Shown here in pieces: positions 1 through 64,000 of a DNA stretch of 64,000 bases. The notes beneath the pieces are model-generated. The model was not told the origin of the DNA and made no database searches. It worked only from the letters and a program-made list of their open reading frames with translations. Source of the DNA: Lepas anatifera (taxonomy: Eukaryota; Arthropoda; Thecostraca; Lepadidae); contig JAOTON010001526.1 of assembly GCA_034440635.1 (NCBI GenBank), forward strand, positions 4,783,001-4,847,000. The letters are read 5' to 3'. Position numbers and translations under genes: made by a program. The number at the start of each line of letters is the position of its first letter. Position 1 is the first letter of the stretch.

Positions 1-58
1 GTTTAATTTCGAAGAAGTTCTCCTTTTGCACATTGACTTTAAAGGTGCCGCCTTCCCC

Positions 59-235
59 TTAAAGAGAATGTGGCACCTTCAGAATGGATTTTGAACTGAA
101 ATAGCCGTGTAATAGAGCATGCCAAGAAATCACGTGATCTATATTTCATTCGTCCCAGAACTCACCGTTCGCGGAGAAAAAGGCCACTCGAATTAAAGGT
201 GCTATTCTTTAATTGACAATGTAGCACCCTCTGTG
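59..235 (+). repeat. TTAA element family C, degenerate fragment (C1)
   Basis: After a TTAA at 59-62 the sequence opens AGAGAATGTGGCACCTTC, close to the family C terminus AGGGAATGTGGCACCTT seen at 36208, 41184 and 45723. The following bases (TTTTGAACTGAAATAGCC, then a TATTTCATTCGTCC block) match the interior of those copies. The far end is eroded. Just before it, at about 36-58, lies what looks like the right terminus of another C copy (AAGGTGCCGCCTTCCCC), so two copies may abut. Confidence 0.6.
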
Positions 236-4823
<4,588 letters not shown>

Positions 4824-5035
4824 GGTGGCTCCAGTTGGGGACAGGGGCAGGGATGGTGGCTCCAGTTGGGGACAGGGGCAGGGATGGTGACTCCAGTTGG
4901 GGACAGGGACAGGGATGGTGACTCTGGGGGCAGGGATGGTGACTCCAGTTGGGGACAGGGGCAGGGACGGTGGCTCCAGTTGGGGAGAGGGACAGGTACG
5001 GTCGCTCCAGTTGGGGAGAGGGACAGTGGCTCTCC
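4824..5035 (+). repeat. 31-bp G-rich minisatellite
   Basis: About seven head-to-tail units, GGTGGCTCCAGTTGGGGACA plus GGGGCAGGGAT, repeat with a 31 bp period (4824, 4855 and onward) and drift toward GGGGAGAGGGACAG. The period is not a multiple of three, so all three frames stay open on both strands and produce Pro/Ser-rich pseudo-peptides. The G runs (GGGG-ACA-GGGG-CA-GGG) could form a G-quadruplex on the + strand. Confidence 0.9.
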
Positions 5036-7379
5036 GCACGTAACTACACGTTTAAAATGGATCAGAGGGGTTTGAACGGAAGGCCTGCTCAAGGTCGGAC
5101 TGGGTTTGTTATCTGTGTTTGCTGTGTAAACAGGGTGAGTGATTCAGGTTGAAGCCTCCTTTGACAGCGTTCAGTGAGGGGCCGGCGGCGGGGTGCGGAC
5201 TCTGGCCCTACCCAGGGCGGAGTGCGCATTAGTCTCAGCTGACCTTCCTGACGCTGCGACACCGCCGGCGGAAGCCCTGACGTCGCGGCGCGCTGTCAGG
5301 GGCGGAGGCGGTGGGGCCGCATCCCACAGGCCAGCATGTGAAACCTTAGGCGAGGGATTTGTAATGTATAATCAACCTTCGAGCGTTGCGGCGATGCTGA
5401 ACGAACTGAGACGGGCGTCACTCGAGGAACGATAAAGAAGGATGGGACTCGCAGTACTCTACAAAATCATCTTTGGTGTAATAAATGCACAGGGTACTAA
5501 AACCAAACTAGACCCACTCCTTGAGCTGTGTAGACGCGGATATGACCAGTAGCTCGTAGTACCGCAGAGTAGGACCGATTACCATCTTCGCCCATTCATT
5601 CCAACAACAATAACACACTGGAATGCCCAAGCAGCGGAAATCAGCGAAGCCATCTCGATTGATTCATTTGCATCACTGGACTGTTAAAATGGCCATCATT
5701 CATTGTCATCCCTGGTATTCTGATTGTGCCTTCCATTTGAGATTGATGAGCCACGCGGCACTAGAACCGATATAGAAATCCGCTCGATGATTGTTGTCAG
5801 TTATCGTGTTGACGTAGACGTATGCGGGTTTCCGGCGCCTTTTACAGGTGCGAGTAATCCGGCCCAGCCAGTGCTCTCGAGGAAGGGTATAATACAAGTG
5901 AAAGTAGCTTGAGGTGGTGCTTCCTTGAACCTGTTTTCCTTGAGTGGCAGTGAGGTCTGAAGTAGGATTCAAGTGGGATTCGGCTAGTCTGCTGACTCGC
6001 CGACTATGTCAGCGCCCTTTCCTGCGATAGGGCCTCGGCGTTTACACAGAACTTGCCCCAGCGGGTGTCTTTGGCCACGGGATCTTTGGCCACCACCGTC
6101 CAGCCCGCCAATGATGTGCGGTCATTGGCGGGCTGGACGGTGCATGTGTAGTTATCCGAGATGGCCAGCGTCATCGGTACCAGGCGGCTGCGGTCACAGT
6201 CGCTCTGAACGACCGCCTGCAGGTCGCCCTGTACGGCTGTGCTGGGATCTGCGGCCACAGCTCAATGATCCCAATCTCACGTGTTCTCTCACTCCCACTC
6301 TCAATCGCACGTGCTGGGACGAACCACTGCGGCCGCTGCTCAAAACCGCATTGGTTGCTTGCGATGAGCTGGAATTGTCCGTGAGAAATCAGTGGACGAC
6401 TAGTAACAAATATCAATATTACCGCGATGTATTGGTGCAGGTATGGATCCCTGTTGGGGGCATGGCGCTAGCAACCGGAGACATCATTGCGGCAGGCAAG
6501 ACTCATCCTTCTCTGGACCCATGGCCAGGCTTCCGGGACTGATCGTAAACCATAGTCGAAATTCATTCACAGGAGTGCTGCTGACGACCGGATGGTACCA
6601 GGCGGCTTCCCGTGTCTGCTGCTTGATGTGGGATCTGGTCTGTGTGCTCCTGTCAGAATCGCTGGCCCGCGGCCAGCACTGCTTTTCCATTTATACGCGG
6701 CTTCTGCTGTCAGATTAAGCGGAGAAAAGCGGCAACGCTCGTGATTTGGCAGGATTATTTGCTCTAATGCTATTAGTTTTCCTCCTGAGAGACACATATC
6801 ATTCGGCCGCCGTATGAGGCGGCAAAATGTGTTCGTGAAAATATCGAAGTGATATCGTCTTTTCTCAAGCTATGTTCACAGAGTTGAGTTAAATGAACCC
6901 ATTCGTCTAAAATTCGGCTCAGGGTACTTTGCCTCCAGTCCTGGACATGACGTGCCGCCGGGCTTTCTCCCGGTCTTTGCACCGTCTCACGGCCAGGGGC
7001 TGAGCCGGCTGCGAAATTGAGGCGGAACGTGTCTGAAGGAGGCTGTGAAGTCTAAGGCAGGACGTACCGTTGGACAGACTGCGTCGCGTGTCAGTGTGCC
7101 TGCCCTCGTGTCAGTCTTGGTTGGTCAGTGCAGGAGTGACACCCTACACCGTGCCAGCCAGCGATGTGTATACGTGTGACCCATCCGTGTTGGTTATTGG
7201 AGTGCGTCCGCATGTTATTACTCTGCGTCAGTGTTTGGGATGTGTCAGTGGATTTTTTCATGGCAGCCGGCTTGTGGTCTGACCCCGTCCGCGTCAGTAG
7301 CCGGTTCGTGTGGCGTCAGACCCCCGTCCCCGCCAGTGGCCTGTTCGTGTGACGTCTGACCACGTGTGTATTCCGGCAG
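5036..7379. other. GC-rich noncoding stretch upstream of a candidate syndecan exon
   Basis: Several GC-rich patches (5160-5430, 6000-6260, 6900-7370) give open frames without recognisable domains. At about 7130-7370 a loose TCGTGTGNCGTC-type motif recurs, for example as two roughly 39 bp units just before the exon at 7380. A perfect hairpin at 6094-6142 is listed separately. Confidence 0.4.
6094..6142. repeat. Perfect 21-bp inverted repeat with 7-base loop
   Basis: The left arm 6094-6114 (CACCGTCCAGCCCGCCAATGA plus its mirror at 6122-6142) is perfectly complementary across 21 bp. The loop TGTGCGG occupies 6115-6121. GC content is high, so the stem should be stable as RNA or cruciform. No terminator or microRNA-precursor role can be assigned from sequence alone. 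Confidence 0.9.
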
Positions 7380-7486
7380 GAACGTGGGATGTGAAGCACG
7401 TAGACTCGGTCCACGGCCAGTCGCCGGCTGCTCCCGACCGCACTCAGCACCACGACATGCTGGGCGCCCCGTACCTGCCCGACAAG
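7380..7486 (+). CDS. Sdc: Candidate syndecan ectodomain exon
   Basis: A 107 nt segment sits between an acceptor (TTCCGGCAG, exon from 7380) and a donor (GACAAG|GTGAGA, intron from 7487). After two leading bases it encodes 35 residues beginning TWDVKHVDSVHGQ and ending GAPYLPDK. It ends in phase 0, exactly the phase needed by the next convincing exon at 16189, and codon use is GC-rich like the other syndecan exons. Syndecan ectodomains evolve fast, so the peptide itself cannot confirm the family. It has no Ser-Gly glycosaminoglycan site. It could instead be a chance exon-like segment; the upstream exons, including the signal peptide, were not found. Confidence 0.42.
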
Positions 7487-8042
7487 GTGAGACGGCTCAG
7501 CTCGGCCGCCAGGAGCTGCCGGTGTCAGGGGTCAGAGACGTATCGAGGCGAAATGTTTGGCGGGTCAATTAGAACAAAATTGTGGAACCCACATTGTTTT
7601 AAGAAAATCGGCCCAAATCGGCTGAAACTTAGTATAATTTCACTTCTTTGGGGTGGGAGGCATGGCTGAATTACCCCCCCCCTCTGGATTTGCCTCTGGT
7701 GGAGGGGGAGAGGGGCGCTCCCTGCTGCCGGGAATTCGAGATGCCAAGCGGCGCTGTTTGGGAGCGGTATTTGCCCTTTGCTCGGCTGAAGTGGTCTTAG
7801 GGTGAAATAGAAACCCACCATAGAAAAGACCAAAGTGAAATGATTTCTCGTCGGCCTAAATGGAGGAGACATGAAGACGATAGAGACGCCCCCTATCCCG
7901 CATGATTTTCAATGTCTTTTTAATGTTTAAAGTATCCAGCCAGTGTGGGGAGAGGGTCCTGTTTTCCAGCTTTAAAATGCGTTTGTTTGCATCAAGTTCA
8001 GTGGCATGATAAATTGAGGTCAGTTGTCTTGCATGACCTTAA

Positions 8043-9066
8043 CCCTCGCCCCACCGGGGGGCCATCGATGGCCCCCCTAAGGTTTTTCCGGGATAGCAGA
8101 AAAACGACGAGGCGCAGCACCGCGGTTGAGGGCTCTACCTCTCACTGCATCATTTTCCCATCATCCCTGAAATTTTTACCCCGGGTCACTCAAGGTCAGG
8201 TCACCAGACGAGGTCAACCAAGGTCACCTCACTTCACCTTTAGAGCTCTATAAGAGCTACATTTCAAAGTCGATCAATTTGAAACTTCCTACACTTCATG
8301 ACCCCTCCAGGGTCTACAAGGTGTATATCCGGGATTTTTCGATTTCGTGCCCTGAGGTCAGGTCACGAGGCGACCCTCTTCCATTGGAAAAGCATGGGGA
8401 AAAGCTATTTCATGATATAAAAGCCACAAAAATGATTGCAAATACTCAGACTGCTCAGAACAACGTTTTTTGACACCCTTTCACCGATCCCAGGGGTCAT
8501 ATTTGCCCTTTGACTTTTCCAAGGTCATCCAAGGTCACCAGAGGTCAAAAACAGTATTTTGACAATAACTTTTGACCTAATCGAGCTAGAGCGGTGAAAC
8601 AAACACCATCGTGTTTGTCTTGTCACTGGCTTTCATTTGATATACGGCAAGGTCACTTTTTGACCTTTGGTGACCTCAGGTCATATTAGGTCACGACGTG
8701 ACCTCTGGCGGTCAAACCACTGGCGGGAGGTCTTTACGTTCCACATAGCGGAAAAAGTACTGGCAATTTGCTATCAAATGTACTTTACCAGGCCTCAATA
8801 GCTCTAATGACATAAGAGTTATGCCCAGTTTGCTTAATCATTGCATATTTGAGTGAAAATAGCCGATCTTGACCTAATTTGACCTCTGGAGGTCAAACCA
8901 TTGACCTGAGCACTAAAACATGCGAAGTAATTTCTTACTGAATTCACGCGAGCTTTCTATTGCACTTTGCAGATTTGTGCTAACGCCCATATTTTCGGAG
9001 TTAGAGGGGGCCATCGATGGCCCCCGGTGGGGCGAAGGTGGCGCCGGACCCCCGGTGGGGCGCGGG
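8043..9066 (+). mobile_element. TTAA element family A, copy A1 (1024 bp)
   Basis: Flanked by TTAA at 8039-8042 and 9067-9070. It begins CCCTCGCCCCACCGGGGGG and its reversed right end begins CCCGCGCCCCACCGGGGG. TTAA duplication and ends starting CCC are piggyBac hallmarks, and no transposase frame exists, so it looks like a non-autonomous piggyBac-like element. Each end has a palindrome centred on ATCGAT. The right end carries the CCCCACCGGGGG cassette twice, the left end once. The interior has about twenty AGGTCA/TGACCT hexamers. It lies inside the syndecan intron. Confidence 0.85.
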
Positions 9067-9589
9067 TTAACATAACTTCGGTTATTGGCTAAGAATGCTC
9101 TTGTAATAATGATGTGGCACGTAGGCGGATTCAGGGAGCGAGGATGAGAGAAGATTCCGCCTTAAACCTTCCCGGTGCCCCCCTTCTCTCTGAAACGCTG
9201 CCTCTCACCCTCCCCCGCAACATGCAAATATTGGCGCCCGTCGGAAAGTTCACACCTCACGAATTGACTCCCCAACGCAAATAGCGCCCTCTGGGGACCC
9301 AGATCGTGTTCGGGGAAATCAACCCCGAGCCGATGTGTTTTCCATTAGACATTTTGCATACGGCGTGGCTGTGGAGTCGTTTGTAATAGCTATTCATAAA
9401 CTTGACCTAGATAAGGGGTACTGCTTATAAGGCTCGCGCAACGACCTTTTATACAAATCAGTCATCTTTGCATTCACCATTGTATCAAATAACACCTCAG
9501 TACAGTGTTTCACGTCGAATCTTATAGAAGATATTTGATTTTAACGAAGCTGTTGAAGTTGATTAAGTTTTAACGAGGTTTGTGTGTTC

Positions 9590-10276
9590 ACAACGTTCGT
9601 ATATTCGGACTAATGTTCTCTTCAAATGGAAGTTTTCACACAACGTTTGCTTCTGTTACTCTCCGTACTTCAGGTGATAGAAATTGTGTGGAGAAGTCTG
9701 AAGTTATTGTTCTAGAAGTTGTAGATGTTCTATGATTTTTTGTTAGACCTGCATTATCACGTTGGTGATTCGTCCTCATTGATTCTGACATTTTGCTGGA
9801 GCTTGTGTTATTCTGCGTTTGTATCTCGTGTTCAGAAATCCAACACTGCGCTGGAAGAAGCCGGTTTTGCCGATATCATTGTCTTTTACTTGTTTCGATT
9901 TTCCGATTTTTTCGTAGTAGGAGAGCCATTCAGTTTTTTTGCGCTTGGACTGCTGATTGTGTTTTCCAGTGCCTTGACACTTCTGAAAGACACTGATATT
10001 GCCCAAACAGACTTCTTCCAGCGTAGTGTTGGATTTCTGAACAGGACATACCCGAACTCAGAATACCAAAAGCTCCAACAAATTGTCAGAATCAATTTGC
10101 CTTACATAGCAGGTCTAAAAAATCGTAAAACATCCACAACTTCTGGAATAGAACAATAACTTCAGACTTTCTAACACAATTTCTACCGCCTAAAGACGGT
10201 CGGAAAGTAACTGATCGAAACATTGTGTGAAAACTTCCATGCGGTAAGAGCGGCAGTCCGAATACACGAACGTTAC
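9590..10276. repeat. Long inverted repeat (about 300 bp arms, about 95 bp loop)
   Basis: The arms at about 9590-9890 and 9985-10276 are inverted copies, roughly three quarters identical by eye. Landmarks: AACGTTCGTATATTCGGACT at 9592 against its inverted counterpart ending at 10275, ATGGAAGTTTTCACACAA in both arms, and TTCAGAAATCCAACACT at 9831 matching 10044 in reverse. The axis is near 9937. The opposing 144- and 76-codon frames both contain FFQRSVGFLN because they read the two arms, so I do not call them genes. It could be a foldback element or, because it lies in the syndecan intron, a source of hairpin RNA. Confidence 0.85.
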
Positions 10277-10801
10277 GAATACCTATAGAAGTTGTCGTTT
10301 TCAATGACTTAAATTTCTTACTTTTGGGTGCGCTTGACTCGTCTACGTCTGGGAGTCATGAAAGCGCTTTGTCGACTATACCTACTAATCCTTGAAGCCC
10401 TGCTTCCGGCTGGGGTTAACACAGTACCGGCGCGATAATACAGCTCAAAGTCACGCCGGGGAGCTGATGGTGCGGAGAGAGTGAGTCAGCCCGTAGGACG
10501 GCCGCCCAAGTCCACTCGCGTGTCTGTGGCGCTCGGGACGCGCGCCATCGCCGGCCGCGGCCCTGTGACGTCACGGCGCTCGTGTCGGACGGCGCAGCGT
10601 TCTGGGAACGCGGCCTGGTCAGGAGCTTGAGAGCTGTGGCAGCGCGCGACCAGTGAAGCAGGCGCTGTGGTACGAAAGTACAGCTCTCTGGTAGGATGGA
10701 TGTTATTCAATGGCATGGACTAGGTCTGCTGGTACTAAAGTACAGCGTTGTGTGGAAGACAAGGTAGTACAGAGCGTGTTGCGCAGGGTTGTAATTAATG
10801 G

Positions 10802-11016
10802 CATAGGCGGATCCAGGGGGGCACGTGCCCCCGATCGACCCTCGGCGCCCCCCTGAAACGTCGCTTCCCACCCCCCCAGGATACGAAAGTCGGCGCCCAC
10901 CGATAGGATTTGGCGCCCACCTGATAGGTTTTGCCGGTCATAAGTGGCGCCCCCTGGTCCGGGTGGCGCCCCCGGGAAGGTGCCCCCTCCGATTGGCAAT
11001 CCTGGATCCGCCTATG
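10802..11016. mobile_element. hAT-like MITE with perfect 8-bp target duplication
   Basis: A 215 bp element with a perfect 16 bp terminal inverted repeat CATAGGCGGATCCAGG. It is flanked by identical ATTAATGG octamers at 10794-10801 and 11017-11024. The 8 bp duplication and CA...TG ends fit hAT transposons. No coding capacity remains, so it is a non-autonomous deletion derivative. Subterminal CCCCC/GGGGG runs resemble the element at 47363. Confidence 0.88.
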
Positions 11017-11688
11017 ATTAATGGAGTTACACAGGGATCGGAAGTGCAATGCGTGTAATGGAAGATGCTTGAAAGGGATGCGGTGGGTTCGAATCCCCCG
11101 TTGTTCACCTTCTATACCCCGACGACACGTACAGATGGCGGGGCTATATCACTTTAGCAACTAATGCATGTTAAATGGATAATAATTGCTACAGGAGGAA
11201 GCAACTAGTGCATCGTAAACGCGTTATAATTGATGGGGCAGGAACGCATGGAGCTTCTGCGCTACCGGGCAGATATTCTTTCGCCGACGCGCCAAACAGG
11301 AAGCGTTTCTTCACGCCAGATTCGTTTTTTTCCTCATCTGCATTGGACTGAGCCGTGGAATGGCATAATCGCACGTGTTTGGTATTTCCAGCTGGCAGCT
11401 TTCGCGAAAACAATTTACTTTGTTCGTTTGCTGTTCTACAAACGCGGCTTGTCAGCGGAATCTCTCGTCCCTGGTATGTTTACACTCAATCTCACACTGA
11501 CTCATTGTTTTAGCGAACTGAAATCCCCGGGGATGACATCATCCTTTCGTTCGGCCCTTGATAGCCGTGCCATCAACACGATGACTGCGGCATGTAGCGG
11601 CGCGCCTCGCGGGGTATGGTCCACCGGCGCGGAGCGGCCACGCGGGCCAGGGCTGACGCCGGGTCCGTCACTGTAGGACCGTGTATGG

Positions 11689-12285
<597 letters not shown>

Positions 12286-12889
12286 CCGACTGATCAGAGC
12301 TCACGGATGTAGATTGGTTGGCGTCCACGGGAAGGGCTGGGGATAGTTGAATTTGTACTTTGTCTGCTGCGAATTTCCGTTTGCGTAACAGCATTAATAT
12401 TTTTATAAAGCATTATTGCTGTGGGTTTTTAATGAGAGTTGAAGAGGTTTCCCTCTGTGTATAGTATGGGCTATTTTTCCAATACCCGATTGGTTGGAAT
12501 AGTTTCGTTTTAACTTTGCGAAGAACCATTGCCGACCTGCTTTTCCCTAACCCCGTCCCCCTCACTTTTCCCGATATTAGAGCATTTGAAATAGTTGACC
12601 CTATGTCAATATCTGAGGAGGTTCTTTAGTATTCATGTGAGGTTGAAAAAGTGTTACCTTCTGTAAACAATGTATTCCGAGCTTTGCTGTGTGATGCTCC
12701 AAGATATTATTTGAAGCCCAGGGAGGATATTCATCCGAGATCACCACTAAAACTTTCATTTCATCACCTTGGACCTGGGGGATCCGGTACGGTGTCGGAA
12801 TTTGTTGTTAGGCTTTCCAATTTTTTCGATCAGATCTATGAGACTAGATATATTTTGGAACATTAAAAGTATCTGAACTCCTTCCTTAA

Positions 12890-13903
12890 CCCATGCCCCA
12901 CCAGGGATCCCGCGCCACCTTCGCCCCACCGTGGGGGCCATCGATGTCCCCCCTCTAACTCCGAAAATATGGGGGTTAGCGCAAATCTGCAAAAGCATTA
13001 GAAAGCTCGCGTGAATTCAGTAAGAAATTACTTCATATGTTTAAGCGCTCAGGTCAAAGGTTTGACCTCCAGGGGTCAAGTTAGGTCACATTAGGCTATT
13101 CTCACTAAAATATGCAATGCTTAAGAAAATTGGGCATATCTCTTATGCCATTGGAGCTGTTGAGATCTGGTAAAAACATTTCATATGAAAATGCCAGACC
13201 ATTTTCCGCTATGTGGAACGTAATGACCTCCCGCCAGTGGTTTAACCTCCAGAGGTCACCTCGTAACCTAATATGACCTGAGGTCATGAAAGGTCAGAAA
13301 GTGACCTTGCTGTATATCAAATGAAACCTAGTGACGAGACATACACGATGATGTTTGATTCAGCGCTCTAGCTTAATGAAGTCAAAAGTTATTGTCAAAA
13401 TACTTTTTTAGACCCTGGTGACCTAGGATGACTTCGGAGAGGTCAAAGGGCAAATATGACCCGTGGGATCCGTGAAAGGGTGTCCAAGAATGCTTTTTGA
13501 GCAAGCTGAGCATTTGCAATCGTGTTTGTGACTTTAATATCTTAAGACAGCTTTTCCCCGTGTTTTTTTCAACGGGAGAGGTCACCTCGTGACCTAACCT
13601 CAAGTCATGAAATCGAAAAATCCCGAATATACACCTTGTAGACCCTGGAGGGGTCATAAAGTATAGGAAGTTTCAAATTGATTGACTAAGAAATGTCGCT
13701 CTTATAGAGCTCAAAAGTTGAAGTGAGATGACTTTGGTTGACCTCGCCTGGTGATCTGACCTTAGATGACCCGGGGTAAAAAAATTTCAGAGATGGTGGG
13801 AAAATGATGGGGTGAGAGATGAGCCCTCAACCGGGGTGCTGCGTCTCGTCGTTTTTCTGCTATCCCGAAAAAAACCTTAGGGGACATCGATGTGGGGCGA
13901 AGG
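12890..13903 (-). mobile_element. TTAA element family A, copy A2 (inverted relative to A1)
   Basis: Flanked by TTAA at 12886-12889 and 13904-13907. The body follows copies A1, A3 and A4 in reverse orientation throughout, including the GGTCA-rich interior and the block reading GCAGAAAAACGACG from the other strand. It is more diverged than the other copies: the terminal palindrome is damaged and the right terminus shortened. With A1 it forms a 1 kb inverted pair inside one intron. Confidence 0.85.
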
Positions 13904-13907
13904 TTAA

Positions 13908-16188
13908 GCCGGAAATGAGGTTTTGTAACTTTTGAGACATTCTCATTAGCAATAGTCACATATCTGATAGCTACTGCTTTGATCCCGATATTGAATGTCA
14001 GACTAGTTCCGCACAAAAAGTGACCTCTGTGATGGAGAGTCCGGTGGGGAAGCGCGGATGGCTGCGGTGAGCCCTGACAGTGCCGGCGTCAGCGGGAGCA
14101 GAGTTGGGGACGGAGGGTGTCTTAGCCACCATGTCGGCAGTGGTGCCCGCCCGCCTCTGTTTATGGACGGCTGGCCGCTATCGTTCGTCGCGCGGTTTTA
14201 TGCCGGCGGGGTATCGGTTTCGCGGCGGTGTAATGGGCCCCGTGCTGGCAGCCGCCTGTCACCGCTATGAGGAGTCTGCTGTCTGAGAGCTGGGCGGCTG
14301 CGCAGGTGTGAGCAGTGAGAACGCTGACTGACCCACGGCTCAATTCAGCGATGGCAGCGGTCCGTCGATTGTACCCAATGCATACTGATGGAGCCGAGGT
14401 ACTTTATAATGGTGGGCAAACATCATTCAGCCACTGATTTGGCCCGCTGTTTTCCTTTGCGTTCATCCCCACAGTCAGGCTCACAGTCTCCCCTTTGAGT
14501 GCTGGCCCCGGATTGCGTGTGCGGGGCAGGGTCCGCACGGTCCGGCTGCCGGGCGATACTGCGGCGACCCCGTTCCCCGCGGCCCGATACCGCCGCCTCG
14601 CCCCGATAGCCGCTGCTATCTGCCGCGCAGCTGCCGCTGATGGGCCGTTCTCTGTGCATGACGCCCTGGTGATGTTAGTGCCGCAGGGAGTTCGGCGGCA
14701 GCAGGGCGGGTGGGCAGTCGCATGTACACCTTTACCGGGTCGATGCTTCCTGGTGGCTTGCATATGCGGATCGAACAAAGAATGATGCTCACGTCAGTAT
14801 CGACCTGGTTTTTCTTTCAAAAGGAGTGGGTATAGAACCATCTATCATGAATAGTCGTTCTCCAGTTGCGTCCAGCCACCTCACGAGTTGTGCCGTTTCC
14901 GCTGTCGCTGGTTTCCGTCAGACTAGCACGTCGACTGCGCTCACGTCACCGATGGCCGGAGCAGTATCACGCCGATTTCGACGCACCGACATTTCGGCAC
15001 TGGCTTTCCGCCGTTCACCCACGCCTCGCTCCCCGCCGTGTGTCGGGGCTGGCCGCGGTCCCTGGCCTTGTTTTGCCACCGGATCGCCCCGTGGCGGTTA
15101 CAGCGGCTCCGCTGACGTATGTAGACTTCCGCTGACGGAGCCGCTGTGGTGCAAGCTCTCCCGGTTGCGGTGGGTGTGGGTAAGGCAGATTTTTCCAGTT
15201 GCGGCTGTAACGCCGACGCTTCCAGCCGTGGCGCAGGCTCAGGAGCTGCCGATTACACCCGCCCACTGTTCTGCACGGAGATGGACAGAAATAGCTCGGT
15301 CCGAAGTGATTCAATCAATATCTCAATCCGACACGCCACGGAGAAGAAATTGTGTGGTTTGGGATCGAGCATTTGAGCTTACATTAACTGTTCCCTCGCT
15401 GTTTCTTTAAGGTCTTTCAAAACTAGAGCTTTATTATGGTGATGTGGGGTTGAATTTTACGATATCTTAAAGAAACTGCGAGGGAAGGTCGATATATTGT
15501 GAAATTATTTCGAAATGATTTTCAAGGCCACACTTCAACACCTAACCGACAGTTGAGCTTAACCGGTTAAAAGTTTCCTACCTAGCGTTAATTATACCAA
15601 CTGGAAATTTGAAATGTTTTAATGCTGAAGCGAATAAAAGGAAATTGTACGAATGAAACTTTTTTAATCAGAGCGTAAAGCTCCTTGCAGCTATGAATTG
15701 AACATTTGGCCACGTCAATTTTTCGGGATCGTTAAGTTGCAGGAAACGATGGATCGGGCTCTGGACAGGGAACGTCGGCTGGTCTCGTTAACTCGGTCTG
15801 TCAAAATGACGTTTACCTTCTTAGAATTCGAGAAAGGAGTAAATAGGACTGAATGAGTTCGCTCATGGGTGTTAGCACCATTTCAGTACTCGTCGCCGTA
15901 AGTTCTCGAATTCAAGTAGGACATCTGGTGCCAGCTCTAGATTAGTGCCTCAGCGAAATGGTCTCTGCCTACTCCGCCTCGCAAATGTAGTGAACGTGGC
16001 TTCTGTGTTGTAGTTTATAAAGGAAAATCAGGTAAAAGAAAACTATATATTGGGGATTATTTTATCTGCACAACATACACTATTCGTCTTATATCTTCAA
16101 CTAAACTGTAATTTTCTCACGCCACATATGTTCATGTTACAGCCCATGGCTGTGTGAAAAGTTCTGAGTTGATCTGACCTGCGCTCAG
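13908..16188. other. 3' part of the large syndecan intron
   Basis: GC-rich patches at 14050-14350, 14440-14760 and 14850-15370 give open frames up to 194 codons on the + strand. None shows a recognisable domain and several overlap in different frames, so I leave them uncalled. A short inverted pair around GAATTCGAGAA occurs at about 15823 and 15904. The sequence just before 16189 ends GACCTGCGCTCAG, the splice acceptor of the next exon. Confidence 0.45.
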
Positions 16189-16384
16189 GAGGATGAGGAT
16201 GTGGCGGACGAGGAAGCTGGCCTAGGCGATAACGACCAAACTAACGACATCAGCATTGAGACGGAGCTGAACAACGAGATCGAGGACAAGACGGCCGGCG
16301 GCAGGCAGACCGGCATCGACGGGCTCGGCACCAAGCCCATCAACCGCGACACAAGCTTCTTCGCGCAGCCCGGCATACTAGCAG
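16189..16384 (+). CDS. Sdc: Syndecan juxtamembrane ectodomain exon
   Basis: Exon of 196 nt between acceptor GCGCTCAG and donor GCAG|GTCAGA. It starts in phase 0 and ends in phase 1. It encodes 65 residues, opening EDEDVADEEAGLGDNDQ and closing with RDTSFFAQPGILA directly before the membrane. The acidic stretch followed by a short DTSFFAQPG-type juxtamembrane motif is characteristic of arthropod syndecans, and the split codon (G|CT, Ala) joins correctly to the transmembrane exon at 18800. There is no Ser-Gly site in this exon, so heparan-sulphate attachment must lie in upstream exons. No stop or frameshift. The 3' end of this exon appears to have seeded the minisatellite that follows. Confidence 0.93.
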
Positions 16385-16385
16385 G

Positions 16386-17672
16386 TCAGAGCACGCACCA
16401 ACGTACAGAACACAGCATGGTGCACAGGCCAACGTACGCTGTCAGGCCATAACAAGGCCCGAAATTTGGGCTAGTCAGAACACATGTCAGTATACTGGTT
16501 GGTAAGGACACAGGGCAGCATGCTGGCTAGTAAGAACACAGGGCAGAATACTGGCTAATAAGGACACAGAGCAGAATACTGGCTAATAAGGACACAGGGC
16601 AGCATTCTGGCTAGTAAGAACACAGGGCAGAATACTGGCTAATAAGGACACAGGGTAGAATACTGGCTAATAAGGACGCAGGGCGGCATACTGGCTAGTG
16701 AGAACACAGGGCAGAATGCTGGCTAATAAGAACACAGGACAGAATACTGGCTAATAAGAACACAGGGCAGCATACTGGCTAGTAAGAACACAGGGCAGCA
16801 TACTGGCTAGTAAGGACACAGGGCAGAATACTGGCTAATAAGGACACCTGGCAGAATTCTGGCTAGTGAGAACACAGGTCAGAATACTGGCTAATAAGGA
16901 CACAGGGCAGCATACTGGCTAGTGAGAACACAGGGCAGCATACTGGCTCGTAAGAACACAGGCAGCATACAGGCTAGTAAGAAGCACATGGCTGCATACT
17001 GGCTAAGAAGAACACAGAGCAGCATACTGGCTAACAAGAACACAGAGCAGCATACAGGCTAACAAGAACACAGAGCAGCATACAGGCTAACAAGGACACG
17101 GAGCAGCATACAGGCTAACAAGAACACAGATCAGCATACAGGCTAACAAGAACACAGAGCAGCATACTGGCTAGTAAGAACACAGGGCAGAATACTGGCT
17201 AGTGAGAACACAGGACAGAATACTGGCTAGTAAGAACACGGCAGCATACAGGCTAGTGAGAACACGGCAGCGTACAGGCTAATAAGAGTACAGGGCAGCA
17301 TACTGGCTAGTAAGAACACAGGTCAGCATACCGAACACCGCCTGACATCCTGACTGGTCAAAACAGAGCCCAGCACTCAGACAGGTCAGAATGCGATCTG
17401 GCTTATATAACACAGCCCGTCGTACTGGCAGATCAAAACACAGCTCAGCATGCTGGCAGGTCAGAACACTGTCCAGTATTCTGGCAGGTCAGAACACAGC
17501 TCAACATGCTGGCAGGTCAGGACACTGCCCGATATTCTGGCAGGTCAGAACACAGCTCAGCATGCTGGCAGGTCAGGACAGTGCCCGGTATTCTGGCAGG
17601 TCAGAACACAGCTCAGCATGCTGGCAGGTCCCGTATTCTGGCAGGTCAGAACACAGCTCAGCATGCTAGAAG
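16386..17672 (+). repeat. 28-bp intronic minisatellite resembling the exon's 5' splice junction
   Basis: About 43 units of 28 bp (counted by hand) fill the first half of the last syndecan intron. The first ~31 units are of the form GGCTAGTAAGAACACAGGGC plus AGCATACT. The last ~8 are GGCAGGTCAGAACACAGCTC plus AGCATGCT, alternating with a GGACACTGCCCGATATTCT variant. The true junction reads CATACTAGCAG|GTCAGAGCAC and differs from the unit CATGCTGGCAGGTCAGAACAC at three of 21 positions. Many units thus keep a GTCAGA, GTAAGA or GTGAGA donor-like hexamer. Confidence 0.95.
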
Positions 17673-17803
17673 ACTTGGTATATGTGGAGATACAAGTGTA
17701 ATGCAAACTCATATACCTGCATTATCGCCGCTGATATACCCGTCCCACATCGCCGGAATAGCGGGGCTGGGAAGGAATTTGGCAACACAGAGCTGGAATT
17801 ATT

Positions 17804-18597
17804 ATGTTTCAGTGGCCGTGATGTCTGTGGCGTGTACTGAGCGCATGTTTCAGTGGCCGTGATGTCTGTGGTGTGTACTGAGCGCATGTTTCAGTGGCCG
17901 TGATGTCTGTGGCGTGTACTGAGCGCATGTTTCAGTGGCCGTGACGTCAGTAGCGTGTACTGAGCGCATGTTTCAGTGGCCGTGATGTCTGTGGCGTGTA
18001 CTGAGCGCATGTTTCAGTGGCCGTGATGTCTGTGGCGTGTACTGAGCGCATGTTTCAGTGGCCGTGATGTCTGTGGCGTGTACTGAGCGCATGTTTCAGT
18101 GGCCGTGATGTCTGTGGCTGTACTGAGCGCATGTTTCGTGGCTGTGATGTCTGTGGCGTGTACGAGCGCATGTTTCAGTGGCCGTGATGTCTGTGACGTG
18201 TACTGAGCGCATGTTTCAGTGGCCGTGATGTCTGTGACGTGTACTGAGCGCATGTTTCAGTGGCCGTGATGTCTGTGGCGTGTACTGAGCGCATGTTTCA
18301 GTGGCCGTGATGTCGGTGGCGTGTACTGAGCGCATGTTTCAGTGGCCGTGATGTCTGTGGCGTGTACTGAGCGCATGTTTCAGTGGCCGTGATGTCTGTG
18401 GCGTGTACTGAGCGCATGTTTCAGCGGCCGTGACGTCAGTAGGGTGTACTGTGCGCATGTTTCAGTGGCCGTGACGTCAGTAGGGTGTACTGTGCGCATG
18501 TTTCAGTGGCCGTGACGTCAGTAGGGTGTACTGAGCGCATGTTTCAGCGGCCGTGACGTCAGTAGGGTGTACTGAGCGCATGTTTCAGTGGCTATGA
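17804..18597 (+). repeat. 41-bp intronic minisatellite with acceptor-like TTTCAG in each unit
   Basis: About 19 full units and a partial one, period 41 bp, of the form ATGTTTCAGTGGCCGTGATG plus TCTGTGGCGTGTACTGAGCGC. Nearly every unit contains TTTCAG; one has TTTCGTG. At least five units (near 17940 and 18430-18570) read TGACGTCA, a palindromic CRE-type site, where the others read TGATGTCT. The array ends about 200 bp before the true acceptor at 18799. Antisense frames with ITATETCAQYT are repeat translations. Confidence 0.96.
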
Positions 18598-18799
18598 CTT
18601 GCGTCTGGGTACGCTTGGGCTCTCCTAAGGCGTCACTCAGGGTGGCTGGGAGGCATCACTCCGACTTTTTCTTAGCGTGTCGTCCTCATTTTGGCGTATC
18701 GTACATTCGTAAATCAGTAATCGGTTCATTGACTGTTATCTGGCCATTGAGCTTGTGCCAAACCAGCACTTCTGACGTGGTGTCGACTCGCTGTTGCAG

Positions 18800-18969
18800 C
18801 TGTGGTCGGCGGCGCCGTTGTTGGCCTGCTCTGCGCCATCCTTCTGGTCATGCTGATCGTCTACCGAATGAGAAAGAAGGACGAGGGCTCGTACCCGGTG
18901 GATGAGCCCAAGCGCTCGCTCACAGGCAACACCTACTCCAAAAACTACAACAAAGAGTTTTACGCGTAG
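18800..18969 (+). CDS. Sdc: Syndecan terminal exon: transmembrane segment and cytoplasmic tail
   Basis: This exon begins after acceptor CTGTTGCAG and stops at TAG 18967-18969, encoding 55 residues after the split alanine codon. The membrane segment [20 protein letters not shown] contains a GxxxG dimerisation motif. It is followed by the stop-transfer and C1 region [11 protein letters not shown], a short variable region, and the C-terminal EFYA, the PDZ-binding motif of all syndecans. In the family, C1 links to ezrin-type adaptors and EFYA to syntenin or CASK; the ectodomain carries heparan sulphate and acts as co-receptor for morphogens and matrix. All landmarks are intact, so the gene is probably functional. 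The start codon and the GAG-bearing exons are not identified in this window. Confidence 0.95.
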
Positions 18970-20230
18970 GACCGGTGTCGTGAGAGCTGCGTGCGTGGTA
19001 TGCGTGGTCCGTGGGCGAGTGTGTACGGTGAGAACGACCCAACGTGATTTATTTTGTCAGAGTTCGCTGACTTTGTGTGGATGTGTGCAAAAGTTCACAG
19101 TACTGTGCCAATAGTTATGTGAGTTGGAGCGGAGGACAGGAATGTGGCCGGGCTTCCGTTATGCCGTATTTTTGTGTAACGGCGTTGGTGTGGAAGGCCA
19201 GATAGATGCAGATACTTAACTACACGGTTACATGGGAGCAAAGGCAGGTGCGCTGCGTTTGTCCTGTCGTTCTTATTCTTCGACAGATAGTGGACTAGTG
19301 TTCACAAAGCTAGAGATTCGCTTCGTACAACTTCTTGCAGCTAACCATACTCGCCCGAGAAGCAGACGGGGTTTGCGGCGGCGGCTGCTCAGTACGTGGC
19401 GGCCTCTATTCCCATGTGTTTCGTGTTTTTGCCGAGAGGCGGCGGCAGCGGCGGCCGCTGTCTGGCTGTTCCTGATCGTTTATGGACGGGGCCAATGCCG
19501 CTGGTGTACAGTGAACGAAGCCCACCGGCCCGGTGTCTCGGGCGGTGGGAGGACCGAAAATTGTCGACGGCCGCTGGTAGGTGGCACCACGGTAGCCCGT
19601 GCGCGGCTCAGACGGCGGGCAGCGTGTGCCATGGGGGATGACCGCTCGCGCCTACCCTCGTCACTGCTCTTACAAACGTAACCGTACATATCTGCAAACC
19701 TGCCGCCGTCCGGTGGGCTCCTCCGTTGCTGATAACGGCGCTGTGCAACGAGATTATTCTGTTTAGAGAACGGGATTACTGGTCACGCCTGTGTAATACG
19801 CTATACTGTTAGTGATGGTATTTTGCTAAGTTTGTAATTTAATCGACGAAGAGCCATGCGCTGCCCGAGCAAGCACTAGATATTTGCCCGGTGGAAGCGC
19901 TCTTAACCAGAACTGCCCGGCCAGATGGGACGGTGCGGCCACGAGGACCATATGTGTAATGATGGTAATTCCGAGACCCGATCGAAGCTGAAATGGTCAC
20001 AAGAGTAGGAAGAATGAAACGCAATTATGACCCGAGATACAGCTGTTTTAATGTTTCTGCTACTCTCTATCTTTTTAGACTATATGGCTTTCGACGTGAT
20101 TTAACTATTATAAACATTCGATCGGGTGATAGTGTATTGTTGATTGAATCATTGTGAAGCTTTCCATCCGTAGCTATATTGACCCTTTTCTACGAAGATC
20201 GTAAATAAACTCGCACTAATTATGGATGGA
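18970..20230 (+). other. Sdc: Probable syndecan 3' UTR
   Basis: No coding exon is recognisable after the stop codon. An AATAAA at 20214-20219, followed by a TG-rich stretch (TTTTATGTGTGAGG near 20231), would make a 3'UTR of about 1.25 kb. A GC-rich patch at 19370-19680 gives a 149-codon frame without known features. The UTR end is inferred. Confidence 0.55.
20214..20219 (+). promoter_or_regulatory. Candidate poly(A) signal AATAAA
   Basis: Canonical hexamer, on the same strand as syndecan and followed within 30 bases by a TG-rich element. It is a good canonical signal downstream of the stop codon. Confidence 0.5.
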
Positions 20231-20283
20231 TTTTATGTGTGAGGACGCCAGAAATTGCCATGCACAGCTGGGAGTCGGCTTAA

Positions 20284-20410
20284 AGGGAATGTGGCACCTT
20301 CATAATGGGATTTAAACTAAGATATCATTTAGGAAGAACATTCTGAGAAACCACGATCGATATTTCATTTGTCCTAAAACTCACTGTTCTCGGGGTAAGG
20401 CAAACATCTA
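20284..20410 (+). repeat. TTAA element family C, left fragment (C2)
   Basis: TTAA at 20280-20283 followed by AGGGAATGTGGCACCTTCAT, then the family C interior (a TATTTCATTTGTCCTAAAACTC block). The matching right terminus is not visible, so this is a truncated copy. It lies just past the presumed end of the syndecan transcript. Confidence 0.75.
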
Positions 20411-22766
20411 TACCCTATCGACCCGTTCCTCCTCGGCTGGTCACGTGGTATGAGGCGACCTTAGGAAAGTGACGTCATGCTCAAGCCACACAACTCGTGC
20501 TACTCGCACCAATTTGTCTCCCTCGGACATCTAAAAACGCACGTGCTGAACTTGACTTTGTTACTTACGACTCTAAATGCGTATATCTTGCTTCAATGTC
20601 CAGTTTTAACGTGTTATCAACCGTCCACATGTTATCATATATGAAGGAAATGGCGAATATTTGTGTGCCACTTCGGGTCCTGATTTTGACTTCAAGCCTG
20701 TTGTGCTAAAAATACTCCATGTATATTCGTATTCTGTTGCGGCGCAACCGGACAACAGTTTATTGAGCATGGCAGCGACACGCCTCCACATCCTAACGCC
20801 ACGAAGTTGTAGAGGTCTTCACCTGTAGCAAAATAATAATGCAAAATATCGGCCTTACTCGCCATTTTTCGACTGCAATAAGACCACATTCATCAAGATA
20901 AGTTTAAAAATACCCTTAATACCACTCCTGGCTAAAATTACACCGAGGTAACCCATTTCTTTTGAACAGGTTATCCTGGCAATCGTTACTGTTGGGACTG
21001 AACAACACAGCAGTCGCCAATGTGGCAGCAGCGTCGCCAGCTGTCTCCCTGTTGGACGTGGGTGACGGGGCCCGGGCCCGGGGCGTGGAGAGCAAAAATA
21101 CCGTCATCCCACCATCGTCTCTAGACTGGTTCATAACGGCAAATTACGGCATAACGCTATTATCCTGCAGTAACTATGCCGCGGCGTCATTCACTGTTGG
21201 TGCCATTTCTAATTATGCCTCGAGTCAATTGGTCAAAAGAATGGTTCACAGGAATCTTTAGACCCTGATAGTTTTATTAATATTTTATTTAATCTTTATT
21301 TAATCTTTAATATTTTATTGTAATCGAACAAAACGTCCAACCTCACTAGATCCATGTTCGCCTCCTGAACGTGTTTCCTTTATTTGCGAGCAGAATTGCG
21401 ATGCGCCCCTGTCTTCAGTCAGGCGACGATAACGTCCCGCAAACAGAGGGGAGCGGGCAGCCGAGGGTGATGCGTGGCCCTGGCGCCCAGCGGTGAGAGG
21501 GGAGACAGACGGTGTGACCCTCGGCGAGGAAGGACCGGACGCTTCGCCACCCACCCACCGCCCTATACCATCGTCTTTAAAATGTTGTTTTACTCGCCAA
21601 TCGTACTGGGTTAGGTATGGCATATTCTTACTTTCCTACCACTGTCGTTCTCTCGGGCGTGATTACCTCGTTACGCGGGATAAATATCACGGGTGGGTTA
21701 CGGCTTATCGTCACACCACAAACTGTGCGATAGGTACCATGCCAGCGACGGTTCGCAAACCGAGCATTACTGCAGCAGTACTTCGTCGTATACGATTTGG
21801 TGATTCCGTAATTCCCAATGTGACTTCTCAACTCTTCTCCCAGGGGGCAGAGGGAACTATTGTTCGGCTGGGAATCATTGCTCGTGATTGTAAGCAGGGG
21901 TTAGCAAAGCCCCGATCCTGTCAACTTAGGTAGGGAAAATCTCGGCAACCAGAAGATGGAATATTTTCAAAACTGATGCAAATACCTATAGATCAACTGC
22001 AATTGATCTATTCAATATAATATGGTATCAACATTTGTTATCAGGCCTACTCATTCTGTAGACTGGGGACGATAGTTTTCTCTCTTGTAAGATACTAAAA
22101 TCCTTTTTAGTTTGATGAAAATTCCAGATCTTGGGGCAAAAACTGATCTCCGTTGGGGAAAGCAAATAATTTGTTCTGACCTGTGATTGTAAGGTTGCAG
22201 ACGTTTCGAAAATCATGCGGGACAACCTGTGTCTCAGAATGGCTCGGGTTTTGGCAGAAGCAATCACTTGATATCTACTTAGCACGCGCACGGGAGGGGC
22301 CCTCGGAAGTCTCTGTTTTTGTTTTAGAACCGCTCGCAGGTCGTAGTCAGAAAAGGTCAATCAGCCACATTTGAGAGCATTCAACGGCACGTTGATTGGT
22401 GAACAAGGTTTGAAAATCGATCAGAATTTCTTACTTATAGGCTTTCAAAATCAGACCTACATATAGGCACATATAGCCAAAGAAGCTGACGCGCCCTAAA
22501 ACACCAATCAGACCTACATTTTGAGATCGCCACAATCGCGCGGTTCCACCAGTTCGGCTGCATTGGAGATTGGTGACGTCATAACGTCATGTAAACGAGA
22601 TGATATGTCAAGATAACATGACATAAAGTTCTAGATCAAAGGTCACAGCCCTTCATTTTCACTGTTTTCGCATAGGTACTCCACTTACCATGTCATTCCG
22701 TTTATTTTCAAGGCTATTGGCCCCTGTGCTCCCGGTCAAATGGCGTTACCCGATATAAACCCTCTG

Positions 22767-22797
<31 letters not shown>

Positions 22798-23233
22798 CTC
22801 TCTCTCTCGCCGGAAACAATCAGAAAGCTTTGTAACCGGTATGTGGGAGCCAGTTCCAGTTACACCAGTTACCTACTAGTTAGTTTACATGCGCAACGCA
22901 CAGGGAAAGGGACGGGCGTTTGTGTTGGCCCCTCCCCCTCGTGGCTCTCTCCGGATAACGCGTCAACGAAGAAACGAACAACAACAAAGTGCCGGATATA
23001 AGCCACTGGTTTGAGCAAGGGAGCAACAGGGTCCAAAATTGTGTAAACGTGTTGTCTTTTTTGGTCAGAAAATCGGTGGTAATCGGTGGGTCTGAGAGGG
23101 AATAGCACACCTAGCCTACCATGGTAGCACATGCCTGGTTTTGTATTGCTGGCCAAGTCCGGTTCGGCTATTTGATTATTTTAAAGAGTGGATCCAGGGG
23201 GCAATGCAGCCATTCCCCGCAAGCGGCCGGGTC
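20411..23233. other. Noncoding stretch, nothing clearly recognised
   Basis: Short frames (up to 146 codons at 21493-21933) carry no recognised domain. A small CT-rich microsatellite lies at about 22770-22808. GATC- and TGACGTCA-type motifs are scattered but show no organised array. Confidence 0.45.
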
Positions 23234-23237
23234 TTAA

Positions 23238-24222
23238 CACGCGCCCTGCGGGGGGCGCGAAATTCGCTCCCCTCCTGATTTTCCCCAGATAGCGCAGAAA
23301 GAAGAGACACAAAACAACGAAGCTTACAGTACCTTACCCGTAATCAATGTTATGCCTGTGACCAATTTTTTTAGGTCAGGCCTAGTCAAGATAAGGAGCT
23401 CTATTCAATGGCAAGCGACTTAACCTCAAAACCTAAAATTACGGGTTTGAAACGACGACTAAGGAACATCTGCCAACTGATCACTTTCAAACTGTCACAA
23501 TATAATAAGGTCCTTAGGACTCACAAATCTGCCATCTCAGAATTTTGATATTATTGATCTAAGGTGGGGTCAATTTTTTGGTCACCCCATTATAAGTCTA
23601 GGGTGAAAAATAGAAAGGGCTCATTTTCAGTAAATGCTGGATAGATAAACCTGGCACTCCTCAAACCGTGTATTCTTACCACAATATTGACCATAAAGTT
23701 GAGTTTGTCACCATTTGACCTATTAAAGGTCATGTAAGGTCACAGGAACATACTGTAATCCTTTTGCCAATAACTTCTCACTGAATTGAGATGAAGCTTC
23801 CATTTTGCTTGAATTCTTCTTATCTTGTCATGAAGAGTCGATTAATATGCAACATGACCATACCAGACCACCCTGTGACCCTGACCTAGCTCGATGTTAG
23901 GTCATTTTCACCATTTGACCTAGCAAGATCATATTATACATTATTTGATTTGCCACGACGGGAGGAATCCAATGATCCGTATAATTTTTTGGCTTCACTG
24001 AGTAAAAATCTAGAGGGGAAAACGTACACTGTCCTGTTGTAAGCCTATGGAACCTTCCTTGACCTATGCTGACTTCAACATTGACCGGACATTAAAGCAT
24101 TTCGTATAATTTCTCTTCGTATCGTCAAGAGCTTTCAAAAACTGTCCGTATTTTTATCTAGCTTTCCTGGGAAATGAGACACGGAGGGGGAGGGCGAAAT
24201 ACGCCCCCAAGCGGGGCGCGTG
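23238..24222 (+). mobile_element. TTAA element family B, copy B1 (985 bp)
   Basis: Flanked by TTAA at 23234-23237 and 24223-24226. The left end reads CACGCGCCCTGCGGGGGG and the inverted right end reads CACGCGCCCCGCTTGGGGG. The subterminal block GATAGCGCAGAAAGAAGAG parallels GATAGCAGAAAAACGACG in family A, and the interior is rich in GGTCA/TGACC. No coding frame. It is a diverged relative of B3 and B4 and likely non-autonomous. Confidence 0.75.
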
Positions 24223-24226
24223 TTAA

Positions 24227-27200
24227 AATTTTTTTGGAAGTATTCGCTTTTTGCTTTTTGCAATGTATGCATGTACATAGTCCATTCACTCTTTCGAGTC
24301 GTCATTTGCCTGTTCGATGTGTCAAAAACGGAAAAACGCCCATGCAAGTTACACTCTAGAAGACAAAAAAGTTTAAAGATAGGGTGGATAAAAGTGCAAT
24401 GAAAAACGCAGCCTAACTGCGTATCAAGTGGTTTGACCCCATATATCCCTTTTAACCGTATTTATTCCTTCGGTCTCCGAGCAATTGGTTTTAATGATCG
24501 TTGAGTTCGTCAAATACGTTTAACCTGATACGCACGATAACAAAAGGTTCCCTGTCCGTGTTTTGTTCTTGGCTTAATTCGGGCACAAAGATTCGACTGT
24601 AGGTTCTCACCCTGGTTTACGCAATTAACTTTTGATTTAAGTGCTCATTCAGATCATGTTTACCATAGTGTCGAAAACAAACGCATATTATAGGGGGTCG
24701 AAAAAGGCCATCAACAAATTTAAGACATCGGACCCCCAACCTAACTCCAGGGATATTTTTAAGACTTATATTGGTATAAATTGGTACCTATCTATAAAAA
24801 GTTCAACCTTGGATATATTACTTTTTCACACCCGCAGCATGGAAAAGTCTGGTGTCGACCCACAGTGGAGCGCGGTCCCAAGGTACGCCACACCCCCCCC
24901 TGTGATATCGAAACCAAGAAGGCCAGACAAAAGGTCTCTTTGGGGCTTTGTGGGGATCACAATTATATATAGCTAAGTTTCATTGGCTCAGGTCAATATC
25001 TTAAAGGTCAAATTAGGTCACAAAGGTCAAATATATTTTGTGCAGTGAACCTATACGGAAACGCCATGACTATGCGGCAAAAAAGACAAATACACTCAAT
25101 AGACATACATATCGTAGATAAAATCTTAACCATGGATTCTGAAATATTGGGGTCAAGGTTATCTATGTATGACGTCACAATACGATATATTCCAAAACTG
25201 TACGCCACACTAGCTTTATACAGTTGCTGGGCGGGGCGTAATGGCTTAACCTTGACACATGGCATTTGACCTTGACCCATGTTATTTAACCTTGACATTT
25301 GGCCTTGGTTTAAATACTGGTACGTAACTATGACGTCACTACATAATGTACGCCATTTTGTGTAGTCGCCTAACCAAAGGTCGGGGTCATGAGCTGTGGC
25401 TTCGACCTTGACCTTCAGGTGAGGTGGTCCTGATGATAAACAATTACCCCGATCATATGGTGTTATGAAGTTACACCTTGATCTTCAGAGCAGGCGACCT
25501 GATGTGGCCGAAAGACAGGCAGTTGAGAGGATTCTGGGGTAGCGAACAATGGAAGGGTGCTAAGCGACCCCTCCACCGAAATCTCAATATCCAAAAAGGC
25601 CAGGAAAATATTCGTTTTGGGGATATACCAGAACTATGGTAACATACATTATAACCAACTTTTAATAATCTATGAAATATCCTGAAGGTCAAACGAGGTA
25701 ACAAACGTCAAATCTAGGTGTGGTGGAACTGTTTGGAGATGTTATTAAGGAAGAAAAATTCGCGAATACTCTCTAAGTGGGCTCTGGTCATAAAGGCAGG
25801 CTCACATACAACGTTTTCTGGTCTCTTGTGGTGATCATTCTTCAAGGCCATTGACTATGGCGTCACTATCCCATATGTGAAATATAATGCACTTATCACT
25901 AAATTTGCCACTAAAGCCACCGTTAAGCAGAAAATGGGCGTTGGACCTTGCTCCACGGCCTTTGACCCTGCTCCTTAAGCTTGGCACTGACATTGAGTAA
26001 ACTCAATACGCATGGTGTTAACACATAATGTAAGTCACCTTGACGATGTCTCACTGGAAGCACAGAAGATCTGATCTTGAATTTTAAGTGATTTAAACCT
26101 GATCTTGAACTTAAAGTGGGCTTACATTAACATGCATCTCCAATTATACGTTATTACGGCTTCACTTCTCGGTCTTTGATTCAGGGAGCTGATGCATCGC
26201 GCAAGGTTTCGATAATATCAAAATATAGGTGTGACTGAAGAAGTACAATAATACATTTTTGACCAGTAGGTATACAATTTTTAGTCAGTCGACGCGCTTA
26301 TCGATTTCCTCAAGATCCATCCACCTGTGTTTTCTATGCAAAACGAATGCCTGAGCAGAACAAAAAGGACATATACTTTACCTTCTTGCCGTTAGTCCAA
26401 AGGCAGACATTCACTTATACAGAGAGTGCTGATGATATCGTTCCTGAAGTTCTCCCACCCTACGAATCCTTTTTCAAATAGCCAAAGAACCGTTTCTAGC
26501 AGGAAAGCACGATTAATCTACATTTGATAGAATTTGTGGGCGCGTTGATAAATTATTTTCTAAGTTGGTCAGTAATGGTTTACTTACGCTTTTGAATGGA
26601 GGCCTAAATTTCAAAATCGTTACATGTAATGATGCGCCTACACCAGTTCGCCAGCCCTGAAGACTGTGGTTTGACGTCATAACACCATTTAATTGAGATG
26701 ATATGTGACTTTGACTTATAATCCCGATGATAGAGTGCTGTAAAACCTGCATTTTTAAGCTTATACTCCGCTGCGGATGTCAAAAAGTAAGTCCCTAATG
26801 CTTTCGGTCAAATGCCATCATCAGGTATGACGCATATTCTGCCATGACGTCAAAGTTAGGTGAATTCAAGGTCATAGGTCAAGTTCAAAGTTGAAGGTCA
26901 AATTTCATGACTCAAGGTAAATTGTCATGCGTTATGGTGTGAGACCCGTGCTGTGTTGTGGTGCATGCCCATGTTTCCCGTCCAACAGGAGCCATACAGC
27001 TAGTACGGCATACGCTATTATGTATACATCATATTGTGCCGTCATACGTGAATGACCTTGATTCACCTTGGTTCAAAAATTTTAGAAAGCATAGTGTGAC
27101 CCATTTCCTCTATGAGATTAGTCTGTCTGGCTTTTATGTGAACGTTAACATTTTTCAAATTTATTAAAAATTTTATAGTGGAAATTGTAAAATCCCTCAA

Positions 27201-27716
27201 TGAAGATAAAAAGTTAATTTTCGGTATCAGCCCATTCTCGGATTTCGAACGATGCATGTTTTGTACTTTGCGGAGACAAAGTCGTTCCAGTGAACCAAGC
27301 TGGGACCTATTCAGATCAGTCAAAACCGAGTTATGAGGTGATCAGTGACGGTCATTTGATCTGACATGCCGCTATTTTTGGTCGTGCCAAAAGCTTTGCT
27401 AGCACCCCACCCACAACTTCTATGTTCATTTAGTGATTGAATTGATGAGGCCTTATTATGGTTAATACTCCGTCAAGATAAGTAGCACCCTTTCGGAGAT
27501 ATAAGCTTTTTTCTTCAGCGTGACGGTCTGGTCGAGCCGAGCCGGGCTGCTCCGCTCATCTGTAAAATGTTATCCATATATAGGGAGATATCTTGAATTG
27601 CGCTACGCACCCGCTGGGTAGTTGGGTAATAATAAACGCTAGAATCCTTGGTGCCCAAATGAATATTCACTGCTCTACACTTAACTCTGCCCCGCCTGGG
27701 TTCTTTTCGCACCCAC
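24227..27716. other. GGTCA/TGACC-rich noncoding region
   Basis: From about 24980 to 27060, runs such as TTGACCTTGACCCATG and AAGGTCATAGGTCAAG recur, probably remains of old elements related to families A and B; I cannot define ends. The frames here, including 111 codons at 24641-24976, show no recognised domain. Confidence 0.4.
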
Positions 27717-27721
27717 CACCG

Positions 27722-27757
27722 CACAGTGTTATAAGCGGCCGCGAAAACGGACAGAAT
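27722..27757 (+). repeat. Left terminal inverted repeat of the RAG1-like transposon
   Basis: 36 bp beginning CACAGTGTTATAAGC. It differs from the right end at positions 10, 15 and 33 only. The first seven bases are identical to the consensus heptamer of V(D)J recombination signals. Twelve bases later comes GCGAAAACG, which matches the nonamer ACAAAAACC at six of nine positions. Confidence 0.93.
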
Positions 27758-28659
27758 ACCCCAAAACCGACTCCCGTATTTCAGTAAATAACCTTAACTG
27801 GCCCCTACAGAATTGTCTGGTGCATGCGTTTTTGATATTCATTTGGTTGTGGCTGATCTCGTCCTGCCCCTATATTGCTTCAAAGTTGCCACTTCTTCAT
27901 GCTCGTCCCGCGGATGAATGACGTCGTTTTCATACTGCCTTTTTCTTAATCCTGCTGCGCGTAGGTTTATCGGCGGATTTTTTTATTGTGTGGTATCAAA
28001 TGATAGTTTGATGTCTGTTTTATAAGATCAATTATATTATTAAGCCATGCACCATTTACCCAAGGATCACTGACCCCGAAATAACGCTATGTTTTTTTCC
28101 GTTTTCAACTCGGAGTATTTTGTTCAACTAGTCTCACACTTTTGTGAACAAAAGTGAACAATTCAATTTACGTGTCAGGAGAAAGCCCAATAAATTCTGG
28201 ACAGGAGCCATCATGACTTTTTTGCATAGTTTTGCATATATACGGCTGAGACGGCATTGGAGACGGCGGTGCCCCGATCTCGGCGGCAGTTAAGGCACGA
28301 ACGCGTCGCGCGCCGACTCAGCTTACACCGGCGCGCGTGCCCTTCGACGGGTGAATTTGATGCCTTAGGGCTGGGGTTGTATCTGGCACTGGCGGTATTT
28401 CACCAAAAGAGAGAAAGTTTCATTGATTTCCACAACAGTTCAGAAAGTCACTGCCCCGGAAATTGTCATGTATTGCTAGGCTTGTTTAGGGTAAGTGTTG
28501 GTCAGGGATATACTTCCATCCGTGTGTACGGTAAGTCCTGTAACAGGTCAAAGAGTATTGTGACACCTCTGCTCTGTGAATACTTCCCTGGTACAGAGCA
28601 ATACTTCAGGTTTAGCCTCAGCCGTGCGAAGAACAGTGTCGTGGTTACGTGCAGGGATA
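27758..28659 (+). promoter_or_regulatory. 5' region of the RAG1-like transposon
   Basis: Noncoding between the left repeat and the probable start codon. TATATA at 28237-28242 could be a core promoter about 420 bp upstream of the ATG. A strong donor-like AGG|GTAAGT at about 28488 and an acceptor-like GTGCAG at 28649-28654 could bound a 5'UTR intron ending five bases before the ATG. A perfect 8 bp stem, CACTTTTG-TGAA-CAAAAGTG, lies at 28137-28156. A 142-codon frame at 28257-28685 overlaps in another frame and has no known domain. Confidence 0.4.
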
Positions 28660-30909
28660 ATGGAGTTCCGAGTGAGCAACGCTGAGCTGTTCAAACGGCT
28701 GAAGGAAAACGCTCTTTTTCGGAAGAACAGAGGAGATTTTGTCGATGCTGCTTTTAATGATACTATTGATTTCTTAGGCTTTCACAGAGCGAGCATTTCA
28801 CGCAATTCAGAGGATGCAATCCGAAAGAAGCTGGTGTCCTTCCATATCATTTTCAAGAGAAAAGTGGAACAGTGTTCCAGATCAATCGTGGCGTGCGAAA
28901 GCAAAGAAACCGACTGGTTGGCGGAGGACATATGTGAGCCCATCACACTTGCGGATAAACAGGCTACAGTTTCTACCGGAAAACGCCACCCAGGCCGGCC
29001 TCCCACTCCGTACGACGCAGTCGGAGAGCGGAGCAAGAGACGTCGCGTCGCCAGTACTGCTGAACAGCATGGTACCCACGAGCTCGTCATGGCTGCCGCC
29101 CGAAGTGCCAAAACAGACGACGATTCAGAGCTATCAGCTGTGCTAAAGGAAAGCGTCGCTACTCCAACTCGGCCCTCCAAGCTTCGCCGTGGAATGCGCG
29201 ATAGTGCTAGGCTACAGAAGGCTCGTGCTCTAACTCCAGATGAAGCCCTGGCTGTTACCGTATCGGCAGACATGTCAACAAAAAGTTATAACATCGTGAG
29301 GAAGATGACAAATAAAGTAAGTGCGAAAGAAGTGTACCCGCCCCATTATAAAGTTGTGAACGCTCGGCAGAGATGTTTTCCTGGCGAACACATCAGTGTA
29401 ACCGACAGCTCTGCCGAAGTGCCACTGCAAGTCATATTAGACCATACGACAAGGAGACTGATAGAGGCCGAGGTTGACCCCACAAAGGTCGGAGCTGACG
29501 TCAGCCAGCCTCAGCCAGGTACATCAGAACAACAGCCGATCCGCAGTGAGGCTGTATCTGGAAAACTGTACTGTAAATGGGGATTTGATGGCGCCACTGG
29601 ACAATGTATATATAAGCAAGCGGCGCAGGGTGGTGCTGCTATGGATGAAGGTAACATATTTTGCTCATCGTTTGTCCCTCTACGATTGGAGATTAACGAC
29701 AAATGCGTGTGGATCAACGAAAAGCCGTCGTCAACTCGGTATTGCCGTCCAATGCACCTTCAATATGTCAAGGAAACCACCGCAGTCTCCCGGCAAGAGA
29801 TGAACAACTTTTCTACCCAGATAGAGGAGCTCCAGCCCTGTGCAGTCGACCTCGCTGGGACCACTGTTCTGGTATCGTACAGTATGCAGTTGACAATGGT
29901 AGATGGGAAAGTTGCGAATGCACTGACTGGGACAGCGTCATCTCAAAGATGTCACATCTGTGGAGCTAAGCCGACTGAGATGAATGACTTAGAACAAGTT
30001 CGTCAGAAGGTGGCAAACAAAGAGGCTTATCAGTTTGGTCTCTCAACACTCCATGCGTGGATTAGACTTTTTGAACTTGTACTTCACATTGGCTATCGTC
30101 TTAAGCTTAAAGTGTGGTCCGTGAAGAAGGCTCAGAGGGAAGAGTATCTGGCCGAGAAGAAGCGAATCCAGGCTGAGTTCTACGAGAAAATGGGTCTGCA
30201 TGTAGACCAGCCACGTGCAGGTGGAGCGGGGTCATCAAACGACGGCAACACGGCGCGCCGAGCCTTTGCAGATCCAGCTACCTTCAGCAGCATCACTGGA
30301 GTCGACATTGGCCTCATCACTCGGTTCTCAATGATACTGCGGGCTCTAGCATCGACCAAGCCAGTAGATCCAGACAAATTCCAAGCATTCGCCCTGAAGA
30401 CGGCTACGGAGTACTGTAGATTATATCCATGGTTTTACATGCCTGCCTCCTTGCATAAACTTCTAATGCATGGGGCAGAGGTGATTCGATCACTGATTCT
30501 ACCCATCGGTGCATATAGCGAGGAAGCACAAGAATCACAAAATAAAAACGTGAGATGGTGTAGACTGAAAAGGACCCGAAAAACCTCGCGCCGAGACAAT
30601 ACTCTGGATCTGTTTCGGGCTCTGTGTGTTATGAGTGATCCCGTGGTCGTGGGCATTATCCACCGTGATGTGCAAGCCATGCAACGTGAGTGCTCCAAGG
30701 GAATTGAAAAGGGTTTGCCTTGTGACGAGCTTGCAGAGCTGCTAGTGCAGGAAGAAATGTCACCGAACACACTCACCGAGCAGCGCCCAGGCAGTGACTC
30801 TGAGTCCGGCTCGGACTCCGATGAGCCAGAAATAGAGCGCAGTAGCACGTTCGACCTCTCATGCCTTCTACCAACCTATTACTGCGCAGACGACTCGAAC
30901 CAGAGATGA
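28660..30909 (+). CDS. RAG1/Transib-like DDE transposase
   Basis: 749-residue intact frame. I start it at ATG 28660 (MEFRVSNAELFKRL); an in-frame ATG at 28576 would add 28 residues that look like leader. Residues 107-130 are basic with an AT-hook-like GRPP. The catalytic core shows KWGFDGATGQC (D310), LTMVDGKVANALTG (D415), a zinc-binding CHIC (C431, C434), NDGNTARR near 570, HKLLMH (H599, H604) and SEEAQESQNK (E625). These match in order and local context the RAG1 residues D600, D708, C727/C730, H937/H942 and E962. The enzyme should cut at the terminal CACAGTG by a hairpin-forming mechanism and insert with 5 bp duplication. The C-terminus is acidic, about 712-728. No stop or frameshift, so it may be active. 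Subfamily assignment is inference. Confidence 0.92.
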   Translation: MEFRVSNAELFKRLKENALFRKNRGDFVDAAFNDTIDFLGFHRASISRNSEDAIRKKLVSFHIIFKRKVEQCSRSIVACESKETDWLAEDICEPITLADKQATVSTGKRHPGRPPTPYDAVGERSKRRRVASTAEQHGTHELVMAAARSAKTDDDSELSAVLKESVATPTRPSKLRRGMRDSARLQKARALTPDEALAVTVSADMSTKSYNIVRKMTNKVSAKEVYPPHYKVVNARQRCFPGEHISVTDSSAEVPLQVILDHTTRRLIEAEVDPTKVGADVSQPQPGTSEQQPIRSEAVSGKLYCKWGFDGATGQCIYKQAAQGGAAMDEGNIFCSSFVPLRLEINDKCVWINEKPSSTRYCRPMHLQYVKETTAVSRQEMNNFSTQIEELQPCAVDLAGTTVLVSYSMQLTMVDGKVANALTGTASSQRCHICGAKPTEMNDLEQVRQKVANKEAYQFGLSTLHAWIRLFELVLHIGYRLKLKVWSVKKAQREEYLAEKKRIQAEFYEKMGLHVDQPRAGGAGSSNDGNTARRAFADPATFSSITGVDIGLITRFSMILRALASTKPVDPDKFQAFALKTATEYCRLYPWFYMPASLHKLLMHGAEVIRSLILPIGAYSEEAQESQNKNVRWCRLKRTRKTSRRDNTLDLFRALCVMSDPVVVGIIHRDVQAMQRECSKGIEKGLPCDELAELLVQEEMSPNTLTEQRPGSDSESGSDSDEPEIERSSTFDLSCLLPTYYCADDSNQR

Positions 30910-30964
30910 GCGCTCAGGTGAGTTTTACATTTTACAATGAAAAGACCGGGACACTTTTCGGGGT

Positions 30965-31458
30965 CATGGTTAAATCTGAAATATACCGGAAAACAATTCA
31001 GGCAAATGAAAATCTGCCATCACCGGCCATTAAGTTTGGATTACTTTTGCGAGTTGATCGATATGCATATTGATTATGTTAGGTTGGAAAGTGACCTTGA
31101 CCTGACCTCAGGTCATGTTATTTTTGTGTTATGACCTAGCATAGTCATATTATACATCATTCGTTTCGCCGTGACGAGAGGAAGGGAATGGTGCCTAAAA
31201 AATGATTCTGACTCAACTCTGTCAGACGGTAGAGCCCAAAACACTACCCTAACATGCCACCTTCTTTGACCTATCATGGCCTCAATATTGACCTGAACCA
31301 AAAAGTGACCGATATAGATTCTTCATGAATTTGTATGAGCTATCCACCAGCCTTCGCGTTTTCTCGCTATCTCGCATAGGAGCCAAGTTCGAAGAGGGGG
31401 ATGTTCAAACACCCCCCACCAGGGCGAAGGTGGGTCGGAGGGCCCACCGGGGCGCGGG
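30965..31458 (+). mobile_element. TTAA element family B, 3' fragment nested in the transposon (B2)
   Basis: The right end is clear: the A/B-type double terminus with GGGCGAAGGTGGGTCGGAGG finishes GGGGCGCGGG, followed by TTAA at 31459-31462. The interior shares blocks with B1 (GACCTAGCATAGTCATATTATACAT against GACCTAGCAAGATCATATTATACAT, in part). No matching left terminus is evident, so the start is approximate. Confidence 0.6.
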
Positions 31459-31556
31459 TTAAGTGTCAAATTTGGTGTCAAAAGGTGTGGTGAGTGTTAA
31501 AGTACACATCAGTTTTTGTTTCATGAGGCTCCGTCACTTAGTTCGCGAGATATTGA

Positions 31557-31592
31557 ATTATGTCCGTTTTCGCGGCCCCTTACAACACTGTG
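31557..31592 (-). repeat. Right terminal inverted repeat of the RAG1-like transposon
   Basis: The + strand ends CCTTACAACACTGTG at 31592; inverted, it begins CACAGTGTTGTAAGGGG. It matches the left repeat at 33 of 36 positions and keeps the same heptamer, 12 bp gap and GCGAAAACG block. Confidence 0.93.
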
Positions 31593-31597
31593 CACCG

Positions 31598-32399
31598 GTT
31601 GGGGGGGTCCGATTGAAGCCCGCCTACGATCTCGGGAACCGGAATTGATACGGATAGAATTGGAACGGGCTGGAGGCACCTTACAGTCTTCTACTCGAAG
31701 CCCAGCTCGGAACATATCCGTTGACATGTGACGCTACAAAGGGCCAAAATGGCTCAAATTTTGATCCATCGGGAACCACTGAACTTAGAACAAAGCCAAG
31801 GGCATCGATGTGTTTGTTTTTCCCCTCAGGCTATGGTCAAATAGTGAACTTTGCGGCCAATCACTCAAATTCTTGTCACTCTGACTCCAATTTTTATTGT
31901 ATCTAATTTCCTTAAAAAGTTATAGACACAAACAACTTCGAAAATTGCGACCTTTGGTGACCCTTGATGACCTTGCTATTGACCTGACCTCAAAATGGAT
32001 GTCAGCGTGAATATTTTTCCTTTCAAGAGCGTTCGAATGATGTTTAGACACTTGATCTAGCTGTTCTAGAAGCCGAGTTACACCCTGGTTTTGTCAGCCT
32101 CATTTTAGAAGGCCATAATCACCTTATATGGGTTTAGACATGACGTCATAACTCGTTGACCTGACCTGATGCTAACTTTTTGTCATAATTGATCACTCTA
32201 CAGGTGTGATCAAATATGATCGTCTTAAATTAATTGATCAAAACTGATCACCCCAAAGGTGTGCAAAGTGGCGCACCTCTCATTTAAATCGGCTCGGAAT
32301 CATTCGGGAAAAACCGAGGGGATCCTATTGGACCCACCCCCTCCTCCTAGGTGGTGAAGGAATAACCCAAAAGCTCTTGATGAGACCATTCCAAAATCG
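31598..32399. other. Noncoding stretch with TGATCA motifs
   Basis: No recognisable gene. Between about 32180 and 32260 TGATCA and GGTGTG recur several times (TTGATCAAAACTGATCACCC and neighbours). A few GACCT motifs at 31950-32170 suggest an eroded GGTCA-rich repeat. Confidence 0.4.
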
Positions 32400-32411
32400 C
32401 TCTTCAGTTTG

Positions 32412-32604
32412 TAATAATAATAATAATTTTTGGGGCTTATCGACGCACCAACTGCCAGGGTCATATGGCGTCGCCAACTCTTTCCCTGTTGGAAGGGTTT
32501 CTCGGGAGCCAGCTTGCTCCTTGTTCAGGGAAGCCGCCGGGCCTTGAACTCGGGTCGGCTGAATGGAAGCCAGCTACGCTGACCACTGCACTATTGCGCC
32601 CCCT
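32412..32604 (-). mobile_element. tRNA-derived SINE, copy S1
   Basis: On the minus strand it starts at 32604 with a tRNA-like head (GCAATAGTGCAGTGGTCAGC as A box, GAGTTCAAGGC as B box). It continues through TTGGCGACGCC and GTTGGTGCGTCGATAAGCCC and ends in an (ATT)n tail at 32412. The flanks CTCTTCAGTTTG (32400-32411) and CTCTCCAGTTTG (32605-32616) match at 11 of 12 positions, a target duplication. Confidence 0.82.
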
Positions 32605-32616
32605 CTCTCCAGTTTG

Positions 32617-33565
32617 ATTTAGCCCGATAAGATAGTGCAAAATTCCCTGGAAAAAAGTCAGCTGTCCATGCAATTCATTAACTCCTATTCAATTTAACAT
32701 AACGCCCAATAAGGACATCAAAGGTGGGGCCAATCGATTTGTTTTAAAAATTGTCAACACACTGGTGAACGTGTTATATGGAAACACATTACAGCTTTTT
32801 ACCTGGTATACACTGAGAGAAAAATTGAGTCCTTTTGGATGAACTGAGTCGGTGCTGAAAGCGAGTCTGGATTCTGGTGTCAAACTCGGTTGGTATCAGG
32901 CAGAATCAGGCTCATTGTATTTCCGTCGCAGACTCAATGTAATCTCTTGGACTGGATTGAGTCTTGCACGTAGTGTTTTCTGAAGCTCATAGAATGATCA
33001 CCGTAAGCTCGGGAATAAAATGTCTGATGACTGGTTTCAAATGATTTTTCGCTCGGTATAGAAAAACTCCACGGCATCAATGTATTCCATCAGCAAAATC
33101 GTCATGGAATCATTATATTCCAGCTCTCCACGAGACATGGTTTAGAAAAATATGCCCCTCCACTCAACACGACAACTGAATTCGATGCAAGCCTCAAACG
33201 AAACCGCCTCTTTTGAGTCTGCATTTGGCATAAAATTAGTTTAGTAGCAAAACTAATGCTGGTATAATTGTAGTCTGTGTGGCATACTTTGAGTCGTGCT
33301 TGGAGTTTCATTGGGTTCACTAGATGTTCCTCGTTAGTCTTCGTGTTTTTTTCTTAAATCAAAACTTTCTGTAAAGATGTTACTTATATTGCTGTTGTGG
33401 CCTTGCTATTACATAACTTTGTTTAATGATAATGATTGTAATCCACTTTGTTTACCTCAGTCTACTTCAGCCTCTAGGAAAGATAACATAATTATAACTT
33501 TGTGTTAGGATACAAACATAAACAACAATCGCGTTCACCGTTTTTCGGACACACATGAAATGCCT
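32617..33565. other. Noncoding stretch, nothing recognised
   Basis: Only short frames of 60-72 codons, without domains; no repeat terminus or array that I can define. Confidence 0.45.
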
Positions 33566-33569
33566 TTAA

Positions 33570-34593
33570 CCCGCGCCCCACCGGGGGTCCGGCGCCACCT
33601 TCGCCCCACCGGGGGCCATCGATGGCCCCCCTCTAACTCCGAAAATATGGGCGGTAGCGCAAATCTGCAAGGTACAATAGAAAGCTCGCGTGAATTCAGT
33701 AAGAAATTACTTCGCATGTTTTAGTGCTCAGGTCAATGGTTTGACCTCCAGAGGTCAAATTAGGTCAAGATCGGCTATTTTCACTCAAATATGCAATGAT
33801 TAAGCAAACTGGGCATAACTCTTATGTCATTAGAGCTATTGAGGCCGGGTAAAGTACATTTGATAGCAAATTGACAGTACTTTTTCCGCTATGTGGAACA
33901 TAAAGACCTCCCGCCAGTGGTTTGACCGCCAGAGGTCACCTCGTGACCTAATATGACCTGAGGTCACGAAAGGTCAAAAAGTGACCTTGCCGTATATCAA
34001 ATGAAAGCCAGTGACCAGACAAACACGATGGTGTTTGTTTCATCGCTCTAGCTCAATTAGGTCAAAAGTTATTGTCAAAATACTGTTTTTGACCTCTGGT
34101 GACCTTGGATGACCTTGGAAAAGTCAAAGGGCAAATATGACACCTGGGATCCGTGAAAAGGTGTCCAAAAACGTTGTTCTGAGCAGTCTGAGTATTTGCA
34201 ATCATTTTTGTGGCTTTTATATCATGAAATAGCTTTTCCCAATGCTTTTCCAATGGGAGAGGTCGCCTCGTGACCTGACCTCAGGGCACGAAATCGAAAA
34301 ATCCCGGATATACACCTTGTAGACCCTGGAGGGGTTATGAAGTGTAGGAAGTTTCAAATCGATCTACTTTGAAATGTAGCTCTTACAGAGCTCTAAAGGT
34401 GAAGTGAGGTGACCTTGGTTGACCTCGTATGGTGACCTGACCTTGGGTGACCCGGGGTAAAAAATTTCAGGGATGATGGGAAAATGATGCAGTGAGAGGT
34501 AGAGCCCTCAACCGCGGTGCTGCGCCTCGTCGTTTTTCTGTTATCCCGGAAAAACCTTAGGGGGGCCATCGATGGCCCCCGGTGGGGCGAGGG
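33570..34593 (-). mobile_element. TTAA element family A, copy A3 (1024 bp)
   Basis: Flanked by TTAA at 33566-33569 and 34594-34597, and the same length as A1 and A4. The double-cassette end is at 33570-33632 and the single-cassette end at about 34560-34593, both with the palindrome around CCATCGATGG. By eye it is nearly identical to A4, which suggests recent amplification. No coding capacity. Confidence 0.9.
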
Positions 34594-34597
34594 TTAA

Positions 34598-35264
34598 TGA
34601 ACAATCATCTCCGATATCGCCCAGGAGCGATCCAGGCTTACAATGCAAGCATATGCCGCTGTCGTCAAAGATAGCAGCCCTCGTTTACTTTGGATATATA
34701 GAGATAATTGTAGGCATGTTTGCTTCAAAGTATCCCGTCATGGCTGAGAAAATCTCACTCTGTACACCAGGGGCGTAGGAACTGGTTGAAAAGTGGGGGG
34801 GCACCTCAAGGGGAGCCCCAGCCCAAGGGGCCCATTATTATGAGCCGTTTTAAAACTGTTCATTTGGTGTCGATAATACACGCATACACACCGGCCTACA
34901 CTAGGTATTTCCGTACATTACTTGTTAGTTACGTCTTTTCCAACAGTGCCCTCGCATCGAATAGCTCTTTGGTGATGTTTTTTCACTTCGCATTGGAAAA
35001 CGGCCTATAGACGGCTCTTCACGCCCGTTGATGATCGAGGGACGGCTGCTGCTCGGCTTGTGGTGCGGGTTGCGTGTCCGAATTAGCGCTCTGTGTTGGG
35101 AGCGGTCTGGGCTAGAGTTTGATTGGGTCCAGTTTTTGGGGTCCATCTGAGAGCACTCGGGTAGCAGGTGCCTTGGCCTTTTTCATGAAGCGCTTCCGGT
35201 CCAGGGGTTTGCAGAGGGCATACGCCAAAACTGGAACTTTTCCAGACAAGCTGTCGTGCCTGCC
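34598..35264. other. Noncoding stretch with a GGGGCGTAGGAACTGG terminus
   Basis: At 34767-34830 a CAGGGGCGTAGGAACTGG block followed by GGGGGGGCACC looks like one end of a repeat. Its inverted counterpart GGTTCCTACGCCTATG appears at about 38882. No gene recognised. Confidence 0.4.
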
Positions 35265-35400
35265 CGGGTTTCTTGTTTTATATTACAGTTGCTGATATTT
35301 GTATATGCGTTGCAGCGGTCCACCACAGAACAGTGGAGGGCCAGTGGCTCCTCTGGCCCGCCACTCTCCCGTTTCCTATGCCTATGCCGCTCAGAAGCCG
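35265..35400 (+). repeat. Left copy of direct repeat flanking the GC-rich satellite
   Basis: GGGTTTCTTGTTTTATATTA followed by CAGTTGCTGATATTTGTATA and, further on, CCTATGCCTATGC. The same order of blocks recurs at 38786-38910, about 3.5 kb away, in the same orientation. Confidence 0.75.
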
Positions 35401-35519
35401 CCAAATCATCATAGAGGCCCCCAGTGCCCAAACCATGGCTCAGGAACCAAACCAGTCAGCTCTGGGGGCCCCAAACCTGCTCATGGGCTAAGGGACCGGC
35501 TCATGGGACCCCCCTTATT

Positions 35520-38500
35520 AAGGGACCCCACATAAGCACAGGGCCCTAAAAGCTCCGAACAGGGCGCCCCAGATTATCTCAGGAAGCCAGGCTGGCTTAG
35601 GGGCCCGGCTCAGCTCAGGGACACCCAGGTTGGCTGATATAGGGTCTCAGGACAGCTCAATGGACCAACTCAAGCTCATGGCCCCCAGCTTAGCTCAGCG
35701 GGTCCTATAATTGGGCAGGGGGCGCCAGACTAGCTCAGGGGCCGCTCAGTTCAGCAGAGGGGCCTCATATTAATTTAGAGCCCAAACTAGCTTTGGCGGC
35801 CTAGTTCAGCTCAGGTCGGCTGGTGTAGAGCTCAGAACAGCTCAAGAGACCCATTCAAGTTCATCGCCCCTAGCTCAGCTCAGCGGACTTAATAACAGTG
35901 CAGGTGGCCCAGACCATCTCAGGGGCTGTTCAGTTCATCACAGGGCGCCTGAGATTAGCTAAGGGCCCAAATTAGCTTTTAGGGGTCTAGCTAAGCTCAG
36001 GGTCCCAAGTCGGCTGATGTAGGGCCTCAGAATAGCTCAACGGTTCCAGCTCAGTGACTCTAAAGTATTAAGGGATCCCAGACCATCTCGGTGTCCCCAG
36101 TTCAGTACAGCGGGCCCCAGATTAGCTCAGGTGACCAGATCAGCTTAGGAGCCCGGCTCAGCTAAGGGGCCCCAGGTCGGCCTATATAGCGTCTCAGAAC
36201 AGCTTAAAGGGAATGTGGCACCTTGGTCGAATCCTGAAATTTAGTGTATTTAGGCGTACTTTTAGCCGAACATAATGAAACCACTCATGATTTCTCTGAA
36301 AAATGTACAATAAGCTCAATATTTTGATTTTTAAAATACTCCTTTAGGAAAAGAAATAAATATCAGCCTGTGGATGATGTCATGATCTGGCAACCACTAC
36401 CATACTTGAAACGCTTCAAGGGCTTCAATTGGCTGATGTTCATCGTTACGTCAGCATATGTTGTCACACCAACAGCCATGACAACTGTGGCCTGCTGCTA
36501 GGGTTACAAGAGAGGTACATTGCAGGTAGGTTTTAGCTTTTTTCTACGGAAATTTCTAGTTCCAAGACAAATGATATATTGAGTACCGGGTTTTCCGACT
36601 TGCTTTACAACTTGGCTATCTCAATTAAAATCACGTTATGAAGGTACCACCTTCCCTTTAAGGAGGTCACTTTAAGCTCATGGCCCCCAGCTCAGCTCAG
36701 GGGCCGTATAAATGAGCCCCAGATAAGCTCAGGATCCACAGCTTAGCTCTCAGGCCCTCCTAAGACCAACACTTAGCGGCACTCGCGAGGCTAATTTTCG
36801 CCCCCCCCCGATTAGCTGTCAGGGGCCCCTGGGCCTTATTACCAGGACCTCTTAGACCAAACCGAGGGGGCCCCTGAGTATATATCGGAGCTCCTAAGAT
36901 AAATTCTCGGCAGCACCTCTGAGACTACCTATCGGACCCCCCAGATTTGGTCTCGGGTGGCCTCAGACATAGAGTCTTGGGGTCATCCAGGTTAGCTCTT
37001 GGAGTACCCTGAGATTGATTTTCGGGGGCCCCTGGGACTGACTCCCGATAGCAATCTGAGACTAATACTGGGGCACCCCCTGAGACTAACACTCGGGGGG
37101 TGTCCCTGAGACTGAGCAATTGGCCCTTCTGAGACCTACTCTAGGAGGCCCCAGACTAGCCCTCAGGGGTCTAAGGCCAACATGGAGCCCGTGAGACCAA
37201 AACTCGGGAGAACTTCTTGGGATTACTCTCAGAGCTCCAAAATTAGCTCTCGGATGCCCCTGGGACTGACTTCGGGGGAGGGGCCTCTGAGACTAGCTTT
37301 TGAGCGCTCCCCGAGGCTGATTCTTGGGGCCCCTTAGACAAAAACTCGGGGGGACAACCTGAGGCTAATTCTCGAGGGCATCCAAGATCACCTCTCCACG
37401 GCCCCCTGAGACCATCACTCTGCTGCACAAATGAGACTAACTCTCGGGACTCCAGATGATCACTCGGGGCCCCCTGAAAGTAAATATTGTCTCCTGAGAA
37501 AGGCACCCTTGAGACTATGAGGGGCCCCTGAGACCAGCACTTGGCGGCACTCATGACACTAATTCTCGGGCCCCATATTAGCTTTCGGGGCCCTTGAGAG
37601 AAGGTCCCCTTAGACCAACACTGATGGGGTATTTGATAATAACTTATCCTGAGATTAGTTCCCAGGGACCCCTGAGACCGACTCCCAGGGCCCCCTGAGA
37701 ACGACTCTCGAGGGACCCCTTAGACCGATTCTCAGGGGGGCGGGGCTTCTGAGGCTGACTCTCGGGGCCCTGAGCTCGACTCTCGGAGACCCCCTGAGAC
37801 TGACTCTTGGGGTCCCCTGAGACCGACTTCCAGGAGCCTCCTGAAACTAACTTTGGGGGTCTGAGACATAATCTCGGGGAGTGGGAGGCTGAGACCGACT
37901 CTCGGACCCTCTGAGACCGACTTTCGGGGGTCCCTTGCGACCACCTCTCAGGGGCCCTGGAAACCAACTTTCGGAGAGCCCCTGAGACCACGTCTCGGGG
38001 GCCCCTAAGACCAACTCTTGGAGCCCCTAAGACCAACTCTTGGGACCCCTAATGCTAACTCTCGGGGCGGAGGGCCCTGAGACCGACTCGGGGCCCCTAT
38101 GAACAAATCTCGTGTGCCCCTGAGACTGACTCTGGGGCCCCCCTGATCAGAGAATCCTTTACAGTGCTTATGATCGGCCCAAGGGCGGGGGAGGGATCCG
38201 CGAACCCCTTGGACTCTCCTTGGCTACTCTACTGGTTCCAGTCCACCTCGGGGGGTGGGCAGTTCTGCACAGTGGGTCGCAGATTAGCTCAGATGACCAG
38301 ATCAGCTTCGGAGCCCGGCTCAGCTCAGGGGTCCCAGATCGGCTTATATAGCGCCTAAGAACAGCTCAAGGAGGCCACTTCAAGCTCAGCTCAGGGGCCC
38401 TATAACTCTGCGTGAGCCCCAGATAAGCTCAGGAGCCCCAGTTTAGCACAGGGGGCATCATATTAGCTTTGAGGGCCCAGCTCAGCTCAGGGGCCCCAGA

Positions 38501-38780
38501 TCGCCTTGTATAGGGTCTTTGACCAGCTCAAGGGGCCCATTCAGGCTGATGGCTCCCAGTTCAGCTTAGGGACCATGCAATAGTTCAGAGGGGCATAAAC
38601 CAGGTCGAGGGACCTTAGACTAGCTCAAGGAGCCCCAGGTTAGCTCATAGGACATCAGAGGTTAATTCAGGGGCCCCTGAACAGCTCAGGGGCCCCAGGC
38701 CGACTCATAAGACCCCAGATCAGCTCAGGGGTCCAGGCCAGCTTTATAAGAGGTTTTCCGAGCAAGCTATAGAGTCCGTT
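35520..38780 (+). repeat. GC-rich degenerate higher-order minisatellite
   Basis: Two intermingled motif blocks. In 35520-36200 and 38275-38780, AGCTCAGGGGCCCCAG-like subunits of about 20 bp form a higher-order unit of roughly 190 bp, marked by GGTNGGCTGATATAGGG at about 35627, 35814, 36007 and 36175. In 36740-38160 a second subunit, CCCCTGAGACTGACTCTCGG (about 25 bp), dominates. The block is split by a C element at 36208-36657. Frames through it read SQGPRESVS-like peptides and are artefacts of the repeat. Confidence 0.85.
36208..36657 (-). mobile_element. TTAA element family C, copy C3 (450 bp)
   Basis: Flanked by TTAA at 36204-36207 and 36658-36661, with ends AGGGAATGTGGCACCTT and, inverted, AGGGAAGGTGGTACCTT. 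Reverse orientation relative to C4 and C5. It sits in a satellite unit whose paralogue at 38361-38380 lacks the element and shows the unoccupied site, giving direct evidence of TTAA insertion. No coding frame. Confidence 0.92.
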
Positions 38781-38785
38781 TGGGT

Positions 38786-38910
38786 TTCTTGTTTTATGTT
38801 ACAGTTGCTGGTATTTTCATATCAATTGCGGGGGCCCCCACAGAAAAGTGGGGGGGGGGGCAGTTGCCCCCTGGACCCCCCGGTTCCTACGCCTATGCTG
38901 TACACGATAT
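38786..38910 (+). repeat. Right copy of direct repeat flanking the GC-rich satellite
   Basis: GGGTTTCTTGTTTTATGTTA followed by CAGTTGCTGGTATTTTCATA, a GGGGGCCCCCACAGAAAAGTG block and GGTTCCTACGCCTATG. It corresponds to 35265-35400 in the same orientation. Confidence 0.75.
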
Positions 38911-41179
38911 TGTACAGAATGAGACTTACCTCTGTCCAGCGATGGACGTGCGTTCAGAGGCTCCTGTGAAAATCCTTCCAATCTTTGTTAAGCGCTTCTA
39001 ATATGTGCTCACAGTGAGCTGAAAACGATCTTTAGGACACATGGGTGGCTGTATCTAACAGTAACAGATGCTTCTCACTACTTCATCAACTTTGCATAGC
39101 AAGGGCTGTTCTGCACGGCCAAACTTGGGGCTTTAGTGTATGTTGTCGTCCTCTAGCTGACACACATGGACTCCTGGTTTTGGCCACAAGTACATTGAAT
39201 GCCTGAAGAGTCGCAGCCCAAGTATGCTTCTTCACTTTCACTAGCTCTTAGCGGAGTCTGTCGGTCATCAGACTCAGCTTAAGCTTCTCCTCTTGATCCG
39301 TTATCACCACTAAGTCTGTCCATTTGGCTTCTCCCGTGCACCATGCCAAAGGCAGCGTGGCTTGTTCAGGCCCCTCAGGTCAAAACCTGAGTTGGATCGA
39401 CGTAGGAGCAGGTGCCAACGTAAAGTGAAAAAGGTCAGATATTTCTCTCAAATTTCGCTCGGATCAAGACGCCAGAGCTTTGTGGCCAGCTCTGCGTGCA
39501 ATGACAGGAACACTGAAGATGGCGCGAAACCAAGATACGGCGCGAAACGGTGAGTAAATTTTTCAATCGCGGGTCGAGCACGCGCACGCAACCTCCGGAT
39601 GCGCTTTGACGTGGGATCAAAATACACTGCGGATTCGAATGATTCTGCAGCTAAAGCTCCCATATTCTTGGTTATTTCTTGTGACAGAATATATTGATTC
39701 CTAGTACAATATGGAACTTTAAAGAAGATATTAATAGCTCTTTGGATATCGCGGCTAGAATAGGTCGAGTACCTATGGTAAAATTATGCTTTGTGGTTTA
39801 AAAAATCCCTCCTGCAACACCATATTGGCATCATATTAAGCTTCTTCCTCCTATGCTTAGAAGCCTAGAATCATTATAAGCTGTCAAGGCCTACATAAAC
39901 ACTTCCTGTGCTGAAATTATGCTGGGAAGAGGATCTAATAAGAGAAAACATGCTCAAATGTTCCTTAAATAAGGTTTCATGGCATCATTTTATGCTCGAG
40001 CAGGCCGTGATTCCGGATTAAATAGAGCACATAGGAATAAAAATTTCTCTCAGTGCAGTGGATTCCAGGATTCTGCAAATTTTAGCTGTAGGTAAATTGC
40101 AGACGATAGGTAATGAGGAAACAAAATAAAACAACGTAACCTCGCAGGTGTTCGGAACCCTTTTTATTCATAGCTAGTTCCTGCTGCTAATCACTTAAAT
40201 ACGCAAGCGGGGACACTTGGAAACCCAAAAATTGTAGCTCAAAAGTGTTTATTTCTTCGCTAATTTGAAGCTTTGCTTCGATTACGCTCCTTAGTTAGTG
40301 CGATAGTACAAAATACCGAGGCTTAGACTACAAAAGTATAACTATTTTCCCTGTAGACAAAATACTTTCCCAACTTATATGGTCTACGTGTGGGTTTCGC
40401 TACAAATTTAGCCTTTACATGCTAAACAGTTTCAGGTAAAACTTCGCTCCATTTTTTGGTTCCAATTTTCCTACATCTGATGCCCACCCAGTAATGCCCC
40501 CACAGGCGTTTTACTGGTTATTCATTGTGCAGATGCTCCTCTTCCAGTATGCCATAGTATTCATGCAGGGGGATGATAATTGCCAGCTGGATAAGCACAT
40601 CAGGCACTTCGCTATACTCCAGTCATTTTGTATCATTTATTATTATTATCATTTATTATTATTGTCGCCATTATCATTTTGACGGTTCTGAGTCTTCCAA
40701 AAATGATACTTCCAATCTTTCAGAGCAAATGGGGCTATTTTTATGCAGATCACCTTAATTTTTCGCATTCCCTGAAACCAATCACCATCGATTCTTTCTG
40801 GCGGTGGATTTCTAAAACGGACATCTTTGTGTGTGATGCTGCAAGGTCCTTTGTGACCTGGCTAAATGAGCCCTTTACGTCTGCATGACAAAAATTCAAA
40901 CATTTGTTTGTTTATTTCCAGACGATTGTAGTTTTCTTTTATACCGTCAGGCGGAATGCTGGGAATAATGCCGACGGAGTCTTCGGGCACCCCATGGGGT
41001 AAATTTCAAAGCATAACTAATGTCTAATGCATATTATCACGCATATGTCTAATGCATATTCCTTCTCTGCAATGAGACATACAAGAAGGATGCAATTGAT
41101 GCTAAGTGTGCCTTCTCCCTATCTCACAACTACTCACAAAAGTTAAGTGAACGCAAATTTTGCAAGGTTAATCAAGATC
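38911..41179. other. Noncoding stretch, nothing recognised
   Basis: AT-rich with short frames only. A donor-like ACG|GTGAGT at about 39549 follows ATGGCGCGAAACC, but no partner exon could be found. Confidence 0.4.
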
Positions 41180-41183
41180 TTAA

Positions 41184-41629
41184 AGGGAATGTGGCACCTT
41201 CACAACGTGATTTTAACTGAGATAGCCAAGTTGTAAAGCAAGTCGGAAAACCTGGTACTCCATATTTCATTTGTCTTGGAACTCGATATTTTCATAGAAA
41301 AAAAGCTAAAACCTACCTGACACCAGCCCCCCTCAGCCCCGTCGCCTGGCGGCCATTTTTGTGAGCTGCTGGTGTGACGACATATGCTGACGTCACGATG
41401 AGCATCAGCCAATCGAAGCCCTTGCAGCGTTTCAAGTATGGTAGTGGTTGCCAGATCGTGACATCATCCACAGGCTTATATTTATTTTTCTAGAGGAGTA
41501 TTTTTAAAAACAAAATATTGAGCCTATGATACATTTTTCAGAGAAATCATGAGTGGTTTCATTATTCTTGGCTAAAAGTACGCCTAATTTCACTAAATTC
41601 CAGTATTCGACCAAGGTGCCACATTCCCT
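41184..41629 (+). mobile_element. TTAA element family C, copy C4 (446 bp)
   Basis: Flanked by TTAA at 41180-41183 and 41630-41633. It begins AGGGAATGTGGCACCTTCAC and ends AAGGTGCCACATTCCCT. The body is almost the same as C5. No coding frame; non-autonomous. Confidence 0.92.
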
Positions 41630-41633
41630 TTAA

Positions 41634-42247
41634 GTTTCTCTTCGAATCGGAATAAGGCATGGACATGTTTGGAAATGACAGAAATGGTCAAGGTTTGTAG
41701 TTTTGTAGGCCTGAATGGTACCAATTGTAAATGATCCGACCAACCGGAGCTTCTTGTTAATCGGACGTTATACACCCAATTTTTCACACTTTCATAACGA
41801 ATTTTAAAAGGATTGAGCGCATGAGTCGATGCATGAATGAATGAGCCATTTGAATGAGGAGGATAAATGAGGTATGTAGATGTGAGTTCGGGAAAAGGAA
41901 GTGTAAAATCGTAGTGAGATGGGGATAAAACTTTTCTGTTTTTTTCCACGGCTGCAATGATCTTTAATTCCCGGATTGGCACGACTGTGTCATGATAAGT
42001 CGTTAGAAAATAGTTTTTATTAATCAGAATCAATACAAACAGAACGCCATTGAAGTAGCAGGCATGCACAAAGGATATGTTCTAGCGTCTCTTCAGAAAA
42101 AAATAAAAAGAACTTAGGGGACGTCTAAGCATATGCAGAAATTGGTGTCGGCTGGAACAGACCGGGAGGAGACATCAGCTGCTTGTGACTGATCAGCGCC
42201 AATACTGCGGGCGTAGCAAAGCTAAGAAATTATCGAGATTTGATTAG
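41634..42247. other. Stretch with an unrecognised 158-codon minus-strand frame
   Basis: A frame from 42069 down to 41593 (start MHACYFNGVLFVLILINKN) is not low complexity and could be a decayed gene. It shows no domain I recognise, and its last codons run into the C4 terminus, so the stop belongs to the transposon. I treat it as hypothetical at best. Confidence 0.25.
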
Positions 42248-43130
42248 CATGTGCATTGACGGGAGCGGGTACCGGTCCCCCATGGTTTTAAGATAGCATA
42301 TAAACGGTGGCGCGTAGCGCCGCCGTACTTAGAATACCTTTTCTCTGATCATTTTTACAACTTTTTTCTTCAAAATTTTAAGGTTAGGTAACCTCAGGAC
42401 AGGTCTCCAGTACAGGTCAAGTGACCTGACCTAATAAAATGTTGAAGATAGCATAAGCCAGGACAGGGTAGACGTATCCGATTGAAACTCATATCACATA
42501 ATGGACCCAACGAGTTCTCTAAAAGTTGTTCCGGTATTTTCAATATCAACGCCCTACGGTCAGGTACAGGACATGACGTCTGCTTTGGAAATACATAGGA
42601 AAATAGTTTTAACTCAATAACTTAGCAATGTATGGTGATAAAGAGTTTATTTCAATTTTATTAGATTTGCCTTGTCTTTGTGGTTCTAATGATATGCATT
42701 TTGACCTAATTTGACCTTTACCTGACCTCAGGTCATGTCAAATGCCATGTTTGACCTGATTTGACTTAGTAGGTTTGCTTAGTAGGTTTGACTTAGTAGT
42801 TAGACCTGATTTGACTTAGTCATATTATACATCATTTGATTCAGTTTGCTGCGAGAATTCGAATGATACAATTTTTTTACTCTATCTTTACTTGTTCAGA
42901 CTTAATGACCGAAAACCTTCATTTACATGTTATCTCTATGACGGCATGCCTTGACCTCTGGCGACCTAAAATGTGACCTGACAAAAATGGTTTACATATT
43001 TTTGATAGAGAAGAGGATGGGCCATCCAATGCCCTTTACCGTTTTTTGCTATCTAGCATGGTTCTTTAGATCTTAGGGGGGTAGGCGCCCCCGTCAAAGC
43101 GAAGGTGGTTCAGACCCGTCAATGCGCGCG
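42248..43130 (+). mobile_element. TTAA element family B, copy B3 (883 bp)
   Basis: The left flank is TTAG (a mutated TTAA) at 42244-42247 and the right flank TTAA at 43131-43134. The left end CATGTGCATTGACGGGAGCG and the right end (inverted CGCGCGCATTGACGGG) match B4. The interior keeps the GGCGCGTAGCGCCGCCGTACTT block and many TGACCT hexamers. It is more decayed than B4. Confidence 0.8.
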
Positions 43131-43474
43131 TTAAGGCCTCCATGCGCATTTAATTTACTTTTTTAACGGAAATGGCATACGGAAAAAACAAAATCACAAC
43201 TGCAATCTAGCCACAAACATTCGCTTCTCACCGAAAAACTATTTGATCTGGCTTATCAATAGAAATTTGTGCTCCAGAATTGTGCTTCTCTAATTCTAAA
43301 AAAGAACCACCTTTGCTTTGAAAGCAGTTTGGAGAAAGTTTTAAAAGAACTTAGTGAAGCATTCAGGAAGCTTGAGGAGGCGCTGGAACAGGCGGGGGAA
43401 TTCGGAGGAGCTGTGAGTAGGTTAGAGTAGGTTTGAGGTTTGAGGAGGCCCTAGAACATTAAAACGTTAGATCA

Positions 43475-43560
43475 AGCCACCCCGGTAGCTCAGTTGGTAG
43501 AGCTTTGGGCTCCAGTTCGTTCAGAAAGCCGTGGGAAAGCTTGCGATCGGTTCCTCTGAG
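43475..43560 (+). repeat. tRNA-like sequence (tRNA pseudogene or SINE head)
   Basis: GCCACCCCGGTAGCTCAGTT followed by GGTAGAGC gives a near-perfect A box. The expected B box is only weakly matched (GATCGGTTCCTCTG), and the D/T arms cannot close into a full cloverleaf by eye. A SINE head is more likely than a functional tRNA. Confidence 0.55.
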
Positions 43561-44880
43561 ACACTCCGGCACTTAATATTTAGCCGACGTAGGTCGGCTG
43601 GCAACTGAATGGTGAATGGGTGAGCTGAACGAGGTAGCCGTCCCTGTGCTTTATGAGATGACAAACTATGGCTTCTAAATTAACCAGACGTTACAGAGAT
43701 TGCTCGTTCAGAGATGGGGTCGGAGTTTTAATGACATGTCGCCTGGTGACTTCAAAGAGGCTCTGATACCTAAAGCCGAACTTCAAATAAGTTGACAAAA
43801 TGTACCTAAAGATCCCATCAATTTATTTTCCTAACGACGTTTTTTTAAATCGTATTCCATGTTAACTGGTTGGAAGAACACAATTCCTTGCGGCAGATTA
43901 ACTGAAAATTTTCCGTACATACTCGTATGTCAGCGAACAAGTAAAACGATCTTGATATAGTGTACGACACCATAAAGACTTTCTGTATCGAATGAATATA
44001 AGCACCGAAAATTTATAATTCTGATTGATCTGCTGGTGGTGACAAGACCTTCAGCGCTCCTACAGGCTCATTTTTGTTGAGGTTAGTAGTTGATCCCAGA
44101 GTTAATAGCAGTAAACGAAGGAAAATGACCTCTTATCAGATCACAAAACCTTGCCAGAAGTCGTGACAAAGGAAATTTGTTTTATCAGTTTCCCGTCAGA
44201 AGCCATTGAAAAAGTATAACTGGAAGTAGTTGCCTGTTCTGAGTGCTGGTATAAGAGACTTTAAACTGCTCCGGACGAAAGAAAAGTGGCAATGAACGAG
44301 CCCCCTGGTTGAAATATGAAATTTTGGAAATTGTTTGAAAATTTTTGAGTCAGATTTGTTTCAGCTTCAATTATCTTTTCTAATTCTTCTAGGAAAATTA
44401 TAAATCTTTTCACCTTCAAATAAATGCGTTCACATTGAAGGAAGTCTATTACATAAGTAATAGTTTCGAGATCCCTGAAGTTACGGCACTGACTGGATAT
44501 ATATTACCTTCCGCTAGACTAGTACATTTAGAACTGCAAAAGAAATCAAATAGACGGAAAGATTTGCCAGCTTTCTCAAAACCTTCCAATTTAACGATAT
44601 TTTCTAAACCATACAACTCAAAAGTATAAAAGATTGTTTAACTCTGTAATTTTTGCAAGCCCTCATATTACATGCCCCATAACATTATGAAACTACAGCT
44701 CTCGATTTATAAGAAATATTATTGGTGCAAAAATGTATAATGCTAGTTTTTTCTGGAACTTTGACTAGAAATTAGAAGTTTTATATAAAAGATTGGTAAC
44801 AAAAAGGCCCAGCTTGAGCACTACATCCACCAGGGTCAGCCCTTCCGCGCACCGCCCATAGCTTTCAAGCTATAGTTCGT
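43561..44880. other. AT-rich noncoding stretch
   Basis: Short frames only (64 codons at 44435-44629, no domain). No terminal repeats or arrays seen. Confidence 0.45.
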
Positions 44881-44884
44881 TTAA

Positions 44885-45718
44885 CACGCGCATTGACGGG
44901 GGCGGGTACCCGCCCCCCGGGTTTTTCGGAGACAGCAGAAAAACGGCGGCGCGTAGCGCCACCGTACTTGACATACCTTTTCACTCATCATTTTTACAAC
45001 TTCTGTGAACATTTTAAGGTTAGGTCATCTCAGGTCAGGTCACCAGCACAGGTCAAGTGACCCGACCTCAAAAAAGTTTAAGATAGCATAAGTCGGAGCA
45101 GGATGAACTTATCCTATTGAAACTCATATCACATAATGGCCCCACCGAGTTCTCTTAGATGTTTTTCGGTATTTTTTATATCGATGACCTAAGGTCAGGT
45201 ACGAGGCATGACCTCTCCATTGGAAATACATGGGGAAATTGTTTTTACGGAATAACTCAGTAACGGATGGTCATAGAGCATTTATTTTAGGTGCATTAGA
45301 CTCGCCTGGGCTTTGCAGTTCTAATGATATGCATTTTGTATAATTTGACCCTGACCTGACCTCAGGTCAGGTCAAATCCTTGATTTTACCTAGCAAAGTC
45401 AAATTATATATCATTCGATTCGGCTTGCTGAGCGGATTCATATAGTTCCAGTCGTTTTTCTCTATCTCTACTTGTTCAGATGTAATGGCCGAAAAACTTA
45501 ATTTACATGTTATCCCTATTACGACATATTTTGACCTCTCGTGACCTTAAATGTGACATGAGAAAAACATGGTTCAAATGTTTTCGATGGAGAAGTGGAT
45601 GGGCAATCCAACGCCGTTTACCGTTTTTCGCTACCTACCGTGGTTCTCGAGATCTTAGGGGGCGGGTACCCGCCCCCCGTCAAAGCGAAGGTGGCTCAGA
45701 CCCCCGTCAATGCGCGTG
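44885..45718 (+). mobile_element. TTAA element family B, copy B4 (834 bp)
   Basis: Flanked by TTAA at 44881-44884 and 45719-45722. The left end is CACGCGCATTGACGGGGGCG, then the palindrome GGGCGGGTACCCGCCC. The inverted right end reads CACGCGCATTGACGGGGG, a spacer containing CCACCTTCGC, and TTTGACGGGGGG before the same palindrome. The subterminal GCAGAAAAACGGCGG block matches family A. No transposase. Its right TTAA is shared with the neighbouring C5 element. Confidence 0.9.
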
Positions 45719-45722
45719 TTAA

Positions 45723-46173
45723 AGGGAATGTGGCACCTTCACAACGTGATTTTAACTGAGATAGCCAAGTTGTAAAGCAAGTCGGAAAACCCGGTACTTC
45801 ATATTTCATTTGTCTTGGAACTCGATATTTCCGTAGAAAAAAGCTAAAGCCTACCTGACACCAGCCCCCCATCAGCCCCTCGTCACCGGCAGCCATTGTT
45901 GTGAGCTACTGGTGTGACGACATATGCTGACGTCCCGATGAGCATCAGCCAATCGAAGCCCTTGAAGCGTTTCAAGTATGATAGTGGTTGCCAGATCGTG
46001 ACATCATCCACTGGCTGATATTTATTTCTTTTTCTAGAGGAGTATTTTCAAAAACAAAATATTGAGCTTATTGTACATTTTTCAGAGAAATCATGAGTGG
46101 TTTCATTATTTTTGGCTAAAAGTACGCCTAATTTCACTAAATTCCAGGATTCGACCAAGGTGCCACATTCCCT
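45723..46173 (+). mobile_element. TTAA element family C, copy C5 (451 bp)
   Basis: Left TTAA 45719-45722 (shared with B4), right TTAA 46174-46177. The ends AGGGAATGTGGCACCTTCAC and, inverted, AGGGAATGTGGCACCTTGG are intact. The interior matches C4 closely. No coding capacity. Confidence 0.92.
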
Positions 46174-46177
46174 TTAA

Positions 46178-47354
46178 CATTTAAAAATTACCTTTTCAAG
46201 CTTTTTACTATGATAAGGTACTTTTATATTCAACCAAGGAAAGCGAGTCTTATTTTCCAGCTGTCTACTACGGTTTTGTTTTTATGACGCTTGGTTCTAT
46301 CACAATTTATGTCCAAACATTGTCTTTTGCGTTACTCGGAAAGGCTAACGACGCTGATAGTTTCGGCAGGCCTGAAATGTCTCGCGCTCTGGGAGATCCT
46401 CAATTCGGCATGTGAACTAATTTCAGTACAGTTTGTGTGGACCTACGATTATAAAACTTTGTATTGATTTGCACATTCGCGAACAATACCACTCGAGTGA
46501 ATCGATTATGCCGTTTTCAAATCTGGTTTTGATGTCAACCAAAGTGCATCAACGATGTATTTAAATGAGAATATCAAATTTTGCATTGTGCAGAAAGCTA
46601 AATTGTAAGCGGGGCCTCAAAACTATGAAAAAAATTATCAATGACTTGCGCGCAGCGATTCGAAAGTGAGGTTAATGCTTGAGGGACTGCGTGAACCCCA
46701 GGGGTCCTTACCTGTAGACAGTTTTTCATTCCCGATCATTGAACGGATTAATTGAGGGTTGGTAATAACCGGGGGTTGGGGGTCAGGACCCCCCTAGATT
46801 TTGAGCCTCCCATAGGCTTTGTATAGGGCTTGTATTGCCGTGCCTGCGTAAACCCACCCGGGACCCCCTGGATCGAGAAAAGATCTCCAGCCGTGTAATT
46901 ATCCATAATTAAATCGAACGTCTTGTGGTCCCGACAGAAACAACTGGTCAAAGAAAAATTCTGGCGAGGACAAACTTGGGGTCATGACTCAGGGACGCCC
47001 AGACCAATAGAAGAGCTTGTTGATTTATTTTCAGACTACGTGATTCGAAATATAGATCATTCGATATATACATGGTCAAGAACAATACACCAATTTTGAT
47101 GTAAGTATGCTGCGTATTCTAGATAAGGCGACAGTGGCAGCACAGTCTTGTCTATCACTATTTCTATATTGCATTGTAAATTTTAATAGTCTGCTTTTTG
47201 AAAGAGTGAATATTTATTTTGCTCTACAGACCTAGTGTAAACCCCTTATTTCAAAAATGTATCCGGTCTTTGGGGGCCAAAAGATAGTTTGGCCCCCTCC
47301 AGCGCCTTTGGGGGGGCATGGCTGGAATGCCCCCCCCACTGTGTCCGCCAATGG
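46178..47354. other. Noncoding stretch, nothing recognised
   Basis: AT-rich, short frames only. Around 46780-46870 there are CCCCC/GGGGG runs suggestive of eroded repeat ends; at 47264-47340 a similar GGGGGGGCATGG-type palindrome precedes the hAT-like element. Confidence 0.4.
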
Positions 47355-47362
47355 GCTAAGGA

Positions 47363-47727
47363 GCAGTTGCGGATCCAAGGGGGGGCAAAAGGCATTTGCC
47401 CCCCAAACAGAAAAAATCTGGGCAAAACTATGCTTTTACCCCCCAAAGTGATCGACCTCATTTTTTCCCAGACTCTTAGTCTATAAGCAAGATTTTGGTG
47501 CTTCAACTCTTAACCTCAAACAGAACCAGTTAAGATCAATGTAAATATTGGGTCTCGGACTGGAAAGTATCTCGAGCCCATATTTCTTATCCCGTGACTT
47601 TTTTTGCTTTTTGCCTCAAATACCCAAAAAATTCTGCCACAAAGGGATATTGTAGCGCAGCTTTCACGGCGTGACCTTTTTTAGTTTAGTTTCCCTCTCC
47701 CAAACCGACCGGCTGGATCCGCCACTG
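47363..47727. mobile_element. hAT-like MITE (365 bp)
   Basis: Ends CAGTTGCGGATCCAAGG and, inverted, CAGTGGCGGATCCAGCC. Octamers CTAAGGAG (47355-47362) and CTGAGGAG (47728-47735) match at seven of eight positions. GGGGGGGC and GCCCCCC runs are subterminal. No coding frame. Confidence 0.82.
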
Positions 47728-47735
47728 CTGAGGAG

Positions 47736-49600
47736 CCGACTGGAAGTACCACACCGACTCAAGGCGAAAATGTCTTATCTATAAGTGAATGTTTTAAAGC
47801 TTAGCCTGGCGCTGAAAACAATCATTGAACTTTTCCAATCAAGAAATTTTAGGAATACCTTGAGTTCCGACTTCGTTGCAGAAATTTGTCCAAAGTCTTA
47901 GTCACATTAATAGCTGAGGCAGTTTTAACTCGGGGGCTAGTTTTATTGATTTATCCTGCCACATAAATACCTACGTACAGCCTTAATCTAGAGTCATGCG
48001 TCTCCTTCGAACGAAGAGTACTCAATACAAAAGAGCGGAACTGTCTAGCTGGTATAAATATTACTCCGAGTCCGTCCCGGGGTGGCAGCCGACTCCACAG
48101 TCCCGTTTCCTAGCCCATTTGTTTCCTCGAAACTCTGACTGGCATCCCAATGAGTTTCGAATATCTCAGCATGGCTGCACAGTCTCGCACCCGAGCTTCC
48201 AACTCTGCTCGTCGGGAAAGGTTATTTCCTCTCTCAGAAGGTCCGGTTGAGGAACTGAGACTCCCCAAATAATTTTCTTTTGGGTAATCTTTTACATCGG
48301 AGCGATAAAAATGGAACTGAAAAATTATGATATTTTTGTCTTATTGGTGCGAAATGGTATGCTAGAATTGCGTTATGGCCCAATATCTCTCACCGTACCC
48401 ACACCCTGCACTTTATCGAGTGGAGGCAGGGCTAGCTTTCTTGCGAAGAGCCTGTAACCAGCGGAAGCGGGTCAGGACTCCAATGGGCGGGTGGAGGGAG
48501 TGACTGACTTCTCAAACAATTTATTTCCTTCAGTAAAGTAGGGTTTAGTGTTATCATTTTTCATTCCGGGGAGCAATTTGCCTTGAAGAGTAATAAGGAA
48601 GTGCTATGGAATTTTGATCTAGGTCCCATGCCCAATCCCGATCGCGATCGGACGGTGTATCCGGATAGAATTACGATCCTGATAGAGCCTCGGTAACCGG
48701 GCTTAAATTTGATTCTCGTCGGCCAGCATCAAACCAAATCTGGGAGCATTTAGCAGCGTGATGGTAAATAATTTCGGTAGTGCAAAGGAAGTAAACTGAA
48801 GAGTGTTAAGCTTTCATTGCGAAATAGTCCTGTCCTGATTGATGTGTGGGCCGTGACATTTGATCTAGATTTTTAAATGCTTTTTGTTCCCGGATGTTTG
48901 TTACTTGATCCTTAGCTCTCGCTGTGTGTTTTGTCCTTTGTATTTATGTTCACGTTTGCTACATGCTTGCATTGACACGGTTTTTTTCGATTTTTTGTTG
49001 TTTTTCCAATATTTGCTTGTTTTTTCCTGTCTTATGTTTTTACCGGTCTTTGTTTCCTTTTCTTTCTTGCTACTCCCTTGCTTTTTTATATTTTTTTAAT
49101 TTTGTTCCGCTAACAGGCTACGTTATATTTTGCTCTGGTTGTATCACATGCCCATCTGCTTTTTGCTACTGTGTATGTTCCAGTCACCTGCAATTGCTAT
49201 CTTTTCTGTTGATCATTATCCCCATTCGCTTGATTCTGCTGTGCCCACTCATCTGCTTCATCTTTCTGCTCTCGTTCGCTCCTGTCTTAAAGGAAAATGC
49301 AAATAAAAAAATGATGAAATTAAGTGAAGGGAAAGTGAAGGGAGTGAAGGTATACGCCACCAGTGCGCCAGAAACGTAGAAAAAATTGATATTGGAAACT
49401 TTTCGATCCGTTACAGCTCTATTCTCATCCAAGCCGAGGTGTCGTGGAAACCGCGATCGCTGTATCCTGATCCTCAGTCCTATCTGACCCACTCTTCCAT
49501 GGAAACTAAACCTTTGACAGCTCTACTTCGGTCCTAGATCGGTTCAAAATCGATCAGACAAAAAACACACGGAGAGGTCATCCTCAACCACGACGCTGAC
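47736..49600. other. Noncoding stretch with T-rich tract
   Basis: At 48884-49379 T-rich DNA gives a hydrophobic 151-codon frame (FFSIFCCFSNICLFF-like) that I read as compositional. A GATCGCGATCGG palindromic patch lies at about 48640. No gene recognised. Confidence 0.4.
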
Positions 49601-52600
49601 TTGAAGTTCTTCTCCTGCAAGCGCGTTGGCGCCACGCTGCGGTGCGCCCGGGGCGACCTTGACAGACGCCGCCCGGTTTCCGGTCGAAGCCACATGGCGG
49701 CGCTGGCGGCGCCCGACGAAATCACAGCCAACTTTGGATGAGTGTGGATCTAGTCATGATCTTATATCACATGACCAGACTCACATCAACCACAGTGGAA
49801 CTGATTGGTCTTGTATTCATCTGAGAGTGCTTCTCGTGGAGTCGCTCATTCTCTTCCAGAGTTATTTCACAATTTATAACATGCGCGGAATTATGCTACT
49901 TTACAGCTTGTTTCGTAAATTATTTTTTCAGCTTGTTTCATAAGTCCATCAGTCTACTCCAGGGACAGGTGATCAGGAAAAAATTCGCCAAGCAATCTTA
50001 ATCCAGTTCAAACGCAGACAGCATAAAGAGCTGCCTTTGCTCCATTCAAAGATGGGAAAATATGTACTATTCTAACATAAAAGAAAGATAACGGGAATGT
50101 GCGTTAAAATAAAAAGAAATAAGAGTTTAGAGAACATGCGCGATTCTAGAGCCATTATTCTACCAAAATTCCTATGAAAATGAGGATAGTTTCGTCATTC
50201 CCACCCAAATCCCAATAGAACTGTTTGTCAATGACAATTTTGTATGGGCAATCTTGATGGGAAGAAGAAAAATTGAGGCTCGAGAAGCTTAATCTTATTG
50301 CCGTTTGCCCCTGTATGCAATACCACACTAGAACACTGAGTTCATAAACTCATTACTGTCAGATTCTATCACCCTGAAAATGATATGACGTTGAATCTCG
50401 GCAGGAAACAGTTGGGAGCTCGTTCAGTCTCAAGTGACTAAAAATGATCTTTAGAAATATCATTTAAAACAAATAAGCTGTAAAACGTCACATGGTCCAT
50501 CAAAGGCCAAGGGCTTACTTTTCAGAGTAACAGTAGACTATTCATGCTCTGTGTGCGCACCGTATTAACCATAAATCAACGGCAAGGTAGCATTTTCACA
50601 AAGCTACACATATGCCCTGAAAGCGGCTAGTTCGAAGCACGTGGAAATGCGCGACCGGCACTGAGCGGCTGACTGAGCGGACGGCGGGGGTGGTGGGCCG
50701 GAACCGGCGCCAGCCGCCAGCGCCGCCGCTCTAAAAACCCAGACTAAGACATTACTAAAGTGCGACTGAAATTTCCCAACCTGCGGCTTCAACTTACCTT
50801 AAGAGCGCCTGAAAGACGGATCTTTGAAAAGAATCCTCTCAAGCAGGAGCGGCAGCGCAGGAGCACCGTGCACCTCACAGCTCAAAGGGCAACCAAGAGG
50901 GCATTCTTCGCGGAGTGTACCTGGAACAGAGACTGGGGGCTGCAGCCGGGGGTTCGGCGAAGGTCTTTGTCCGCAGCTTGAGAGGTAGTACTGGGCTTGC
51001 GGCAACCGCCTCTGCTGTTGAGAGGCGATTCGATCATCTTAGAACACCAATACCTGAACCGGCCGCTGAGATTTTTCTAACGGTTCCATTCCAGAGCACA
51101 GATCCAGTGAAGGTTTGGACGCTTTTTTCGTCTTGCCCGCTAAATCACGGATGACCAGCGTAATTTTCGCACCTGTCGGACGAACCCCCGTGTGCCGTCC
51201 CCGCGTCTGCGTGCCGGCCGGTGCGCTGGCTGCCGGCGGCCGCGCCGGCGCCGGTGACGGCCGAGATGCGAGAAACGTGCAAGGCCGGATGCCGGGGCAA
51301 CGTCCCGCGCATCCCACGCCATAGGCATACCCAGGGTGGTTATCATCGAGGGGAGAGGCGCATTTCGAAATCCGCCATTAGCTTTGCTCCATGCATATAT
51401 CTTCCAGGCTGGCAGAGAGGTGGGTAACAACACAAATGCGAGTTAGGAGGCAGCAGCTTGGACGGAAGCGATTTTTCAGAAGGGACTAGGAGAGTTTCTG
51501 ACTTAAAGAAAAAACAAGATAAGCTGTCAGCTAAGATGATAAGCTAAGTGATATCAGCGCTGAAAGCTAGCGCAGGAGCACCGCACTGATGCCGGTTCTC
51601 GACAGGAGACAGAAACTCGCCAGCTCTTCTGAATCCGCCGCTGCTGCCCCTGGCATTGACGTCAGTGGCTGGGGTCTGCTCCCTCCCACCCAGCATCGTC
51701 CGAGTAATGGAGGGGGACCGAGAAATACCCGGCCCGACCGTGCCCACCTGGCGAAAACAACCCGCACCCTTCTCAAGGGTCTACCTGGGAATTTCGGTCT
51801 GGGGCTTACCGACGCACCAAAAGCGAATGCCAGTCTGAAAAACATTTAAAAACAGCCACGGTGATTTGAAACTGGTTAAATGAGAATGTTCGTATAGCTG
51901 CTGGTTCTAGAGAGCTTTTTGGTATGATAGTGATCTGGTGCATAGGACAGAAAACAGGATTTGTAATTATGTATTTGAAATATCAATTGTAACATGATAG
52001 TGGATAGCCTGAGTGATAGCCGTGTGCTAACATGAGGTAGGGATATCTGCTACCTCATGGCGAGAAAATGTCTCCAAAGCCTGGTGAATTTTCCAAAATA
52101 CAAAATCGCTGAGTGGCGAGAGATAAATACGAGCCTGCAATTGCAATGCTATCTGAAATGCACGTCAGACTTAAGCCCGTTCCACACGCAACCACCAGAT
52201 AGCTTAGTGTGCGTAGTCGAAGTATCGATCTGTTTTTGTTGTGCGTTGCAGTCTCCCGGCCGTGCGCTCCGTGCTTGTCTGTTCAGTGTGCTGCGTTGCA
52301 GTCTCTGAGTCCCGCCCGCCTGAGTGCTACGCTGGCGGCTACCTCTGGTTGCGTTCAGAGTCTACAGGTTGACTGCCCGTCACGCGGCCTGCCCAATACC
52401 AGCGGTGGATATCTCTTGTCAAACCTGAGGGTCCTGGCTCTCATTCGCTGTGCAAGGTCGTCCATTTGTGAAAATCACTGGAGGCGCCGCCGTTCCCAAA
52501 TTAGTGGAAGAGCTTATAATGATATTGGAAAAAGTTAAAGCACAATATCACTTTTAGTGCAAGCACTGTCTAACGCACCAGACACCACAAAAAATTGAGA
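49601..52600. other. GC-rich islands without recognisable genes
   Basis: CpG-rich patches at 49620-49740, 50620-50740, 50780-51330 and 51590-51840 give overlapping frames of 60-110 codons on both strands. None has a recognised domain or a matched acceptor and donor in phase. They could be first exons or promoters of genes outside the window. Confidence 0.35.
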
Positions 52601-52621
52601 TAATATTTTGCCATCATTTTA

Positions 52622-52805
52622 TAATAATTTTTGAGGCTTATCGACGCACCAACTGTCAGGGCCATTTGGCGTCACCAACTCTTTCCCTATTGGAAGGGTT
52701 TCTCGGGAGCCAGCTTACTCCTTATTCAGGGAAGCCGCCGAGTATTGAACACGGGTCGGCTGCGTGGAAGTCAGCTGCACTTACCAATCCGCTAAAGCAC
52801 CCCCA
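52622..52805 (-). mobile_element. tRNA-derived SINE, copy S2
   Basis: Same family and orientation as S1: tRNA-like head at the high-coordinate end, GTTGGTGCGTCGATAAGCC core, A/T tail at 52622. Flanks TTGCCATCATTTTA (52608-52621) and TTGCCACCATTTCA (52806-52819) match at 12 of 14 positions. Confidence 0.8.
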
Positions 52806-53264
52806 TTGCCACCATTTCAACCTTTTATTTTGGATTCTCAGACACTCAAAGAAATATTGTGACCCATGCTCATATACCACTGGAGCGTATCAAGGGAAAT
52901 GGATGAGCCATTTCAGCGGATCATGACCCTTGCAAGTCATATTTTTCCCAATCTATCTATCAAAAATGTTTAGAAGCAATAGGTAAAACAAACAACATAG
53001 AAACTAGATACAGATCCAGGAAAACAAGCCAGTCTGTGACCTTTTCAGAGGCTGCTGGTCAAGGAAAATTGCTTATAGTCTGTAATAACGATGTTCGTCT
53101 TCAATGAATAGTAAAACTAGAAGAGTGCTAAAGCCAATGTAAAAGAAATGTCAGGAATTGAACAGCAATAAATATCCGCAATAAATAAGATGGGCGTTCC
53201 GGTATTACCAGCAAATAACGTCAGTTTGCATGGTGGGGGGCAATCAATGGATCAGTGGATACCA

Positions 53265-53422
53265 TCAGTGGCGAATACAGGGAGGGCTAGGGGCTCAAGC
53301 CCCTCCCCTGAAATGCCAGAGTGCCTATAGTTAATGCATATCCTTAGGCTGTTCCAAGATAATGGTGGGAGAGGCTCGAGCCCCCTAGCCCCCCCCCCAA
53401 TGTTGCCCTGGATCCGCCACTG
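53265..53422. mobile_element. Short hAT-like MITE (158 bp)
   Basis: The ends CAGTGGCGAATACAGGG and, inverted, CAGTGGCGGATCCAGGG define it. Flanking octamers GATACCAT and GGTACTAT match at six of eight positions, an eroded duplication. GGGCTCAAGCCCC near the left end is mirrored by GAGCCCCC near the right. Confidence 0.72.
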
Positions 53423-53439
53423 GGTACTATCCATACTAT

Positions 53440-53660
53440 CCATGAATCTTGAGCCATAGGCCCTGGGCTTAAGTTCCGGAAGAGCTTCTGAATAGGTTGA
53501 TGTGATCCCCAAATCCCTCCCAACAGGATGAGAGTTGGCGAGTCCGTATAACATTGGCAGTGGTAGGGCACTTGCATTTTGAGCCACAGGTTCCGGGTTC
53601 AATTCGCGGAGTAGCCTCTGAATACGTTGATCTGATCCCCAAATTCCGTATAAAATTGGC
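53440..53660 (+). mobile_element. Two partial SINE copies in tandem
   Basis: Two successive partial copies of the SINE seen at 54032 lie on the + strand. Each shows a GAGCCA...GGTTC-type B-box region and TCTGAATANGTTGATNTGATCC; the first continues to CCAACAGGATGAGAGTTGGC. The second B box reads GGTTCCGGGTTCAATTCGC and its A box ATTGGCAGTGGTAGGGC. Tails are missing. Confidence 0.6.
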
Positions 53661-54031
53661 AGTTGGCACGTTGCTAAACGAAAATATTATCATTATTTCG
53701 GGTTATATGAACTAAGTAAGAAGCTTAACTAGTTCTCTCAAAGGGTAAATGATAATGGCTGGCAACAAAATGACAATATGTTGTGGACATTGTATGTGGG
53801 TTATACCTGTTTCATGCGATGTGGTTTCAAATGGGTGAAGTCATGTCCAGGAAGGCTGGGGTGCTGAAAAATATTTATTTTTTAGTTCATTCTTAGTACG
53901 ATGATAGTCAACATTTGCATGCTTTAGTAGTCCTAGATACTTTTTGTTGAAATAGTACAATCATGGTTACTGGCCCCTGCATTTCACCTCTATCCTTCAA
54001 GGTCTCTGACCACGACGCTTTTTTAGGTCTG

Positions 54032-54206
54032 TTATTATTATTGTTGGGGTTTAACGACGCACCAACTGCCAGGGTCTCGGCGTCGCCAACTCTCACCCTG
54101 TTGGAAGGGATTTTGGGGATCAGATCGACTTTTCAGAGGCTCCGCCGGGACTTGAACCCGGGACCGGTGGCTTAGAAGACAGGTGCTATCCACTGCCACC
54201 TTCCCT
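54032..54206 (-). mobile_element. tRNA-derived SINE, copy S3, with perfect target duplication
   Basis: On the minus strand: GGTGGCAGTGGATAGC (A box), GGTTCAAGTCCCGG (B box), GAGAGTTGGCGACGCC, GTTGGTGCGTCGTTAAACCC, then an AAT-rich tail. The 14 bp flank CTTTTTTAGGTCTG is repeated exactly at 54018-54031 and 54207-54220. It is the best preserved copy and probably a recent insertion. Confidence 0.92.
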
Positions 54207-54220
54207 CTTTTTTAGGTCTG

Positions 54221-56092
54221 CTCCAGCACAGGAAGCACAGGTCTTTCAATGTTTTGGCACGGGCGTGCTGTATTTCTGCATTTATTCTAAGCTTCCTGAA
54301 AATATAATAATCCTCATTTCATGTTTCAGTGTTGTATTGTGTTTCATTGTCCGTCCCCATCTCCAACTCCTGTATTTCAACTTTCCGGATTGGTGATAAA
54401 CGGGTTTGGCATCCCCAAATAACAACTTTATATAACTAAAAAAATCTGTCCAAACTGTTAACACATGGAAGAGCCGGAAAAAAAATTTGAGAAGCAGTTA
54501 CTTCACTACAAAAAATATAAAAAGAGTAGTATGGTAATGTCAAAAATGATACCATGAAAATCATTCAAAAGCACATGAAGAGACTACAACGATCCTCTCT
54601 CTTTAAGCGTACGGGCCATTGCATCGTTAAAAAAACACACAACCAGCTGCTGCCGTTTGTGGCTTAAGATTGCATGAAAATACTTGTATGGCATAATTTC
54701 TAGCATATTCTTAATATATATTTAACTAAAATTGCTACTATATTATGTTTATAGTATGTTAGGCTACGATCAACTTTGAAGCACCCACTTTTCAACTGTC
54801 CCAGGCCTGCGCAGCTCTCGCTCAACAGAACAATTCCACGACAGCCGATTATTTTTCCCCCAACCCGTGAGCAGCCGTAAAAAAGGCAGCCCCAGTCCCC
54901 CTTCGACAGAAGCAGTCAGAAAATGTCAGGCCCCCTCCCCTTTGGCCGCTAACATCATATGTGAACAGCCTCTTACTAATTCGGCCGCCCACAACCCGGA
55001 CCTCGAGCCGGTCTGGGCGCTGCGACCTGGACTGCTTCAGGACGAGCGAACATCGGTGTTGGTCATGTCTTCATGCTATAACCCCAGGAAGAAATAAAAT
55101 AAAATTGGAGTGGAAATAAAATAGCAAAGGTGCTTTTTAAATAGTCTCCTCCCTCAATGGCATACAAGATGGAATGATAAGCGGCTTATTATATCGAAGT
55201 AAATGACATTTCGAGTGTGTCGTTCCGTCAGTTCGACAACATAAATTCCACCACTTTTTTACTCCAACTCACCGTCAGATCAAATAAATGCAGTAAACCT
55301 GTTATTTGTTGAGTTTTTTCTCGATCTGACCATAAATCGTTCTCGAAATATACGCCCATTGTACTATTTATCCGTACTAGGTGGCATCATTTCAATGCAA
55401 ATGCAATGGCATAAGACAATTTTTATGTTTTCTTCATTAGCAAATATAATAGAATCGGACTTTCAGACTATTTAAGCATAACCTTCTTCCGTATGTGATT
55501 TGCCAACTGCAAAGGGAATCGGATCAAATATGAAATTCCTATCCGATCCCATTCCCCGTCAAATTTTACAAATGAAACACCGATGAAAGCTGGCAATAAG
55601 TAACCAAAAGCTCCGATTGTATACACATTACCGTTAATTCTACTTGTGGTACTCGTTGGTAGTTTATGTGGTTTGAATCGTAGATCAATAGATTACTATT
55701 CTCAACAGTGCCACTTGAAACATTTTTGGAGGTAATTTCACTTGACTCATCCTAGTAACCTGACCTGGGATACCCTAAAGCTATAATTCTCCGGTTTAAA
55801 AAAATACTGAGGAATGCGTGCCAAATATTGTTTATTGTTTATTTGTGTCATGAGCAACAGGTTACCCCAATTACAGCTCATGTCGTATCGAAGACTATGA
55901 AACACTAACGACGATCGAACACTCAGCTTATACAGGATACAATGATTCACATACGCACTAAATACAAATAAAACGTCCTAAGAAAACAAGGGGAGATCAC
56001 TGCAGACTTTTTATATACGCGCGGACTTGAGATCTGAACTGACAAAATGTTGAACTGAATACATCTGAATTTTGACACACGGTTAACCCTAT
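54221..56092. other. Noncoding stretch, nothing recognised
   Basis: AT-rich apart from a GC-rich patch at 54800-55080 that gives a 76-codon frame without known domain, ending in AATAAAATAAAA-like sequence near 55095. No terminal repeats seen. Confidence 0.4.
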
Positions 56093-56096
56093 TTCC

Positions 56097-57329
56097 GGCA
56101 GGGGGGGGCTAATATTGCCCCCCTTCAGGTTTTTCGAGAATATCTCCGAAACGGCTTGCGATAGAACTTTGAAACTTCCTGACTTTTCCTAAAACTAGTA
56201 CAGGCAGGTTTTCTGAAATTTTCAAGATTATATATTTACCAGGGGCGGAGCTATGGCTGGGTTTTTGGGGAGGTTCTATCCACAAACCAAGTATTATCGT
56301 ATGCGATGGGTTTTTTTGTAAAAGGAAGCCGTCTCTGCTGATCCTGATACCAGTTATATGGTTTTATTATATCATTTTTTATGTGAGATGATAGTGCATT
56401 CACAATTGTCACTATTTGTATTCATCAGGGGCGGTTACAGCAGTTCAAAATGGGGGGGGAATGTTATCAAGAAGGACTAAACGTTAGTAAGTGAGAAGAC
56501 TGCTTACAGCCGTGTCAGGGCGAATACAATTGGGTATATGAAAAATCAAAATAGTTATAACCCAATTCTAGATTACCAGAGGCGTGTCCAGTCACTACAC
56601 ATTTTCAAAATGTATATTCCCAGCCAGTATCACCGCCGCGACTCAATATCGTTGTATATTGAAAATGTGTTTCCAATCACCCCCACCCCCCACGACGAGT
56701 CCTTGATCCGCCTATGTCACCCCCTTTCCCAGAGCTGCCATGGGAGGGTAAAAATTATCAGAAATTAAATTTCAACTAATCGAGGGACTAATATACTCAT
56801 GCATACCATTCGCATATTGTTGGTATGTATTTTACCCCACTGTTTTACCTTACTGCATCCGCCCCTGATGAGTTTTTCACTTTTTTTCTCATTTATTTAT
56901 GTGTCAAAGATGCCAAGCAGTATATGACGGCTTCTAATCCGCGTAACAAAAACTTTTTAGGTTGTATATATTTCCCCTCATAGTCCTGGTCCTGGAACTG
57001 CCATTGAATTTCGAATTTTTGCGTAACTCGAGTATATGAAAATTTTGGGTCAATTATTTGTAAATCTGAACTAGTTTTGTGAAAATCGTACAACAGAGGC
57101 AAGGGTTATGGAAAATCTAAAAAATACACAAAAATTGTATATTTTGCACGACCTTCTCCAAAAAAATAAAAATTTTGAAATTTTCTTTTTTCAAAATAAA
57201 GTTTAGCAGCAGAGGAATCTATGGCACTTTGAATTTTCAAAATCGGCCGGTTAGATTACGAGATCTTAGGGGGGCCGATATTGCCCCCTGCCGGAAATAG
57301 GGGTAGCCGGGAGACTGACGGAAATAGGG
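56097..57329 (+). mobile_element. TTAA element family F (1233 bp)
   Basis: Flanked by TTAA at 56093-56096 and 57330-57333. The left end is CCCTATTTCCGGCAGGGGGG. The inverted right end starts CCCTATTTCCGTCAG and about 25 bp further in repeats CCCTATTTCCGGCAGGGGG, so the terminal cassette is single on the left and double on the right, as in families A and B. AT-cored palindromes (GGGGGCTAATATTGCCCCC type) follow. The middle (about 56238-56870) contains GGGGCGG/CCGCCCC motifs that suggest nested MITEs. No transposase. Confidence 0.8.
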
Positions 57330-57333
57330 TTAA

Positions 57334-59657
57334 GAAAGAGTTCATAGCACCAGCCGCCCGACAAAATACACCTCTTTTAACCGTATCCACCCTGGCGAAA
57401 GGAACGTGGAGCAAAGTACCGTTCATATTCCGGGTGGGTCGCGCGGGGACGTGAAGGGGGAATGTCCCGAGCAAGAGAGCAGAGCCCACCTTCCCGGCTA
57501 GAATTTTTTGAATATTCTAGAAATATGAATATTATAATATAGATAATATAGATATGAATATTATAATATAATATAGTGAATATTATAGAAATATGTCGGC
57601 ACTCCACCCCAACGTTTTCTGGAATCATCGGAAAGGCTCGAGGCGTGTTTAAACACCCCCGCTGGAGAGAAGGCTAATGAAGCGAATTGAGATCCAGGAT
57701 ACAGTCTTCTGTTTTAGAGTACATATATGCATTGCTTTAAAAACTTTCTGATTCAAACAAAGCAAAGGAGGATTTTCCTGAACCCTGTTCTCTATGCCTG
57801 GCAATAAAAGTGTTGACCACACTTGATCGCAAAAAAACACTTCTCGTGTAAAACGAAAAAAATAAAAGCATTTGATAGTGTTTGTTAGAGTTATAAATCA
57901 GGCCTCTTAAATACTATGACGACATATCAGCGCCGTCTGCCCACCCACGAAAATAAAACTGACCAACGAAGCGTTGGCTGTTGTATTTTGACGTGTAATA
58001 CCTCGACCATTAAGTGGGAGGCCTGAACCATGACAGCTCTTGATTCCTTGCGTTATACTTTCGTTTGGTTGATTGCCTCCGTTTTCACGTATTATTTCTT
58101 CTAAAACCTACCTTTAGTCAGAAAATGGCCTTTTCAAGCCGCGGTGTGATGGCACATCAGTGAGCCCCGTAGCAGTTTGTTGCTGCAGGCTGCAACAGCG
58201 CAAAATGGGGACACTGCAGCATTGTCTCCTTGCTGGCGCGCACGCGGCTGAGCACAGCCGACGAGTTCTAGATTCTGGCTCAGTGCCACTTATTCTGGCA
58301 CTTATTTGACGCTTTTTCACTTATCTAATGTTGATGCACGTCTCTGTGAAACCAATCCTTCTCTACAGCCGTTAGAAAATACCCATTACTCTTCTGCAAT
58401 TGTCTTAACTTGATGCACTCTATCGAATGTCATGTGACTCAATGCGCTGCGCTCTCGAGTCCCCCCGGCCTGCCCTACCGCGGAGTGTGGGACAGCCACG
58501 CAACCCCACAGCGCTAGGGGATGGGGGGAGGCAATCCGTCAGCACCCCACGAGACGCCATCGCCCGTGTGCCGGCAGGCCGGTCCCGGTAGCAGCAAACA
58601 CCCTAGCGGCGGCTCCGCTCCGGTGGTCGACCCGCCGCGCCGGCCCGCCGGGCGCGTGTGGCGGCCAAACACACCACTTCATAAAATATCGGGAGGCCGC
58701 CGAACTGGCTAGCCCAACTTTTTGATAACTAAATTAAAGTTTCACATGTATATAAGAAATGTGATCCCCGAAATGCTTGTTTGACGCTTTTTGTTATATA
58801 TATCCTCCCTAAAACAAATCATTTGCAAAAAGATACCATGGATACTGATGACAACATGCCCTTTCATGGGGGGAGCCAATAATTCTGATCGGGGAGGGGG
58901 CACATGGTTGGAGTGGGGCACCCAGACAAGGGCTTCACTTTAGACCAGCGACTCCTATCAGGTGGCCGTTCAATCCTACCTTGGGGGTGCCGATAATGAT
59001 ACCCCTTGAAACTTCACTCCCCCTTCCTCCCCCAACGTTATCCCCTGCCCCAGTGGGCATCTGATCTACCTTTGCTCCCGTGCAGAGCAGGGTTCGAAAA
59101 CCCAGTTTATATTACATTTATGACAGGCATTGGTCGATCAAGGGGGAGGGTTGCAAAATTTTATTTGCACCCCACACCCTCGCATTTTCCCGATTCTCTA
59201 AAAACGGTTTTCTCTATTTTGGGCCCGTTCCCTTCCCCAAACAACCGTTTTAGACCCACCACTACCTCATAGTTCGACAGATTAGAGACGGATCTTTAAA
59301 GTTTCTGTCTAGGTTAAGTTAGAGCCCATTTTAGCTATCATTATATTCATCTTGCTACTGCGAATGCTATTATATATACCTAATAGATATAATTATTAGA
59401 GTTGATCAGATTGCAACTTTTGTTGAAAAGTATACGGATTCAGGGCTAATATGGTTTTCCAAGGAATTGCGGGTTCAATGATACCAATTTTATCAATATT
59501 TAAGGTGGTCTAGGGGTTCCACAAACGGCTTGAAGTTGGGACGTTTTTCCGTTCCGTTCAGCCCTATGTAAGCCATAGCGCACCGTTTTACCGCGGTGGT
59601 CACTAGTGCTCTTAAGGATGGTGCTTGGTTTTTCGGGCTTATTATGGCAAATGATGA
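57334..59657. other. Noncoding stretch with a GC-rich island
   Basis: A CpG-rich patch at 58440-58710 gives a 63-codon frame without recognised features. An AT-rich ATATTATAATATAG block lies at 57530-57590. No gene called. Confidence 0.4.
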
Positions 59658-59661
59658 TTAA

Positions 59662-59823
59662 CCCTCGCCCCACGGGGGGCCATCGATGGCCCCCTAAGAT
59701 TTTTTCGAAATAACAGAAAAACGACGAGACGCAGTACCGCGGTTGAGGGCTTTATCTCTCACCCAATCATTTTCCCACCATCCCTGAAATTTTTTACCCT
59801 GGGTCACCCAAAGGTCAGGTCAC
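59662..59823 (+). repeat. TTAA element family A, left fragment (A5)
   Basis: TTAA at 59658-59661, then CCCTCGCCCCACGGGGGGCC and the family A subterminal blocks up to GGTCACCCAAAGGTCAGGTC, where similarity stops abruptly at about 59823. It points toward the inverted A4 copy 380 bp away. Confidence 0.85.
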
Positions 59824-60201
59824 GGCGGCCGGTGAGTGTTGCGGGGTAGTCCGGCGTGATATTACGGATTGGGTGTTTCGGATGCGCAGTTAGAATACTT
59901 TTTGCCTTCTTTTTGCCAATTTCACAAGATATAGAATAGTGTTTGAGCTCTTTATTCCAATTCCAGGTCAGGGCTGATGTCGAATGCGAGTTTTTTTTGC
60001 GTTAGGGTTTGGTTAATTACGTGGTCTGTCTTCCTATTTTGCGCCGTGTATGACTCAAATGAGCTGATTTGCGCGTCAAATTTATTGCATGATGTATGCG
60101 TAACTTTCTGGTATGCGGATCCCATTGCATCCCAATCTCGGCAGGCATCTGGTCCCTGCCTGGCGCTTCGGTGGCGGGCGTCCCGCGCCGATCGGTATTA
60201 A

Positions 60202-61225
60202 CCCGCGCCCCACCAGGGGTCCGGCGCCACCTTCGCCCCACCGGGGGGCCATCGATGGCCCCCCTCTAACTCCGAAAATATGGGCGTTAGCGCAAATCTG
60301 CAAAGTGCAATAGAAGGCTCGCGTGAATTCAGTAAGAAATTACTTCGCATGTTTTAGTGCTCAGGTCAATGGCTTGACCTCCAGAGGTCAAATTAGGTCA
60401 AGATCGGCTATTTTCACTCAAATATGCAATGATTAAGCAAACTGGGCATAACTCTTATGTCATAAGAGCTATTGAGGCCTGGTAAAGTACATTTGATAGC
60501 AAATTGCCAGTACTTTTTCCGCTATGTGGAACGTAAAGACCTCCCGCCAGTGGTTTGACCGCCAGAGGTCACCTCGTGACCTAATATGACCTGAGGTCAC
60601 GAAAGGTCAAAAAGTGACATTGCCGTATATCAAATAAAAGCCAGTGACAAGACAAACACGATGGTGTTTGTTTCACCGCTCTAGCTCAATTAGGTCAAAA
60701 GTTATTGTCAAAATACTGTTTTTGACCTCTGGTGACCTTGGATGACCTTGAAAAAGTCAAAGGGCAAATATGACCCCTGGGATCCGTGAAAGGGTGTCCA
60801 AAAACATTGTTCTGAGCAGCCTGAGTATTTGCAATCATTTTTGTGGCTTTTATATCATGAAATAGCTTTTCCCCATGCTTTGTCAATGGGAGAGGTCACC
60901 TCGTGACCTGACCTCAGGGGCACGAAATCGAAAAATCCCGGATATACACCTTGTAGACCCTGGAGGGGTCATGAAGTGTAGGAAGTTTCAAATCGATCGA
61001 CTTTGAAATGTAGCTCTTACAGAGTTCTAAAGGTGAAGTGACGTGACCTTGGTTGACCTCGTCTTGTGACCTGACCTTGGGTGACCCGGGGTAAAAAATT
61101 TCAGGGATGATGGGAAAATGATGCAGTGAGAGGTAGAGCCCTCAACCGCGGTGCTGCGCCTCGTCGTTTTTCTGCTATCCCGGAAAAACCTTAGGGGGAT
61201 CGATGGCCCCCCGGTGGGGCGAGGG
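60202..61225 (-). mobile_element. TTAA element family A, copy A4 (1024 bp)
   Basis: Flanked by TTAA at 60198-60201 and 61226-61229. The double-cassette end lies at 60202-60266 and the single-cassette end at about 61195-61225, with the palindrome partly deleted there. Very similar to A3 by eye over the whole length. No coding capacity. Confidence 0.9.
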
Positions 61226-61229
61226 TTAA

Positions 61230-62562
61230 GAGGGCCCCCGCACAAGCGGGCCCTTTGGGTCCGTGGGTGCGGGGTAGGTACCGGGCTTGCCCGGTGCCTG
61301 GTGTTGGGTGCCTGCCGGTGGTGACTCGTCACTGCCGGAGGCTCTCCGGCACGGAGTCTTTTGCCGGCCTCCGCGCCGCTGGGCCCCTGGGTCTGGAGGT
61401 GCGGGGTGGGCGCCGGGATTGAGGCCCCGGCGCCTGGTGCTGGACGTCCCGTCGCCGGGGTGGGGCAGGGTTCATCGTGTGTAACATTCATAATGTGAAC
61501 CTGTGTACGTAATTGAATGATGTTGCCCTTTTCAAAAGGAGATCAAACTTGTCGCCTATTGAACAATTTAGTATACAGTACTTGTCAATAGCGAGTTTAG
61601 TACCGAGTACTCTCCGATCCCAGGTCGATTTGGCGGCCGACTTATTATTGTTCGACTGGTAACTGGTAACTGAATATGCAGCTGCTTGATTTTCGCTTTC
61701 AAGTCATGCGTCATTCTCGGTGCGTAATCTAACGCGAGAAATTGAACCATATAGTCTTGATCCATTATTATCAGACATACACCAAGTATATACCGATACC
61801 TACTCGCCGGCTGTTAATTTTCCACTAACAGAGTCGTGTAATTCATGTGTGAGTGTGTGCAAGCCTAGCTAGTAAACTTGATATTCTATGTCTATAAACC
61901 CCGCGGGAGTAGTTGGTCTTTCGCTGAGCTGCTACCGCCAAATTAATCAGCCAATTCCGATACCAGGACGCCAGCTGTGCATGTTCAGGGATGCAACTCC
62001 TTTGTTTCCAAGGAATCATATTGTAGCGGTCCATGGTGTTGCGGGTGTGTTCAATGCTGGATTAGGCTTGGCGTTGGATGATAGTAACTTTAAGGTCGGA
62101 AATCTTGTGGTGGCCATGATCTCTGGCAGGGGAATGCAGAGCTGGAGAGCTTAATCGAGTAATTCCCCCGATGTATTCCAAGGGAGGATGTGATGTCAGC
62201 TGACGTAAACTATGTTTTCTTTTGTTTTGTTGTTTCCCCACCTCTCTGCCTATGGATGACTGAATTTCATAGAAAGGGTTTTTCTCTTTGCCTTGATCTT
62301 ATTGATCTTGTGAGTGACCATAGAATGATTAATTATTGTTTGATTAACAGAAGCGTATGTTGATTGCCGAAGAACCGAATGGCCGAGGTGTCCGCCGATC
62401 CGCTGACTGATGCCCCACTGTGTTGACGTACTACCTGCTGTCGCCGCTGCCGCGTCGCCCCTGCAGAGGCCTGTGAGGTCTCCGCCCGACAGCGGCAATA
62501 GTCGCTATTCTCACACCGTGCTATCGCATCGAAGTTTTCTGAAATTTGTTAGATCTCCCGCC
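61230..62562. other. GC-rich duplicated segment and possible LINE leader
   Basis: At 61230-61470 a strong hairpin (GGGCCCCCGCACAAGCGGGC) and two diverged tandem copies of a GGTGCGGGGT...GGTGCCTGGTG-type unit lie beside A4. An 88-codon frame at 61888-62154 (MSINPAGVVGLSLS) has no recognised domain. The segment from about 62380 to 62562 may be 5' leader of the LINE that follows. Confidence 0.4.
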
Positions 62563-64000
62563 ATGTGTTCTAAAATTACTAGAAATCAATGGATATACCT
62601 AGCCATGCTCTTGAATATAAATATCTGGTTAATTAGAACTGGCATCGAAACTAACCCCGGGCCACAGTCCAGCAATGATCATCTTCGAATTTGTAGTGTT
62701 AATATTAACAGCATCACTGCAGATGGGAGGATTCAAGAACTTGAGCAATTCATTAACCACAACAACATTGGGTGTTTAGAACTTGTGGAAACCAAATTTG
62801 ACGACTCTATCGATCCTTGCGTATATAAACTGTCTGATTTTCATCCGCCCATCACTCGTCATAGGACTGGGAAAGGAGGTGGTGTAGCGCTTTACTTTCA
62901 CTCTTCATTAGCAATTACTCGCCTGGATAGTTTAGAAGTAGACGAGATCGAATGGATTTGGGCAAAAGTTAAACTGAAAAATGATAATATTATAGTTTGT
63001 TGCATGTATTGACCACCTGGCTCTAATGCCGACTGGAAGGAAATGTTTTTAGAACAGTTGGCTGAAAAGGTTAGCTTAGCAAAAACTCATAACCCGTCAA
63101 ACACAATTTTGCTAGGCGATCTTAACTCGGGAAATAATTACTTAAAACATGCTTTCTCAAATCACTCACCGATAACATCATTTGAAAGGCATTTAAAGTC
63201 AACGGCAGACTCCTTAGAACTAGTTCAAATGATTGACGAACCAACTAGGGTACAAGGAAATGTTCACAATTTACGGGACCTGTGTTTTGCTCTGAATGCT
63301 AATGGCGTCTCGGACAGTGGAGTATTTTCTTCCGTCTCAAATCTAGACCACTTCCCGATATACGTTTCCGTAAAAAATTGTCTATCCCCTCGCATTCAAA
63401 CACAAAAGGAAATATGGGACTATAGTAAATTAGACACGAACCAACTAACTTTCTCATGTCGACCAACTGGCACGCCATTCTGGTCAATGGTATGGACAAT
63501 GCTGTCGGCTTATTTACAACAAAGCTCTTGGACGTGGCAACATTGACCATTCCAACAAAAAATATTTTCCTCAGGGCAAGAGACAAACCATGGGTGAATA
63601 GTACAATCAAGTTACTTTTAAGAAAACGAGACAGGGCTTTCAAAAAAGCGAAAAAACTCCAGGAGCAGTAAAGATTCGAATCATCCAAGTGCTAAGCTTG
63701 CGTGGGAAAAATGGAGGTTATGTAGGAATCAAGCCACAAGTGAAACGCGTAGAGTTAAGGACCAATATATGTCAGCTAAGACACAGGCTGTTCTAATTAG
63801 TAAAGTTAATCCACATAAATACCATTCAACTCTAAAAGAATTGACGGGCCGCAAAAAGCATGCCGAAATTCCTCCCTTAACTGCCAGCAACAATGCGGTG
63901 ATCAATGGCAGCTTGGAAAAAGCAAACGCTTTCAATTCCTTTTTCGTGTCGCAATCAATCCTTGACATGAATGAGCCAGACGAAATAGTAACAGAGCCAC
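62563..64000 (+). pseudogene. CR1/L2-like LINE ORF2, endonuclease part, decayed and cut by window end
   Basis: From ATG 62563 the frame reads a hydrophobic leader (WIYLAMLLNINIWLI) and the 2A-like GIETNPGP, then an APE-type endonuclease with VNINSI, VETKFD, GKGGGVALYF, LLGDLNSG and SNLDHFPIYV, the expected order of catalytic motifs. A TGA at 63010-63012 interrupts the usual YxPPGS motif in frame. The frame shifts near 63450 and again by about 63700, after which it runs open to the window end through a linker ending NAFNSFFVSQS, typical of the segment before reverse transcriptase. With one stop and two shifts this copy cannot make the full enzyme. The clade (CR1, L2 or Rex-like) is inferred from motifs. 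Confidence 0.9.

Follow-up and report, generated by a model that had tools for sequence, protein, structure and literature searches.

A full-length, frame-intact Transib transposon with many internally deleted copies in the genome of the barnacle Lepas anatifera

What kind of transposon occupies the middle of a 64,000-nucleotide stretch of the Lepas anatifera genome (contig JAOTON010001526.1; hereafter the window), and how close does it stand to RAG1, of which an earlier note made from the sequence alone had called it a candidate living relative? We regard it as nearly certain that this is an autonomous cut-and-paste DNA transposon of the Transib superfamily, complete and recently active. Four traits of the superfamily are seen: a homologous transposase, aligned D-D-E and CxxC/HxxxxH residues, ends that begin with a CAC heptamer, and a 5-bp target-site duplication (Table 1). 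The specimen is new, being young, frame-intact, full-length, accompanied by many deleted followers, and from a barnacle; the Transib superfamily is already known, and passages of the published accounts cover animal Transibs, their tie to RAG1, 5-bp duplications and an equivalent of the RAG1 nonamer-binding domain, NBD (PMC9435367, PMC7204232, PMC4411706, PMC8355894, PMC6941560). A literature search pairing Transib with barnacle matched one paper, on a whelk genome.

Table 1. Features of the Transib element and its transposase, in window positions. Row counts refer to the 37-row profile described in the text.
Feature	Position	Strand	Basis
Transib element	27722-31592 (3,871 bp)		bounded by the CACCG copies just outside
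Left target-site duplication, CACCG	27717..27721	.	single copy at 3 aligned paralogous empty sites
Right target-site duplication, CACCG	31593..31597	.
Left terminal inverted repeat, starts CACAGTG	27722..27757	+	33/36 match to right end
Right terminal inverted repeat	31557..31592	-	first 36 bp against reverse complement of last 36
Transib transposase, single open frame, 749 aa + stop	28660..30909	+	phmmer HzTransib E 7e-103; mean pLDDT 84.7
N-terminal domain, residues 1-94	28660..28941	+	high-confidence prediction
RAG1-NBD-like region with AT-hook-like GRP, residues 112-186	28993..29217	+	profile alignment and structural register
Catalytic core, residues 189-675	29224..30684	+
Catalytic D310	29587..29589	+	D in 37/37 rows
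Catalytic D415	29902..29904	+	D in 36/37 rows, 1 gap
CxxC zinc ligands 431/434	29950..29961	+	C431 in 36/37 rows (1 gap), C434 in 37/37
HxxxxH zinc ligands 599/604	30454..30471	+	each H in 36/37 rows, 1 gap
Catalytic E625	30532..30534	+	E in 36/37 rows, 1 gap

The span given earlier, 27717-31597, takes in both copies of the duplication, and the element proper lies between them. The perfect CACCG duplication was confirmed, as was the claim of 36 bp inverted ends matching at 33 positions, here by end-to-end comparison; both ends carry the heptamer CACAGTG. The left end is separated from the start codon by 938 bp and the stop from the right end by 683 bp. A 32 bp end pattern with two ambiguous positions, allowing up to 3 mismatches, found two matches in the window and none in any of 100 shuffles, while across the assembly (1.04 Gb in 2,126 contigs) it found 249 (132 and 117) versus 0 and 0 for the same pattern read backwards, which together rule out chance.

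When joined, the flanks match at least 40 places in the genome (40 of 867 candidates scored). Two of these are the window's own halves; the other 38 have 77-85% identity, all across the joint, and the three aligned empty sites have a single CACCG and no insert. Because these paralogous sites are uninterrupted and carry CACCG once, the element must have inserted into one copy of an interspersed repeat. That repeat, flanking 27717 and 31597, has at least 38 further genomic copies. The site also bears on whether the frame could be a Transib-derived gene domesticated by the host, as its intactness and purifying-selection signal (see below) might suggest; with both ends and a perfect duplication still in place, intact near-copies at other sites with other duplications, and an interspersed repeat as the point of insertion, we give domestication practically no credence. 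Elsewhere the window holds long minisatellites whose repeat units are 28 and 41 bp (16469-18592), more GC-rich arrays (35626-38731) and an ORF (63043-63546) that is perhaps a LINE remnant, judging by a weak, below-cut-off match to the endonuclease-reverse transcriptase model PF14529.

The transposase agrees with what had been read from the letters: the frame has 749 codons, and D310, D415, C431, C434, H599, H604 and E625 were each found as stated. D310, D415 and E625 align (phmmer alignment, counted by hand) with positions 109, 208 and 419 of the HzTransib chain, which at a constant offset of 17 are D126, D225 and E436, the numbering of its catalytic residues in the relevant passage of PMC6941560. 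Several near relatives have the same starting methionine, and a single-exon gene is therefore probable. In the GRP region the profile alignment extends to GGRPR of zebrafish RAG1; R113, which corresponds to mouse RAG1 R391 by structural register of the predicted model, is present in 40 of 40 aligned rows and GRP in 34. For residues 1-94 no convincing fold match was found, although the domain is confidently predicted. Many Transib rows share an N-terminal K-W-R-F-WL pattern, with position 69 occupied by W in 32 of 40; the window protein departs from it, having V69 and C79 in place of the usual W and F. At the other end, a short LPxYYC motif (30868-30885) lies in the C-terminal tail after a low-confidence acidic stretch, and a motif of this kind near the C-terminal end occurs among the 120 listed homologues in five, P0001-P0005.

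Homology searches place the protein firmly with Transib. Against solved structures phmmer scored HzTransib at E 7.4e-103 (348.6 bits), the best RAG1 at E 0.0044 (18.9 bits) and amphioxus RAG1L at E 0.3 (12.8 bits); a profile built from the window protein plus 36 of the 120 listed homologues (37 rows) gave 657.2 bits for HzTransib, at most 55.4 for RAG1 and 52.7 for RAG1L. The profile check that the earlier note proposed comes out positive for HzTransib, though the Pfam RAG1 model scores the protein at 15.6 bits, under its cut-off of 25. The same model had no matches in the whole genome, in a search whose controls were silent as well. A protein search returned at least 135 relatives at E < 0.001 among 7,995 scored candidates, 120 of them listed; the nearest of those listed, P0001, is 76% identical and lacks the stretch carrying D415 and C431. 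A quick tree with 66 rows, among them no RAG1L rows and none labelled Subgroup I, groups the window protein with P0001 (SH-aLRT 100), then P0002 (100), then P0003-P0005 (97). Structure prediction gives the protein the fold of HzTransib and RAG1, and from the alignment with HzTransib the acidic and zinc residues would cluster within it. Neither outcome that the earlier note had named as refuting its reading was seen. The match to HzTransib, the fold, the ends and the other copies support a RAG1/Transib-type transposon; 'living relative of RAG1' is apt as it would be for any Transib, but the protein is far nearer HzTransib than RAG1.

A RAG-like (RAGL/ProtoRAG) transposon that had lost its RAG2-like gene was considered alongside, and appears very improbable given the scores to HzTransib, RAG1 and RAG1L above, the absence from the 749-aa protein of the CCGHC (CTT1) tail motif (letters as given in part of PMC7204232), and just 683 bp to the right of the stop with no second long frame. 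The C434-H599 stretch counts against it too, at 165 residues versus 207 for mouse C730-H937 (mouse numbers as in the earlier note), as in Subgroup II Transibs in the sections of PMC9435367 drawn on here; these describe Subgroup II as lacking the RAG2-binding alpha11-alpha12 helices, and the short stretch would fit their absence. Within the element the longest other ORF is 163 aa, and a Pfam scan of 7 of the 17 other ORFs of at least 60 aa found none above cut-off, though spliced short exons might escape such a scan; to that extent, and within the element, the claim that no RAG2-like gene accompanies the transposase stands. Transib functions without RAG2, according to a portion of PMC11844651. 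The RAGL layout, a RAG2-like gene facing a RAG1-like gene inside the ends, was sought and not found in these 683 bp and ORFs of at most 163 aa, and a core nearer RAG1L or RAG1 than Transib was not found by phmmer, profile or structure comparison.

We return to the element as a Transib and to its copies, which the earlier note had proposed to look for and which exist, as intact sisters and as the end matches counted above. Protein matches number no fewer than 69 (60 of 1,304 candidates scored) and include five loci with full frames without stops (L001-L005); L006, though full-length as an element, carries two stops. K2P distances of 0.003-0.009 among L001-L004 and L006 mark a recent spread, with L005 at ~0.05. 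Both ends were present in 16 of 20 loci fetched and a perfect 5-bp duplication in 13 of those 16, the exceptions being L002, L005 and L016; it was also perfect in 7 of 7 further loci. With two repeats of one site left out and the 7 further loci added, the resulting 18 duplications begin with C in 17 cases and end with G in all. Ends paired at less than 15 kb gave at least 32 pairs (from 64 of 100 listed places), whose sizes among the matches listed are 2.85-3.05 kb (20), 3.8-3.9 kb (6, one of which, C42, is a deleted copy carrying an insert), ~2.0 kb (2) and larger (4).

The commonest paired-end size, in 20 of these 32, is thus an internally deleted form of ~2.98 kb. All 12 shorter loci fetched (L009-L020) lack the element stretch from ~2,400 to ~3,280-3,305, L009-L011 lying on one contig with one common duplication. 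The deletion junction at eight loci (L009, L014-L020) reads TCCGTGAAGG, ~AAA, GAAAA in both forms, with one base different in L018, and K2P is 0.050-0.058 between two lineages and 0.010-0.023 within them. Because both forms have common junction letters, a single ancestral deletion that afterwards split into two lineages is likely. The deleted copies retain the first ~480-490 codons, including the places of D310 and D415, and have lost E625 and the two histidines; none of the 12 has a frame free of stops, and that the form once made a truncated, repressor-like protein is speculation. Another deleted copy (L055, C714) has foreign sequence nested within it at element positions ~785-5660; the minus strand of this sequence contains open stretches of 536 and 309 codons.

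Over the ten pairs among the five full frames, dN/dS ranges from 0.23 to 0.60. The upper value comes from the closest pair, with 6 differences only, and the four pairs with L005, which have the most changes (76-84 differences), give 0.25-0.28. A young burst alone could keep frames intact without selection; the dN/dS of ~0.26 argues otherwise, for purifying selection on the transposase. These data bear on whether the family died recently, its frames intact yet its mobility lost, a reading to which we assign a real but minority chance: full frames number just 5 among the at least 69 protein matches, and the deleted size dominates the listed paired ends. Against it, no more than 0.3-0.9% separates L001-L004 and L006 from one another, the five motifs around the catalytic and zinc residues are kept in all five frames, and the purifying-selection signal is present. 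The full-length Transib is probably active.

By analogy with HzTransib and RAG, from which the hairpin chemistry, dimer and DNA contacts are carried over, a dimer of the 749-aa DDE transposase, made from one gene, would bind two CACAGTG ends through its core while the N-terminal GRP/helical region gripped DNA further in. Nicking at the heptamer border would then produce a hairpin on the flanking DNA and free the element, and joining to the target with a 5-bp stagger would leave mostly CNNNG duplications. Intact copies probably mobilize the many internally deleted ones too.

The heptamer CACAGTG is the consensus heptamer of the recombination signal sequence (RSS), whose nonamer is ACAAAAACC. 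At both ends GCGAAAACG lies 12 bp past the heptamer and matches that nonamer at 6 of 9 positions. Other spacings give 6/9 at 22 bp (both ends) and 7/9 at 31 bp (left end); a score this good occurs by chance at 1.2% of window positions for a 12 bp spacing and at 6.4% when 12 and 23 bp are allowed with 1 bp of slack. Because the two ends are near-copies, the likeness counts as one observation, and a weak one. That the GRP NBD-like domain of a living, RAG2-free Transib reads this nonamer-like sequence exactly 12 bp from CACAGTG at both ends, so that RSS recognition would have had a forerunner with symmetric 12/12 spacing, is improbable. PMC8355894 discusses both symmetric and 12/23-type spacing for Transibs.

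A full-length, probably active Transib that retains its N-terminal DNA-binding half, which the solved HzTransib chain lacks, would be a useful laboratory model, and would offer a route to ask what the NBD-like domain did in the RAG1 ancestor before RAG2 and the 12/23 rule; apart from that value the element adds a further member to a superfamily that is already widespread.

Among named systems, HzTransib of Helicoverpa zea (PDB 6pqn, 6pqx) is the nearest solved structure by sequence; its solved chain, 497 aa long, aligns with the part of the window protein that follows roughly residue 188, and lacks the N-terminal part holding the GRP region. Vertebrate RAG1 shares the catalytic and zinc residues, the core fold and a GGRPR in register with GRP, and the RSS consensus of its system has the same CACAGTG heptamer; the element differs in being still a transposon, in lacking RAG2 and in having no clear nonamer. 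RAGL/ProtoRAG, represented by amphioxus RAG1L (PDB 6b40), differs in its RAG2-like gene and CCGHC, neither of which was found in the window element. Transib Subgroup II of Tao et al. 2022 (PMC9435367) resembles the element in having an NBD-like region with GRP, in lacking the CCGHC tail and in its short zinc region; the element was paired with no named member, and P0001 is its nearest listed relative.
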